Origin: Bacillota bacterium | Lineage (GTDB): Bacteria; Bacillota; Clostridia; Peptostreptococcales; Anaerovoracaceae | Assembly: GCA_017557505.1 (NCBI GenBank) | Contig: JAFYYP010000035.1 | Location: forward strand, 1-55,447 | Length of the DNA: 55,447 nt | Direction: 5' to 3' | The notes under the pieces: generated by a model | Seen by the model: only the letters and a program-made list of their open reading frames with translations | The model's database searches: none | Told to the model about the DNA's origin: nothing | Position numbers and translations under genes: made by a program | Part shown: piece by piece, positions 1 through 55,447 of the stretch | How the letters are laid out: the number at the start of each line of letters is the position of its first letter | Numbering within the stretch: position 1 is the first letter of the stretch

Positions 1-776
1 CCCAGTTTGCGGATGGCAGCCACCATGCGTCCGGGCGTCGCCTTTTTCTTATCTAAATGCCAGTATTCCGCCCAGGCGGTACGGACTGCCGGAGCGACCT
101 GGATGACCGTGATCTTGTCCGGGTCAGCCAGCGCTTCGAGCACCTTGTCGGTATCGTCTCTTTCACGCAGCGCGCCCGTCGGGCAGTGCGTGATGCACTG
201 ACCGCAGATCGTGCAGTCGGAATCCTTGATGTTTCTGTTGTGGGAGACGTCGATGTTCGTGCGGGAACCCGTGCCTTCCACGTCCCAGATATGCATATCC
301 TGGATCTTGTCGCAGACCTGCACGCAGCGCATGCACTTGATGCACTTCGCCATGTCGCGCACCAAAGGGAAGCTCTTGGGCCAGTCGGCGTCCTTGACTT
401 CTCTCTTGTAGATCTGGGTCAGGATGCCCAGGTCGTTGGCCAGCGTCTGCAGCTCGCAATTGCCGGAACGCACACAGGTTGCGCACAGGCAATCGTGCTG
501 CGACAGGATGAGTTCGACGACCATTCTGCGGGATTTGCGCACGCGCGGACTGTTCGTAAAGACGACCATGCCTTCTTCGACAGCGGTGTTGCAGGCTGCG
601 ACGAGCTGTCCTTTGCCTTCGATCTCGACGATGCACACGCGGCAGGCGCCGATCTCGTTGATATCTTCCATGTAGCAGAGCGTCGGAATGTGGATGCCCA
701 CAGTCTCCGCGGCTTTCAGGATGGTGGTGCCCTCTTTTACCTTGACGGGCAGATTGTCTATCGTAAGCTTTACCAT
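1..776 (-). CDS. hydA: [FeFe]-hydrogenase catalytic subunit, N-terminal part (runs off window)
   Basis: Translation from ATG at 776 gives about 258 residues before the window edge. They carry a plant-ferredoxin-type [2Fe-2S] set (C34, C45, C48, C62), a His-Cys3 cluster (H94, C98, C101, C107) and two [4Fe-4S] motifs (C145/148/151/155 and C188/191/194/198). The start of an H-cluster domain follows (VIQVAPAVR, then MVAAIRKLG). This order is that of group A [FeFe]-hydrogenases; NuoG and formate dehydrogenases share the first domains but not the APAVR stretch. The H-cluster cysteines lie outside the window. The start overlaps the stop of the upstream flavoprotein gene by 7 nt, so the two are translated together and probably form one cytoplasmic NAD(P)H- or ferredoxin-coupled hydrogenase complex. 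Confidence 0.88.
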   Translation of the reverse strand, partial: MVKLTIDNLPVKVKEGTTILKAAETVGIHIPTLCYMEDINEIGACRVCIVEIEGKGQLVAACNTAVEEGMVVFTNSPRVRKSRRMVVELILSQHDCLCATCVRSGNCELQTLANDLGILTQIYKREVKDADWPKSFPLVRDMAKCIKCMRCVQVCDKIQDMHIWDVEGTGSRTNIDVSHNRNIKDSDCTICGQCITHCPTGALRERDDTDKVLEALADPDKITVIQVAPAVRTAWAEYWHLDKKKATPGRMVAAIRKL

Positions 777-2602
777 TCTCTTAACCTCCCGCCCTTAAAG
801 ACGCCGTAGCCGTAGCGGTCGCAGCGCAGACATCTGGAAGTTTCCTGCAGCATCTCTTCTTCGGTCATGCCGTCTTCGATGCACTGGAAATCGCACTTTC
901 TCTCCTGCGGGTCGCGTTCGTGCATTTCGACGCGTCCGCACGGATCCTGGTCGACGTGTCTGGGTTCGGGGATCTCGACGTTGTGCGAGATCGTGTGCTT
1001 GAACCCGAGATATTCGTCGATGTTGGCCGCAGCGACCTTGCCGGCCGCAATGGCGCGGATGACGGTCGCGGGACCGGTGACGCAGTCGCCGCCTGCGAAC
1101 AGGCCCTCAGATACGCCGACGCCGCCGAGATCCATGGCTTCGAAGTTGCCTCTCTTGACGGGGATGCCGGCCTTTTCGAATTCATGCGACTCGATGCCCT
1201 GACCGATGGATACGATGATGAGGTCTGCCGGGATGCGTTCCTCGGGCAGCTTGGAATCCGCCGGGGCGGGTCTTCCGTTCTTCACCTTGGAGATGATCTG
1301 CGGTTTGACCCACAGAGCCACGGCTTTGCCGTCCTTGTCCGCCTCGATGCGGGCCGGAGCCTTCAAGGTCTCCATGACGACACCTTCCGCGATCGCGCCT
1401 TCGACCTCTTCCGCCAGCGCGGTCATGTCTTCCTGGCGTCTTCTGTATACGCAGGTGACCTTCTTCGCGCCTAAACGCACGGAGCTTCTGACGACGTCCA
1501 TCGCGACGTTGCCGCCGCCGATGACCACGACGTTCTTGCCCTTGAAGTCGGGATAATTATCATCGCCGATTGCGCGGAGCATCTCGACTGCGGACATGAC
1601 GTTCTTGCTGTCCTCGCCCTCGATGCCGATCTTCTTGTCGATATGGGCGCCGATGGCGATGTAGATCGCGTCGTATTTCTTCTGGATCTGCGAGATGGGC
1701 ATATCCTTGCCGATACTGACGTTCGTCTTCACCTTGATGCCGGTGGACAGGATGTGCTTGATCTCGTCGTCCAGTCTTTCTCTGGGCAGACGGTATGCCG
1801 GAATGCCGTAGCGGAGCATGCCGCCGAGCTTCTCTCTCTGCTCGTACACGGTCACGTCGTGACCCATGATCGCCAGGTAGTAAGCCGCGGACAGGCCGCC
1901 GGGGCCTCCGCCGATGACAGCGACCTTCTTGCCGGTCGGTTCGGCCAGCTCAGGCACGTAGTCGTTCGAGATATGATCTGCTGCAAAACGCTTGATGCCG
2001 CGGATGTTGACGGAGTCGTCCAGCATGTTGCGGCGGCAGCGGTTCTCACAGGGATGTTCGCAGATGAACGCGCACGTTGTGACGAACGGGTTGTCCTGAC
2101 GGATCAGGCGCACCGCGTCGTCGTAGCGGCCGTGTCCGACCAGCGCGACGTAACCGGGGATATCCACGTGCGCCGGGCACTGGGACACGCAAGGTACAGG
2201 CTGGTTGAGGGTCGCCGTGCAGCGGTTGTGCTGGATGTGCTCGATATAGTCGTCGCGAAAGCCTCTGACCCCGTTCAGGACCATTTCGGCCGCCTCGTAT
2301 CCGATGGCGCAGTCCGCGGTATCGTAGATGGTCTGGGCCGTATCTTCGATCAGCTGCAGCGTGTCCATGTCGGCGTTGCCGCTTAAGACGTCATCCAGCA
2401 GGTTGCCCAGCTGAGCGAGGCCGATCCGGCACGGCGTGCACTTGCCGCAGGTCTGTGCGTGGCACAATTTCAGGAACGATGCCGCCATATCCACCGGACA
2501 GAGTCCCGGGGGGCTGGCGATGATGCGCCGCTCCAGGTCTTTGTACAGCATTTCCACTGTCGTCTGGGCCTGGCTGGGCGTTATGATGCTCAGTCTGCTC
2601 AA
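770..2602 (-). CDS. NuoF C-terminal domain / GltD-like NAD(P)-flavoprotein fusion, hydrogenase partner
   Basis: This 610-residue protein starts at TTG (2600-2602) with AGGAGGT 8 nt upstream. Residues 1-120 resemble the Fe-S end of NuoF/HydB (CGKCTPCRIG with C52, C55, C58). Residues 125-210 resemble the GltD N-terminal Fe-S domain (CVSQCPAHVDIPGY, then CEHPCENRC). An FAD Rossmann motif follows (GGGPGG, 231-236), then a second dinucleotide motif (GGGNVA, 362-367) with the YRRR basic patch typical of NADPH-binding GltD/NfnL proteins, and a C-terminal CLRCD. It most likely passes electrons between NADPH and the downstream HydA; the cofactor preference is inferred. A complete NuoF FMN domain is absent, so a separate bifurcating subunit, if any, lies elsewhere. 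Confidence 0.85.
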   Translation of the reverse strand: MSRLSIITPSQAQTTVEMLYKDLERRIIASPPGLCPVDMAASFLKLCHAQTCGKCTPCRIGLAQLGNLLDDVLSGNADMDTLQLIEDTAQTIYDTADCAIGYEAAEMVLNGVRGFRDDYIEHIQHNRCTATLNQPVPCVSQCPAHVDIPGYVALVGHGRYDDAVRLIRQDNPFVTTCAFICEHPCENRCRRNMLDDSVNIRGIKRFAADHISNDYVPELAEPTGKKVAVIGGGPGGLSAAYYLAIMGHDVTVYEQREKLGGMLRYGIPAYRLPRERLDDEIKHILSTGIKVKTNVSIGKDMPISQIQKKYDAIYIAIGAHIDKKIGIEGEDSKNVMSAVEMLRAIGDDNYPDFKGKNVVVIGGGNVAMDVVRSSVRLGAKKVTCVYRRRQEDMTALAEEVEGAIAEGVVMETLKAPARIEADKDGKAVALWVKPQIISKVKNGRPAPADSKLPEERIPADLIIVSIGQGIESHEFEKAGIPVKRGNFEAMDLGGVGVSEGLFAGGDCVTGPATVIRAIAAGKVAAANIDEYLGFKHTISHNVEIPEPRHVDQDPCGRVEMHERDPQERKCDFQCIEDGMTEEEMLQETSRCLRCDRYGYGVFKGGRLREW

Positions 2603-2633
2603 TTGGATTTACCTCCTATGTAAACATAACAAA

Positions 2634-2664
2634 AACATGCATATAGATATGCATGTTAATTATA
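2634..2664 (-). promoter_or_regulatory. Hydrogenase promoter with perfect palindromic operator
   Basis: A perfect inverted repeat, AACATGCATAT (2634-2644) / ATATGCATGTT (2647-2657) with a 2-nt AG centre, lies directly downstream of a minus-strand TATAAT (2659-2664). A transcription start about 7 nt after this -10 would fall inside the palindrome, the usual place for a repressor site. The -35 is weak. The palindrome ends about 17 nt before the Shine-Dalgarno at 2611-2617. It does not fit the Rex (TTGTTAA-N4-TTAACAA) or FNR consensus, so the regulator is unknown. Confidence 0.6.
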
Positions 2665-2716
2665 TATTATTGCGCAGAAAACTACACGAAAAAGTTATAA
2701 ATTTTTCTGCAAACTT

Positions 2717-3937
2717 TTAATTCCGTATTATTTTCGGTATATTGACCAAATCTGAAGAATTATACGGCGGACAGCCGTTCAGCACTCCGTACACCTCCGA
2801 AGCGCGCATATCGAGCAGCAGATTGGACGGCGTTTCCCTTTTGCCCCAATCCGCCTTGTTCGGATTCACGACAATGGAAGCATAGCCGTTCTCCTGCGCT
2901 TCGGAGATGAGTCCGGCGCCTGTTTCGTTGAAAGCCAGAACGCGCACGTAATTCGGCTCGAGCAGCAGGTTCGGCAGATCGTTCCGCGTGATCCCGAGCA
3001 GGATCTGCACGAGGATGCGGCAGATGCGGCTTTCCGGATAACGCTTGCTGCGGATGCGCGCGACGAGCTCCCCGTAGTTCTTTGCTTTCCGGATCTCCCT
3101 GCGGATGACGTTCTCCAGGCCTTCCGAGACGCCCGGCGCGGCAGCGATCGCAGCAGCAGACATCTGCGGGATCTCGTAGCGCAGCAGATCCAGCATCTTG
3201 CCTTCCATATCCGGCAGGAAATTATAGTGCTCCAGCGCCTCCATTGTATAAGGAGGCACTTCATCCTCCAGGTCCTCAGGGCCGCCTTCGTACGTCAGCG
3301 TCATGCGGATGCCTTCGCCGCTGGCGAATACTCCTGAGCTTTCCGCGTCTTTATGACCGGCGCCCGCCCGCTTCACCGCATACGGCACAATGCCGAAATC
3401 CGTCTGTTTCAGCTGTTTGACATACTCGAGGGCCAGGATATCGTTCGAAGCCGGAAAGTCGGGGAAATCAGCGATTTCAGGCCCCAGAACGGCTTTCAGC
3501 GCGCGGGCATAGGCAGTGCCGTACGGACGGCCCGCTTCGAGCTGTCCCTTCAGGGCTTCGCGGAACGCGCCGTCTTCTTTTAACGCCAGCTCCGCCGCCT
3601 TTTCCAGCAGCGCGAGATCGCCTGTCTCCGAACCGAAGCACAGATGGGTCACCGGACCGAGCAGGCTGAGCGTACGCAGACCGCCGTAAGCGAATTCCCT
3701 GGCGGCGTTCACCGCACAGCAGACCGGGAGCTCCACGACCAGATCCGCTCCGCCCTTTACGGCAAGTTCCGCTCTCGTAAACTTATCGAGTACGGCAGGT
3801 TCTCCGCGCTGGGTGAAGTTTCCGCTCATCACGCAAACAACGGCCCGGGGAGAAAGCTCCCGGCGGACCGTGTCGATCAGATAGCGGTGGCCGTTGTGAA
3901 ACGGATCGAATTCTGAAATGATGCCTGCGACAGACAA
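2717..3937 (-). CDS. tmcAL: tRNA(Met) cytidine acetate ligase (TmcAL/YlbM)
   Basis: This 406-residue nucleotidyltransferase-fold protein begins with GIISEFDPFHNGHRYLI, the HxGH ATP-binding signature at residues 13-16. It continues with VMSGNFTQRGEPA and KGGADLVVELP, which are specific to the TmcAL family. The enzyme acetylates C34 of elongator tRNA-Met using acetate and ATP. The start is TTG (3935-3937), since no ATG gives the complete N-terminus. An AAGGGG ribosome site that overlaps the stop of the upstream coiled-coil gene serves it. The length is normal for the family. It is the last gene of the rsmD-coaD-coiled-coil-tmcAL run, an order common in Clostridia. Confidence 0.9.
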   Translation of the reverse strand: MSVAGIISEFDPFHNGHRYLIDTVRRELSPRAVVCVMSGNFTQRGEPAVLDKFTRAELAVKGGADLVVELPVCCAVNAAREFAYGGLRTLSLLGPVTHLCFGSETGDLALLEKAAELALKEDGAFREALKGQLEAGRPYGTAYARALKAVLGPEIADFPDFPASNDILALEYVKQLKQTDFGIVPYAVKRAGAGHKDAESSGVFASGEGIRMTLTYEGGPEDLEDEVPPYTMEALEHYNFLPDMEGKMLDLLRYEIPQMSAAAIAAAPGVSEGLENVIRREIRKAKNYGELVARIRSKRYPESRICRILVQILLGITRNDLPNLLLEPNYVRVLAFNETGAGLISEAQENGYASIVVNPNKADWGKRETPSNLLLDMRASEVYGVLNGCPPYNSSDLVNIPKIIRN

Positions 3938-3949
3938 GGACGGATCCCC

Positions 3950-4480
3950 TTACTGGTTCTTTTCGACCTGGGACTTGTAGATCTGTTCCTTGACTTCGTT
4001 TCTGGAGGTCGCGATGTTCGCGTTGATCTTTTCGAACGTCGCCTGCAGATCGTCGTACATATCGGTGAAGTACGTGGCGTACATCTGGTCTACCTTCTCC
4101 TGCAGGTTGTACAGCATGGAATCGGTGTAGTCGAGGATGGACATCTTCATGACCTGGGAGTTCTCCTGTGCGATGCGCAGGATCTCGTCGGCTCTGGCCT
4201 TCGCCTTGACGGTGATCTCGTCGTTTTCGACGAGGGCGTCCGCCTTCTGGCGCGCTTCGGTCAGGATGGACTCGTACTCGGCCTTGGCTTCGTCCAGGAT
4301 GCGCTGTCTTTCGTTCTTGATCCACTGCGCCTGCTGGATCTCATCAGGGAGCTCCAGGCGGATCTCCTTGACGATCTCGGTGATCTCGTTGGGATCGACC
4401 ATGACCTTGCGTACGACAGGAATGGGAGACGCTACTTCGATGATCTCGTCCAGTTCGTCCAGTAATTCTAAAACTTTCAT
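3950..4480 (-). CDS. Conserved coiled-coil protein of the coaD-tmcAL cluster
   Basis: This 176-residue, highly charged, mostly helical protein has no membrane segment. The middle (about 50-110: NERQRILDEAKAEYESILTEARQKADALV and onward) is a long coiled coil of the kind seen in F/V-ATPase stalk subunits, and homologues at this locus are often labelled ATPase or V-ATPase subunit H-like for that reason. Nothing here indicates ATP binding. The conserved N-terminal MKVLELLDELDEIIE is typical of the clostridial family. It lies 10 nt from coaD and 12 nt from tmcAL, so it is cotranscribed with them. The function is unknown; a DivIVA-like or scaffold role is possible but unproven. Confidence 0.75.
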   Translation of the reverse strand: MKVLELLDELDEIIEVASPIPVVRKVMVDPNEITEIVKEIRLELPDEIQQAQWIKNERQRILDEAKAEYESILTEARQKADALVENDEITVKAKARADEILRIAQENSQVMKMSILDYTDSMLYNLQEKVDQMYATYFTDMYDDLQATFEKINANIATSRNEVKEQIYKSQVEKNQ

Positions 4481-4490
4481 GAAATACCCC

Positions 4491-4970
4491 CTACTTCTCG
4501 TATTTCTTCAGAACTATATCCAACACGTTGGCCGGCACCCATTCGCTGATATCGCCGCCGAGGCTGGCCACTTCTTTTATCATGGTGCTGCTCAGGAACG
4601 ACCACTTCGGGTCGGTGAACAGAAACACTGTCTCCGTATTATTATACAAATAAGCGCTGCCCTGCGCTATAGGCATTTCGTAATTAAAGTCCGCCGTGTT
4701 GCGAAGACTTCTGACGTCAGCCGTGAAGTTATGCGCGTTCACGTAATCCGCCCGCAGACCGTCGATGCGCACGACCTTGACGTTCGGCATGTCCGCCGTC
4801 AGTTCTTCGATGAGGGCGATGCGCTCTTCCGGGGTCAGCAGCGATTTCTTGGAGAAATTCACGGTGACCGCCACGGTGAACTCGTCGTACATCTTCGCGG
4901 CTCTGTTGATGATGTCCAGATGCCCGTTGTGGATGGGGTCGAACGACCCGGCAAAAATGGCTGTTCTCAT
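4491..4970 (-). CDS. coaD: Phosphopantetheine adenylyltransferase (CoaD)
   Basis: This 159-residue enzyme transfers AMP to 4'-phosphopantetheine to give dephospho-CoA, the penultimate step of coenzyme A synthesis. The N-terminal GSFDPIHNGH (residues 8-17) is the (H/T)xGH ATP site. VRSLRNTADFNYE (87-97) and LSSTMIKE (126-133) are further family signatures. The length matches the usual ~160 residues. The start ATG lies 3 nt after the rsmD stop, the common rsmD-coaD pairing. TmcAL, two genes downstream, belongs to the same nucleotidyltransferase superfamily but is clearly distinct. Confidence 0.95.
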   Translation of the reverse strand: MRTAIFAGSFDPIHNGHLDIINRAAKMYDEFTVAVTVNFSKKSLLTPEERIALIEELTADMPNVKVVRIDGLRADYVNAHNFTADVRSLRNTADFNYEMPIAQGSAYLYNNTETVFLFTDPKWSFLSSTMIKEVASLGGDISEWVPANVLDIVLKKYEK

Positions 4971-4973
4971 CTC

Positions 4974-5519
4974 TTACTCTCTCTCGTAGATCGTGACGCC
5001 CGTCGCGCCGTAGCGGCGGTCCTTGATGCAGGTGAACCCGTACAGTTCCTCCGGCAGAACGTCCTTGTGGCTGTGCTCGCAGACGACGACCGTGCCGGGT
5101 CTGCAGTTGCCGGCTTCGTCGATGGCCTGCAGCGCCTGCGGAATGCTCTGGTCCGCGTACGGCGGATCCAGGAAGAAGATGTCCACAGTCTCCCTGACGC
5201 GGCGGATGTTGCTGCGGAAATCGCCCGCCAGAAAGACGCAGCGCTCCGTGACCCCGCACAGTTTCGCGTTTTCGCGGCACAGCGCCAGGCTGTCGCGGGA
5301 AACGTCGGAGAAGAACACTTTCGAGGCACCGCGGCTGATGGCTTCCAGGCCCAGATTGCCGGATCCGGCGAACACGTCCATGCAGACGAATCCGTCCTCC
5401 ATCCACGGCAGCAGCATGCTGAACACCGCCTCTTTCACCTTGTCGCTCGTCGGCCTGACGTCGTCGTTTTTCGGCGACTTCAACCTTCGGCCTCTCAATT
5501 CTCCTGCAATGATCCTCAT
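4974..5519 (-). CDS. rsmD: 16S rRNA (guanine966-N2)-methyltransferase
   Basis: This 181-residue Rossmann methyltransferase starts MRIIAGELRGRRLKSP, diagnostic for RsmD. The SAM-binding DVFAGSGNLGLE lies at 48-59 and the catalytic DPPY at 118-121. RsmD methylates G966 of 16S rRNA within the assembled 30S subunit. The gene lies 10 nt downstream of recG and 3 nt upstream of coaD. The length is normal, and no oddity was seen. Confidence 0.95.
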   Translation of the reverse strand: MRIIAGELRGRRLKSPKNDDVRPTSDKVKEAVFSMLLPWMEDGFVCMDVFAGSGNLGLEAISRGASKVFFSDVSRDSLALCRENAKLCGVTERCVFLAGDFRSNIRRVRETVDIFFLDPPYADQSIPQALQAIDEAGNCRPGTVVVCEHSHKDVLPEELYGFTCIKDRRYGATGVTIYERE

Positions 5520-5529
5520 AATAGATTAA

Positions 5530-7599
5530 TTATAGTATAAGTTCCCCTGCCGTGGCAAATGTTTGATCGATTTTCGCCTTCAGGCCTGCGTTTTCAGGCT
5601 TTGCAAGCGACGGATCCGATGCGAGGAGTTCCTGCGCGTCAGCAGCGGCCTTTTCGATGACCTTTACATGTCTCACCGGATCGGCCAGTTTCAGCTGCGG
5701 CAGACCGTGCTGGCGGTAGCCGAACAGTTCGCCCGGACCGCGCATCTCGAGGTCCTTTTCCGCAATGTAAAAGCCGTCGCTGCTCTCGCACATCGTCTCC
5801 GCACGCATGCGGGCTACGTCGCTGTCTTCGCCGGTGATGATGAGACACCAGCTCTGCTCGCTGCCTCTGCCGACGCGGCCCCTGAGCTGGTGCAGCTGGG
5901 CCAGGCCAAAGCGCTCCGCATTCTCGATGATCATGACGCAGGCGTTCGGCACGTTGATGCCGACTTCGATGACGACCGTAGACACGAGCACGTCTGTTTC
6001 ACCGCGGTAGAACGTTTCCATGACCGCATCTTTTTCCGCCTGTTTCATCGCGCCGTGCAGCAGCGAGAAGCGGATGGACGGATATTTCTCCTGAAGTTCA
6101 TCGAACAGGCTCTCCGCGGAGCGTCCTTCGATGCTCTCGGAATCCGCGATCAAAGGCGCTACGATATAAGCCTGGCGGCCTTTGGCTACCTGTTCCTCCA
6201 GGATGCGGTACGCCTGCGTTCTCGTCTCTTCTTCGAAGCGCTGCGTGATGACAGGCTGACGGCCGGGCGGCAGTTCGTCGATCACGGAGATGTCGAGGTC
6301 GCCGTACAGCACGACGGCCAGCGTCCTGGGGATCGGCGTCGCCGTCATGACGAGCACGTCCGGATTTTCTGCCTTCGACGTCAGCAGCTGCCGCTGGTTG
6401 ACGCCGAAACGGTGCTGCTCGTCCGTGATGACAAGGCCCAGCGCCTTGAAATTCACTTTTTCGGAGAGGATGGCGTGCGTACCGACCACAACGTCCGCCT
6501 CGCCGCTCTCGATGGCGGCAAGGATCTTTTTCCGTTCCGAGACCTTCTGCGAACCGGTCAGCAGAACGACGTTCACGCCGAGACCTTCGAAATCCTTTGT
6601 GAGCGTCTCGAGGTGCTGCGCGGCCAACAGTTCGGTCGGCGCCATGAAGGCTGCCTGACAGCCGCTGGAAACAGCCTTGAGGATCGCGCACTGCGCTACG
6701 GCTGTTTTACCCGATCCCACGTCGCCCTGGATGAGGCGGTTCATGGCGACCGGCGATTCCATATCGGCGCGGATCTGCTGCAGGCAGCATTTCTGCGCGT
6801 TTGTCAATTCATATGGCAGCTGCTTTACGAACGTTTCGTCCAGATCTCCTTTAAAAGAGATGCCTTCCCGCCCTTTTCCGAAGCGGTCTTTGCTGAGCAT
6901 CAGGGCCGTCTTCAGATCGAACAGTTCTTCGTAGACGAGGCGGTAGCGCGCCTGGGCATATTCTTCGCGCCCCTTGGGATAATGGACGTTCTCCAGCGCG
7001 TATTCCAGGCCGCAGAGATTGGCTTTTTCGATCACGGATGCCGGCAGCGTTTCGTTTTCTCCGGAAAACTGCCCTTTCGACAGTTCGAGCGCCAATCTGG
7101 AGAAGCGGCGCATCTCTTTCTGGGTCACGCCGCGGGTGAGCGTATATACAGGAAGGATCCCCGTCTGCGCGTCGTCGTCCGCCTTGCTGAACGTGGGCTG
7201 GAACATGGCGGCACGGCCTTTTTCAAGTTTCACCTTGCCGTAAAACCGGTATTCCTCGCCGATCGTGAACGTCTTGCCCATAAAGCCGGCCATGAAGAAA
7301 ATGATGTCCAACCGGCCCGTCGCATCTTCGGCGAGCACGTGGAACGTGCGCTTTCTGCCGTAACCCCGGCCCATGCGCGCTTGGATGACCCTGGCGCAGA
7401 CCAGGCACTTTTCGCCGTCCTGCAGATCCGCGATGTCTTTTTTCGAGCGCAGATCTTCGTAGTCGCGCGGAAAGTCCCACAGAAGGTCGGACAGACGCAC
7501 GATACCCGCTTTGGCGAAGCACGCGGCCTTTTTCGGTCCGACGCCTTTCAGGTCCTCCATGGGAGAATTCAGTTCGATCCTGGTAACGGCGCGGCTCAT
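5530..7599 (-). CDS. recG: ATP-dependent DNA helicase RecG
   Basis: This 689-residue protein rescues stalled replication forks and migrates Holliday junctions. The N-terminal wedge/OB-fold region (GVGPKKAACFAKAGI, then an OB fold) precedes the helicase motor. The motor shows Walker A GDVGSGKT near residue 295, motif II DEQHRFG, VMTATPIPRTLA, and the C-terminal motifs QLRGRVGRG and DLEMRGPGELFG. Its ATG overlaps the asp23 stop by 4 nt (ATGA). In many Firmicutes a DAK-type kinase gene (yloV/fakA) sits between asp23 and recG; here it is absent. Confidence 0.96.
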   Translation of the reverse strand: MSRAVTRIELNSPMEDLKGVGPKKAACFAKAGIVRLSDLLWDFPRDYEDLRSKKDIADLQDGEKCLVCARVIQARMGRGYGRKRTFHVLAEDATGRLDIIFFMAGFMGKTFTIGEEYRFYGKVKLEKGRAAMFQPTFSKADDDAQTGILPVYTLTRGVTQKEMRRFSRLALELSKGQFSGENETLPASVIEKANLCGLEYALENVHYPKGREEYAQARYRLVYEELFDLKTALMLSKDRFGKGREGISFKGDLDETFVKQLPYELTNAQKCCLQQIRADMESPVAMNRLIQGDVGSGKTAVAQCAILKAVSSGCQAAFMAPTELLAAQHLETLTKDFEGLGVNVVLLTGSQKVSERKKILAAIESGEADVVVGTHAILSEKVNFKALGLVITDEQHRFGVNQRQLLTSKAENPDVLVMTATPIPRTLAVVLYGDLDISVIDELPPGRQPVITQRFEEETRTQAYRILEEQVAKGRQAYIVAPLIADSESIEGRSAESLFDELQEKYPSIRFSLLHGAMKQAEKDAVMETFYRGETDVLVSTVVIEVGINVPNACVMIIENAERFGLAQLHQLRGRVGRGSEQSWCLIITGEDSDVARMRAETMCESSDGFYIAEKDLEMRGPGELFGYRQHGLPQLKLADPVRHVKVIEKAAADAQELLASDPSLAKPENAGLKAKIDQTFATAGELIL

Positions 7600-8024
7600 A
7601 GCGTGATCTTCCTGTTGTTCAGCATGTCCCTCAGATCCAGCGACAGCTCTCTCCTCACGATGTTGCGGTTCTTCGAAACGGCGCCCGTAACGGCAATTTC
7701 GATGTTATCCAGAGGGATCTCCAGCAGTTCGGTCACGTCTTTCGCGATGCGCTTCATGACCTGTCCGCAGTTCTCCGTGATGCTTTCGCCGAGACGCGAG
7801 ACCACGTAAAGACGGATGAAGAGCTTACCGTCGTGCATCTCCACCTTTTTTTCCGCGATCGCATCGAACCCGCCGATCCTGACGAGAACGTCGGACACGG
7901 CGCCTTTATAATTGGCGAGCCACAGGTTTCCTTCCACGGAATCGAACGCGTGGTCAATGATCTGATCGATGATCTGCCTGCTGACCGTAAGCGCGCCGAG
8001 ATTGTTGTCGTACTGCGTTAACAT
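7596..8024 (-). CDS. Asp23/Gls24 family envelope stress protein (YloU-like)
   Basis: This 142-residue protein has the Asp23 fold signature: GALTVSRQIIDQIIDHAFDSVEG at the start, a central domain with VVSRLGESITENCGQV, and the amphipathic DVTELLEIPLDNIEIAVTGAV. Members are associated with envelope homeostasis and, in the YloU branch, lie upstream of recG or fakA. GGAGG (8031-8035) lies 6 nt before the ATG. A minus-strand TACAAT (8047-8052) is a plausible -10, with a poor -35. It is cotranscribed with recG (4-nt overlap) and divergent from rpmB. Confidence 0.82.
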   Translation of the reverse strand: MLTQYDNNLGALTVSRQIIDQIIDHAFDSVEGNLWLANYKGAVSDVLVRIGGFDAIAEKKVEMHDGKLFIRLYVVSRLGESITENCGQVMKRIAKDVTELLEIPLDNIEIAVTGAVSKNRNIVRRELSLDLRDMLNNRKITL

Positions 8025-8073
8025 GGCATTCCTCCGGATTGAAAATATTGTACCATATGCATGAAAAAAATTC

Positions 8074-8102
8074 TTGCTTAAGATAAACCTCTGTGGTAAA
8101 AT
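8074..8102 (+). promoter_or_regulatory. Promoter of rpmB
   Basis: TTGCTT (8074-8079) and TAAAAT (8097-8102) are separated by exactly 17 nt and face rpmB. The leader of about 85 nt contains two short hairpins, GCCT-CGAA-AGGC near 8130 and ACCC-N6-GGGT just before the AAAGGAGGT ribosome site (8178-8185). A ribosomal-protein leader is possible but not recognised as a known family. Confidence 0.7.
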
Positions 8103-8192
8103 ATCACCTGTCTGAAATCACAGGCACCGCCTCGAAAGGCGTTTAGAAGTTATAATTTCAACCCTTTTCGGGGTATAAAGGAGGTTCAGAAC

Positions 8193-8384
8193 ATGTCCAA
8201 GAAGTGCGATATTTGCGGCAAGGGCCAGGTATCCGGCAATAACGTTTCCCACTCCAACAGACACACCAGAAGAAAGTGGAACGCTAACATCCAGAGCGTA
8301 AGAGTGGAAGAAAACGGCACGGTCGTCAGAAAGAACGTCTGCACCAGCTGCATCCGCTCCGGCAAAGTCACGAGAGCTCTGTAA
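8193..8384 (+). CDS. rpmB: 50S ribosomal protein L28 (zinc-ribbon form)
   Basis: This 63-residue basic protein has paired cysteines CDIC (C5, C8) and CTSC (C50, C53), the zinc-binding C+ form of L28. The core [14 protein letters not shown] is the L28 signature. It is part of the large ribosomal subunit. A strong AAAGGAGGT precedes the ATG by 7 nt. It is a single-gene transcription unit, bounded by its own promoter and a bidirectional terminator, and divergent from asp23-recG as is usual in Firmicutes. Confidence 0.96.
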
Positions 8385-8396
8385 AAACAGCAAAAT

Positions 8397-8426
8397 AAAA
8401 CCGCCTGATCGTTCAGGCGGTTTTTT
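8397..8426. terminator. Bidirectional intrinsic terminator after rpmB
   Basis: AAAACCGCCTGA / TCAGGCGGTTTT forms a 12-bp stem with a TCGT loop, with T-runs on both strands. It separates rpmB from the convergent GyrI-like gene. Confidence 0.93.
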
Positions 8427-8438
8427 CGTGCCCGTTTT

Positions 8439-8909
8439 TTATTCTGCAGTCTCTGTCTCCTCTTCCGGCAGGATGCGGTACAGGATCTCGATGTTCGGCT
8501 GTTTGCCCAGCATATCGCGGATCTCCATGCGGAAATCGTCCAGTTTAATGCCGTTTGCCTTCGACCATTCGTCGCGCAGATACAGATTGGCGTTGTCGAT
8601 CGCGCGGCCCCATAAGAAGCCGAGCTTCGGCGTCACGACGGCAGAAGCATACTGCCCTGCCGGTACGGTGAATTCGCCTGTGCCGTCCCCCGGCGTATGA
8701 CCGCCGACAAACATATCGCAGTTGCCCTTGGCATCCGTATTCTCCAGGATCACGTAGCGTTTTCCCTGATCGCCGGATTTACGCGTGTACAGCATCATCA
8801 GGTTCTCCCATTCCGATTCCCAGGAATAGACATTCGAACGGACCCACAGGCCGTGCAGCTTCAGTTCTTCTCTTTCTTTACATTCTATTGCAACAGGTTT
8901 TAATGCCAT
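8439..8909 (-). CDS. GyrI-like small-molecule-binding (effector) domain protein
   Basis: This 156-residue stand-alone protein resembles the effector-binding domain of AraC/MerR regulators (GyrI-like or SOUL-type fold). It has a beta-rich core, GGHTPGDGTGEFTVPAGQYASAVV in the middle, and an acidic C-terminus (LYRILPEEETETAE). There is no DNA-binding domain. Such proteins bind hydrophobic ligands or modulate other proteins; the ligand here is unknown. It follows a GNAT acetyltransferase gene by 5 nt and shares its promoter, so the two may act on the same small molecule. Confidence 0.6.
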   Translation of the reverse strand: MALKPVAIECKEREELKLHGLWVRSNVYSWESEWENLMMLYTRKSGDQGKRYVILENTDAKGNCDMFVGGHTPGDGTGEFTVPAGQYASAVVTPKLGFLWGRAIDNANLYLRDEWSKANGIKLDDFRMEIRDMLGKQPNIEILYRILPEEETETAE

Positions 8910-8914
8910 GGTCT

Positions 8915-9442
8915 TTACTTCCTATCGTAGTATTCGCCGCTGAGGATCGCCATCTTGTGCAGATCCACGTAATAACCGTCCTTCTTGCCGCAGTGCACGG
9001 CGTTGCCTTCGTCGCGGAATCCGACGCTGCGGTACAGATCCGCCGCTTCGTTTCCGGTAACGTAATCGAGCGTGACCCGTTCCATATGCTTCACGTCGAA
9101 ACTGTATGCCAGCATGGCTTCTAAAGCTTCCCGGCCCAGGCCGTGACCGCGCAGAGCGTCCTCGCCGATATAGATCCTTGTGATGTCCAGCGAGTCGTAG
9201 TGCTCGTTGATATCGCACAGAATGATGCGGCCGACGATCTTTCCGGTCTCTTTCAGCACGATGGTCCACTGTTCGCAGGTGTCGTCGAGGCTCTTCTTGA
9301 CGAAATCGGGGGCGATCTTGTTATAGTCCCAGTCCTTGCTCATGGTAAAGCCTTTGCGCACGCCTTCGGTGCCTTCCATCTCGGCAAAGCGGACGCAGTC
9401 TTCGAATACGGAGGGACGGATGATGAGTCTGTTGGTTTCCAT
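8915..9442 (-). CDS. GNAT acetyltransferase, RimJ/RimL type
   Basis: This 175-residue protein has METNRLIIRPSVFED at the start, the typical RimJ/RimL N-terminus. Later come IVGRIILCDIN, then RGHGLGREALEAMLAYSF, which is the acetyl-CoA pyrophosphate loop, and VGFRDEGNAVHCGKKDGYYVDLHKMAIL. It transfers acetyl from acetyl-CoA to an amine; the substrate cannot be told. AAGGAG lies 9 nt before the ATG. It is the first gene of a two-gene unit with the GyrI-like protein. Confidence 0.85.
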   Translation of the reverse strand: METNRLIIRPSVFEDCVRFAEMEGTEGVRKGFTMSKDWDYNKIAPDFVKKSLDDTCEQWTIVLKETGKIVGRIILCDINEHYDSLDITRIYIGEDALRGHGLGREALEAMLAYSFDVKHMERVTLDYVTGNEAADLYRSVGFRDEGNAVHCGKKDGYYVDLHKMAILSGEYYDRK

Positions 9443-9465
9443 AAATATGACTCCTTAATGCATTT

Positions 9466-9494
9466 ATTATATCCCTCGGGGTCCTGTCGGTCAA
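9466..9494 (-). promoter_or_regulatory. Promoter of the GNAT/GyrI-like pair
   Basis: Minus-strand TTGACC (9489-9494), a 17-nt spacer and TATAAT (9466-9471) lie 24 nt upstream of the GNAT start. The promoter is embedded in the left arm of the structured element at 9469-9602. Confidence 0.75.
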
Positions 9495-9602
9495 CGCATC
9501 CTCATCTTCGTCCTACGCTCATCCGCGACGGGAGCAAACTTGGGAGTCACGGCATTCGCTCCGGTCTTGATGAGCCTCTTTAACCGCCACCCCTCGGGAT
9601 AT
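9469..9602. repeat. Imperfect palindromic intergenic element
   Basis: This 134-nt stretch folds back on itself. Outer arms are ATATCCC (9469-9475) / GGGATAT (9596-9602), continued by CTCGGGG and CCCCTCG blocks that match imperfectly. Middle arms are GGTCAA (9489-9494) / TTAACC. Inner arms are GCTCATC (9517-9523) / GATGAGC (9569-9575) and GGAGC (9531-9535) / GCTCC (9558-9562). It holds no ORF. It may be a remnant small mobile element or a structured RNA; it is not a tRNA. The plus-strand thioesterase -10 (TATAAT, 9629-9634) lies just beyond. Confidence 0.45.
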
Positions 9603-9657
9603 TGCTTTTGTTTTAAGGATTCATAAGATATAATTATTCAGTACGAAAGGACTAGTT

Positions 9658-10395
9658 ATGGAAGACTTCAAATTCACCAGAAACACGTACATGGATACGT
9701 ATAATACGGATATCGCAAGGAGAGCGACGGCGGGCGGCATCCTGCGGCAGTTCAACGAGACTGCGACGCAGAACATGGCCGCGTTTCCGCCCAGCTACGA
9801 CGAGCTGCTCGACATGGGCAAGGCGCTGATGGTGTCGCGCATGGACATCGAGATTCTGCGGACGCCCATGCTGGAAGAACCCATCCAATGCAGCACGTGG
9901 CCCGTCGTACCGAAAGGCGCGGTCATCCGCAGATGCTACGAGATCTGCAAAGACGGCGTGCTTCTGGCCCGCGGCAGCTCGGACTGGGCGCTTGTAGAGA
10001 CCGAAAGCCGCAAGATCCTGCGGATGGACGCCGACACGTTCCCCGGTTACAATTATGGGGATTACGTTAACCTACACGAAAAGAGGTTCCAGGTCGGCAA
10101 GGAGACCGCCGCAGGCATGGAAACCGTGGGTCTGCACCGGGTCACGCTGCGCGACTGCGACTGCAACGGCCACATGAACAACACGTATTACCTGGACCTC
10201 CTGTGCGACTATATCCCCGAGCTATATGATTACGAGCACCACTGGGTGAATTCCGTACGCCTGCACTTCGCAAAAGAAGCGCCGCTGGGATCGGAGATCA
10301 CGCTGCGGCGCTGTAAGGTCGGGGAGTCGTACCTCTTCCAGACGTTCCTGGAAGACGGGTCTCTGAATATCGAATGTCAGATCGGGATCGCCTAG
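9658..10395 (+). CDS. Acyl-ACP thioesterase
   Basis: This 245-residue double-hotdog protein belongs to the bacterial acyl-ACP thioesterase family, related to plant FatA/FatB. The first hotdog (1-125) begins FKFTRNTYMDTYNTDIARRATAGGILRQFNE. The second carries the catalytic signature DCDCNGHMNNTYYLDLL (about 163-179), with the Asn/His of NGHMNN. It releases free fatty acids from acyl carrier protein, possibly to adjust membrane lipid composition. TATAAT (9629-9634) and GAAAGGA precede the ATG. It converges on the amidohydrolase gene with a 4-nt overlap of stop codons. Confidence 0.88.
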   Translation: MEDFKFTRNTYMDTYNTDIARRATAGGILRQFNETATQNMAAFPPSYDELLDMGKALMVSRMDIEILRTPMLEEPIQCSTWPVVPKGAVIRRCYEICKDGVLLARGSSDWALVETESRKILRMDADTFPGYNYGDYVNLHEKRFQVGKETAAGMETVGLHRVTLRDCDCNGHMNNTYYLDLLCDYIPELYDYEHHWVNSVRLHFAKEAPLGSEITLRRCKVGESYLFQTFLEDGSLNIECQIGIA

Positions 10396-11960
10396 AAGTT
10401 TCCGCTTCCGGTGATGCCCTTCAGAATGGTGGGGATAAACCCACCTTTTTGTTTTGCGTAAGGCTTGCCGCCCAGAATGGTCTGCGCGACCTTCAGGTCC
10501 TTGATCTCTTCCTTCGCGATCTCGTAAGGATTCGCGGAAAGGACGACCATATCGGCGACCTTGCCGGGCTCGAGCGAACCTCTCTCCTTCTCGTCGAACG
10601 TCGTCCAGTACCCGTTGTACGTGGACATACGCAGAGCCTCCTGAATGCTCATGCGAAGCTCCGGATTGCTGTAGTTGACGGCTTTATCGAGCCAGACGAT
10701 GGGATCGGGCGCCGTGCACGGTCCGTCGGAACTGAAAGAAACGGTGCAGCCCAGGTCGGTAAACGTCCTGGCCGGATTGAGCCACGCAGCCCTCTCCTTG
10801 CCCAGGATGGATTCGACGTATTCGGCCGGTTCCTGCGGCCAGTTGTCGAACGCGACCTGCATGGGCAGCTGGATCTTGTAATCCATGCACACGTGTCTGC
10901 CCCACTCTGTCGTCAGGCAGGCGTGGATGATGCCGTGGCGGTGATCTTCTCTGGGATAATCGTCCAGCGCAGCCTTGATGCCCTTGCAGGCCTGATCGAA
11001 CGCGCGGTCTCCGATAGCGTGCATCTCGATCTGCAGGCCGGCGCGGTTCGCTGCCTTGCAGAACGCGATCACCTGCTCGTCCGTGTAGTACAGAACGCCT
11101 TTATTGGACGAATCGTTCACATACGGTTCGTACAGCGCCGCGTCCTGTGATCCGAAGCAGCCGTCCAACGCGCAGCGGAAACATCCGCCGATGCGGGACA
11201 GTTTGCGCTTCGTGGCCGCGGAGATATCCATGGACTGCGGAAACACGCGGATCTGGAAGCCGGACTTAACCGCCTTCGCGAACCACTTTTCCAGACTGAT
11301 GTCCAGATCGCCCGGAAAACCGACGCCGGAGACCGTATGCACCATGCCGATGCCTCTGCCGGCCTCGAAATCCACGGCTTTCTGCATGCTGCGCACAAGC
11401 TCTGGGATCGAGACAGAATTCGTGATGTAGTCCGAGACCGCGAAAAACGCTTCCTGGTTCATCTCGCCGGTATCGGGATGATAGCCGCGCAGTTTGCTGC
11501 AGGCATCCTTCACCTTTTCGAGCAATACGGAATTCACGACGCAGGCGTGGCCGTCATATTTGACCATGAAGAACGGCTTGTCCGGACAGACGCTGTCGAG
11601 CTCTTCGCGCGACAGAAGCCTTCTTTCCTTCACGGAATACGGAGAAGCGCCGAACGCGACGAGCGTCTTCGACGTGGAGCGCCTATAGAATTCCCTCGCC
11701 ATTTCGATGATCTCTTCGTTGGACTTCGCGTCCGAGACGTTCAGCCCTGCATTGAAGATCGAAAACGACGCAAAATGCTGATGCGTGTCGCAGAACGCCG
11801 GGATGAGCGCTTGATCGCCCAGATCTTCCATCGTCGCCTTCAGGAACTCGCCGGGCAGTTCGTCGCCCACGTAGACGATGCGGCCGCCGTCTTCGACGAG
11901 AAACTGAAACACGTCGTCGTTTGCGTTAACGGTCAGAATATTCCCTTTATAGACCTTCAC
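10392..11960 (-). CDS. Amidohydrolase family protein (YtcJ-like)
   Basis: This 522-residue metal-dependent hydrolase (amidohydrolase_3) starts at GTG (11958-11960), overlapping the GGDEF stop by 4 nt (GTGA). An ATG-based start much further upstream would run through the GGDEF gene and was rejected. It has the N-terminal beta-sandwich (KVYKGNILTVNAND), the metal site CDTHQHFASF (HxH), EMHAIGDRA and the C-terminal SLEPGKVADMVVLSANP. The substrate is unknown; relatives hydrolyse N-substituted amides or formamides. It is cotranscribed with the diguanylate cyclase and so lies under the c-di-GMP riboswitch. A second paralogue is at 48724-50370. Confidence 0.85.
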   Translation of the reverse strand: MKVYKGNILTVNANDDVFQFLVEDGGRIVYVGDELPGEFLKATMEDLGDQALIPAFCDTHQHFASFSIFNAGLNVSDAKSNEEIIEMAREFYRRSTSKTLVAFGASPYSVKERRLLSREELDSVCPDKPFFMVKYDGHACVVNSVLLEKVKDACSKLRGYHPDTGEMNQEAFFAVSDYITNSVSIPELVRSMQKAVDFEAGRGIGMVHTVSGVGFPGDLDISLEKWFAKAVKSGFQIRVFPQSMDISAATKRKLSRIGGCFRCALDGCFGSQDAALYEPYVNDSSNKGVLYYTDEQVIAFCKAANRAGLQIEMHAIGDRAFDQACKGIKAALDDYPREDHRHGIIHACLTTEWGRHVCMDYKIQLPMQVAFDNWPQEPAEYVESILGKERAAWLNPARTFTDLGCTVSFSSDGPCTAPDPIVWLDKAVNYSNPELRMSIQEALRMSTYNGYWTTFDEKERGSLEPGKVADMVVLSANPYEIAKEEIKDLKVAQTILGGKPYAKQKGGFIPTILKGITGSGNF

Positions 11961-12439
11961 TTTGCTTTTTCCCCCAGCATGATAACTCTGGCCCGTTCGA
12001 GCACTTCCAGCGCGCTTGCGTCCTCCGGCCGGCAGACCGCGATGCCCGTTGCGATGGAAAGCCTCTTCCATTCGTCCGACGCCAGCTGCATGTTGGCCAT
12101 TTCGCGGCACATGTAATCCAGACGCTTGTCGCGGTCCTCGAGATCCGCGCCTTTCAGGATGGCGACGAACTCGTCTCCGCCGTAGCGGAAGATAGGACTG
12201 TGCTTGAACGTATAGCAGATCAGAGCGCTGCAGTTCTTCAGATACTCGTCGCCCTTTTCCCTGCCGTACTTATCGTTGATGATATGCGTTTTGTCCACGT
12301 CCATAACGGCGACGGCAAACTCCCGCATACCGGAGGCCATCTCCTTTGTCATGTCCTCTAACATCATATCACAGGTCGCTCCGTTGCGAAGGCCTGTGAG
12401 CGCGTCTTTGTAAGTAACTTCTGTAATTGTCTGCTGCAT
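11957..12439 (-). CDS. Stand-alone GGDEF-domain protein (probable diguanylate cyclase)
   Basis: This 160-residue protein is a GGDEF domain with almost nothing added. DALTGLRNG lies at 12-20, the metal-binding Asp (MDVDK) at about 47, and RYGGDEF at 85-91. There is no sensory, REC or membrane domain. The RxxD product-inhibition site expected just before GGDEF is missing. The usual C-terminal ADxAMYxAK helix is altered to ERARVIMLGEKAK. It probably makes c-di-GMP, but the altered end leaves doubt. AGAGGAG lies 7 nt before the ATG. It is first in a two-gene operon with the amidohydrolase, behind a c-di-GMP-I riboswitch, which suggests feedback. Confidence 0.85.
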   Translation of the reverse strand: MQQTITEVTYKDALTGLRNGATCDMMLEDMTKEMASGMREFAVAVMDVDKTHIINDKYGREKGDEYLKNCSALICYTFKHSPIFRYGGDEFVAILKGADLEDRDKRLDYMCREMANMQLASDEWKRLSIATGIAVCRPEDASALEVLERARVIMLGEKAK

Positions 12440-12469
12440 TCCAAAACTCCTCTTCCGGAATCATCCCTT

Positions 12470-12511
12470 AGAAAAACGAAAAAACTTAGTGTTTTCCGTT
12501 GCACTAAGTTT
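12470..12511 (-). terminator. Riboswitch expression-platform terminator
   Basis: On the minus strand, AAACTTAGTG (12502-12511) pairs with CACTAAGTTT (12482-12491) around a 10-nt loop. A T-rich tail follows (TTTT, CG, TTTTT). It lies between the c-di-GMP aptamer and the GGDEF start, as expected for transcriptional control. Confidence 0.85.
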
Positions 12512-12528
12512 CGTTTCGTCGTAAACAA

Positions 12529-12600
12529 GAATGCAACTGGCTGACATTTTACAGTCCCTTTAGTTTTGCGTCGCAGGCTTTCGCCTGGTTTGCCTTTGGA
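12529..12600 (-). promoter_or_regulatory. Cyclic-di-GMP-I (GEMM-I) riboswitch aptamer
   Basis: On the minus strand AAAGGCAAACC is followed by a hairpin AGGC-GAAA-GCCT, then GCGACGCAAA. That is the conserved core of GEMM-I, including the GAAA tetraloop. The distal helix reads AACT...GGGACT...GTCAGCC...AGTT, with AACT/AGTT pairing where many relatives have AGCC/GGTT. GCAA/TTGC closes the base. A terminator follows directly, then a GGDEF gene, the classic regulatory target. Whether ligand turns expression on or off cannot be told from the sequence. Confidence 0.88.
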
Positions 12601-12623
12601 TTCCCTTTATTCAATTCTGCAAA

Positions 12624-12655
12624 GACAGTTTACCATCAGCAAACTGTCCTGTCAA
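12624..12655 (-). promoter_or_regulatory. Promoter of the riboswitch/GGDEF operon with overlapping inverted repeat
   Basis: Minus-strand TTGACA (12650-12655), a 17-nt spacer and TAAACT (12627-12632) form a strong core promoter. The inverted repeat GACAGTTT (12624-12631) / AAACTGTC (12641-12648), 9 nt apart, fills the spacer and -10, an ideal repressor position. The regulator is unknown. Confidence 0.8.
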
Positions 12656-12671
12656 CACCTGCCCGCAAGAC

Positions 12672-12688
12672 AAGATAATCATTATCTT
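12672..12688. promoter_or_regulatory. Fur-like box
   Basis: AAGATAAT-C-ATTATCTT is a perfect 8-1-8 palindrome containing GATAATCATTATC. It matches the Fur family 7-1-7 core (TGATAATnATTATCA) at 12 of 14 specified positions. It sits about 17 nt upstream of the -35 of the GGDEF operon and just after the YkgJ-like stop. A Fur, PerR or Zur-type metalloregulator is the natural candidate; no such gene is in the window. Confidence 0.55.
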
Positions 12689-12696
12689 TTCAGCGC

Positions 12697-13275
12697 TCAA
12701 AATCCCAACATCTTCTGCAGCTGCAGGATCGCCTCTTCACGCTCGATCGAATCCTCGCGCACGAGATCGCGGATGCGCGGGTCGCGGATCAGATGTTTCC
12801 ATACGGTCTCCGTCGCCTGCACGAAATCGTCGTTCAATGGCATCTGTTCGTCGATCAGCGGGCAGCGGTACGGCAGATCCAGATCGTTGTAGACGAGCGT
12901 CAGTTCGCCGTCTTCGCTTAAGTGAGGCGTCAGCGGAAAGCTGCGGCACTGGATCGGCCGCTTTTCGCGCGGACAGTACGGCGGCGTCTTGCAATGGACG
13001 AAATGTACCTGATCCGGCCATGATTCGGGGAAACCCATCTCTTCCGCGGATTCGACGGACCAGTCCAGCCAGCTGTCTTCCGGGCTGTGCAGCTTTTCTT
13101 CTCCGGGCAGCAGAAAGATGCCCATCTCCTCACCGTCTTCGTAGGCAGAGGTACAGCAGGCCGCGCCGCAGAGTTCGCCGCAGTCGCTGTCCAGCGGGCT
13201 GACCCGGTCCAGCAGCCGGTAAATAGCCCTGTAGGTCCGTTCGGTGATCGCTTTTTCTTCCTTGCGTTTCTTCAT
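12697..13275 (-). CDS. YkgJ-family cysteine-cluster protein
   Basis: This 192-residue soluble protein has eight cysteines in a pattern of the YkgJ/UPF0153 zinc- or iron-binding family. DCGELCGAACC lies near the N-terminus, then HCKTPPYCP and KRPIQCRSFPLTP, then PYRCPLI. The exact biochemical role of the family is unknown. There is no Shine-Dalgarno: the ATG lies 6 nt after a minus-strand TACAAT (13282-13287), so the mRNA is probably leaderless. It is divergent from psd. Confidence 0.72.
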   Translation of the reverse strand: MKKRKEEKAITERTYRAIYRLLDRVSPLDSDCGELCGAACCTSAYEDGEEMGIFLLPGEEKLHSPEDSWLDWSVESAEEMGFPESWPDQVHFVHCKTPPYCPREKRPIQCRSFPLTPHLSEDGELTLVYNDLDLPYRCPLIDEQMPLNDDFVQATETVWKHLIRDPRIRDLVREDSIEREEAILQLQKMLGF

Positions 13276-13281
13276 GGTCTT

Positions 13282-13323
13282 ATTGTATCACGATTTGCTT
13301 TATCTTTTGAATTTTAGTATGAT
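13282..13323. promoter_or_regulatory. Divergent promoters of ykgJ-like gene and psd
   Basis: On the plus strand, TTGCTT (13295-13300), 17 nt and TATGAT (13318-13323) face psd. On the minus strand, TACAAT (13282-13287), with a TTCAAA-like -35 about 18 nt upstream, faces the YkgJ-like gene. In both directions the ATG begins exactly 6 nt after the -10, so both starts coincide with the expected transcription start. Confidence 0.7.
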
Positions 13324-13329
13324 GGCGGT

Positions 13330-14517
13330 ATGGAAAGACATCATGCAATTACAAACGAACTCATCGCGCTGCTCGGTGCGGACCCTTCGCTGAAGAGCCT
13401 TCTGGAACAGGCGATCGCACAGGCATCCGCCATCAATCCCGACCCGGATACGAATCCGGCGCAGACCCTCGAAGACTACTATGCCTTCGTCGACCGCGTC
13501 GTCACCGCCATGCCTTGGGAGATCAATCCTTCCGGGAAGTTCCCGTCCCTGTACTGGCGCATCGATCAGGGGATGGGATGTTTTTATTTCATCGGCGACC
13601 AACCGCTCGAAGCACTGAAGAGCCGGGGTTATTACCACCCTTCCCTCATGTATCACGAACCGTTCCGCAGCTGGGTGAACCGCTTCGTGGAGAACTGCGG
13701 GCAGTTTCTGGACACGCCGGAATCCTGGGGCGAAGAATATGCGAAAATCGCCTTCGACAACCCGGATTTCCACCTGAACGACGGCACGTACGAAGATCCG
13801 TCGAACTGGCACACGTTCAACATGTTCTTCACGAGGGCCTTGCGCGCTCCTGAAGTACGCCCCATCGCGGAACCGGAAGATGACAGCGTCCTGATCTCCC
13901 CGACTGACGCCACGCCGCAGGGTCTGTGGCACATCGGCGAAGACAGCCGCGTCATCCTGAGTGAAGCGGAGCGCGAAGGCGGCCGTATTCCGGTCAAGAC
14001 GACTTCTTTGAGCAGCATTCAGGACCTGCTGCTGGGCAGCAATTATGCAGACTGCTTCGCAGGCGGCACGCTGACCCACACGTTCCTCGACATCAACGAC
14101 TATCACCGGTATCATTTCCCGGTCTCCGGCACGGTGCTGGAGGTGGGGCTGGTGCCGGGCGCGGACGCGCCCGGCGGGGTCATCCGCTGGTATCCGGACG
14201 AGGGCTATTACCACCAGAGTTACTGCGAGCTGTACGGCTGGCAGTCCGTCGAGACGCGCGGCTACGTAATCGTCGATACCGGGGAATACGGCCTCGCAGC
14301 CATCGTACCCGTCGGCATGTGCCAGGTCTCCTCGGTCAACTTCCGGAACGATGTACAGCCCGGCACGAAGGTGCGCAGGTGCGATCCGCTCGGGTGCTTC
14401 AAATTCGGCGGGTCAGACATCGTCATGATCTTCCAGAAAAAAGCCGGATTCCGCCTGACGGCAGAACCCGGAAAACACTTGAAGATGGGAGAGGAATACG
14501 GGCGCTTCGCGAAGTAG
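13330..14517 (+). CDS. psd: Phosphatidylserine decarboxylase
   Basis: This 395-residue enzyme converts phosphatidylserine to phosphatidylethanolamine. The C-terminal half has FLDINDYHRYHFPVSG (catalytic His region), then IVPVGMCQVSSVNF, and KFGGSDIVMIF with the autocatalytic Gly-Ser site at 361-362, where a pyruvoyl group forms. About 150 residues precede the core domain, as in the longer PSD branch. There is no ribosome site: GGCGGT directly precedes the ATG, and the -10 ends 6 nt before it, indicating a leaderless transcript. It ends back to back with the flavodoxin gene. Confidence 0.88.
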   Translation: MERHHAITNELIALLGADPSLKSLLEQAIAQASAINPDPDTNPAQTLEDYYAFVDRVVTAMPWEINPSGKFPSLYWRIDQGMGCFYFIGDQPLEALKSRGYYHPSLMYHEPFRSWVNRFVENCGQFLDTPESWGEEYAKIAFDNPDFHLNDGTYEDPSNWHTFNMFFTRALRAPEVRPIAEPEDDSVLISPTDATPQGLWHIGEDSRVILSEAEREGGRIPVKTTSLSSIQDLLLGSNYADCFAGGTLTHTFLDINDYHRYHFPVSGTVLEVGLVPGADAPGGVIRWYPDEGYYHQSYCELYGWQSVETRGYVIVDTGEYGLAAIVPVGMCQVSSVNFRNDVQPGTKVRRCDPLGCFKFGGSDIVMIFQKKAGFRLTAEPGKHLKMGEEYGRFAK

Positions 14518-15819
14518 TTATTTCCTGAGCTTTTTCCCCTTTTTCAGAACTTTTTCATACGGCATCAGCATGCCTTTGGTCATGTTGGTGCCGATCTTTT
14601 TGCTCAGCTTCTTGTTCTTCATCATGGCGCCGACCAGGTACATGCCAAGGATGGTGCCCTTTTTCTTCTGCGGAAAATCGTCGTAGAAGCCGTGCTCCTT
14701 GTAGAAGCGGTGGTCTTCCTGCATCAGGCCCTGCATCTGGTAGATGAGGTCGCGGAAAATCTTCATGCCGCCGACGCCGTAGAAGTTCGCCGGCTGGGCA
14801 TATCCGGTCTCGACCGCGTACTGCAGTTCTTTGGCAAGCGCTTCGATCGCCTCATTGCAGCCTTCCCCGCTGCACGCGACGCCTGCCAGATAGTTGCCGC
14901 CGACCTGCGCTCTCGCTTCGATCAGCGTGCGCAGGTTCGGTTCGCTTTCCAGGTCGCCGCTCACGAGGTAGCCGACCGGTTTTCCCATGGTCACAGTGCG
15001 GTGACCGTTGCAGAACTGCCGGTCGTCATATAACTTCATCCGGTAACCCATCGAGTGGTCCTTGATCGCAAACGCGTAGACAGTCGCGTCCGCAGTCTGT
15101 ATATTCTCGCGCAGGAACGCATCGAAACCGTCTTTGTATACGCACGTGCCGTCGGCCGCGCAGTGGAAGCACCCCAGGCAGCCGCCGGCAAACGGGAACT
15201 GCTGCAGATCCACAACGTCGACCGTGTAAGGACAGGCCGCCTTGAACGCTTCGATCATGGCGGATACTTCTTCCGTGCCTTCCGCAAGGTCCGCGACGAC
15301 GGCAACGCGGCGCCCCAATCCGGCCGAAGGTGTTCTGACGGAAGCATCTCCTGCAAGCCACAGCGTATGGCGGAAGAAACGGTCTGCCTCCTCCTGGCCC
15401 TTCTCCTTCAGAAGGTCTTCCATGTCCGCGGAAAGCCCCTGGAGATAGCGCAGGCCCAGATCTTCGCAGTTCTGGCGGATGAATTCATGCGCAGTCGTAT
15501 CGTAGAAGTGCTTGGACGTGCTGATCTGCGTCGCGAACTTGCCCTGCAGCTCCACTCCGTTCTCTTTCATGAGTTCTATGAATCTGTGCAGCTGCGCCGG
15601 GACTAAAAACGTGTAGACCGGATAACTGAATACGATCAGATCCGCTGCGTAAAGAGCTTCTTTCGCCGCGGAAAAGTCCTTTTCGAATGAACGGATCTTC
15701 TGCGACACGTGCAGTTCGCGGTACGTATGGCCGGGATAAAGCTCCTGCAGATAACGCACTGTCTGCAGGGTCACGCTGTTCTCACCCTTCGGTGACCCGT
15801 TCAAGACCAAGATATTCAT
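14518..15819 (-). CDS. Tandem flavodoxin-like / NADPH-dependent FMN reductase-like protein
   Basis: These 433 residues hold two flavodoxin-like folds in a row. Domain 1 starts MNILVLNGSPKGENSVTLQTVRYL (1-24) and contains FSYPVYTFLVPAQLHRF. Domain 2 (from about 165, RRVAVVADLAEGTEEVSAM) has a cysteine-rich LGCFHCAADGTCVYKDG typical of NAD(P)H-dependent iron-sulfur flavoprotein relatives. The C-terminus is very basic (KNKKLSKKIG...KKGKKLRK). It is probably an FMN-binding oxidoreductase; partner and substrate are unknown. It is the last gene of the galactoside operon, 20 nt after galK, though a link to sugar use is not obvious. Confidence 0.72.
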   Translation of the reverse strand: MNILVLNGSPKGENSVTLQTVRYLQELYPGHTYRELHVSQKIRSFEKDFSAAKEALYAADLIVFSYPVYTFLVPAQLHRFIELMKENGVELQGKFATQISTSKHFYDTTAHEFIRQNCEDLGLRYLQGLSADMEDLLKEKGQEEADRFFRHTLWLAGDASVRTPSAGLGRRVAVVADLAEGTEEVSAMIEAFKAACPYTVDVVDLQQFPFAGGCLGCFHCAADGTCVYKDGFDAFLRENIQTADATVYAFAIKDHSMGYRMKLYDDRQFCNGHRTVTMGKPVGYLVSGDLESEPNLRTLIEARAQVGGNYLAGVACSGEGCNEAIEALAKELQYAVETGYAQPANFYGVGGMKIFRDLIYQMQGLMQEDHRFYKEHGFYDDFPQKKKGTILGMYLVGAMMKNKKLSKKIGTNMTKGMLMPYEKVLKKGKKLRK

Positions 15820-15839
15820 AGTTTATCCTTTCGGAAAAA

Positions 15840-16970
15840 TCAGATATTCAGATAGATGCAGCTGTCCTCGCCGAGCAGGCTGTCCATCACAGTTCGAAAA
15901 CTCTCCTGCATGGCAAGCGGCACGTAAGCCTGGATCGTACCGGCAAAACCGCCTCCGTGCACCCGCACCGAGCCCTGCCCGTCCAGAGTCTTTTCCGCCA
16001 TAGCGAGCGCAAAGGCCATGTCCTGACGGCCGGACGCGCCGCTGGGAACGATATTCTGCAGCAGATCGCGGGACGAGCTGCCGGAAGCTCTTACGAGCTG
16101 CAGATAGCGACCCATATCGCCTGTTTCCAGCGCTTCCGCCATCTGTACCACCCGTTTATTCTCGTCGTACACGTGCATCGCGCGCAGCACGGCCCTGTCG
16201 CCGCAGGTCTTTCTCAATTCCGCGATTCTTGCGTAAAACTCATCCTCAGGCACTTCGCGCAGCACCTGCTTGCCAAAGCAGTCACAGACCGACGCCAGCT
16301 CGCGGGTGATCGCCGCGTAGTCTTCCGTCATGTCCTCATGTCCTGCGCCGCATTTCACGAGGCAGACTTTGTAACCATGTTCCAGAAAACTGAACTTCAG
16401 TTCCTTTGTCTTGGGATGTGCAGGATCTTCGAAATCGATCATCAGGATGCCGTCCGCCGCGCAGGCCATCTGGTCCATCAGACCGCAGGGCTTGCCGAAC
16501 CAGACGTTCTCGACATGCTGACCCAGCTGCGCCAGTTCCGTTCCGCTCTTTTCGATGCCGCACACCTGGCAGCAGATCCGTCCGAGCAGGATCTCGAACG
16601 CAGCCGAACTCGACAGTCCGCTGCCCGCCGGCACGCCGGACGTGATAAAAGCGTCGAAGCCTTTCAGACCATCTGCAGCGAAGGCTGCGGCGATGCCGCG
16701 CACCAGCGCTTCCGGTTTGCCGTACTCTTCCGGGTGAACGTCAGTCTCGTCCGGGCGGATCGTAAAAGATCCATACCCTTCCGAAAAGACGCGGACAGTC
16801 TCGTCTTCCTTGCCGTGTACCCACGCGCGCATCTTCAGATCAACAGGCGCCGCGATCACCAGGCCGTGCTGGTGGTCGGTATGATTGCCTCCCAGTTCCG
16901 TCCGCCCGGGGACTTCGACGCAGAAATCAGGCTGATATCCGAATTGTTTCAGAAAACCTTCTCTGCTCAT
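15840..16970 (-). CDS. galK: Galactokinase (GHMP family)
   Basis: This 376-residue enzyme phosphorylates galactose at C1. The galactokinase signature is PGRTELGGNHTDHQHG (21-36), a variant of the common PGRVNLIGEHTDYNGG. The GHMP ATP motif VPAGSGLSSSAA lies at 113-124, GLMDQM with the catalytic Asp at 163-168, and RVHGGGFAGTIQA near the C-terminus. I chose the ATG at 16970, which overlaps the previous stop by 4 nt (ATGA); an upstream extension inside the previous gene is not needed. Neither galT nor galE is present in the window. Confidence 0.92.
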   Translation of the reverse strand: MSREGFLKQFGYQPDFCVEVPGRTELGGNHTDHQHGLVIAAPVDLKMRAWVHGKEDETVRVFSEGYGSFTIRPDETDVHPEEYGKPEALVRGIAAAFAADGLKGFDAFITSGVPAGSGLSSSAAFEILLGRICCQVCGIEKSGTELAQLGQHVENVWFGKPCGLMDQMACAADGILMIDFEDPAHPKTKELKFSFLEHGYKVCLVKCGAGHEDMTEDYAAITRELASVCDCFGKQVLREVPEDEFYARIAELRKTCGDRAVLRAMHVYDENKRVVQMAEALETGDMGRYLQLVRASGSSSRDLLQNIVPSGASGRQDMAFALAMAEKTLDGQGSVRVHGGGFAGTIQAYVPLAMQESFRTVMDSLLGEDSCIYLNI

Positions 16971-18412
16971 CGATCCTTGTATCCTTCTGCAGCCAGACGT
17001 ACACATTCATACGCGCCGTCGTAATATCCCTGCGCCTTTAAGGTATCGATCCTGCGGCAGATGTGGCAGAACAGTTCGGAATCTTCGATCAGACGGTCGA
17101 TCATGGCGTTCGCCTTTTTCGCGGTCGCGCATTCGAACGTGCCGTCGCCCGCCTCCTGCGAACTGACAGCGCCGTAGATCTCATGGCCGCCGATGTGCTT
17201 CATGAACAGTTTCGGGACCGGATAATACGCAAGTTCGGACGGTTTCGTAATCAGCACGTCGCTCTCCGGCATCAGCAGATTCGTGGCGTAGACCGCCTTA
17301 AAGATGTCCGTATCGCAGATCGCGGTGATGCCCTCCGCCCTGCCTTCGCGCAGCGTTCCGGCGAACGTCTTCAATCCGTCGTAATCGTTGAAGAACTTGC
17401 GCACCGGCACGTTGCCGAGCGCGCTCTGCATCTTGTCGTACACGTCTTCGTGGTCGCCGAAATTGATGAAGATGGCTGCCTTGCCGGCATTCACATAGGG
17501 GATCAGGTGCTTCACCATGGCCAGGAACTGGTCGAAACCGGCACCTGCCCCGCCGACCGTCAGCAGGAAGCGCATCGGCTGCCCGCTTTCCGCCCGCGCG
17601 ATCCGCTTTGCGTTGTCCTCTTCGAGGTTCACGAGCAGTTCGTGATCCACGTAGCGGCCGACCATCTTCAGGTCTTTTTCCGGAATGCCCTTCAGCGGAG
17701 TCTTTGCAAATCCGTTCAGCATCTTGTAGCCCAGATAGGCAAACGGCGTCTGTACCGTGTGAACCGCACCTTCGGACAGATGCAGCGCCATGGGCCAGTT
17801 GTCGGGGATCGCGTTCACGACGTGGGTCATGCCTGCGTGCACCGCTGCCTGGCTCGGCCAGACGTGCGTCGCAATGTACGGCACGTCCTGCGGCAGGCTC
17901 TTCAGGATGGGCACAAGCAGTTCCGCGTTCTTCTGGTCCTTCGCATTGTACGTCAGCTGGCGGAAGCCCTCACTGTTGAGCGGCTCCCACACAAGTTTAT
18001 TGAACAGCTTCGACTTCTGCGAGATGCGTGACCCCATCGAATACAGATCGTTCTGCGAACGGATCATCTTCGAGCCGGTCGCGTCGAACCCGGCCAGGTC
18101 CAGCCAGTACGGCGTGTAACCGAGCGCCCGCGCGCACGAAGCCATCGCAATGCTGATCCGGTAATGTCCGAAGCCCATGCGGATGTTGCCCACAACGAGC
18201 GGATTGTCAGTCAGAGGCTCCGCCTTGTCCGAAAATACGAGCTTTCTTGCGCCCATAAAGTCGAGCGTCGGGATCTCCTCCACCCCGAATTTATAATCCG
18301 CTGCGGTATCGTCTCCGTATTTCTTGATAAACTTTGCCTTCGACTTGATCGCCTGCTTGATGGTCTTTGCGTCGATCGCGTTGCCGAAAATGGTTGCGGT
18401 ACGGTCTTTCAT
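16967..18412 (-). CDS. GT-B-like protein of unknown function in galactose operon
   Basis: This 481-residue soluble protein was not firmly recognised. It has a glycine-rich N-terminal loop GNIRMGFGHYRISIAMASCARALGY (about 75-99), as in MurG/GT28-type GT-B enzymes. A second Rossmann start is MRFLLTVGGAGAGFDQF (about 283-299), and a nucleotide-site-like SDVLITKPSELAYYPVPKLF (about 389-408) recalls the DxxITKxG loop of GT28 proteins. These suggest a glycosyltransferase or sugar phosphorylase. It overlaps galK by 4 nt and follows the alpha-galactosidase by 11 nt, so it likely acts on galactosides or a galactose derivative. This is inference only. Confidence 0.55.
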   Translation of the reverse strand: MKDRTATIFGNAIDAKTIKQAIKSKAKFIKKYGDDTAADYKFGVEEIPTLDFMGARKLVFSDKAEPLTDNPLVVGNIRMGFGHYRISIAMASCARALGYTPYWLDLAGFDATGSKMIRSQNDLYSMGSRISQKSKLFNKLVWEPLNSEGFRQLTYNAKDQKNAELLVPILKSLPQDVPYIATHVWPSQAAVHAGMTHVVNAIPDNWPMALHLSEGAVHTVQTPFAYLGYKMLNGFAKTPLKGIPEKDLKMVGRYVDHELLVNLEEDNAKRIARAESGQPMRFLLTVGGAGAGFDQFLAMVKHLIPYVNAGKAAIFINFGDHEDVYDKMQSALGNVPVRKFFNDYDGLKTFAGTLREGRAEGITAICDTDIFKAVYATNLLMPESDVLITKPSELAYYPVPKLFMKHIGGHEIYGAVSSQEAGDGTFECATAKKANAMIDRLIEDSELFCHICRRIDTLKAQGYYDGAYECVRLAAEGYKDR

Positions 18413-18423
18413 AGCGTTTCCCC

Positions 18424-20031
18424 TTATTCTTCTCTCAGGATGCCGCGGTTGAATTCATAGCGCAGCTGATGCGTTTCGCCCTTCAGCTCGTACGTGATGA
18501 AGATCGTCCTGTCCTTGCGGTACCAGTCCAGGACCTTGCCTTCGTAGAACAGCTGCAGCGCCTCTTCGAGCACGGCTCTCTTCTGACCGTCGTACTTGCC
18601 GATGTCGTCCGAGGTCATCAGCAGCGACCCGAACAGCGCGTTGATCTTCGTCAGCGCCTCCCTCTGCCCCTGCGACAGACGGATGTTGTCGTCGCGCAGC
18701 AGAAAGACGTCCGGATCATTCTGGAACATGTGCCCGTCCAGACCATGGCGGAAGATGGTATTCTGCAGGGTCACTTTCGTGGAGATGCGCTCGGGATGGA
18801 AAATGCGCATGTACGGTACGTCATCGAAGCGGAGCGATACGTCCGGACCGATGCGGCAGTAATCGAAGCGTTCGAAGCAGTTCGACAGCGTCGCGCCGCA
18901 GCCGAGGATCAGGCGGTCGCCCAGCTCCTCGCGCATAAGTCCGTAAGCAAATTCCGCTGTTTCCGCGTGCGTCTTGCCGTGAATGCGCCGCAGATTGGTC
19001 GCATACAGAAAGTCGAGTTTAAAGAAATCGAATCCGAGATCCACATAGTGCCGCAGAACCCTGCGCACGTAGTCCATGGCTTCCGGGTTGTTCATATCCA
19101 GCGCCGCGTCGCCGCTCCAGTTGCAGCCGGCATAGACGAAATCATCGTTCTTGTCGTGCGCGATCCAGTCCGGATGCTCCTGCATCAGCTTCGAATCGTT
19201 CTCGGCGACGAACGGAGACAGCCAGATGCCGGCCATCATACCCTTTTCGTGGATCCTGTCCACGATGGGTCTGAGTCCGTTCGGGAACTTGACGGGGTCA
19301 ATATCCAGCCAGTCGCCGACAAAAGTCTCAAATCCGTCGTCGATCTGGAACAGATCGAAGCGGCTGTCCGCATTCTCGAGCGCGTCCAGGATCAGCTGCT
19401 CGCTGATGTTCTGGTAGTGGTTGTACCAGGACGTGTAGCCGAACAGTTTCTTCGTTGTGCGGGGCGTATAGGCATCAAAATACGCCTGTCCGTCCTCCGC
19501 CAGCATGTAATCGAAGACCGTGAACGTCTCTCCTTCCTTCAGCAGGCGGTGGGAGACGTCGCTGTGCAGCACGATCTGATCCTCGTCTTCGAGGAACTGG
19601 ATGAGCAGATAGGCGTTTTTATGATTGAAACTGCCGATGAACAGCGGCTTGCTTCCCTTGACGTACGAATAATCGAATCCAAGGTGATAGCTGCTGTCGA
19701 ACGGCCAGAAGGCCTGCGATCCGTAGGCCTTGAAATGAAACCGGTTCTCGATCCCGGCGGGGACGCGGTTAAGATTGTTCAGATGCTCCGGGCGGTAGCA
19801 CTCGCGCGTCTCGGTCCACGACTGATAGCCGTTCGCCAGGATACGGTCGCGCCGCGCAAACGGATGCGGCAGACGGATCGAAGCCTCGTACAGGCGCATC
19901 TGTCTGAGGGCGGTCACTGTGACCGTCCTTCGGTTGCCTGAAACGACGTCTTCGATCCGTATATTCTCGTCGCTATCGGATACTTCCGTCACCTGGCCGG
20001 TGATCCGGTAGCTTACCAGCAGGTCTGTCAT
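18424..20031 (-). CDS. Alpha-galactosidase (GH36, clan GH-D)
   Basis: This 535-residue enzyme lacks a signal peptide and is thus cytoplasmic. It has a beta-sandwich N-terminus with ILANGYQSWTETRE, then the (beta/alpha)8 barrel: LFQIDDGFE (228-235), AGIWLSPFVAE, FFKLDFLYA with the nucleophile Asp340, and CRIGPDVSLR with the acid/base Asp397. It releases terminal alpha-galactose from melibiose- or raffinose-type sugars. It is shorter than classic ~730-residue GH36 enzymes, matching the compact clostridial branch. It lies between the transporter and galK, giving uptake, hydrolysis and phosphorylation in one operon. Confidence 0.88.
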   Translation of the reverse strand: MTDLLVSYRITGQVTEVSDSDENIRIEDVVSGNRRTVTVTALRQMRLYEASIRLPHPFARRDRILANGYQSWTETRECYRPEHLNNLNRVPAGIENRFHFKAYGSQAFWPFDSSYHLGFDYSYVKGSKPLFIGSFNHKNAYLLIQFLEDEDQIVLHSDVSHRLLKEGETFTVFDYMLAEDGQAYFDAYTPRTTKKLFGYTSWYNHYQNISEQLILDALENADSRFDLFQIDDGFETFVGDWLDIDPVKFPNGLRPIVDRIHEKGMMAGIWLSPFVAENDSKLMQEHPDWIAHDKNDDFVYAGCNWSGDAALDMNNPEAMDYVRRVLRHYVDLGFDFFKLDFLYATNLRRIHGKTHAETAEFAYGLMREELGDRLILGCGATLSNCFERFDYCRIGPDVSLRFDDVPYMRIFHPERISTKVTLQNTIFRHGLDGHMFQNDPDVFLLRDDNIRLSQGQREALTKINALFGSLLMTSDDIGKYDGQKRAVLEEALQLFYEGKVLDWYRKDRTIFITYELKGETHQLRYEFNRGILREE

Positions 20032-20040
20032 GAGAGTATC

Positions 20041-21447
20041 CTATTCTTCAGTTTCAGCTTTGGCGTGGTCGCTTTCGATGATGCCCATGACCGTCTTTTC
20101 GTCGTAGGCAAGGATCACGATCATGGCGACGATGCACAGGACGAGCGCGATCACAAGGCTGAGCCGGTAGCCGCTGCCGGTGTTGCGGATGATCGTTTCG
20201 CCGGCGGCATTCACGTCGGTATACTGGCCGATGACTGCCAGGGACGTGAAGATGATCATGGCGATGGACTGGCCGAGCTTGAACGCGAACGTTCTTGCTG
20301 CGTAGAACATGGCGTCGTGGTTCTCGCCGGTCTCAATGTTGTCGCTCTCGGCGATATCCGCGACGATGGCCTGCGGAATGACGCCCAGGATGGACAGAGG
20401 CACGCCGACGAGGACACAGATGATGAAGCCGTAGATCTGGTTCGGGATGAAGCTGACCTTACCCGCGAACGAGGAGACCAGGAACGCGAGGCCGAACAGC
20501 GCGAAGCCCCAGACGAGCAGCTTTTTCTTACCGAACTTTCTCGACAGGACGTTCACGATGGGATAGCAGATGAACGTGACGAACGTCATGAAGATGAACA
20601 GGATCATATAGTTGTTCAGTTCGAGCAGCACTTCGACGTAGTAAATGAAGCCCGTGTTGAAGATCGTGATGCCGATCCAGTAGATGACGTCCGACAGGAC
20701 GAACACGCGGAAATGATGGTTGCTGAACGTCTTAGCGAGCGACTTGAACGCGTTCTCCTTGACGGGAGGCGTATCGTCGTAATCCTTTTCGTTGATCAGG
20801 AACGCCGGCAGGATCATGCAGATGAACGCGATGAGCGCCAGCACTGCGAGGGTCAGTCTTGCGCAGACGTAGTAATCCCAGCCGGTCGCGTAATACAGCG
20901 CTTCCCAGATCATCTTGCCGCCGAACGCGATGCCGGTACCGACGATGTAGGTCAGCGAGATGTACGTCGAGATGTCCATGCGGTCCTTCTGACTTCTGCC
21001 GAGCACCGGGATGAGCGCGTTGTACGGCGTGCAGTATGCAGTCATGAAGATGTAGAACAGGATGAGCGTGACCGCGAGCCAGATGATGTTGACGACGGAT
21101 TCGCCGCGCACCGGGCAGCAGAAGATGAGCACGGTGATGACCGCAAACGGAAGCGAAGCATACCGCAGGAACGGGATGCGCTTGCCGAGCTTGCTGCCGC
21201 AGTTATCGGACATGTTCGCGATCCAGGGGTCTGTGACCGCGTCTACGATACGGCCGCAGGCCGTAATGATGCCGATGACGGTAAGTCCGATGAACGTCGC
21301 GCTCGTCACGAACGTAATGACGCCGTCGCCCGTCGAGTCAGGCAGATAGAAGTTGACGAGCAGGTTGGCGATGATGCCGGACAGGATGGACCAACCCAGC
21401 TGGCCGATGGCAAAGATCCATTTGATCTTCGCAGATACAGGTTTCAT
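20041..21447 (-). CDS. GPH-family sugar:cation symporter
   Basis: This 468-residue membrane protein has about 12 hydrophobic segments. It shows the GPH (glycoside-pentoside-hexuronide) layout: KIKWIFAIGQLGWSIL at the start, IVDAVTDPWIANMSDNCGSKLGKRIPFL (the loop 2-3 signature) and YCTPYNALIPVLG. It is related to MelB and imports alpha-galactosides with Na+ or H+. It is the first gene after the promoter at 21499-21527, with GGAGAG before the ATG. Confidence 0.88.
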   Translation of the reverse strand: MKPVSAKIKWIFAIGQLGWSILSGIIANLLVNFYLPDSTGDGVITFVTSATFIGLTVIGIITACGRIVDAVTDPWIANMSDNCGSKLGKRIPFLRYASLPFAVITVLIFCCPVRGESVVNIIWLAVTLILFYIFMTAYCTPYNALIPVLGRSQKDRMDISTYISLTYIVGTGIAFGGKMIWEALYYATGWDYYVCARLTLAVLALIAFICMILPAFLINEKDYDDTPPVKENAFKSLAKTFSNHHFRVFVLSDVIYWIGITIFNTGFIYYVEVLLELNNYMILFIFMTFVTFICYPIVNVLSRKFGKKKLLVWGFALFGLAFLVSSFAGKVSFIPNQIYGFIICVLVGVPLSILGVIPQAIVADIAESDNIETGENHDAMFYAARTFAFKLGQSIAMIIFTSLAVIGQYTDVNAAGETIIRNTGSGYRLSLVIALVLCIVAMIVILAYDEKTVMGIIESDHAKAETEE

Positions 21448-21462
21448 AATAACAGCTCTCCT

Positions 21463-21527
21463 TTGTGTCTAAGAACCACACAATTATTCGTATCTTTAAT
21501 TATATTTGTTGCGCGGAAATAATTCAA
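21463..21527 (-). promoter_or_regulatory. Galactoside operon promoter and operator
   Basis: Minus-strand TTGAAT (21522-21527), a 17-nt spacer and TATAAT (21499-21504) start just inside the end of the phosphatase gene and face the transporter. Downstream of the start, TTGTGT (21463-21468) / ACACAA (21478-21483), 9 nt apart, forms an inverted repeat fit for a repressor. Confidence 0.7.
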
Positions 21528-22648
21528 TTGCCGTTTCCGCAGAGATAGGCCTCGATCTTCGCGATCTGCGCGTCGGTCAGGCCGCCCCGGCGCAGGTAAT
21601 TTTCCGCGCCTGCTTTCAGGTCGAGCGTATTCAGATCCGTCCCCTTCTCCGCATCGCACAGGCAGTAGAGGAAGTCGTTGACGTTGCCGAGGATCGCCTC
21701 GTACTTGTCGGGGTTCTTCTCCTTCGTGACGTGGTAGTAATTGTCGTACGTGATCATGTAGTCGTCGATGATCTCCTGCGGCGCCGCGTCCGCCAGCGCA
21801 AGCATCAGCGTGCAGACGAAGCCCGTTCTGTCCTTTCCTTCCACGCAGTGGACGAGGCAGGGACCTTCGTGCTCCGTCATCCCGAAAAGCGCTTCGGAGA
21901 TGGTCTTCGCGAAGGCGTCGGCCCGGTAATTCGCGTTCATCGCGAGCAGCAGGACGTTGCCCTCTTTGTACAGCGAGTCGTAATAGAACGATTCAAAACC
22001 GTCCGCTTCCGTATAGCCCTTGTACTTCGTCTCGTTGTCCGAAAGGTTCAGGGCGAAGCGGATGCCGTATTCTTCAGCGAAGCGGTTCGCGGTTGCCGCG
22101 CGGCTGTGCTGGTTGTCGCAGGGAGACGCGGAGCGATAAAAACCGTCGTCCTTGATATTGCCGCCCACGACTTCGCGGAAGTTTGCAAAGATGATATCCG
22201 AATCGAAATCGTTCCTGTCATCGGAATACTCGAGAGAAAAGAGTTCCTGGGTCGCGAGATACTTTCCCTTCTTGTTCAGGGTCACGGTGACCTTGGTGTC
22301 TTCCGTCATACCGAAGCCATCCCAGGTAGATGCGCCGTAATTGTATGCGACGACCGGGTGCGGATATCCGGGATAACCGCAGAGCAGAGGCTCTCCAACG
22401 GGCACGTAGTAGCCGGAAAAGTACGGAATATCCTTCAGCTCTGTGCCGTTATCGAATACGACGTCCACGCTGTCGCCGAACGTAAACCCCATGTTGTTGA
22501 ACGCGTCGATCGACGGTTCGATATAGATATTGCCGAATTCTTCATCCTTTTCGACGCCGACCGGTCCGGTCGTCACCTCTTTGCCGCACCCTGCGAACAG
22601 GGCTGCGATCAGGACAAGGATAACGAATACTGCTGTCTTCTTTTTCAT
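21524..22648 (-). CDS. Lipoprotein with tyrosine-phosphatase-like domain
   Basis: This 374-residue lipoprotein has a signal peptide ending in lipobox LFAGC (Cys21), so it is anchored outside the membrane. Residues 30-160 are beta-rich (GDSVDVVFDNGTELKDIP, then YPGYPHPVVAYNYG); the fold is unrecognised, and any resemblance to SAM-hydroxide adenosyltransferase domains is weak. Residues 165-340 are a cysteine phosphatase of the HCX5R class: FYRSASP, then HCVEGKDRTG with Cys268 and Arg274, as in bacterial Tyr/inositol phosphatases. The substrate is unknown. RBS AGGAG precedes the ATG. Confidence 0.78.
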   Translation of the reverse strand: MKKKTAVFVILVLIAALFAGCGKEVTTGPVGVEKDEEFGNIYIEPSIDAFNNMGFTFGDSVDVVFDNGTELKDIPYFSGYYVPVGEPLLCGYPGYPHPVVAYNYGASTWDGFGMTEDTKVTVTLNKKGKYLATQELFSLEYSDDRNDFDSDIIFANFREVVGGNIKDDGFYRSASPCDNQHSRAATANRFAEEYGIRFALNLSDNETKYKGYTEADGFESFYYDSLYKEGNVLLLAMNANYRADAFAKTISEALFGMTEHEGPCLVHCVEGKDRTGFVCTLMLALADAAPQEIIDDYMITYDNYYHVTKEKNPDKYEAILGNVNDFLYCLCDAEKGTDLNTLDLKAGAENYLRRGGLTDAQIAKIEAYLCGNGN

Positions 22649-22664
22649 GTCATTTCTCCTGCCG

Positions 22665-23687
22665 TTAATACTTGTTGTGAACCTTTTCCGCGAAACACAT
22701 GACGTCGCGGATGTCGACGGGCGTACCGTCGTCGAGGATGGCCCGTCCGCTCATCCTGCCGAACACCTGATGCTGATCCGAGACGATCACCTTGAAATCC
22801 AGGTTCGCCGCGCGGTCGAGCACCGGTATGAAATCCATTTCGAAACGTCCGTCCGAGGAAGAGAACTTCCAGGGATCCGTGTAACCGCTCGCGGGGATAT
22901 GGAACGTCACGTCGTCGAGCTTATGCGCCTTGCCGTTCCAGAACAGCACGTTCTCCGAAGCCGCCTTCGTGTTGCCAAATCCGTAGCCGATATTGAAGCC
23001 GAACGCGTTGCCGTCCACGTCCGCGTTGCCCGAGCCCCAGAACCACGTGTTGTCGTAGGTCCAGACGCCCCTGCCCCAGTCCAGCGTACCGAAGTCCGTC
23101 GAAGGATCGAATTCGTATTTGACCCCGTCGAACGCCATCCAGCCGGACGCGCGCATGCAGTTGATCTTCTGATTGTAATAGAAGTGCTTGTCCTGATCCC
23201 ACGGCGTCGCGATGACCATCGTATCCATGGGCGGCTGCTCGAGCACGATGTCGCATTCGAACGGTTTGTCTTCATAGAAGCGCTCGAAGCGGCACGTGAT
23301 GTACCGTTTGCCGTCCTTAGGGTAGAAACGCATCTGCAGGCGCTTGTCGGTATAGACTGTCTCACCTTCCGAAGAATCCGGAGGCAGGTTCAGTTTGCCC
23401 ATCGGGAAAGCGTTCAGGACGGTCTCCGTGTGCTCCCAAGGCTGCTCACCGAAGCGCAGCAATGACACAGACTGCAGGCCGATGTAGCCGTCGTCCGAGA
23501 TCGTAAATGCTCCCGCGAAATCCTTGCTCAGGACGAGATAGTAGTCCCACTCCTTGATGCGCCACTTCGGCGCCATGATCTTGCTGCGGTCGTAGCGCTG
23601 CACCAACGACCGTGACCAGCCCGGCTCCGTCAGATTGCCTCCCGCGTTCAGAAGCGCTTGTCTTGTTGTAACTTCATGGTTTCTCAT
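22665..23687 (-). CDS. DUF2804 family protein
   Basis: This 340-residue soluble protein resembles the DUF2804 family, a beta-rich lipocalin/Svf1-like fold. Visible motifs are LTEPGWSRSLVQRYDR near the start, KWRIKEWDYYLV, LDWGRGVWTYDNTWFWGSGN (the best conserved block) and a C-terminal VFGRMSGRAILDDG. The function is unknown; the fold often binds hydrophobic ligands. I chose the ATG at 23687 (GGAGAG 10 nt upstream), overlapping the previous gene by 14 nt. It is followed 16 nt later by the phosphatase lipoprotein. Confidence 0.75.
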   Translation of the reverse strand: MRNHEVTTRQALLNAGGNLTEPGWSRSLVQRYDRSKIMAPKWRIKEWDYYLVLSKDFAGAFTISDDGYIGLQSVSLLRFGEQPWEHTETVLNAFPMGKLNLPPDSSEGETVYTDKRLQMRFYPKDGKRYITCRFERFYEDKPFECDIVLEQPPMDTMVIATPWDQDKHFYYNQKINCMRASGWMAFDGVKYEFDPSTDFGTLDWGRGVWTYDNTWFWGSGNADVDGNAFGFNIGYGFGNTKAASENVLFWNGKAHKLDDVTFHIPASGYTDPWKFSSSDGRFEMDFIPVLDRAANLDFKVIVSDQHQVFGRMSGRAILDDGTPVDIRDVMCFAEKVHNKY

Positions 23688-24090
23688 AGTTGATACTCTC
23701 CAGGATCTTTTCTGCAAACACGTCATACCTCAGAAAGAAACCGTCCTCCATACCGGGCAGTTCGACGTAGATCTTCTCCTGCCTGCGGGAAAGCAGCACA
23801 TGGTGTTCGCCGGGTTCATCCAGAAAGACGAACTCTTCGAAGTCCTTTTCTTTCAGGGCGGTCACGCATTCCACGAAAGCACGCACGTCCGGGCCGATAT
23901 AACTGATCCGGAAAGAAGAAACGGTCTTGCCGTCCAGTTCGAAATGCACGTATTCCCATCCTGCGCCGATATCGTCAATGCAGAACGCAAAAGTATGATC
24001 CGAAAGCCTTTTACGCTTTTTCGGATTAGATTCTCTGTAATAAGCCCATTTTTCAGCCGCTCTGGCTTTCTTTTCTGCTAGGTCTTCCAT
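23674..24090 (-). CDS. Hypothetical protein (138 aa)
   Basis: I do not recognise this protein. It is soluble, with a charged helical start (MEDLAEKKARAAEKWAYYRESNPKKRKR) followed by a mixed alpha/beta body (FCIDDIGAGWEYVHFELDG, EFVFLDEPGEHHVLLSR). It has no cysteine cluster, signal or membrane segment. It sits 14 nt after the hybrid kinase and overlaps the DUF2804 start, so it is translated with them. Its ribosome site is weak (GGTGATG). Confidence 0.6.
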   Translation of the reverse strand: MEDLAEKKARAAEKWAYYRESNPKKRKRLSDHTFAFCIDDIGAGWEYVHFELDGKTVSSFRISYIGPDVRAFVECVTALKEKDFEEFVFLDEPGEHHVLLSRRQEKIYVELPGMEDGFFLRYDVFAEKILESINYEKP

Positions 24091-24104
24091 CTGGACATCA
24101 CCGG

Positions 24105-26558
24105 CTAATCGGGCAGAAGCCCTTCCAGCGTTTCAAACAATACGTCCGGTTCTACCGGTTTGCTCAGGTGCGCGTTCAGCCCCGCCTGCATGCTGTGCTG
24201 AACGTCCTCATCGAAGGCGTTTGCCGTTAATGCTATGATCGGGACAGTCTTTGCGTCTGGTCTGTTCAGAGCCCTGATCCTCCGGGTCGCTTCCAGTCCG
24301 TCCATTTCCGGCATCCGCATATCCATCAGGACAGCGTCGTAATATCCCTCTTCGTGTCCCTCGAATTTTTCCACGGCGATACGCCCGTTTTCCGCCAGAT
24401 CTGCCTGCATCTCACGCATGGAGAGGATCATCATCATGATCTCGGCGTTTACTGCAACGTCTTCCGCCAGCAGTACTCTGCGGCCTTTCAGATCTACCTT
24501 TTCCCGGACGGACTTTGCATGATTCTTCTTGAAAGCCTCCCTGAACTCATCGAGCACCGCCCCGGCAAAAAGCGGCTTTGCTACAAACGTATCGACGCCT
24601 GCTTCCTTGGCTTCCTCCTCGATCTCATCCCAGTTGTAAGACGTGAGTATGATCACCGGCGTTTCGGTGCCCACAGCAGCCCGGATCTGGCGGGTCGTTT
24701 CCACACCGTCCATATCGGGCATGCGCCAATCCACCAGGATCAGGTTATAGGGTTCCCTCCTGGCATGGCGCACTTTCACCATCTGCAGGCCTTCTGCGCC
24801 GGACGATGCCTTTTCACAATTCACGCCCGCCTGTCCCAGCACGAGTTGCGCGTGTTCGCAAGCGACCGGATCGTCGTCGATCACCAATACGCACAGTTCA
24901 TGGGGCTGTATATCATTTTCTTCTTCCCCGGTGTTTTTACGGTCGGAGTCGATCAGCGTGACCGTGACTGTGAACGTTGTTCCTTTATTCTTTTCACTCT
25001 CTACGGAGATCGTTCCGTTCATCAGCTCGACGAAGCTCCTGGTGATGGCCATGCCCAGACCGGTGCTTCCGAAGCGGTTCGTCCTGGAAGAATCCTCCTG
25101 ACTGAACGCGTCGAACAGCTTGGGAAGATACTCCCGGCTCATACCGATGCCCGTATCGCTGATGATAAAGCGCAGCGTGGATTTTCCGTTGAACCGCGCA
25201 GCCGGTTCCACGTCGAACGTGACGCTGCCGCCTGACGGCGTGAACTTGACCGCGTTCCCCAGGATATTGATCAGGACCTGCCGCAGCTTCAGATCGTCGC
25301 CGATATAATAATCGCCGACCGCGCCTTTCACATGACATTCATACTGAAGACCCTTCTCCGTGCATTGATCGCTTATGATCGTATTGACCTGGCTCAGGAG
25401 TTTTGCGAACGAAAACTCCTCGTTCTTCATGGTCATACGGCCGGATTCGATGCGGCTCATATCGAGAATGCCGTTGATGATGCTGAGCAGATGCTGCGCA
25501 GACAGACCGATCTTTTCAAGATGTTCCCGCGTCGTTTCGGAAATGCCGGGGTCGTTCAGCGCGATCCGGTCCAGCCCGATGATCGCGTTCATCGGCGTGC
25601 GGATCTCATGGCTCATGTTCGACAGGAAAGCCGTCTTTGCCTTGTTGGCCTGATTGGCATCTTCCAGCGCGATGCTCAGCGATTCCCGCTGCTCGGCCAG
25701 CTTCTGCATCATTTCCTTTTGTTCCGTGATGTCGATGAAAACACCTATGTAGGTGATAGGCGAACCATCCGGACGGCGCGTGGGTTTGCCGACAGCCCGG
25801 TACCACCGGTACCCTCTGTTTTTTGTCAGCAGGCGGTACTCTACGTCGTAGGTCTTCTGTCCGGTATAGTCGGAGATCGTTTCGTTGTACTCATTCAGTA
25901 CCCGTTCCTTGTCTTCGGGATGCAGCAGGTCAGACCAGGATTCCAGCACATCCGGAAAGTCATCTATGCCCTGATACCCGATCATCCTCCGGAATTCATC
26001 GCTCCAGTTGACCCGGGTCATCGCACCCGCTTCGTCAAAATCCATGGTCCATTTTCCGGACCCGAGCATTTCGTGAATGGTGTCGAGAGACGCGGCTTCG
26101 TTCTGCAGTTCGGCGTACAGAACATCATGTTCCTTCATCTGGGTGATGTCGATCGTCACGCCCCGGTACTGAAGCGGTCTGCCTTCCGGATCCCGGGACA
26201 GCACTCCCTTGCTGCGGAACCACCGGACGCTGCCGTCCTTTTTGAAAAAACGGCAATCATATCCGGCTGTATTTATGACGTTTTCATCGTGAATACCGGC
26301 ACTGATGCCGCCAATGAAAGCGTCCCGGTCTTCCGGATGAACGCCCCGCATAAAGGATTCCAATTCATTCGGAAAATCATGCACGTCCGTATAACCCGCC
26401 AGCCTGCGCAAGCCGTCGCCCCATTGCACAGACGCAACGGTACCGTCCGGCGCAAAATTGACGACCCAGCTTCCCGCCTCTGTCAGATCGGTCAGCAGAC
26501 GGATCGTTTCTGTCTGTTCTTCTATCCGAATGTCCTTTTCGTCATTTACGCAGTTCAT
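24105..26558 (-). CDS. Hybrid sensor histidine kinase, PAS-PAS-HisKA-HATPase-REC-REC
   Basis: These 817 residues carry no membrane segment, so sensing is cytoplasmic. Two PAS/PAC repeats (about 20-140 and 155-280, each with an FxRMxGY-type helix and an ending like IDITxxKE) precede the dimerisation domain FLSNMSHEIRTPMNAIIG (phospho-acceptor His317). The ATPase domain follows (DTGIGMSREYLPKLF, GSTGLGMAI). There are two receiver domains, with phosphorylatable Asp in LILVDWRMPDMDG and AVLMDMRMPEMDG. There is no Hpt or DNA-binding output, so a partner must lie elsewhere. RBS GGGGG lies 8 nt before the ATG. It heads the operon with the small unknown, DUF2804 and phosphatase genes. Confidence 0.92.
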   Translation of the reverse strand: MNCVNDEKDIRIEEQTETIRLLTDLTEAGSWVVNFAPDGTVASVQWGDGLRRLAGYTDVHDFPNELESFMRGVHPEDRDAFIGGISAGIHDENVINTAGYDCRFFKKDGSVRWFRSKGVLSRDPEGRPLQYRGVTIDITQMKEHDVLYAELQNEAASLDTIHEMLGSGKWTMDFDEAGAMTRVNWSDEFRRMIGYQGIDDFPDVLESWSDLLHPEDKERVLNEYNETISDYTGQKTYDVEYRLLTKNRGYRWYRAVGKPTRRPDGSPITYIGVFIDITEQKEMMQKLAEQRESLSIALEDANQANKAKTAFLSNMSHEIRTPMNAIIGLDRIALNDPGISETTREHLEKIGLSAQHLLSIINGILDMSRIESGRMTMKNEEFSFAKLLSQVNTIISDQCTEKGLQYECHVKGAVGDYYIGDDLKLRQVLINILGNAVKFTPSGGSVTFDVEPAARFNGKSTLRFIISDTGIGMSREYLPKLFDAFSQEDSSRTNRFGSTGLGMAITRSFVELMNGTISVESEKNKGTTFTVTVTLIDSDRKNTGEEENDIQPHELCVLVIDDDPVACEHAQLVLGQAGVNCEKASSGAEGLQMVKVRHARREPYNLILVDWRMPDMDGVETTRQIRAAVGTETPVIILTSYNWDEIEEEAKEAGVDTFVAKPLFAGAVLDEFREAFKKNHAKSVREKVDLKGRRVLLAEDVAVNAEIMMMILSMREMQADLAENGRIAVEKFEGHEEGYYDAVLMDMRMPEMDGLEATRRIRALNRPDAKTVPIIALTANAFDEDVQHSMQAGLNAHLSKPVEPDVLFETLEGLLPD

Positions 26559-26591
26559 AAGGAGCCCCCTTTATTCTAGTCTGTTTATAGT

Positions 26592-27455
26592 TCAAATCGT
26601 TTTGTAGAGCTCATAGCAGTCGTGCCCTTTGGGAGCATCTTTCAGTTCGCCTCTGAGCAGATAGCCGTTCTTTCGGAAGAAACCGACGTTCCAGTCGCCG
26701 GCGCTTGTCGTGATTAAAGGCGCACCGTTTTTCTTTGAAAAGTCTTCCGCCGCTTTCAAAAGATACGTGCCCAGACCTTGGCGTCTCAAAGGCTCTTCCA
26801 CGAACAGCGCTTCGACAAAAGTGCTCTCACCTTTATCCGTGTCCGCAATCACGCCTGCAGCAAATTTGCCGTCTTGATCCACAAGTTTTTTATAAAACCC
26901 GACGTTTTCGTATTTAGGTTCATAGGCTTCGTCGTATGCTTCAAGTCCGTGTTCTATCACGTCCGCGTCGTCTTCATTACCAAACGAAACTTTGAACCGC
27001 GTACCGCTGTTGTTCGTGGGCACGTATTCAGGATTGTCCCGGTCAAGGTATTTGACCAGGGAATAACTGATATAGCCGTTTGCCTTTTTCAGCGTCGTAA
27101 AAACGGTGTATCCGTGCTTTTCATAGAAAGGTCTTGCCATATAGCTGGCGGTGCCGAGCGTCACGACCCGGCAGCCCTTCTCTCTCGCGTTCCGTTCGAC
27201 TTCGCGGAGGATCATGGAGCCGATCCCATGATGCCGGTAGCGTTCATCCACCCAAAGCTCTTCAAGCAGCACTCTCGACCAGTGGTATTCATAAGCTTCC
27301 GCAATACACCCGCCGATGATCTCCCCTTTCTCGTTCTCGACCTTGAGGACGAATTCTTCTTCGTCCTCGTCCACTTCGCGCGGCACGATCTCATCGATCT
27401 TCTGCCCGATGTATTCGGCTTCTTCTTTTGTCAGATCCTCGATTCTGTAGCTCAT
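26592..27455 (-). CDS. Tandem GNAT acetyltransferase
   Basis: These 287 residues contain two GNAT domains. The first (1-135) has LWVDERYRHHGIGSMILREVERNAREKG, with the acetyl-CoA loop RHHGIG. The second (150-287) has ALFVEEPLRRQGLGTYLLKAAEDFSKKNGA, with loop RRQGLG. Each ends with a typical GNAT strand (FYEKHGYTVF; FFRKNGYLLRG). The substrate is unknown. The ATG overlaps the stop of the preceding phosphatidyltransferase gene by 1 nt (TAATG). Confidence 0.85.
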   Translation of the reverse strand: MSYRIEDLTKEEAEYIGQKIDEIVPREVDEDEEEFVLKVENEKGEIIGGCIAEAYEYHWSRVLLEELWVDERYRHHGIGSMILREVERNAREKGCRVVTLGTASYMARPFYEKHGYTVFTTLKKANGYISYSLVKYLDRDNPEYVPTNNSGTRFKVSFGNEDDADVIEHGLEAYDEAYEPKYENVGFYKKLVDQDGKFAAGVIADTDKGESTFVEALFVEEPLRRQGLGTYLLKAAEDFSKKNGAPLITTSAGDWNVGFFRKNGYLLRGELKDAPKGHDCYELYKTI

Positions 27456-27946
27456 TATTTTCCCGTTCCTGTTCTGATCAGGTGGCCTTCCTGTATCGCT
27501 GCAAATGTTGCCACAACGCTGACGACAGCTCCGCTGTATTTCAGATCGATGGCCGTTAACGTCAGCGGAAGCACAAAGAGCAGCAGTCCCGTCACCTTAT
27601 TCATGGCTGTATGCAAGGCAACCAATTCCTTTCGCATGATGTATCCAGAGATCAGGTTGACAGCCTTGATCACGGCGATCACGATGATCCAGATGATAAG
27701 CCAGGCCGGTACTTGAACGACCGGGATCAGTTTTATAAGACTTACAACGACCAGAACAAAATCAGCCGCCATGTCGAACTTCGATCCGAACTCGCTGACA
27801 GTGCCTGTTTTCCGCGCAACTGCGCCATCTGCCATATCACTGATTCCGGCAACGATATACAAGGCATAGAATGCCGGTGAAAACACAGGGCAGAACAGCA
27901 AAACTATGCTGCAGATGATTCTGATGCAGGTTATTCTATTGGCCAT
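27455..27946 (-). CDS. CDP-alcohol phosphatidyltransferase
   Basis: This 163-residue membrane protein has the complete CDP-alcohol phosphotransferase motif, D37 and D40-G41, A44-R45, G54, D58, D62 (in DMADGAVARKTGTVSEFGSKFDMAAD). It has about five hydrophobic segments. It transfers a phosphatidyl group from CDP-diacylglycerol to an alcohol. Glycerol-3-phosphate (PgsA) is the common choice, but inositol or other acceptors cannot be excluded, so no gene symbol is given. It is translationally coupled with the VOC gene (1-nt gap) and the tandem GNAT. Confidence 0.85.
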   Translation of the reverse strand: MANRITCIRIICSIVLLFCPVFSPAFYALYIVAGISDMADGAVARKTGTVSEFGSKFDMAADFVLVVVSLIKLIPVVQVPAWLIIWIIVIAVIKAVNLISGYIMRKELVALHTAMNKVTGLLLFVLPLTLTAIDLKYSGAVVSVVATFAAIQEGHLIRTGTGK

Positions 27947-27947
27947 G

Positions 27948-28310
27948 TTAAACCGGTGTCCCCACTTCTATAAGATTACCGTCAGGATCATAGAAGCGTA
28001 TGACCTTCTGTCCCCAGCTGTGGGTCATCAACCGGTTAACATATTTCACATCCGGATAATACTTTTCAAGCCTTTCGATAAAACCATCAATGTCAGATTC
28101 CTCAAAATAGAGCTCGCTGGCATTGTTCTCCGGAATGATTTCTTTCCCGAGAAACTCTTTCCAGTATTTCTCCTCCTGCAGCACCAATCCTTCTGTCAGG
28201 ATCATATTTCCGTCATTGTCAAGAAGCATCTCAAGGCCGAACAGATCATGGTAGAACTGTCTTGATCTCTCGATGTCCTTCACAACGATCAGTACATTTT
28301 TCAACTTCAT
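27948..28310 (-). CDS. VOC (glyoxalase/bleomycin-resistance) family protein
   Basis: This 120-residue protein from ATG 28310 has the vicinal oxygen chelate fold: MKLKNVLIVVKDIERSRQFYHDLFGLEM at the start, then ASELYFEESDIDGFIERLEKY, and a final VIRFYDPDGNLIEVGTPV with the metal-ligand Glu. A longer ORF start lies inside the preceding GrpB remnant and is not credible. The function (isomerase, dioxygenase or resistance binding protein) cannot be told. Confidence 0.82.
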   Translation of the reverse strand: MKLKNVLIVVKDIERSRQFYHDLFGLEMLLDNDGNMILTEGLVLQEEKYWKEFLGKEIIPENNASELYFEESDIDGFIERLEKYYPDVKYVNRLMTHSWGQKVIRFYDPDGNLIEVGTPV

Positions 28311-28311
28311 C

Positions 28312-28575
28312 TCAGTATCGGTCTCCGTATCCCTTTCGTGCTTCTGCCGTCCATTTGGAGATGAAATCTGTCTTTGCATCGGTATAAGCATCCCGGTCAT
28401 GCTCATATTGTTTCCAAAGCAGGAGCTTCAATGTTTCATATTCTTTTGCCACATCAGGATGCTCATTCAGATAATCGCGGAAGTACAGTTCATCGTTGTC
28501 CCCGGCGTATCGCAGATGGATATGATATACCTTGTCCGCAAATCCCGGTTTATCATCTTGTATTTCAGATTTTCG
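28312..28575 (-). pseudogene. Truncated GrpB/UPF0157 family gene (C-terminal remnant)
   Basis: Reading from about 28551 to the TGA at 28312-28314 gives a peptide with GFADKVYHIHLRY, LYFRDYLNEHPDVAKEYE and DRDAYTDAKTDF. These are the conserved C-terminal blocks of GrpB (UPF0157) nucleotidyltransferase-like proteins. The N-terminal half of the family (about 100 residues) is missing: an in-frame stop lies at 28576-28578, and sequence similarity ends near KPGFADK. Its stop lies 1 nt before the VOC start. It is probably the relic left by an insertion or deletion upstream. Confidence 0.75.
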
Positions 28576-28612
28576 TCATCAATACTACAGTCTCGACGTC
28601 GTTTTCTGTGGG
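28565..28612 (-). pseudogene. Possible C-terminal scrap of an RlmCD/TrmA-family methyltransferase gene
   Basis: A 15-codon stretch reads PTENDVETVVLMTKI and then stop. HVETVV(L/C)(L/M) close to the C-terminus is the hallmark of 23S rRNA uracil-5-methyltransferases; the intact copy in this window ends NHVETVVLLSNK. The scrap abuts the GrpB remnant, and no start or body of the gene remains. The stretch is short, so chance similarity is possible. Confidence 0.35.
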
Positions 28613-28633
28613 CAACAAACATCTTCCCGGCGA

Positions 28634-29923
28634 TTATCGATCCAGACTATCTTTATCCAGTAAAAAGTCATAAACATTCATGATTGTCACGCCTTGCTCA
28701 TTTCTCCATAACGGCGTGCCGGATTCTACTACAATGATTTTCTTAAATGAATCCGGAACATTGACCATAGAGGCCTGTTCCTGCTCCATTTTCATCTTGT
28801 CAGGTACAGCAAGAGCGGACTGGATATAATACCGCCGGCTTCCGAGATTTGCGACAAAATCAATCTCCAGCTGCTTTCGGATTTTCTTTCCATTTTCGAT
28901 CGTGTTTATCTCTACAACACCGACGTCAACCGAAAAGCCACGGTATATCAATTCATTATAAATAGCATTTTCCATTAAATGTGTTTTCTCGAATTGGCGA
29001 AATCCCAGTAAGGAATTCCTCAGCCCCAAGTCAGAATAGTAATATTTTGCCGGAGTGCTGATATATTTTCTCCCCTTCACATCATATCGCTCGGCTTTTT
29101 GGATAAGATGCGCATCCTGCATATAGCCGATATAGTCCTTGATCGTAGGGGCCGATACACCCTTCATTCCGCTGCTTTTAAACGTATCTGAGATTTTCTG
29201 AGGATTTGTTAACGAACCGACGGAAGATGCCAGAACCTTTTGCAGATCCTTTATCCCTGAGCTGTTTGATATTCCATAACGCTCACTAATGTCTTTTATA
29301 TAAATCTCACTATGCAATGCAGAAAGGTAGTTTACTTTTTCTTCCTCAGGCAGACTCAGAATAAAAGGCATGCCCCCATACATAAGATAGTCATTCCAGG
29401 CTTCATCTTTTGTCCCGCCGTGTGCCGGATAGTATTCCGAGAAGGCAAGCGGGGCAATATGAATTTTGTCTCCTCTTCCTCTGAATTCTGTCATTACATC
29501 TGTTGACAGCAATTTGGAATTACTGCCTGTTACGTAAACATCAACATTTTTCCTGCGAAGCAGACCATTGAGCACACCATTCAGTCTTACATATGTGTCT
29601 TTGTTTTTTAATTCATCCCGGGTTATTGCAAATTGTATCTCATCCAGCAGGACATAGTAATTTTTTGATGAATCTTGTGTATGGTCCGAAATATATTCTG
29701 AGAGGTGATGCGGATCAAGAAGGGCTTCGTTTTCCACATCGTCCAGAGCGATCCGGATAATGCGGTCTTCAGAAATCCCTTGTTCCAAAAGGTAGTTATA
29801 GAATAATTCAAACAATAAAAATGATTTGCCACAGCGCCTGATACCGGTAATGACTTTTATCATGCCATTATCCATTTTGGAGATTAACCTGTTCAGATAA
29901 ATCGGTCTGCCTATAATGTTCAT
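28634..29923 (-). CDS. AAA-type ATPase with DUF4143
   Basis: These 429 residues are typical of the mobile AAA_14/DUF4143 family. The N-terminal P-loop is VITGIRRCGKSFLL (25-38), Walker B YYVLLDEIQF (89-98), then YVTGSNSKLLS. A helical region and the DUF4143 nuclease-like domain follow (LMENAIYNELIYRGFSVDVG, with LEIDFVANLGSRRYYIQS as the conserved E-x-D...Q motif). Such genes are widespread and variable between strains; their role is not settled. Codon use is visibly more AT-rich than the neighbours, suggesting recent transfer. Confidence 0.9.
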   Translation of the reverse strand: MNIIGRPIYLNRLISKMDNGMIKVITGIRRCGKSFLLFELFYNYLLEQGISEDRIIRIALDDVENEALLDPHHLSEYISDHTQDSSKNYYVLLDEIQFAITRDELKNKDTYVRLNGVLNGLLRRKNVDVYVTGSNSKLLSTDVMTEFRGRGDKIHIAPLAFSEYYPAHGGTKDEAWNDYLMYGGMPFILSLPEEEKVNYLSALHSEIYIKDISERYGISNSSGIKDLQKVLASSVGSLTNPQKISDTFKSSGMKGVSAPTIKDYIGYMQDAHLIQKAERYDVKGRKYISTPAKYYYSDLGLRNSLLGFRQFEKTHLMENAIYNELIYRGFSVDVGVVEINTIENGKKIRKQLEIDFVANLGSRRYYIQSALAVPDKMKMEQEQASMVNVPDSFKKIIVVESGTPLWRNEQGVTIMNVYDFLLDKDSLDR

Positions 29924-29947
29924 ATTACCTCTTCTTTGTTTTATTTA

Positions 29948-30008
29948 TTTTAGATTTCTGCGTTTTTCCGCACAAATCTAAAATAGCATGCGTCGGCGAA
30001 GAAGTCAA
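29948..30008 (-). promoter_or_regulatory. Promoter of the AAA/DUF4143 gene with overlapping hairpin
   Basis: Minus-strand TTGACT (30003-30008), a 17-nt spacer and TATTTT (29980-29985) form the promoter. From the -10 on, TTTTAGATTT (29974-29983) can pair with AAATCTAAAA (29948-29957); an inner TGCG/CGCA gives a 36-nt near-perfect inverted repeat that could be an operator or a 5' mRNA hairpin. Confidence 0.7.
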
Positions 30009-30082
30009 ATTGATTTTTTAGTTTTTTGCAGAAATCCGCAATTTTCTTAATTATCTTTGCCTTTTATGCATTAAATCTAAAC

Positions 30083-30107
30083 AACTCCCCGATTCATGCG
30101 GGGAGTT
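30083..30107. terminator. Intrinsic terminator after the 155-aa gene
   Basis: AACTCCCCG / CGGGGAGTT with a 7-nt loop (ATTCATG). T-rich sequence follows on both strands, better on the minus (TTGTTTAGATTT). It separates the 30156-30623 gene from the AAA ATPase. Confidence 0.75.
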
Positions 30108-30155
30108 TTATCTGACTTCTGCAACAAAACGGATTGTCAAGTTGATTTTGTGTGC

Positions 30156-30623
30156 TTAATACACAGGAATCTTATCGTCATGCTTCATTGATTCTTCCAC
30201 TAATCGCCCATAAGCACCCATCGTAAATGCGATGTCGCTACTGCGAATTGACAGTAGCTTCATCCCTGTTTCTAACTTGAGGAATGCCAATATGTCATCT
30301 GTTAGAAGAATATGGCCATCTTCAGAAATATAGATCCAGGTATAAGAACGTCCTTTGTATTTGATAAAACATCCCGGTTTTGATGTGTATTCTCTTAGTG
30401 CAGGTATCTCCATAAGAATATGCCCAAGTTTTGACGGTTCAAGCAACCCTTTCCGGGTTACACAAAAACCTCCGGTACTCTTACTTCCAGTGAAGATATA
30501 AACCCTTCCCTCTGAGATAATGTCATATTCACGAATTGCCTGCTCCGGAAAATAGAGCACACCATTGTCTCTGATTACAGACTTACCAAATATGAACTTT
30601 CCACCTTTATTCATCTGCGGCAT
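30156..30623 (-). CDS. Hypothetical protein, possibly AbrB-like
   Basis: This 155-residue protein was not recognised. Two short beta-rich stretches (SVIRDNGVLYFPEQAIREYDIISEGRVYIF; YISEDGHILLTDDILAFLKLETGMKLL) look like a repeated looped-hinge AbrB/MazE-like motif, R-x-x-G-x-hydrophobic-x-(h)-P. That would make it a DNA-binding regulator, but this is weak. It is the last gene of the ruv-queA-tgt-rlmD run, 15 nt after rlmD, and precedes the accessory ATPase region. Confidence 0.5.
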   Translation of the reverse strand: MPQMNKGGKFIFGKSVIRDNGVLYFPEQAIREYDIISEGRVYIFTGSKSTGGFCVTRKGLLEPSKLGHILMEIPALREYTSKPGCFIKYKGRSYTWIYISEDGHILLTDDILAFLKLETGMKLLSIRSSDIAFTMGAYGRLVEESMKHDDKIPVY

Positions 30624-30638
30624 ATTCTGTTATCCCTT

Positions 30639-31873
30639 TTACTCAGATTGTCTTCCCGTATCCTTGATCCTGTAGTAATCCTCAGCGTCCACGCCGAGCT
30701 CGACATAGTCCCGTGGCTTCGCATTTTTGTTGCTCAAAAGAACAACCGTCTCAACGTGGTTCGTCATCGGGAAATTGTCGTAAGGCTTGCAGTAGACGGG
30801 TTCGTATCCTTCTTCCCGCGCGGATTCCAGGTTCTGGACGAGCGTCTTCGGGTTGCAGGAGATATATACGATCTGGCTAATCCCGTAGGAACAGATCTTC
30901 TTCATCGCTTTGGGGTGGATGCCGGCCCTCGGCGGGTCTACGACGATGACGTCCGGCAGCGCAGGCATTTCGTCCAGCACTTTCAGCACGTCGCCGCAGA
31001 TGAACTCGCAGTTGGTCAACCCGTTGCGCGCGGCAGACCGTCTGGCAGCCTCCACCGCCTCTTCCACGATCTCCACGCCGATCACCCTCCCTGCTTTCGT
31101 TGCCATAGCCTGCGTGATCGTCCCCGTTCCGCAGTAAAGATCGTAGACCGTCTTGCCTTCGATGCCGTCGATCAGGGAGATGGCGTCACTGTACAGACGC
31201 TCGGCTGCAGGAACGTTCGTCTGGAAGAAGGAGAATGGTCCCACATTAAACTTCAGGTCCAATACGGTCTCCTCATAGTGGTCTGAACCGTAAAGAACCT
31301 TGATTTCTGAAGGGTTGACGGCATCGGAGAGGCTCTCGTCCACCGTGTGCAGGATACCGTAGATGCTGTGGTCCGTCCCGGTTGACAGAATGCAGTTTAC
31401 GTATTCTTCCTCGTCGAACGCCCCCGGGCTGGTCACAATATTCACGAGCAGCTGGTTCGTCCGCACGCCTCGCCGCAGGATCAGATAGCGCATCAGTCCT
31501 TCGTGCCTTCTGCGATGGTAATGCGTATATCCCCGTTCTCTGCAGAACGTCAGAGTCGCTTCCAGCAGACGGTTGAAGTCCTCCGGCACGATCTGGCAGC
31601 AGTCCGCATTGATGACGGACAGGAACTGCTTTTTCCGATGCATGCCGAGGGTCAGCGGACCGTCCTTCACCTCGTCGCCGAACGTGTAATCCATTTTATT
31701 GCGGTAGCGGTAAACGTCCGGGCAAGGCTCTATGGGCAGGCAAAGCGACGGGTCGAAGCCCGCCGAAGAAAGAAGGCCGCGTACGGCCCCCTCTTTTTCT
31801 TTCAATTGCTGCTCATACGGCACGCTCTGGTAGGTGCAGCCGCCGCATTTTTCTGCGATCGGGCAGATATCCA

Positions 31874-31874
<1 letters not shown>
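30639..31874 (-). CDS. rlmD: 23S rRNA (uracil-5-)-methyltransferase, RlmD/RlmCD type
   Basis: This 411-residue SAM enzyme lacks the N-terminal TRAM domain and starts directly with the Fe-S cysteines (C4, C10, C13: MDICPIAEKCGGC). The methylase core has VYDLYCGTGTIT, ADVIVVDPPRAGIHPK-like (PDVIVVDPPRAG) and the nucleophile region YISCNPKTL, ending NHVETVVLL. It makes m5U in 23S rRNA; whether one or two sites are modified is not visible. It overlaps the tgt stop by 1 nt (TAATG). Confidence 0.88.
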
Positions 31875-34031
<2,157 letters not shown>

Positions 34032-34035
<4 letters not shown>

Positions 34036-35510
34036 TGAAAGTCAGCCAGGTAGCCGATCTCGGTGCCCTGGTAATAGTATTTCAGGATCTGTTCGCAGTT
34101 GAAGCCCAGCTGCGCCATGTTGCGGGCGCTCGTCTGCGGCATGCCGACGCCGTGACCCCACCCGCTGCCTGCGATGTAGACGACGCTGCTCCGTACGGGG
34201 TCGTCCGTCCAGCCCGCGCTCACCTTGCCCTGCGGCATGGAGGTCATGGTGCCGTTCGTGATGCGGATGTCGGAAGCCGAAGACTTCACGACGTCCCCGT
34301 CCGCGCCGATGACGTATACGGTCGACAGATCGTCGCCGGTGGAATTCGCGCCGAGCACGCTTACGGAGGCGTCCGTCACGACCGCCTGGCCGTCCTTCGA
34401 CCAGACGAACTGCGAATCGTTCATCGCGAACATGAACGATTTCAGGCCCAGAACGGACAGAATGGAACTCTTCGTGTACTTCGCGGTGCCTTTCGTGCCG
34501 ACGAACGTCACCTCGGCAACAGCGCCGGTCGAATGCCGGCGGGTCACCTGCACGGACGTGACGTCGCCGATGTTCTTGCCGCGCGAAACCAGTTCGTCCG
34601 TCAGTTCCTGCATCGTATAGTGCACGGCCCATTTATAGTCCGAGTAGTATTCGTCCACGCGGCCGCGGCAGTAGCCCAGCGCAGCGGACCAGACGTCCTC
34701 GCTGTTGAGCGTGGCGCCGCCGCTGTAGGCATAATAATACGTCTCTACGATCTTTCCGTCGTACAGCAGGACCTGGCCTTCGGTCTGTTTACACGCTTCA
34801 TCCGTGGTGTCGTGTTCGGAGACATAGCCCCGGTACACCTGGCAGTCCTGCGTCGTACACAGATCGATGCCGTAATTCTTATGCTTGTTGATGCTCTTGT
34901 AGCCGTAGCTCCTGGCTGCGATGGCCTGGGCCTTGAGCGCCTCGAGCGGATAGCTGTAGCCCATCTCGTTCGCCACGACGCCGCGCACGTAGTGCTCGAG
35001 TTCGACGACGTTGATGACGTTCAGTTTGCCGCCCGTGACCGTCGCAGTCGCACCGTCGCGGTATTTGCTGCCGTTGATCGTGATCAGCCGGTCCTCGGGG
35101 TCTTCCGCGGCGCTCATCGCCACGTAGCCGCCTCCGCCCAGGCTGCTCAGGATCGTATTGCCGTTCTCGTCTGTCATCACGGCCTGACCGCCGGATGCGG
35201 TAATGGTCAGCGTCTTGCTGTCCGTAGTGTACTCGGTCTCTTTCCAGCCCTTGTTGTTACCCTTGACGATGATGAAGCCGTCCGGGCTCTTCAGCGTGAT
35301 CTTATCGACCGCGCCGGAACCGTACGCCAGGCCGATCCAGAGGTAAGTCCGTTCGTCCGACCGGGGCTTGGCTGTCTGTTCGACCTGCTCCTGTGAAGCA
35401 GGCTCCTCTGCTTCCGGTTCGGCGTCGTCGCTGCCTTCCGCATAGACGATGCCTGCAAACAGAAGCGCAAAGACTGCCGCTACGATCAGAACTTTCGTAA
35501 ATCTGCTCAT
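34032..35510 (-). CDS. SpoIID/LytB domain protein
   Basis: This 492-residue exported protein has a signal peptide ([18 protein letters not shown]), an acidic, low-complexity linker (30-50) and a SpoIID core: [35 protein letters not shown], then [32 protein letters not shown] and [17 protein letters not shown]. SpoIID is a lytic transglycosylase of the sporulation engulfment machinery; LytB relatives enhance autolysins. The SpoIID gene proper usually sits elsewhere, and in Clostridia a copy between ruvB and queA is common. Its position inside the queuosine/ruv operon suggests constitutive expression. Confidence 0.9.
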
Positions 35511-35529
35511 AATTCCTTCCCCTTGTCCC

Positions 35530-36573
35530 TTATTGACCCAGCGATAACTGTTCTTCTTCCGGCACCATGCTCTTGGGGACGTCCAGCCCCAGGTGCCTGT
35601 ATGCGTTGATGGAAGCCATGCGGCCCTTCAGCGTGCGGTGCAGAAGCCCCGCCTGCATCAGATAGGGTTCGTAGGCGTCCTCGATCGTCACTCTCTCTTC
35701 TCCGAGCGATGCCGCGATGGTGTCGATGCCCACCGGGCCGCCCTGAAACTGCTCGATGATGAGCTTCAGGATGCGTCTGTCCAGATCTTCGAGACCCAGC
35801 TCGTCGATGCCCAGCGCCCTCAGCGTGCTCTCGACGATGGGCCGGTCGATCTTTCCGTCGCCCATGACCTGGGAGAAGTCGCGCACGCGCTTGAGCAGGC
35901 GGTTCGCCACGCGGGGCGTTCCCCTCGATCTCGCCGCCAGCATACGCCTGGACTCGTCGTCGATCTCCACGTTCAGGATGCGCGCCGTGCGCTTCATGAT
36001 CTGCGCCAGCTCGTCCTCGTTGTACAGTTCGAACTTCGCTAGGATGCCGAAGCGGTCGCGCAGCGGTGCGGACAGGCTGCCTGCTCTCGTCGTTGCGCCG
36101 ATCAGCGTAAAGTGCGGCAGCTCGAAGCGGATGGAACTTGCGCCAGGGCCTTTGCCTGTCACGATGTCGAGCGCGTAGTCCTCCATGGCGGAGTACAGCA
36201 CTTCCTCGACAGCGCGGTTCAGGCGGTGGATCTCGTCGATGAACAGCACGTCGCCCTCGTTCAGGTTCGTCAGGATGGCCGCGAGGTCTCCTGCCCTGCC
36301 GATCGCGGGTCCGGACGTGATCCTCAGATCCACGCCCATCTCCTCAGCGATGATGCCTGCCAGCGTCGTCTTGCCCAGTCCCGGAGGACCGTAGAACAGC
36401 ACGTGATCCAACGGCTCGCGCCGCATCTTGCTCGCCTGGATGTATATTTTCAGATTGTCCGTCACGTTGGTCTGGCCCACGTAATCCTCGAAGCGCTTGG
36501 GGCGGATGGACTGCTCCATCAGCTCCTCGTCACGCTGCAGATTCACGCCGACCACTCTGTTTTCCGTATCCAT
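35530..36573 (-). CDS. ruvB: Holliday junction branch migration ATPase RuvB
   Basis: This 347-residue AAA+ motor has the RuvB N-terminus [12 protein letters not shown], Walker [14 protein letters not shown], Walker [13 protein letters not shown], sensor [18 protein letters not shown] and the winged-helix C-terminus [15 protein letters not shown]. It drives branch migration with RuvA. It abuts ruvA with no gap. Confidence 0.97.
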
Positions 36574-37164
36574 TTATCTGTTCCTTAATGCCAGTTTGAT
36601 GTATTCCTGCGTCGTGAGCGTCTCGTCTGTGACCCCCGCCAGGGCGGTCATGGCCTCCGTCTTGGAGAAGCCGAGCGCCATGAGCGCGGAGATGGCCTGA
36701 TCCTTGTTGCTGCCCGGGGTCACGCTCTGGACCGCGGTGGGCGGCATGTCAAGATCGTCCGCGGAACCGACCTTGTCCTTCAGCTTGACGACGACCATCT
36801 GCGCCGTCTTCTTGCCGACGCCGTTCGCCCGCGTGATGGCCGCGACGTCCTCGAACGCGATAGCGCGCTTGAGTTCTCTCTGCGGCAGCGCCGACAGGAT
36901 GGCCATGGCGGCTTTCGCGCCGACGCCCGGCACCGTCTGCAGCAGGCGGAACATGGACAGAGATTCCTTATCCGTAAAGCCGTACAGGCTGACGTCGTCC
37001 TCGCGCACCATCATGGCCGTGTACAGCGTGATGATCTCGCCGTCCTGCGTCAGGTACGCCTTGCTGTTTTCCGGCACCCAGACTTCGTAGCCTATGCCGT
37101 TGCTCTCGATGCAGACCATGCCCGGCATAGTCTCCGTGATGACGCCTTTGATATAGTGCAGCAT
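36574..37164 (-). CDS. ruvA: Holliday junction protein RuvA
   Basis: These 196 residues start MLHYIKGVITETMPGMVCIESNGIGYEV (OB domain). HhH motifs follow (LLQTVPGVGAKAAMAILSALP; ITRANGVGKKTAQMVVVKLKDKVG), then a C-terminal UBA-like domain (AISALMALGFSKTEAMTALAGV). It binds four-way junctions as a tetramer and recruits RuvB. It is 12 nt after ruvC. Confidence 0.97.
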   Translation of the reverse strand: MLHYIKGVITETMPGMVCIESNGIGYEVWVPENSKAYLTQDGEIITLYTAMMVREDDVSLYGFTDKESLSMFRLLQTVPGVGAKAAMAILSALPQRELKRAIAFEDVAAITRANGVGKKTAQMVVVKLKDKVGSADDLDMPPTAVQSVTPGSNKDQAISALMALGFSKTEAMTALAGVTDETLTTQEYIKLALRNR

Positions 37165-37176
37165 ATCGTCCTTTCC

Positions 37177-37677
37177 TTATTTCATCTCGAACAGTTTCTT
37201 CTTCGCGTCGCCGTTGCGTCCGTGGCAGATGGCCGCGGCGATGGCGTCCGCCGTGTCGTCGGGCTTAGGCACTTCCTTCAGCCCCAGCATGGTCTTGACC
37301 ATGAACTGGATCTGCTTCTTGTCCGCCCGGCCGAAACCGGTGATATTCATCTTGATCTGCAGCGGCGTATATTCATAGATGCGCAGGCCGCTGTTGATGC
37401 CGGCGAGGATCGCGACGCCTCTGGCCTGTCCGACGAAGATGGCGGTCTTGGCGTTGTCGTTGAAGTACAGCTCCTCGATGCTCATCTCCTCGGGCTGGTA
37501 TTCCGCCATGATCTCCATCAGCCCGGCGTACAGGCTCTTCAGGCGCTCGGGCATGGGCATGTCCTTGTCCGTCGTGAGCGAACCGTAGGCGATGGGCTTA
37601 AAGCTGTTGCCGTTTTTCTCGATGACCCCCCAGCCCATGATGGCGTAGCCGGGGTCGATCCCCAATATGCGAATCAT
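37177..37677 (-). CDS. ruvC: Holliday junction resolvase RuvC
   Basis: This 166-residue RNase-H-fold nuclease has ILGIDPGYAIMGWGV (first catalytic Asp), MSIEELYF (Glu) and a C-terminal DDTADAIAAAICH (two Asp), plus FGRADKKQIQFMV. It cleaves junctions as a dimer. It is the first gene of the ruvCAB-spoIID-queA-tgt-rlmD operon. GGAAAGG precedes the ATG. Confidence 0.97.
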   Translation of the reverse strand: MIRILGIDPGYAIMGWGVIEKNGNSFKPIAYGSLTTDKDMPMPERLKSLYAGLMEIMAEYQPEEMSIEELYFNDNAKTAIFVGQARGVAILAGINSGLRIYEYTPLQIKMNITGFGRADKKQIQFMVKTMLGLKEVPKPDDTADAIAAAICHGRNGDAKKKLFEMK

Positions 37678-37719
37678 TCAAAAAGAACCTTTCCGCCGAT
37701 TTGTTGCATAATCCATTTG

Positions 37720-37748
37720 ATTTTATCATATTATCCGTGCGATGTATA
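37720..37748 (-). promoter_or_regulatory. Promoter of ruvC operon
   Basis: Minus-strand TATACA (about 37743-37748), a 17-nt spacer and TAAAAT (37720-37725). TGCATAAT at 37705-37712, just downstream, resembles half of the ARG box found on the argR side. Confidence 0.5.
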
Positions 37749-37749
37749 G

Positions 37750-37804
37750 TTGGCAGAGGTTGGCAGATGTGTTATAGTTAAATAAAAGTATGCATAATTA
37801 TGCA
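37750..37804 (+). promoter_or_regulatory. argR promoter and ARG box
   Basis: TTGGCA (37750-37755), 17 nt and TATAGT (37773-37778) form the promoter. TGCATAATTATGCA (37791-37804) is a perfect 14-bp palindrome close to the ArgR/AhrC operator half TGAAT-AT-ATTCA. It lies between the start site and the AGGAGGAG ribosome site, implying autorepression. Confidence 0.78.
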
Positions 37805-37818
37805 ATCAGGAGGAGAAG

Positions 37819-38271
37819 ATGCGCTACGCAAGACAACAGAAGATCCTTGAGCTGATCACAGTCCACGAGATCGATACCCAGGAACGGCTTGCCGAGAAAC
37901 TGCGTGAAGCCGGCTTCAACGTGACACAGGCCACCGTATCCAGGGACATCAAAGAGCTGCAGCTGGTCAAACACGCCGGACCTTCCGGACGCAGCTGCTA
38001 TACCCAGAGCCGCACGGCGGACGCGCCTGTCAGCGAGCGTTTCCGCAAGATCCTGCGCGAGACGATCCTCAGCATCAATTCCGCAGAGAACATCATCGTG
38101 ATCAAGACACTCAGCGGCTGCGCGAACGCGGCGGCTGAGGCGATCGACACCTCGAACTTCCCCGACATCATCGGCACGCTGGCCGGCGACAATACGATCT
38201 TCATGGTCGTGTCGTCCAAGGAGGCCGTTGAACCGCTGATGGAGCAGTTCCATGAAATGACTGTAAAATAG
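37819..38271 (+). CDS. argR: Arginine repressor ArgR/AhrC
   Basis: This 150-residue protein has an N-terminal winged helix (RQQKILELITVHEIDTQERLAEKLREAGFNVTQATVSRDIKELQL) and a C-terminal oligomerisation/arginine-binding domain ending with GTLAGDNTIFMVVSSKEAV. As an arginine-bound hexamer it represses biosynthesis and activates catabolism. The ARG box in its own leader shows autoregulation. The pairing with recN is standard in Firmicutes. Confidence 0.95.
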   Translation: MRYARQQKILELITVHEIDTQERLAEKLREAGFNVTQATVSRDIKELQLVKHAGPSGRSCYTQSRTADAPVSERFRKILRETILSINSAENIIVIKTLSGCANAAAEAIDTSNFPDIIGTLAGDNTIFMVVSSKEAVEPLMEQFHEMTVK

Positions 38272-38282
38272 GAAGCCCCCGG

Positions 38283-39938
38283 ATGATCACTCACATCTCC
38301 ATCAAAGATTTCGCAATCATCAAAGATCTGGAGCTCGACCTGCATCCCGGATTGAATATCATCACCGGAGAAACGGGCGCAGGCAAATCCATCGTCATCG
38401 AAGCCGTTTCCATGGCGCTGGGCAGCCGTGCAGACACCGACTTTATCCGCACCGGCGCGGATAAGGCGTGCATAACGCTCACGGCGGACCCGGAGGGTCT
38501 TGACGTGTCCGCAGAACTGGAAGAAGCAGGCGTTCCCGCCGACGAGCCGCTCGTGATCCGCAGAGAGATCTCCGCGGGGCGCAAGAGCTTATGCAGGGTC
38601 AACGGGACCATCGTTCCCCTCTCCTTCCTCGGTAGGCTGTGCCGGCATCTGGCGGACATCCACGGCCAGTACGACACGCAGACCCTGCTGAATCCGGACG
38701 GCCACGTCGACGTGCTGGATCTGTACGGCGGCAGCGATCTGGGTAACGTAGTAGGTATGGTGCGCGGTTTCTATACTGACATGACCCGTACGGCTTCTGC
38801 TTTGACTTCGCTGCGGAACAGGCTGGCCGATTCGGAACGGCAGAAGGACCTCGCGCGCTACGAGGTGCAGGAGATCGACGCCGCAGGCGTGCAGCCGGGC
38901 GAAGACGAAACGCTCGAAGAAGAGATCCGCCTGATGCAGAACAGCGAGAATATCTATCAGACACTCAGCCAGATCTACGACGCCGTGTACGATTCCGACG
39001 ACAGCGCCTCCGGCCGGCTCGGCAGCTGCCTGTCCGCGCTCGAAGGCATCTCCTCGTTCTCCAAGGATCTCGGCGACGCCGCGCAGCAGTTCTCCGACGC
39101 CTATTACGCGCTGGACGATCTCGGAAGAGACCTGCGCCGTCTGAGAGATTCTATCAGTTTCTCCCCGGAGGAACTCGAGGAGAAAACGGAACGGCTCGAT
39201 CTGCTCGAAAAGCTGAAGAGAAAATACGGCGGCAGTCTGGAAGCCATACTTGCCTACAGAGACAAGGCTGCGCAGGAACTGCAGACCATCGAGAACGCGG
39301 ATGCGGAGCTTGAAGATCTCGAAAGCAAGTTGAAGCTGTATAAAGAGCAGTACGAAACAGCTGCGGCCCGCCTCAGCGTGCTGAGAAAGAGGACCGCGAA
39401 GACGCTCGAAGAAGAAGTCGACCGCGAACTGGCGGACCTGAACTTTGCGGATGCCGCCCTCTCCGTTTCGATCGAAGACGCTCCCGCGAGCGAAAAAGGC
39501 TCGGACCGCGTGGAGTTCCTGATCCGCACGAACAAAGGCGAGGCGTTCAAGCCGCTCGCGAAGATCGCGTCCGGCGGCGAACTGTCGCGCATCATGCTGG
39601 CCATGAAGCGCATCATCGGCGACCTGGACGAGATCCCGACCATGATCTTCGACGAGATCGACGCGGGCATCTCCGGCGCCACGGCAGGCGTCGTGGGCGA
39701 AAAGCTGCGCTCCATCGCCGAAGATCACCAGATCGTGTGCATCACGCACCTGCCGCAGATCGCGGCTTTAGGCGACCACCACTTCCGCATCCAGAAGACG
39801 TCCGACGAGATTTCGACCCAGACGACCGTCGTGCCGCTTTCTGAAGCGGAGCGCGTTGAAGAACTGGCCCGCCTTCTCTCCGGCACCGTCGTGACAGAAA
39901 GCGCGCGCCAGCAGGCCAGAGAACTTCTGAAGCACTGA
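38283..39938 (+). CDS. recN: DNA repair ATPase RecN
   Basis: This 551-residue SMC-like ABC ATPase has Walker A GETGAGKSIVIE (29-40), two coiled-coil arms (about 155-370), signature ASGGELSRIMLAMKRI, Walker B PTMIFDEIDAGISG and a final CITHLPQIAALGDHHF. It acts early in double-strand break repair. GGAAG lies 7 nt before the ATG and 12 nt after argR. A strong terminator follows. Confidence 0.96.
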   Translation: MITHISIKDFAIIKDLELDLHPGLNIITGETGAGKSIVIEAVSMALGSRADTDFIRTGADKACITLTADPEGLDVSAELEEAGVPADEPLVIRREISAGRKSLCRVNGTIVPLSFLGRLCRHLADIHGQYDTQTLLNPDGHVDVLDLYGGSDLGNVVGMVRGFYTDMTRTASALTSLRNRLADSERQKDLARYEVQEIDAAGVQPGEDETLEEEIRLMQNSENIYQTLSQIYDAVYDSDDSASGRLGSCLSALEGISSFSKDLGDAAQQFSDAYYALDDLGRDLRRLRDSISFSPEELEEKTERLDLLEKLKRKYGGSLEAILAYRDKAAQELQTIENADAELEDLESKLKLYKEQYETAAARLSVLRKRTAKTLEEEVDRELADLNFADAALSVSIEDAPASEKGSDRVEFLIRTNKGEAFKPLAKIASGGELSRIMLAMKRIIGDLDEIPTMIFDEIDAGISGATAGVVGEKLRSIAEDHQIVCITHLPQIAALGDHHFRIQKTSDEISTQTTVVPLSEAERVEELARLLSGTVVTESARQQARELLKH

Positions 39939-39960
39939 CGATACTTTTTACAGGCAATAC

Positions 39961-39989
39961 AAAACCCCTGTTTTCACACAGGGGTTTTT
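39961..39989. terminator. Terminator between recN and rbgA
   Basis: AAAACCCCTGT / ACAGGGGTTTT, an 11-bp stem with a 6-nt loop and a T-run on the plus strand (A-run side works for the minus). It serves both convergent units. Confidence 0.92.
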
Positions 39990-39990
39990 C

Positions 39991-40818
39991 TTATTCCAGC
40001 GTGATCCTTCCGATCGTTCCGCTGCGAAATTCGTCGATCACAGTGCGTGCCGTGCGCTCGTAATCGATGCGCTTGCCCGGCAGGATAAAGCCTCTCTTGC
40101 GGGCGACGTTCTCCATGTTCTCGAGAGGTGTTTCCGCGATATCATCCAGTTTGTACCGTGCGCTCAGCAGGTCCGGATAATCTTTCGCCAATACGCCGAT
40201 CAGTTCCATGCCCAGCGTTTCCAGATCCATGATCTCGTCCTTGATGGAGCCGCAGAACGCGAGGTTCAGGCCAACTTTCGGATCCTCGAACTTCGGCCAC
40301 AGGATGCCGGGCGTGTCGAGCATCATCATGTGCTCGCCCAGGGAGATCCATTGCTTGCCCCGGGTCACGCCGGGCTTGTTCCCCGTCTTGGCCGCCTTCT
40401 TGCCGGTCAGCCGGTTGATGAGCGACGACTTGCCCACGTTCGGGATGCCGACGATCATCAGGCGCAGGTCTTTCTGGCGCTCTCTGCCCTCGTTCTTTTC
40501 GTCGCGGACCTTCTCCAGAAGACGCAGCAAAGCGCTGCAGCCCGCACCGGAGTTGCAGTTCATCACGAGCACGCGCGAACCGTCTGCCTGCAGCTTCTCC
40601 GCCCAGGCAGCCGTCTTCGCCTCGTCCGCCAGATCGCTCTTGTTCAGGACTATGATGCGCGTCTTGCTCTGCGTCAGCTCCGCCAGGATCGGGTTGCGGC
40701 TTGACACGGGAATGCGGGCGTCGAGCACTTCGACGCACACGTCCACGAGCTTCAGATTTTTCTGGATCAGTTCGCGGGTCTTCTTCATGTGACCCGGATA
40801 CCAGTTGATGTTCTCCAT
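39991..40818 (-). CDS. rbgA: Ribosome biogenesis GTPase RbgA (YlqF)
   Basis: This 275-residue circularly permuted GTPase runs WYPGHM (RbgA hallmark), then G4 NKSD (59-62), G1 GIPNVGKSSLIN (124-135) and G3 DTPGI (168-172), ending with the ANTAR-like helical domain (RKRGFILPGKRIDYERTARTVIDEFRSGTIGRITLE). It assists late 50S assembly. In many Firmicutes ylqF is near rplS; here rplS is 5 kb upstream on the same strand. Confidence 0.94.
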   Translation of the reverse strand: MENINWYPGHMKKTRELIQKNLKLVDVCVEVLDARIPVSSRNPILAELTQSKTRIIVLNKSDLADEAKTAAWAEKLQADGSRVLVMNCNSGAGCSALLRLLEKVRDEKNEGRERQKDLRLMIVGIPNVGKSSLINRLTGKKAAKTGNKPGVTRGKQWISLGEHMMMLDTPGILWPKFEDPKVGLNLAFCGSIKDEIMDLETLGMELIGVLAKDYPDLLSARYKLDDIAETPLENMENVARKRGFILPGKRIDYERTARTVIDEFRSGTIGRITLE

Positions 40819-40822
40819 ATTT

Positions 40823-41476
40823 CTATTCGTACCCGAAGAACTCCTTCAGGCCTTTCTTCTCTTTCAGGATCTCCGCTGTAAATCCGTAGTGCGCCGCCGC
40901 GGCATACCCGACGACTTCCTCCAGAAACTCGTCATAGGGAAGGTCGAATATTTCCTCCGGAAGCATCTTATGGATCGTTCCGCCGTCGTTGTGGCCGCCG
41001 CCCCACCACCAGGCCTCGTCGAGCTCCGCCTCGTACGTGCCGTCGTCCATCTTGTTGAACGCGTACCAGGAAGCCCATTCGCGCATGCCTTCGGGCGTTT
41101 TGGGACCCTCGTAATGCGGCGCGTCGTGATTCAGCTCCGAATAGTCGGGATCGCCCTTTTCCGCGGCGCGGCGGTAGACCGTAAAGCGCTCGCCCGTCTC
41201 CTGCGGCTTCCGTTCCAGGCGGACCGTACCGTCGTCATAAATGATCTGTCTTCTGCCTGGAACGCGGTAAGCATCAGCGATCAGATCCGTGAACGGCTTC
41301 CTGTGCTTCTTGCCTTCCCAATCCTTGTCCAGCCCCAGCGACTTCAGTTCTTCTCCGATGTCCCAGGGACAGCCCCAGCCCGTCGCGTACGATTTACGCC
41401 CGTCGCTGAAGACACAGTAATAGCCGATCAACTGACCTTTATAAAAAACGTTGTAATCATCTTTAATGTAACTCAT
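40823..41476 (-). CDS. Hypothetical protein (217 aa)
   Basis: I do not recognise this protein. It is soluble, rich in aromatic residues, with WGCPWDIGEELKSLGL early and WWWGGGHNDGGTIHKMLPEEIFDLPYDEFLEEV near the C-terminus. It has no cysteine cluster, P-loop, signal or transmembrane helix. It is 4 nt upstream of rbgA and 17 nt downstream of the methyltransferase gene. Its ribosome site is poor, so translation may be coupled. Confidence 0.6.
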   Translation of the reverse strand: MSYIKDDYNVFYKGQLIGYYCVFSDGRKSYATGWGCPWDIGEELKSLGLDKDWEGKKHRKPFTDLIADAYRVPGRRQIIYDDGTVRLERKPQETGERFTVYRRAAEKGDPDYSELNHDAPHYEGPKTPEGMREWASWYAFNKMDDGTYEAELDEAWWWGGGHNDGGTIHKMLPEEIFDLPYDEFLEEVVGYAAAAHYGFTAEILKEKKGLKEFFGYE

Positions 41477-41493
41477 GCTATTATCTTGAAACC

Positions 41494-42279
41494 CTAAGAA
41501 GACAGTTCCAACAGCTTGTAGATCTTTCCGTACGATTTTCCGGTAAACAGGGCTTTGAACACTGCCCTATCCGCCGGCTTAAGCTCGTTCACGAGAGCGT
41601 CCGGCGTAAAGGAATGCTCCCGGACGAAGCGGATCTTCAGGCCTTCCAGGACCGCTCCGCTGTCGTCGATGCCGTACACTTCTGTGACCCCAACGTCGTT
41701 GATCGGATTCCTGTACTTCGACGCTTTCGCGCCGAATCCGGTATAGACGTCCATCAGGATGTGCAGCTTCGCGTACTTTTCCTGCAGGACTGCGAAGAAT
41801 CCGCGCAGCTGATCCTGCGTCAGATACATGCTGAGGCCTTCCAGCACTACGATAGCCGCATCGCTTTGCGGTAGAGCGCGGACCTGGTCCGGATCTGCCG
41901 CATCCAGCGCCTGCATGCGGTAATGTTCCGTCTCCGCGAAATATTTCTTCCGCACGTCCAGCACGTCCGGAAAATCGCAGTCGAGCCACAGCCGGTATGG
42001 GCGGGTCACCCGCCGGCAGCGGCTGTCGAGTCCACAGCCGACGTGCAGTACCAGCGCGTCCGGCGTTTCTTCGAGCATGCGGTCCGTCCAGTCGTCGAAT
42101 ACGCGCGCCCGCATGGCCATGTTGTAGGCAAGCCACTTCGATGCGGATTTGCCCCGGACGGGAAACCCTTCCGCTTCCCAGATCCGCTCCGCGTCCGGGT
42201 CGCTCAGTATGATCTTTTTTTTGCTGACGCTCGCTTTTCCGTACAGCGGAATGAAGAGCGTTCTGTTGACTTCATTCAT
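41494..42279 (-). CDS. Class I SAM methyltransferase, leucine carboxyl methyltransferase (LCM) family
   Basis: These 261 residues match the PPM1/LCM-like bacterial family. LVLHVGCGLDSRCRRV (SAM-binding motif I with GxGLDxR) is preceded by a helix ending AMRARVFDDW. LDCDFPDVLDVRKKYF follows, and VVLEGLSMYLTQDQL is the motif-IV equivalent. Many bacterial members modify polyketides or small acids; the substrate here is unknown. Confidence 0.85.
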   Translation of the reverse strand: MNEVNRTLFIPLYGKASVSKKKIILSDPDAERIWEAEGFPVRGKSASKWLAYNMAMRARVFDDWTDRMLEETPDALVLHVGCGLDSRCRRVTRPYRLWLDCDFPDVLDVRKKYFAETEHYRMQALDAADPDQVRALPQSDAAIVVLEGLSMYLTQDQLRGFFAVLQEKYAKLHILMDVYTGFGAKASKYRNPINDVGVTEVYGIDDSGAVLEGLKIRFVREHSFTPDALVNELKPADRAVFKALFTGKSYGKIYKLLELSS

Positions 42280-42294
42280 GGATCAGCGCATACC

Positions 42295-43206
42295 CTACCA
42301 GATGAACGACGACAGGTACAGGATGAACGGAATGGTGACGATCGACAGCAGCGTGGAGATGACGACCGTCTCGACCGCGTACGGATAGTCTTTATTGTGC
42401 AGCTGCGCATAGACCGCCACGTTGGAACCGACCGGACAGGCCGCCACGATCAGCAGCACCGTCTTCATTTCAAGCATCGAATCCGGCAGCAACGAGAGCA
42501 CCAGCAGCGAGATCGCCGGGATGATGAGAAGACGCAGCGCGGAGATCAGATACAGGCTTCTGCGGCCCAGCATCTTCTTCAGATCGGTCTGAGCCAGATA
42601 GACGCCGACGGTAAACATGGCCAGCGGTGTATTCAGACCGGCTACGCTGCTCAGGCAACTGCTGATGATCTCAGGAAGCCGGAGCTGCGTCACGAACAGG
42701 AAGATACCGACAAGGATCGCGATTACGAACGGCGCCTTGATCAGTTTTTTCGGCTGAAAACCCTGCAGAACAGGCTGACCGTTCAGGCGGGAGACGCCGT
42801 ACGTCCACTGTCCGATGTTCAGAAACGCGATGAACGGAGCCGCATAAAACACGGCGCCCTGGCCGAGAGACGCGACGATCAGCGGGATCCCGAAAAAGCC
42901 GGGATTCGCGAACGACGTGGCGAACGCCGCCACACCGTCTTTTCTGAACACAAAGTGAGCGATCAGGATGGACAGCAGGACCACGATCAGCGCGGCGAGT
43001 GCCGCCCACAGAAGGCCGGAAACGTGTTCCGGGGTCCGTTCGATCCGGAAGCCGTTGATGATGACCGCAGGCAGCGATCCGAAGATCAGGATGTTACCCA
43101 GGGTCTTGCTGCCCTCCAGCGTGATCTTTCCTCCTTTGAACAGAAGAAAACCGATCCCGGCCAGCAGGAACATCTGCAATATCTGTTTCATTAAGATGAT
43201 GATCAT
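42295..43206 (-). CDS. AEC (auxin efflux carrier) family transporter
   Basis: This 303-residue membrane protein has about ten hydrophobic helices with the AEC pattern: LLAGIGFLLFKGGKIT, FATSFANPGFFGIPLI (the conserved N-P crossover) and AACPVGSNVAVYAQL near the C-terminus. Bacterial members export or exchange malate, lactate or other carboxylates. GGAGG lies 7 nt before the ATG. Confidence 0.88.
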   Translation of the reverse strand: MIIILMKQILQMFLLAGIGFLLFKGGKITLEGSKTLGNILIFGSLPAVIINGFRIERTPEHVSGLLWAALAALIVVLLSILIAHFVFRKDGVAAFATSFANPGFFGIPLIVASLGQGAVFYAAPFIAFLNIGQWTYGVSRLNGQPVLQGFQPKKLIKAPFVIAILVGIFLFVTQLRLPEIISSCLSSVAGLNTPLAMFTVGVYLAQTDLKKMLGRRSLYLISALRLLIIPAISLLVLSLLPDSMLEMKTVLLIVAACPVGSNVAVYAQLHNKDYPYAVETVVISTLLSIVTIPFILYLSSFIW

Positions 43207-43221
43207 AAAATGCCTCCGTTC

Positions 43222-44124
43222 CTACCGCTGGGTGATGAGGACCTGCGAATGTCCTCCTTCGTCTTCGTAAATTTCTATCGTATACAGGTAGACCTTGTCA
43301 CCGTCGCGGATGGCAAAGTCCATCGTGCCGTATTGCTTCGCATGGATCATGATCATGCTCGATTCGCCTGTCTCCGTGATCGAGATCTCGGCGATGCCGC
43401 CCTCCTCTGCCTCGACGACCGCTTCGTCCGTCAGGACCGGGTCATCCGGCAGGAAATTCGTCGCATGCATGTCAACCTGCGGAACCGCAAGGACCATGAT
43501 GATGGCGGCAGCGACGGGGATCGCGAATCCGATCAGCTTCTTCCTGCCTTCCGGGAAGAAAGCCAGCACGTACAGCACGATCTGCAGGACGCAAAACAGC
43601 GCCGCGACGAGCAGCCTGGGCGGGTGCCGCAGGCAGAACGAGCCGCACTCGTACGCCGTGACCCCCAGAAACGCCAGCACAGGCGCAAGGATCAGCACGC
43701 TCCACCAGTTCTTCTTTGTGATATACCAGCCGATGTAAGCCATGGGCAGCGTCAGGATGGTCATCATGCACCAGTATTTATAATACCCGAAGATGCCCCA
43801 GCCGCGTGTGTTGAACGGCACCTGGAACAGGTAGATCAGCGGCTGGCTGACCAGGAAGAACACGAACGTCTTCAGCGCCGATTCGACCGGCTTCTTGCAG
43901 TTCGCCATGACGATGATGGCGAAGAAGAACCAGGCCTCCAGATGCACGCCCATGCGTTCGAACGACGTGTCCTTGAAGACCGGGAACAACAGGAAGACCG
44001 TGGTCAATACAGCCGTCGCGACAGCGTACAGGATCACGACAGGCCAGCTCATGTTCAGACCGCCGTACAGTTTGCCGATCAAACCTTTCTTTTCTGTTGT
44101 ATTGAGTTCATTCATACAGATCAC
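43222..44124 (-). CDS. Polytopic membrane protein with C-terminal soluble domain, unknown
   Basis: These 300 residues are not recognised. After a short polar start, seven or so hydrophobic segments run to about 215, followed by an acidic extracytoplasmic or cytoplasmic beta-rich tail (VDMHATNFLPDDPVLTDEAVVEAEEGGIAEI, then VYLYTIEIYEDEGGHSQVLI). The start is either GTG 44124 (overlapping the GNAT stop, GTGA) or ATG 44115. The neighbouring AEC transporter is 15 nt downstream. Confidence 0.6.
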   Translation of the reverse strand: MICMNELNTTEKKGLIGKLYGGLNMSWPVVILYAVATAVLTTVFLLFPVFKDTSFERMGVHLEAWFFFAIIVMANCKKPVESALKTFVFFLVSQPLIYLFQVPFNTRGWGIFGYYKYWCMMTILTLPMAYIGWYITKKNWWSVLILAPVLAFLGVTAYECGSFCLRHPPRLLVAALFCVLQIVLYVLAFFPEGRKKLIGFAIPVAAAIIMVLAVPQVDMHATNFLPDDPVLTDEAVVEAEEGGIAEISITETGESSMIMIHAKQYGTMDFAIRDGDKVYLYTIEIYEDEGGHSQVLITQR

Positions 44125-44606
44125 AATTCTTTCTCGTAGCAGAGCATGTCCTGGTCGTAGATGTTGGTCTCGCCGGCCACATGGAAACCGAATACCGCAT
44201 AGGAGCGGATCGCCTTCGGATTCTGTTTGTTCACCATAAAGCGCACGCCCTTGAAGCCTCGCCGTTTCAGTTCATCCATGCCGAACCGGATCATGACCCT
44301 GGCAAGTCCTCTGTTCTGCTCTTCCGGCAGCACGCCGAGCCTTGCCAGTTCACCGAACGGTTCCAGTTCTTTATCCCAGAACGGGAACGCGTCCACTTCT
44401 TCGTCGACCTCGATCGAGATTGCCGCCTTAATCTTCCCGTTCTCCTTCAGGACGTACAGCGCGTCCCGCGACAGATCCCAGTCGATCGATTCGTCGCCCG
44501 GGTATTCTTCGTCCCACGCGCAGAATTCCGTGCCTTTCAGCGCCTCGTAGAGCGCCAGCAGCTCTTCCCTGTCCTCTTCCGTTGCTTTTACGATCGTATA
44601 TTCCAT
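44121..44606 (-). CDS. GNAT acetyltransferase
   Basis: This 161-residue protein from ATG 44606 (1 nt after the HD gene stop) has the GNAT layout: MEYTIVKATEEDREELLALYEAL, then LARLGVLPEEQNRGLARVMIRFGMDELKRRGFKGVRFMV with acetyl-CoA loop QNRGLA, and AIRSYAVFGFHVAGE. A longer ORF start inside the HD gene is rejected. The substrate is unknown. Confidence 0.85.
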   Translation of the reverse strand: MEYTIVKATEEDREELLALYEALKGTEFCAWDEEYPGDESIDWDLSRDALYVLKENGKIKAAISIEVDEEVDAFPFWDKELEPFGELARLGVLPEEQNRGLARVMIRFGMDELKRRGFKGVRFMVNKQNPKAIRSYAVFGFHVAGETNIYDQDMLCYEKEL

Positions 44607-44607
44607 A

Positions 44608-45513
44608 TTAGCGCGCCATATGGATCGCTTCCAGAAGCGCCAGGCCGGTCTTCGTCTTGAAGATGCCGTCGTGAAACTTCTGGATGTTGCGATGGTACTT
44701 ATCCTGTTCGCCCGCATTCACTAAAAAGTCCGCTTCGAGCAGGATCTGATAGTCCATGCCCTCGACGTCGTGGAACGTATGGTGATGTTCGACCAGGTAA
44801 ACAATGCGGTCGATCATCTGCTGCGGCAGGCCGGAGTCCTTATAGAATTCCCTCGCCATCGGTCCGCCGACTTCCTGCTGCATGACCCCGGGGCAGGAAC
44901 CATGCTCCGCCTTGAGTTTCGGGCAAGCGATGTCATGCACGATCGCCGCATATTCCAGCGTCTTCTGCGTCTTTTCATCGAGGCCTTCCTGCTGGCCGAT
45001 GGTCCTTGCATAGGCCCAGACCTTCAGGAAGTGTTCGACTTCATGCTGGTCGCCGCGGTTGAATCCGATCATCTTCTGCATCGCTTCGCTGACCGTCATT
45101 CTGCGGATCAGGCGCCCCTTCGACTGCTTGTCCAGCGTGTGTCTTTCGTCCAGTCTCGCGGATCCGGTCGTTACGCTTTCCTTTCCATGCAGAACGGGGG
45201 TCAACGTATTATCGACCTTGTTCCGGTATACTGCGCCGGCAAACGCACCGTCCTGAACGATCGCTTTTTCCAGGGTCACGTCGTGATCTATCGTTTCACT
45301 ATCGAAATAGCGGAATGCGTCTCCATGGTCGTCGTCTTCCGTGTAATACTCTTCGACCACCCATTTGCGCGCTTCCGAGGCCAGAGAAAGACGAAGGTCC
45401 GCCGGGCATTCGCGCTTCACGAGCCAGATCCCTTCGCTGTCTTTATAGCTTTCCGGACGCAGTTTCTGCGCGCCGCGCGTGTTTTCGTCACAGATGAAAT
45501 AGCAGGCTGCCAT
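44608..45513 (-). CDS. HD-domain protein
   Basis: This 301-residue protein uses ATG 45513 with AGGAGAGGT upstream; an upstream in-frame start would pass through that ribosome site. The N-terminal part (1-130) is an unrecognised beta-rich domain (YFICDENTRGAQKL at the start). The C-terminal part is an HD phosphohydrolase-like domain: HFLKVWAYAR (His161), IVHDIACPKL (His193-Asp194), HHHTFH and LLEADFLVNAGE (Asp262). It probably hydrolyses a nucleotide or similar; the substrate is unknown. Confidence 0.75.
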   Translation of the reverse strand: MAACYFICDENTRGAQKLRPESYKDSEGIWLVKRECPADLRLSLASEARKWVVEEYYTEDDDHGDAFRYFDSETIDHDVTLEKAIVQDGAFAGAVYRNKVDNTLTPVLHGKESVTTGSARLDERHTLDKQSKGRLIRRMTVSEAMQKMIGFNRGDQHEVEHFLKVWAYARTIGQQEGLDEKTQKTLEYAAIVHDIACPKLKAEHGSCPGVMQQEVGGPMAREFYKDSGLPQQMIDRIVYLVEHHHTFHDVEGMDYQILLEADFLVNAGEQDKYHRNIQKFHDGIFKTKTGLALLEAIHMAR

Positions 45514-45574
45514 AGTATTTACCTCTCCTGTCAGCATTGATAGTTCATTTCTATTTTACCACCCAATTCAGGCA

Positions 45575-45603
45575 AAGAAAAAGGGAGAACATTCCGTTCT
45601 CCC
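45575..45603 (-). terminator. rplS terminator
   Basis: Minus-strand GGGAGAAC / GTTCTCCC with a 5-nt loop, then TTTTTCTTT, just after the rplS stop. Confidence 0.9.
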
Positions 45604-45617
45604 GTTCTCTTTTGTGA

Positions 45618-45962
45618 TTAATTTTCCTTGCTCTTGATTCTCGCAGCCTTACCGGTTCTCTGACGCATGTAGTTGAGCTTCGCTCTTCTGACGTCGCCCT
45701 TGCGGACCAGTTCGATCTTTTCGATCTTGGGGCTGTGAAGCGGGAAAGTCTTTTCTACGCCTACGCCGCTGGAGATCTTTCTGACGGTGAACGTTTCGGA
45801 AATGCCGCCGTTCTGTCTCTTCAGAACAAATCCTTCGAAAACCTGGATTCTTTCCTTATTGCCTTCCTTAATGTTCAGATAAACCTTAACGGTATCTCCG
45901 ACGGAAAATTCGGGAATGTCGGTTCTCTCATATTCCTGAGTGATAGATTTGATTAAATCCAT
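45618..45962 (-). CDS. rplS: 50S ribosomal protein L19
   Basis: These 114 residues from ATG 45962 read [47 protein letters not shown] and [32 protein letters not shown]. The length is that of bacterial L19. A 13-residue N-terminal extension in the same frame is not family-like. AAGGAGGA precedes the start. It is transcribed from its own promoter through a structured leader and ends in its own terminator. Confidence 0.96.
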
Positions 45963-46060
45963 TGTCCTGTATCCTCCTTCCTTCATAGACGTTCTTGACA
46001 TCCAAACGCCGCAAAATCAATGGTTTGCAGACTCTGCCAGAGGACCGCCCGTAATAACGC
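45963..46060 (-). promoter_or_regulatory. Structured rplS leader (candidate L19 leader)
   Basis: The ~98-nt 5' UTR contains CGGTCCTCTGGCAGAG (short CTCT/AGAG hairpin) and GGCGTT / AACGTC closing an 11-nt loop just before the ribosome site. This looks like the L19 leader known in Firmicutes, where the protein controls its own mRNA, but I cannot confirm the family match by eye. Confidence 0.45.
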
Positions 46061-46067
46061 AAGTGGT

Positions 46068-46096
46068 ATTATAACACACCTGCATATGCCGCGCAA
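46068..46096 (-). promoter_or_regulatory. rplS promoter
   Basis: Minus-strand TTGCGC (46091-46096), 17 nt and TATAAT (46068-46073), just downstream of the Xer-like gene stop. Confidence 0.8.
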
Positions 46097-46103
46097 GCAC
46101 TTT

Positions 46104-46985
46104 TTATGCCCGCGGGAACGCCTTGTCGTAGACGTCCATGATCCTGTTCTTGGACAGGCTCAGGAACACCTTCGTCGCGGTGATGTCTTCGTGCCCCAGC
46201 AGCTCCTGCAGGGACTTCAGGTCCGCCCCGTTCTGGATCATGTGTGCCGCGAAGGAATTGCGGAGGATCAGCGGATTCATATCCTTGCGGATGCCTGCCT
46301 TGTCGCCGTAGAACCGCAGCAGCTTCCAGATGCCCTGGCGGGTCATCCGGTCGCCCATGTAGTTCAGGAACAGCGCGCCGCAGTCCTTTTCCTTGCCCAG
46401 CAGCACCGGACGGCTGTCGTCCAGGTAAGTCTGGATGGCCTTACGGGCAGGTTTTCCCAGCGGGATGATGCGGGCCTTGCCGCTCTCGCCGCTGCAGGAT
46501 ACGAAACCGATACGCAGATTGATGTCGCCGGTATTGACGGCTGCGATCTCGCTCGCCTTCATGCCGGTCGCGTACATCATCTCCAGGAGTGCCCGGTCGC
46601 GGATGCCCTTGGCGTCCTCGCCGGGGGTCTCCAGGAGCTTGTTTACCTCGTCCACGCTCAGGAATTCGACCTCTTTGCGCTGCTGCTTGGGAGCCTTCAG
46701 GCCCATCGTCGGGTCTTCGGTGCACTTTCCGGCGGCTCTCATGTAAGCATAGTAGGATCTGACAGAAGCAAGTTTTCTGTTAACTGTCGCTCCGCTTCTT
46801 CCTGCTTCCTTCAATTCGCGCAAAAATGCTGCAACGTCTGCGTTTCCGGCGGTCTCCCCGGTCTTGCCCCGCCCTTCCATGAAGCGGCAGAACTCGCGTA
46901 GGTCGCCGAGATAGGCGCTGGCTGTGCTTCTGCTGGCGTTTTTCTCTTTCGCCAGATACTTTTCAAATTCCTGTTCGTATTTCAT
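46104..46985 (-). CDS. Xer-like tyrosine recombinase homologue, catalytically degenerate
   Basis: This 293-residue protein is full length, with the SAM-like core-binding domain (1-95) and the catalytic fold (110-290). Compared with XerC/D (R..K..H-x-x-R..H..Y), the first Arg is Lys143 (ATGMKASEI), Lys170 is kept, the His of HxLRH is Leu239, Arg242 is kept, the second His of HxLRH is Asn243, His265 is kept (LLGHEDIT), and the nucleophile Tyr is Phe274 (TKVFLSLS). It cannot cleave DNA by the usual mechanism but may still bind it, like the XerD-like proteins of streptococci. It lies 11 nt after the M20 gene. Confidence 0.88.
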   Translation of the reverse strand: MKYEQEFEKYLAKEKNASRSTASAYLGDLREFCRFMEGRGKTGETAGNADVAAFLRELKEAGRSGATVNRKLASVRSYYAYMRAAGKCTEDPTMGLKAPKQQRKEVEFLSVDEVNKLLETPGEDAKGIRDRALLEMMYATGMKASEIAAVNTGDINLRIGFVSCSGESGKARIIPLGKPARKAIQTYLDDSRPVLLGKEKDCGALFLNYMGDRMTRQGIWKLLRFYGDKAGIRKDMNPLILRNSFAAHMIQNGADLKSLQELLGHEDITATKVFLSLSKNRIMDVYDKAFPRA

Positions 46986-46996
46986 GTGCTTGTCCT

Positions 46997-48655
46997 CTAT
47001 TTGAGCAGAGTACGAATGGTTTCAAACGTGATGTTGGGTACGTTCTCGAAGGTCTGCTTCATGTCGACGCGCTCGGTCACCATGTGGCCGTCGCGGCCGA
47101 AGGTGCCGATGTTCACGACGGGCACGTCGATCTCGCGGATCTTGGAGATATCGTGGAAATACTTATACTTGCTGGACGGCATGTTGTCGTTCAGATCGTC
47201 CACGGTGGACGGATCGCCTCCGACCGCCATGAAACTGGAATCCGCGATGTACGGATAGAACATGCGGGTCTTGATCTGGCGTCCCGCTTCCGGACGGATG
47301 AGTTCCACAGCGCCTTCGACGGCGTCGAGCAGAGCCTTCTCGGCCGGGGTCTTGCCCGTCATCTCGATATTCGCGGAGTACAGGGAGCCGAAGTATACGA
47401 CGATGCAGGGGCTCTTGTCGTCCATCCATTTCCACATCTCCTGGATGACGGTATTGCCGTACACGCGCAGGTCCATGCCGGGATCGGATTCGTGCAGTTC
47501 CTTCATGTACTTGTCCATGGCGTCCACGAAGGCCTGGCCCTTATCGGCCCTGATCTCTTCGTAGTACTCCTTGTACGTCAGGACTCTCGTCTTCCAGGGC
47601 AGCGGCGTGAACTTGACCTTCGAGATGTTGCAGAAGCGCATGTACTGGCGGTTCAGATACTTGATGACGTCGTCCATGGCGTCGATTGCGACCTGCTTCG
47701 CGTTGTACAGCACCTGCGTCGGGGTCATGCCGTGCGTGAAGTAGTTGTAGTAGCCGCAGGCCACGAGCGCGGTCTGAACCGTGTAGCCGACCTTGGTATC
47801 CGCCTGTTTCAGGGAAATGGGCGGAACGCAGATCTCGCCGTAAGCGATGTCGGAATAGTCGACGTTCAGGGAGATCTTGCGGGTGATCTCAGCCAGCAGC
47901 AGGTTCGGATCCAGCGCCGCGAACGACTGGCCCACGTGGGCTTCCTTGCCGAACACCACGTAGCTGGGCAGCGTCTTGCCGATGCAGCCGTAGTAGATGT
48001 AGCGGTTCTCGTCGCCCGGGTTGTAGTTCGTGGAATAGTCCGCGTTGATGCACGCGATGTACTGCAGGCCTTCCTTCTGCTTGATCTTGACCATCTCGTC
48101 CAGCGCGGCGATGATGCCGCCGGACATGTCTTCCTCGTCGCATTCCGCGACGTGCAGCAGATAGCCGTCCAGTTCGTCCAGGTGGTTGGCGAAATATTCC
48201 ATGATGACCATGTGGCCCGCCACGCCGCTCTTCATGTCGAGCGCGCCGCGGCCGAACATGAAGTCGCCGGACTTGATGTCGTCGATGACCTCCTGAGGCA
48301 CCTTCATGGACAGGAACTGCTCGGGCAGCAGGTCGGGCCGGAAAGCCTTCTCCCAGAACGTGCCGTAGTCGTCCACGCCGACGGTATCGATGTGGCCGAT
48401 CATGATGACGCAGCGCTTGGAATCGCCCTTTGTACCCTTCAGGTACGCGATGTTGCTGTGGCGGTCCTTCTCCTCCAGGTTGGAGAACATGTAGTTCTGG
48501 TCAGGATGAGCCTGGAAATACGGCATGGCCGCATAGAAGTCGTTGACGTACTTTGCGACTTTCGTCTCTCCTCCGTCACCAGCGTGGTTGATGGAGGGGA
48601 TGTTGACCATTTCTGTGGTAAGTTTCTTGACTTTTTCAAAAGAATCGAGATTCAT
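46997..48655 (-). CDS. M20 family metallopeptidase (RocB-like)
   Basis: This 552-residue protein (ATG 48655, AAGGAG upstream) has the dinuclear-zinc site of M20: MIGHIDTVG (His88, Asp90), GRGALDMKSG (Asp140) and ECDEEDMSGG (Glu174/175 general base). A large insert holds a dimerisation domain. It resembles RocB-type arginine/amino-acid utilisation proteins more than aminoacylases. The substrate is unknown. It is paralogous to the 50404-52050 gene (same length, same motif spacing). Confidence 0.85.
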   Translation of the reverse strand: MNLDSFEKVKKLTTEMVNIPSINHAGDGGETKVAKYVNDFYAAMPYFQAHPDQNYMFSNLEEKDRHSNIAYLKGTKGDSKRCVIMIGHIDTVGVDDYGTFWEKAFRPDLLPEQFLSMKVPQEVIDDIKSGDFMFGRGALDMKSGVAGHMVIMEYFANHLDELDGYLLHVAECDEEDMSGGIIAALDEMVKIKQKEGLQYIACINADYSTNYNPGDENRYIYYGCIGKTLPSYVVFGKEAHVGQSFAALDPNLLLAEITRKISLNVDYSDIAYGEICVPPISLKQADTKVGYTVQTALVACGYYNYFTHGMTPTQVLYNAKQVAIDAMDDVIKYLNRQYMRFCNISKVKFTPLPWKTRVLTYKEYYEEIRADKGQAFVDAMDKYMKELHESDPGMDLRVYGNTVIQEMWKWMDDKSPCIVVYFGSLYSANIEMTGKTPAEKALLDAVEGAVELIRPEAGRQIKTRMFYPYIADSSFMAVGGDPSTVDDLNDNMPSSKYKYFHDISKIREIDVPVVNIGTFGRDGHMVTERVDMKQTFENVPNITFETIRTLLK

Positions 48656-48675
48656 TACGGTTCTCCTTACAATAG

Positions 48676-48700
48676 GGCCCGCCCGCAAAGCGGACGGGCC
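48676..48700 (-). other. Strong intergenic hairpin in the M20-amidohydrolase operon
   Basis: Minus-strand GGCCCGTCCGC / GCGGGCGGGCC forms an 11-bp stem with one G-U pair and a TTT loop. No U-tract follows, so it is not a classical terminator. It lies between the amidohydrolase stop and the second M20 gene and may stabilise or separate segments of the mRNA. Confidence 0.7.
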
Positions 48701-48723
48701 AATGTCAGCCTTGCTAAAGTGCG

Positions 48724-50370
48724 CTATTCTGCGGAATAGACTTCTCTGCCCGCCACGTAGGTCTTCAGGACCTTGACGTTGATAATGTCATCGTCCGGAC
48801 CGGCGAGCCAGTCTCTGTCGGTGATGATCATATCGGCGAACTTGCCGGGTTCCAGCGTGCCCAGATACTTCTCCATCTGATTGCCGTAAGGAATGTTCTT
48901 GGAGTACACGCAGGCCGCCTGATACTTGGTCAGAGCCTGTTCGGGATGCCATGCCGGCGTATCGGGATCCGCGGGGTCCGTTCTGTTGACCGCGCCCCAG
49001 ATGCCGGGCCACGGATTGTACGGATCGACCGGGCAGTCGGAGCCGCCGGTGCAGATGAATCCTTCGTCGAAGTAGGTCTTCCAGGTGTAGGCGTCGTCGG
49101 ATCTGGAACCGATGCGCTGGTCGATCCAGTGCAGGTCGGTGTTCAGGAATGCGGGCTGGATGTCGAAGATGACGGGCACCTTCTTGAATCTGGCCAGCTG
49201 ATCGGGATGGACGAGCTGCGCGTGGATGACGCGGAACTTCGGGCCTGCCCAGATCTCTTCCATGGTCTTGCCGTCTTCCTCGATGCTTCTCTTGACCGTA
49301 TACTCGATCGCCTGCAGAGCCGCTTCCGTACCGGCGTCGCCGATGCAGTGGGTCGCGGGCTGCAGACCGTGCTTGTAAGCCTGATACATCTTTTCGTTCA
49401 GAGCGGGCTGGGAAATGACCAGGATGCCCTTGTTGCCGGGGTCGTCGTCGTAGTCTTCCAGCAGAGCGGCAGATCTGGCGCCGAAGGAGCCGTCGGTAAA
49501 GATCTTGAAGGTTCCGAAATCGGCCATTCTGTACGGATCGCTCTTCTCCTCTTCGGTGAGGACGGGCTTGTCGTACATCTCTTCGAGGCAGATGCGCATT
49601 CTTACGGGCAGCAGACCTTCCTTGTCGAGTTCTCTGTAGACGTCGATATCTTCGAAGAAGTTCCAGATCTTGGCCGCATAGGTATCCATCATGGTGATGC
49701 CCACGGAGGAGACCTGCTTGAACACCTCAGTCATGGTCTGCTTGCGGAACGCCTTGTCCAGCAGAGGATCGGGCACGATGTCGTCGAACAGCTTGGAAGC
49801 CTGTTCGCGCACGACGCCGTTGGGATAGCCGTCCGCGTCCAGTTCGCACAGACCGCCTTCGCCGAAGACGTAATCCTTGACGATGCCGGCTCTCTCCAGA
49901 GCCATGTGGTTCGCGGAGACTTCGTGCAGGCAGCATCTCTTGATGATGACCGGGTGATCCGTGGAGACCATGTCGAGGTCATCGGCTGTCGGCATTCTGT
50001 CTTCGACGTCCTTCCACTTGGACTGGTCGTAGTTGGAACCCTTGACCCAGGTGCCTGCGGGAACCTTGGCGCACTGCGCCTTCAGCTTCTCCCAGGCTTC
50101 TGCTCTCGTGGTGCAGCCGGCCAGGTCGACGGTGCTGAGGGTCTGGCAGTACGCATAGAAATGCAGGTGGGAGTCGCCCAGAGCGGGCTCCATGGCCTTG
50201 CCCTGCATGTCCATGCAGTCGTCGGACTCGAACTTTTCGAGTGCTTCCGCAGTCGTGCCGGTCCAGACGATCTTGCCCTTGTCGACAGCCAGCGCTTCTA
50301 CGGTGTCACCCTCTTCGATGAACGTGTAGATCTTGCCGTTAATGAATAACTTATCTACTTTCTGTTTCAT
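48724..50370 (-). CDS. Amidohydrolase family protein (YtcJ-like)
   Basis: These 548 residues have GDSHLHFYAYC (metal HxH), a middle HCIGDAGTEAALQAIEY, GGSDCPVDPYNPWPGIWGAVNR (late Asp ligand) and the C-terminal TLEPGKFADMIITDRD. It is the same family as the c-di-GMP-controlled amidohydrolase at 10392-11960 but only distantly similar. It is flanked by two M20 hydrolases, which suggests stepwise breakdown of an N-acyl or peptide-like compound. Confidence 0.87.
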   Translation of the reverse strand: MKQKVDKLFINGKIYTFIEEGDTVEALAVDKGKIVWTGTTAEALEKFESDDCMDMQGKAMEPALGDSHLHFYAYCQTLSTVDLAGCTTRAEAWEKLKAQCAKVPAGTWVKGSNYDQSKWKDVEDRMPTADDLDMVSTDHPVIIKRCCLHEVSANHMALERAGIVKDYVFGEGGLCELDADGYPNGVVREQASKLFDDIVPDPLLDKAFRKQTMTEVFKQVSSVGITMMDTYAAKIWNFFEDIDVYRELDKEGLLPVRMRICLEEMYDKPVLTEEEKSDPYRMADFGTFKIFTDGSFGARSAALLEDYDDDPGNKGILVISQPALNEKMYQAYKHGLQPATHCIGDAGTEAALQAIEYTVKRSIEEDGKTMEEIWAGPKFRVIHAQLVHPDQLARFKKVPVIFDIQPAFLNTDLHWIDQRIGSRSDDAYTWKTYFDEGFICTGGSDCPVDPYNPWPGIWGAVNRTDPADPDTPAWHPEQALTKYQAACVYSKNIPYGNQMEKYLGTLEPGKFADMIITDRDWLAGPDDDIINVKVLKTYVAGREVYSAE

Positions 50371-50403
50371 GTTTCACCTCTTGACTGTGTTGAAATAAAA
50401 AGC

Positions 50404-52050
50404 CTATTTGGAGATCTCGAGCAGGTTGATGAGCGTCTTGTAGATCAGCTCGGGCGTGACGTTGAAGGAGAATCTCTTCTCGATTCTTTCCGTCCATCTG
50501 TGGGCATCCTTACCGAAGGCACCGATGTCCAGGACCGGCAGGTTCAGCTTCTTGATCGTGTCGAACGGCAGATCGTAGGTGATGCCATAGCCGGGCATGT
50601 TGGACTTGAAGGTCTCGACGACGGTCTCGTCGGGCACTGCCGCATAGGACAGGTCGGAGATGTACGGGAAGAACTTCTTGTAGCCGATCTGATAGTCGGT
50701 CTTGGTTTCTGCCACTGCCTTCTGTACGGCCGCGATCAGGTTCTTGTCCTTCTGGCTGCTGCCTTCGATGAACACGTGCGGATAGTACGGGCTGGAGAAG
50801 TAGACAATGACCACAGGCTCGCGGTCGGACCACATGTCGTGGACGTACGCGCAGATCGCGGTGGAGCGGTCTCTGGAATCCATATCGGTCTTCATCAGTT
50901 CTTCGGCCTTCGCCTTGACGAGTTCGTCGAGGTTCGGAACTTCCTTGCGGACAGCGTCCATCAGCTGATCGAAGCTCATTGCTCTGGGCTTAAACGGCAT
51001 CGGCGTGTAATCGCGTCTTGCCATCTCGCAGAACTTCTTGTAGCGCGCGTTCAGGACGTCCATCGTCTCTTCGAAGCACTCTTCAGCGACCTTCAGCATC
51101 TTCTCGAGGATGATCTCGGGGGTGCTGCAGTGCGTGGCGTAGTTGAAGTAGATGGTGGCTGCCTTCGCGGTCTGTACGGAATACTCGGTCTTCAGGTCTC
51201 TCTGCTTCAGCGTGATGGGCGGCAGAGCGACTTCGCCGTCCGCTACGTCTGCGAATTCGGGGTTCAGGTTGACCCGCATGGTGATCGCGGCAGCGATCTG
51301 GTTCGGGTCGAGGCCCTTGAAGGATTCGCCTACGTGCGTCTCCTTGCCGACGATGTAGAACGTGGGCATGGTCTTGCCGACGGTGCCGATGTAGATGTAC
51401 TTGTTCGGGTCACCTTCGTACTCTTCGGTGATGTAGTCCGCGTCGAGCATGGCCAGATACTCGTAGCCTCTCTCCTCTGCCAGACGGACGTAGTCCGGGT
51501 CGCAGTTCAGGACGCCGCCGGAGTTACCCTCTTCGTCGCACACGGCGGAGAAGATCAGGTTGCCTTCGAAGTTCTCGATGTCCTTGGAGATGAGTTCCAT
51601 GACCGCCATGATGGCTGCGTCGCCGGTCTTCATGTCGAACAGGCCGCGGCAGAAAATGTATTCGCCGGACTCGAGGTCTCTCTTCGCCGAGGGAGGCAGT
51701 TCGATCTCCTTGAACTTCTCCATCAGTTCGAACGGGCTGTTCGAATACTCCTGCAGATTGCCGTAGTCGGAGATGCCGACGTGGTCGATGTGTCCGATCA
51801 TGATGACGGTCTTCTTCGAGTTGCCCTTTTCACCCTCCAGAATGGCGGTGCAGCTCTTTCTGCCGATCGGGTCGTTCTTGACGGGAACGAAATACAGGTT
51901 TTCGGGGTGCTTCTTCCAGTAATCCATGCCGGAGAAGATCTCGTAGACCTTGTTCGCCGCGTCGATCTCACCCGGGGTGTCGACGACACTTCTGACCTGA
52001 CCTAAAGCCAGCGCGATCTCTTCTACTCTTTTTGCAACTTCGGGTGTCAT
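50404..52050 (-). CDS. M20 family metallopeptidase (RocB-like), first gene of cluster
   Basis: These 548 residues show MIGHIDHVG (His87, Asp89), CRGLFDMKTG (Asp139) and VCDEEGNSGG (Glu general base), the same layout as the paralogue at 46997. A GAGGAGG ribosome site precedes the ATG. It heads the M20-amidohydrolase-M20-Xer-like run, behind the promoter at 52142-52170 with a palindromic operator. No signal peptide is present, so it acts in the cytoplasm. Confidence 0.85.
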   Translation of the reverse strand: MTPEVAKRVEEIALALGQVRSVVDTPGEIDAANKVYEIFSGMDYWKKHPENLYFVPVKNDPIGRKSCTAILEGEKGNSKKTVIMIGHIDHVGISDYGNLQEYSNSPFELMEKFKEIELPPSAKRDLESGEYIFCRGLFDMKTGDAAIMAVMELISKDIENFEGNLIFSAVCDEEGNSGGVLNCDPDYVRLAEERGYEYLAMLDADYITEEYEGDPNKYIYIGTVGKTMPTFYIVGKETHVGESFKGLDPNQIAAAITMRVNLNPEFADVADGEVALPPITLKQRDLKTEYSVQTAKAATIYFNYATHCSTPEIILEKMLKVAEECFEETMDVLNARYKKFCEMARRDYTPMPFKPRAMSFDQLMDAVRKEVPNLDELVKAKAEELMKTDMDSRDRSTAICAYVHDMWSDREPVVIVYFSSPYYPHVFIEGSSQKDKNLIAAVQKAVAETKTDYQIGYKKFFPYISDLSYAAVPDETVVETFKSNMPGYGITYDLPFDTIKKLNLPVLDIGAFGKDAHRWTERIEKRFSFNVTPELIYKTLINLLEISK

Positions 52051-52102
52051 TATTCTTTCCTCCTCAAAATTAATAATAGACGCTCGTTCTTTCCATCATA
52101 TC

Positions 52103-52170
52103 TGAACATCCATAATATGGATTATGTTCACATACATATTCAGTTTACCTTATTGCGAAAGGCTTTACAA
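52103..52170 (-). promoter_or_regulatory. Promoter and palindromic operator of the M20 cluster
   Basis: Minus-strand TTGTAA (52165-52170), 17 nt and TAAACT (52142-52147). Downstream of the start, TGAACAT (52103-52109) / ATGTTCA (52124-52130) encloses CCATA-A-TATGG (52110-52120), a nested inverted repeat that would block the first transcribed bases when bound. Confidence 0.7.
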
Positions 52171-52219
52171 TTGCTCCGAACCACAAAAAATATTTTAGAA
52201 AATAGTTACGCCGAATGCC

Positions 52220-52248
52220 TTGTAAAACAGCAAAAACTCGTGTAAAAT
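52220..52248 (+). promoter_or_regulatory. Promoter of candidate small RNA
   Basis: TTGTAA (52220-52225), 17 nt and TAAAAT (52243-52248) predict a start near 52255. It is divergent from the M20 cluster promoter. Confidence 0.68.
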
Positions 52249-52254
52249 CCTAGG

Positions 52255-52350
52255 TGAATGGCTATCCCCCCGATGGCCATACAGATCTCTAATCCCAATA
52301 CCCCTTTTGAACAAAAGACGCTGCCCCCCTGCAGCGTCTTTTGTTTTTTT
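52255..52350 (+). ncRNA. Candidate C-rich-loop small RNA
   Basis: About 95 nt lie between a promoter and an intrinsic terminator, with no ORF. Hairpin 1 (52258-52280) is ATGGCTATC / GATGGCCAT, 9 bp with one G-U pair, and a loop of five C. Hairpin 2 is the terminator ACAAAAGACGCTGC (52311-52324) / GCAGCGTCTTTTGT (52331-52344), 14 bp, loop CCCCCT, followed by T7. The linker has further CCC and CCCC runs. C-rich loops that pair with Shine-Dalgarno sequences mark regulatory RNAs such as RsaE and FsrA in Gram-positives. It does not match SRP RNA, 6S RNA or known riboswitches by eye. Confidence 0.6.
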
Positions 52351-52352
52351 GA

Positions 52353-52358
52353 TATAAT
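52353..52358 (+). promoter_or_regulatory. -10 box of the YprB-like gene
   Basis: TATAAT ends 6 nt before the ATG, with spacer AAGACC identical to that of the YkgJ-like gene. The -35 is poor and overlaps the sRNA terminator. It implies a leaderless mRNA. Confidence 0.55.
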
Positions 52359-52364
52359 AAGACC

Positions 52365-53303
52365 ATGTTCAACAGCACGTATTTCCGCGAACTGAATACC
52401 ACGGTCTTCGATATCGAGACCACGGGTCTGTTCCACTCCCGCGACTGCATCATCAACGCGGGGTTCTGCAGCCCTGACGGGACGGTCTGGCAGAATTTCA
52501 CGGAAGATCCGGCAGACGAAGCGAGAGTCGTCGAAGAAGCGCTGGAGATGATCTCTCAGGCGGACGCCGTCGTCACGTACAACGGCGACACGTTCGACCT
52601 GCCTTTCCTGCTGCGCAGAGCCCAGAAATACGGGCTTTGCGAGCGTCTGCCCCTTTTATGGAGCGTCGATCTGTACCGCTGGCTCAAGAAGTACTGGCCC
52701 GGCGCGGCGTCCATGAAGAGCATGTCGCAGAAGTCGGTCGAAGAAGCGTTCGGCCTGTCCGAACGGCGCACAGACGAGATCCCCGGTGGCGACTGCATCC
52801 CGCTGTATAACTACTATCTGCAGACGAAGGACGAAAAGGCAAAAGACACCATCCTGCTGCACAACGCGGACGACGTAAGACAGCTTGCCCGCATCGCCTT
52901 CAAATGCAACTTTCTGCCCTATCACGACATCGCGTTCCGCGAAGGATTCCTGTTCAAGGCGGGGTCACGCAAGATCCTGACGAAAGGTTCCGCATTCAAA
53001 AAGAACGCCCTTGTCACGGACGTCCGTCTCGAAAAAGGCCTTCTGCCCGTCTCTGCCTACGAAGACCAGTATCATCTCGAATACGACATGTTCACGGGCA
53101 AAGCCACCCTTGAGATCTTTCCGGCCGAAAAAGAAGGCTTCCTGTACGTCGATCTCGAGAAGATCCCCGGAGCTGCCGAAACATGCAAAGAGCTCCCGGC
53201 CTTCCACAGCGGATACCTGATCCTTGCGGAAAACGGAGAGCCCGGCACAAGAGCCTGCAACGCGCTTACAAAAGCGGCCTTAAGCGCCTATTTCAACGAT
53301 TAG
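52365..53303 (+). CDS. YprB-like ribonuclease H-fold 3'-5' exonuclease
   Basis: This 312-residue protein has the DEDD exonuclease motifs FDIETTG (Asp16, Glu18), YNGDTFDLPFL (Asp78) and HNADDVRQL (His166, Asp169/170), as in YprB ribonuclease H-like proteins. The C-terminal ~110 residues are a beta-rich extension of unknown role. No ribosome site precedes the ATG. It converges on the small membrane-protein gene, overlapping its stop by 4 nt. Confidence 0.82.
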   Translation: MFNSTYFRELNTTVFDIETTGLFHSRDCIINAGFCSPDGTVWQNFTEDPADEARVVEEALEMISQADAVVTYNGDTFDLPFLLRRAQKYGLCERLPLLWSVDLYRWLKKYWPGAASMKSMSQKSVEEAFGLSERRTDEIPGGDCIPLYNYYLQTKDEKAKDTILLHNADDVRQLARIAFKCNFLPYHDIAFREGFLFKAGSRKILTKGSAFKKNALVTDVRLEKGLLPVSAYEDQYHLEYDMFTGKATLEIFPAEKEGFLYVDLEKIPGAAETCKELPAFHSGYLILAENGEPGTRACNALTKAALSAYFND

Positions 53304-53512
53304 CGGTCTCTTAACGCGCCCGGATATACCCGGTCGAATTCCCACTCCTGCGCAGCAGCCTCTCTGGCTTCCCTGCGCATTTTTGCTGCCTCGTTCGCCT
53401 CGTGCGTCTTGTAGATCGACACGGCCGCGCACCAGATGAGCGCCATCTTCAGCAGCTTGCCGAGCAGTTTTCTGCCGCAGCACGTCTTCTCTTCCTTCTT
53501 TGTCTTCTTCAT
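53300..53512 (-). CDS. Small basic protein with one membrane segment
   Basis: This 70-residue protein has a lysine-rich start (MKKTKKEEKTCCGRK), one hydrophobic stretch (LLKMALIWCAAVSIYK, about 20-35) and a charged helical tail. AAAGGGGA lies 8 nt before the ATG, supporting a real gene. The function is unknown. Confidence 0.6.
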   Translation of the reverse strand: MKKTKKEEKTCCGRKLLGKLLKMALIWCAAVSIYKTHEANEAAKMRREAREAAAQEWEFDRVYPGALRDR

Positions 53513-53542
53513 TTGTCTCTTCCCCTTTCGAGATCAATTCCC

Positions 53543-54238
53543 TTATTCCACCTCTATGATAGCACCGGCGGGCATTTTTTTCCAGCACTGCAGCACAATT
53601 ATGCAAAGGATCGCGACGAACGCCCCGAAGCAGATCTCCGAAGCTGTCTGTCCGATCAGGCCGTAGCGCAGCATGCCCACAGGCGCGTCGCAGACCGCGT
53701 GCAGCGCGATGGCTGCCAACAGAGCGCCGGGTTTCTTTTCAGAGAAGGCGTACCACACGAGCACGGACAGCGCCGTGTGACCCGCGCAGGCCACCAGCCT
53801 CTCGTACACCGTGATGCCTGCCCCTGCCGCGCTGAAATCCGCCGCAGCTTTCGAAAGCAGCGGCCAGACTGTCAGAATCAAGATCTCCGCGCCGAAGTGG
53901 CCGATCGCGTAACCGGTCGCGATGCTGCGCCCTCTGCAGTGCGCCAGCCCGCTGCGATAGATGAGAAATCGTCCAACTTCCTCGAAAACGGCCGCGCACA
54001 GGCACGAGAACACGACGAGCCGCACCGGGCTTGCGTTCAGGGCCTTCGAGACAGGTCCCAGCGCCGACAGGCAGATCATTACGAACAGCATCTCCGCGAT
54101 AGCCGCAAACGCAAAGAAGCCCATCACGCCCATCCAGACCGGGCGCATCTTTTCATACCGCTTCCGCCATACCAGACCGCTCACTAAAGGGATCAGGCAG
54201 ACGGCGACGCACGCAGCAGCGATCCACAGCGTACGCAT
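53543..54238 (-). CDS. YhfC-family intramembrane metalloprotease-like protein
   Basis: This 231-residue protein has about seven membrane helices. It shows AAVFEEVGRFLIYR (paired Glu), GYAIGHFGAEILIL, CAGHTALSV and ALHAVCDAPVG, the Glu/His arrangement of the YhfC (PF10086-like) relatives of CAAX proteases. The substrate is unknown. Its ATG abuts the previous stop at 54238. Confidence 0.8.
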   Translation of the reverse strand: MRTLWIAAACVAVCLIPLVSGLVWRKRYEKMRPVWMGVMGFFAFAAIAEMLFVMICLSALGPVSKALNASPVRLVVFSCLCAAVFEEVGRFLIYRSGLAHCRGRSIATGYAIGHFGAEILILTVWPLLSKAAADFSAAGAGITVYERLVACAGHTALSVLVWYAFSEKKPGALLAAIALHAVCDAPVGMLRYGLIGQTASEICFGAFVAILCIIVLQCWKKMPAGAIIEVE

Positions 54239-55239
54239 CAGGCTCTCCCCTTCGCGCGCTTCGCCTTACGGCGTTCGATGCTGTTCTGGATCAGCGAGAT
54301 CAGCGCCAGCACCAGGATGACCAGCACCACGCCTCCGCCCAGTACCAGCAGGGTCACGCGGCCAGGATTATCGATCCGAGAGATGCCTCCCTCCTCGTAG
54401 CTCACCTTGCGGTTCTGCGATTCGGTGTACATGGCCGGGATCTCCGGCAGGCCCGATTCGCCCGTGCGGAACGACATCCAGTATTCCGCGAGCGCCATCC
54501 ATTCCTTGACCGCCGTACCGTCTTCCGCGACCAGCTCACAGCCCTCGAAGCTTTCGAGCGGGTCTCCGTTCTCGTCGCGGGGCGTGATCGTCATGAAGCC
54601 CTTCGTCAGCGCGTTCAGCCGGCCGAGCTGTTCCGCTGCGTACAGGTTGCAGCATACCTTGTACAGCATGCCGTTCTCGATCAGTTCCACCATGCCGCCG
54701 CTGCGCGAAAGCCCTACGCTCGTCACCCGGTCCAGCGGGATGCGCTTCGTGTTGAACCGCATGTTCAGCCCCGAATAGCTCAGTTTGAGCTCCGGATAGC
54801 GCGGCCCCAGCGAAGCGTCGAGCTCCGTCAGATACTTCAGTTCCGTACCCGTCAGATACACGCAGATCAGGGGGTAGCCGTCGCGGCCATCTTCCGTATC
54901 GTCCGCATAGCAGACCGCGAAAGCGTCGGCCAGCGTCAGCGAGCCCCAGCGGACCGACTTGCGTATCGTTCCGAGCGCTACGACCGCCACGTCGACGTCT
55001 GTCACTCCGAGCTTCTTCGCCTCATATACGTACGAATCCGCGATCATGTTGCCCGTGTTGTATTCCTGATGCGTCCTCTGCATCTGCGGCACGGAGATCA
55101 TGTTGAAGTTGCTGAAGCAGATGGGCGCGTCGAACGGAAAACCGAACGGTCCGGGCAGTTCCGGACCGTCCGCCCATACGGGCACCGCGGCAGACAGCAG
55201 CGCAAGTATGAAGATGAGACACGCAAAGCGTTTTCTCAT
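54238..55239 (-). CDS. 5'-nucleotidase C-terminal domain protein, membrane-anchored
   Basis: This 333-residue protein from ATG 55239 (AGGAG 7 nt upstream) has a signal peptide ([23 protein letters not shown]). A 5'-nucleotidase C-domain follows ([49 protein letters not shown]), then a C-terminal membrane helix ([23 protein letters not shown]) and a basic tail. The metallophosphatase catalytic half is missing, so it should bind nucleotide but not hydrolyse it alone. It overlaps the ABC gene stop by 4 nt. Confidence 0.82.
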
Positions 55240-55447
55240 TCGTCCTCTCCTATATGTTCCTGCGCCCGGACGAGTCTCGCGTACTCGCCGTTCAGCGCCA
55301 TCAATTCTTCGTGGGTGCCGGTCTCGGTCAGGTGACCTTTCTCCACCACGGCGATGCGGTCGCAGTTGCGCACCGTGGATAATCTGTGCGCGATGATGAT
55401 GCCCGTACGGCCGTCGCACAGTTTGTCGAACGCCTGCTGGATGTGCG
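55236..55447 (-). CDS. ABC exporter ATP-binding domain, C-terminal end (partial)
   Basis: The last ~69 codons read [37 protein letters not shown] and [19 protein letters not shown], then stop. The H-loop [12 protein letters not shown] and the G-x-(H)EEL tail are typical of fused ABC exporters of the MsbA/multidrug type. The rest lies outside the window. Confidence 0.88.

What the first reader, a model, noticed from the sequence alone, without database searches (positions are those of the whole stretch)
52255..52350. Candidate small RNA with two pure-C hairpin loops
A promoter (TTGTAA-17-TAAAAT), a 9-bp hairpin with a C5 loop, a C-rich single-stranded linker and a 14-bp terminator with a CCCCCT loop and T7 form a compact 95-nt unit with no ORF. 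Unpaired C-runs are the seed of anti-Shine-Dalgarno RNAs in Gram-positive bacteria, so this may be a global translational repressor not described in this lineage.
Basis: partly seen in the sequence, partly recalled or inferred. Interest (0 to 1): 0.75.

Follow-up and report, generated by a model that had tools for sequence, protein, structure and literature searches.

The report
Deeply conserved C-rich small RNA family
The stretch looks like a real small-RNA gene from an apparently uncatalogued family kept across an order of bacteria that includes Clostridioides difficile, and in spore-forming members its promoter carries the binding site of the sporulation master switch Spo0A, so it may link that switch to the control of protein synthesis.

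Summary
In detail: 52255-52350 carries a promoter-like site, a C5-loop hairpin, a C-rich unpaired linker and a strong terminator (z -9.3). It is one copy of an RNA family found in 221 of 297 sampled genomes of the order (208 at E<=0.001 by my count), C. difficile, Romboutsia, Tissierella, Emergencia and Mogibacterium among the named hits. It is nearly absent from class and phylum samples and has no Rfam family at gathering score. Both helices covary. Hairpin 1 keeps a C-run in 199 of 231 distinct members; the terminator C-loop is not general. New: the Spo0A-box core TGTCG lies in 53 of 55 promoters of Spo0A-encoding genomes outside the window's family and 14 of 36 inside it, against 0 of 44 in-family genomes without full Spo0A. 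spo0A genes of the order have G-run ribosome sites (18 of 18 resolved; background 59 of 1151). Best reading: a trans-acting C-rich antisense sRNA, Spo0A-controlled in spore formers. Expression and targets are unproven.

The parts
52209..52215 (+). CGCCGAA: possible decayed Spo0A box, at the place where part of the Spo0A-encoding relatives in the family carry TGTCGAA
   Evidence: 2 mismatches to TGTCGAA, which alone is no more than chance; no Spo0A_C match in G000, G002, G005
52220..52248 (+). Sigma-A-type promoter TTGTAA-17-TAAAAT
   Evidence: -35/-10 register also seen in same-genus relatives
52258..52280 (+). 5' hairpin, 9 bp, loop CCCCC
   Evidence: fold; covariation; C-run >=4 in 199 of 231 distinct members
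52284..52312 (+). Near-invariant unpaired C-rich linker GATCTCTAATCCCAATACCCCTTTTGAAC, the likely main seed
   Evidence: mean majority-base fraction 0.94 over its core in 160 distinct members not chosen by linker pattern, flanks 0.42-0.44
52309..52350 (+). Intrinsic terminator, 16-bp stem, loop CCCCCT, T7 tail
   Evidence: stem covaries in relatives

Best explanation
It is the gene of a free-standing ~95-nt trans-acting antisense sRNA, a family shared by most sampled genomes of the order Peptostreptococcales. The RNA starts just before hairpin 1 and ends at the intrinsic terminator. Its unpaired C-rich linker, helped in most members by the C-run exposed in the hairpin-1 loop, pairs with G-rich ribosome-binding sites and so lowers translation of a set of mRNAs, in the manner of RoxS/RsaE or FsrA. 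In spore-forming members transcription is directly controlled by Spo0A through 0A boxes next to the -35 or between -35 and -10. spo0A itself, whose ribosome site is a G-run in this order, is a candidate target, which would close a feedback loop. In the window's lineage no Spo0A and no Hfq were found and the RNA persists, so there it must have other targets and work without Hfq. Shown by computation: conservation, covariation, the box-Spo0A correlation, G-run spo0A sites. Inferred: expression, direction of Spo0A control, base-pairing, targets.
For: Homologues in 221 of 297 order genomes, mostly one match per genome, E down to 4e-22, with E<=1e-5 in 10 of the 12 family labels (my reading of the table). 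Compensatory changes in hairpin 1 (covariation score 0.288, 0 of 500 shuffles as high; 5 of 9 pairs changed on both sides, which 92 of 500 shuffles also reach) and in 14 of 16 consensus pairs overall. Near-invariant linker. Promoter elements in relatives. Not a cis leader: the next downstream gene is on the opposite strand in 33 of 192 loci with a downstream ORF. TGTCG/CGACA in 53 of 55 Spo0A-positive promoters outside f1, 14 of 36 in f1 Spo0A-positive, 0 of 44 in f1 weak or none (Fisher p 2.5e-6). TGTCGAA with <=1 mismatch at genus level in f1: 11 of 19 against 1 of 20 (p 4e-4). In the Spo0A-strong set exact TGTCGAA ranks first of 630 letter permutations (28 of 98). The bases contacted by Spo0A are G2, C4, G5 of TGTCGAA (PMC3485338, passages). 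spo0A G-run >=5 before the start: 18 of 18 resolved in-order genes, 59 of 1151 background starts, 6 of 21 resolved out-of-order spo0A genes. Hfq 0 of 25 in f1 and 11 of 16 in other families.
Against: No transcript data were seen for any member. spo0A pairing is not clearly specific: hairpin 1 beats all 200 composition shuffles, but 19 of 200 shuffles keeping the C5 run do as well, and the linker does not favour spo0A. G-run spo0A sites also occur outside the order, in genomes where the model gave no hit. 22 of 36 f1 Spo0A-positive promoters lack TGTCG. The AAGGGGTAT-ATG search shows no clear excess outside the window's genus. The 5' hairpin of C. difficile HC132 is no more stable than shuffles (z -0.22). 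The downstream gene is conserved within clades: RNase_H_2-type cluster in 94 and asparaginase-like in 43 of 203 loci, which leaves room for a linked role. Several f1 genomes are incomplete (window 87%), so missing Spo0A or Hfq is not certain.
Confidence: 0.7

Rival explanations
1. It is a 5' leader or attenuator of the downstream gene: the terminator stops transcription of the RNase H-like gene (window) or of asparaginase (other families) unless a signal opens it.
For: Downstream gene is co-oriented in 159 of 192 loci, with one gene family dominant per clade.
Against: Different downstream genes with the same RNA core; opposite-strand downstream gene in 33 of 192 loci, C. difficile HC132 and a Mogibacterium-like group among them; terminator sequence changes while its pairing is kept; no shared antiterminator pairing seen in the five members folded; in the window the downstream gene has its own TATAAT 6 nt before its ATG.
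Confidence: 0.1
2. A short peptide is encoded through hairpin, linker and terminator (frame ISNPNTPFE...), and DNA conservation reflects coding.
For: The frame is open in the window and has a start codon and is open through the linker in 107 of 231 distinct members.
Against: In the other 124 it lacks a start or is closed; hairpin-to-linker spacing and C-run length vary by single bases; stem changes are compensatory.
Confidence: 0.03
3. The C-rich RNA is a decoy that titrates a C-binding protein or G-rich sponge RNA rather than pairing with mRNAs.
For: Near-invariance over ~24 nt is more than a short seed usually needs (general knowledge); a G-rich sponge RNA of C-rich sRNAs exists in B. subtilis (RosA; PMC8216469, passages).
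Against: No protein partner or sponge was identified or searched for here.
Confidence: 0.12
4. The conserved TGTCG marks a site for a regulator other than Spo0A.
For: In many families it lies in the -35/-10 spacer, an unusual place for an activator; 3 of 4 non-f1 genomes without detected Spo0A still carry it. Two of these, G111 and G113, have same-genus relatives with Spo0A, so an assembly gap is possible; G047 is not so explained.
Against: Matches the Spo0A contact bases; tracks Spo0A presence inside f1.
Confidence: 0.15

Closest known systems
RoxS / RsaE (Rfam RF01820)
   Same: 5' hairpin, unpaired C-rich segment with UCCC/CCCC, terminator (alignment); RoxS pairs with Shine-Dalgarno sequences (PMC8216469, passages).
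   Different: Below the Rfam cut-off (20.3 bits against 79, E 0.37) and no match at E<=1 in 10 relatives; promoter linked to Spo0A here, to ResDE there.
LhrC (Rfam RF00616)
   Same: C-rich linker and terminator loop with UCCC/CCCUUUU; best Rfam resemblance of the window locus.
   Different: 25.5 bits against a 110 cut-off, E 0.079; not recovered in 10 relatives; a Listeria family by its Rfam name.
CsfG and FsrA of B. subtilis
   Same: C-rich sRNAs; CsfG is sporulation-specific and, by the title of its paper, highly conserved in endospore formers (text and reference list of PMC8216469, passages).
   Different: CsfG is named for control by sigma-F and sigma-G; its paper is not held, so no sequence comparison was made.
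SpoY and SpoX of C. difficile
   Same: SpoY pairs with the spo0A ribosome site and favours G-rich RBS-like motifs (PMC10267692, passages).
   Different: SpoY is 5'UTR-derived, sharing its start with CDIF630_00827; the long SpoX form is antisense to nc037. The homologue here is free-standing between a cysteine desulfurase-like gene and an ABC transporter. Identity is not excluded by sequence, as theirs was not available.

Membership tests
Trans-encoded C-rich antisense sRNA (functional kind) | Own promoter and intrinsic terminator, intergenic, non-coding | tested here: met
   (promoter and terminator by sequence only; 26 of 79 f1 and 13 of 64 other members gave no terminator in a simple scan)
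Trans-encoded C-rich antisense sRNA (functional kind) | Conserved unpaired C-rich seed | tested here: met
Trans-encoded C-rich antisense sRNA (functional kind) | Pairs with mRNA ribosome sites and changes translation | not testable with these tools
   only complementarity statistics
RoxS/RsaE (RF01820) | Covariance-model score above Rfam gathering cut-off | tested here: not met
   20.3 of 79 bits; nothing at E<=1 in 10 relatives
LhrC (RF00616) | Covariance-model score above Rfam gathering cut-off | tested here: not met
   25.5 of 110 bits
Spo0A regulon | 0A box TGTCGAA in promoters of Spo0A-encoding genomes | tested here: met
   as a statistical excess, not in every genome; not met in the window itself, whose genus shows no Spo0A
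Spo0A regulon | Spo0A binding and Spo0A-dependent expression | not testable with these tools
   no expression or binding data in reach
CsfG | Sequence homology and sigma-F/sigma-G promoter | not tested
   paper not held; promoters here look sigma-A type

The most novel reading that the evidence does not exclude
The RNA is an ancient feedback arm of the sporulation switch: Spo0A binds the sRNA promoter, and the sRNA's C-loop pairs with the G-run ribosome site that spo0A has kept across the order, tuning Spo0A production. Lineages that lost Spo0A and Hfq kept the RNA and turned its near-invariant linker to vegetative targets. An sRNA with a ~24-nt near-invariant seed spanning many families would be unusual: a C. 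difficile paper states that sRNAs are rarely found outside their genus or family (PMC11706538, passage).
Probability: 0.3. Interest if true: 0.88.

Novelty: new member of a known kind. Interest (0 to 1): 0.72.

Why it matters
It gives an order of bacteria that includes C. difficile a candidate core sRNA with a working covariance model, a predicted regulator and a testable target. If the Spo0A link holds, it adds a post-transcriptional arm to sporulation control that can be checked in existing RNA-seq and RNA-RNA chimera data, and it offers a natural case of an sRNA outliving its regulator and, apparently, Hfq.

Tried and rejected
Terminator loop as second seed: rejected as general. Small protein: rejected. 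Membership in RsaE or LhrC: scores far below cut-offs. Cis leader: disfavoured. spo0A pairing through the linker: no support. Whole-genome target prediction was not done. A pattern search for AAGGGGTAT 1-10 nt before ATG in 41 genomes, both strands, my sums against the reversed-pattern control: 20 against 1 in the 8 same-genus genomes, 51 against 42 in the 17 other f1 genomes, 124 against 110 in the 16 genomes of other families. So there is no clear excess outside the genus, and the reversed control does not match ribosome-site bias. Reading 19 regions holding the same-genus hits found two gene families shared by two species each, one of them apparently inside a longer frame, so no target is claimed. 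G-run ribosome sites at window genes starting near 4480(-) and 26558(-) are leads only.

Rows dropped and limits. Weak model hits that looked spurious by eye (L071, L073-L078, L098-L106) were dropped before later counts. Also dropped: duplicates L002, L061, L063, L064, L067; L095 (weak hit); L163 and L186, where my locator picked another place than the pattern match; L228 (a spo0A locus). The 203 loci contain some genomes twice. Hairpin scan: two of the 25 'C-run under 3' rows (L068, L083) do contain a C5 run by eye. 18 of the 26 C-poor rows came from the linker-pattern scan, so their intact linker is by selection; L084, L086 and L091 came through the model. Linker conservation was recomputed without pattern-chosen loci. 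Of 148 promoters, 7 with under 60 nt upstream were dropped. Spo0A classes are mine: strong = Spo0A_C E<=1e-30, weak = 1e-10 to 1e-30, none otherwise. In one search, 3 of 21 in-order and 8 of 29 out-of-order spo0A genes were unresolved; the out-of-order set is 29 of the 30 loci returned for 83 positive genomes. By eye, unresolved L363 has a G4 and L373 a G5 run. spo0A starts were chosen with preference for G-rich upstream sequence and background starts by likeness to AGGAGG or G6, so the comparison is not fully matched, and the spo0A genes are related. One search used 16 of the 18 resolved in-order genes.

Literature: searches and passages of C. difficile RNA papers (PMC3649979, PMC7438776, PMC11651100, PMC10602386) showed no description of this RNA. 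Supplementary tables were not readable, so the C. difficile copy may already be catalogued.

Full report
What is there. The terminator folds as 16 bp, and the whole is far more stable than shuffles (z -9.3). Rfam 15 has no family for it at gathering score. The best sub-threshold resemblances are LhrC (25.5 bits, E 0.079) and RsaE (20.3 bits, E 0.37), far below their cut-offs. Ten relatives scanned with flanks gave only a tRNA and a plastid element at E<=1.

It is a conserved family. blastn over 61 genomes found clear matches in the same genus, the same family and other families of the order (one same-genus genome, G006, had none). A covariance model of hairpin 1 plus linker (28 sequences) hits 221 of 297 genomes sampled from the order at E<=0.01. 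By my count of that table 208 are at E<=0.001, and 10 of the 12 family labels have a hit at E<=1e-5; f2 and f5 have only weak ones, which looked spurious where read. In a class sample it hits 16 of 291, eight of them in the order; of the other eight, G455 (E 3.7e-15) is convincing, G576 plausible, and six look spurious by eye. In a phylum sample only the window's own genome of 249 matches at E<=0.001 (the filters used for large samples lose some weak matches). C. difficile, E. timonensis and Mogibacterium belong to Peptostreptococcales in the NCBI taxonomy, the last two to Anaerovoracaceae. The window's family f1 holds a contig of the same length as the M. kristiansenii contig (98,763 bp), so f1 is probably Anaerovoracaceae.

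Structure and seed. Hairpin 1 covaries: 0 of 500 shuffles reach the covariation score, and slid controls score 0.02-0.13 against 0.29. 5 of 9 pairs change on both sides, a count 92 of 500 shuffles also reach, and the shuffles do not correct for relatedness. Across the whole RNA 14 of 16 consensus pairs have double changes. In 160 distinct members not chosen by linker pattern, the linker core averages 94% majority base, against 42-44% for flanks; one position is free. A C-run of 4 or more around the hairpin-1 loop is present in 199 of 231 distinct members; 25 were scored under 3 (two of these wrongly, by eye), 1 at 3, and 6 gave no hairpin. Many of the C-poor ones are Mogibacterium-like, with an unrelated stem; 18 of the 26 were fetched by linker pattern, so only the model-found ones (L084, L086, L091 among them) show independently that the linker stays. 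The terminator loop C-run is frequent only in f1 (36 of 79; 8 of 64 elsewhere; 26 and 13 unresolved). So the linker, not the pair of loops, is the common part. In C. difficile HC132 the 5' hairpin is present but not more stable than shuffles (z -0.22).

Standalone gene. Among 203 loci (some genomes twice) the nearest neighbours fall into 64 clusters. The downstream gene belongs to the cluster of the window's RNase_H_2 protein (Pfam) in 94 and is asparaginase-like in 43 (my reading of the sequence). In 33 of 192 loci with a downstream ORF that gene is on the other strand. In C. difficile HC132 the RNA sits between a cysteine desulfurase-like gene and an ABC transporter ATPase, both on the other strand. 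One genus carries tandem copies about 198 bp apart, for example three on G275 contig C105.

Regulator. The promoters share TGTCG(A) between -35 and -10, or just upstream of -35, in some f1 genomes in reverse. This is the core of the Spo0A box TGTCGAA, whose G2, C4 and G5 are contacted by Spo0A (PMC3485338, passages). Spo0A presence was scored with Spo0A_C over the order sample of 297. TGTCG or its complement occurs in 53 of 55 promoters of Spo0A-strong genomes outside f1, 14 of 36 inside f1, 0 of 15 f1 weak, 0 of 29 f1 none, 1 of 2 other weak and 3 of 4 other none. Inside f1, TGTCGAA with one mismatch allowed is 20 of 36 against 2 of 44, and by genus 11 of 19 against 1 of 20. The window's genus has no detected Spo0A (0 of 3 genomes, the window's 87% complete) and at best a decayed box. 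Direction of control is unknown: the spacer position suggests repression and the -35-adjacent position activation (inference).

Targets. C-rich hexamers of linker and loop match ribosome-site sequence more than controls, as any C-rich RNA would. A striking fact is that spo0A of this order has a G-run site: 18 of 18 resolved genes have 5 or more G, against 59 of 1151 background starts and 6 of 21 resolved spo0A genes outside the order (start-picking rules differ between spo0A and background). The model gave no hit in the genomes of those six. Hairpin 1 has a median of 7 contiguous Watson-Crick pairs with its own genome's spo0A site, in the top 5% of background start regions for 10 of 16. Composition shuffles never match this (0 of 200), but 19 of 200 shuffles keeping the C5 run do. 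So spo0A is a plausible but not proven target. A search for linker-complementary sites before ATG gave no clear excess outside the window's genus. SpoY of C. difficile is a known precedent for an sRNA acting on the spo0A ribosome site (PMC10267692, passages).

Helper protein. No Hfq was detected in any of 25 f1 genomes (several incomplete), against 11 of 16 with Hfq in other families, so in the window's lineage the RNA would probably work without it.

Verdict. I file it as a new family of a known kind (C-rich antisense sRNA), not as a member of RsaE or LhrC. That no description was found rests, with supplements unread.

Noticed in passing
window 52353-52370: The RNase H-like gene just downstream has TATAAT ending 6 nt before its ATG, also seen in same-genus L003, L005 and L007: a possible leaderless start directly after the sRNA terminator.
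   Followed up: partly
window 12529-12604 (-): c-di-GMP-I riboswitch at 54.2 bits.
   Followed up: no
L079/L108 (G108), G275 contig C105: Tandem copies of the sRNA about 198-199 bp apart.
   Followed up: partly
L359-L378, L407: spo0A of the order uses a G5-G7 run as ribosome site in 18 of 18 resolved genes, rare among other genes.
   Followed up: partly
L027, L107 and homologues: Genes flanking the sRNA in other families (a LUD-like protein, 10 of 25 homologues; asparaginase-like, 9 of 44; names are my reading) also often have G-run ribosome sites.
   Followed up: no
G000-G024: No Hfq detected in any of 25 sampled f1 genomes.
   Followed up: no
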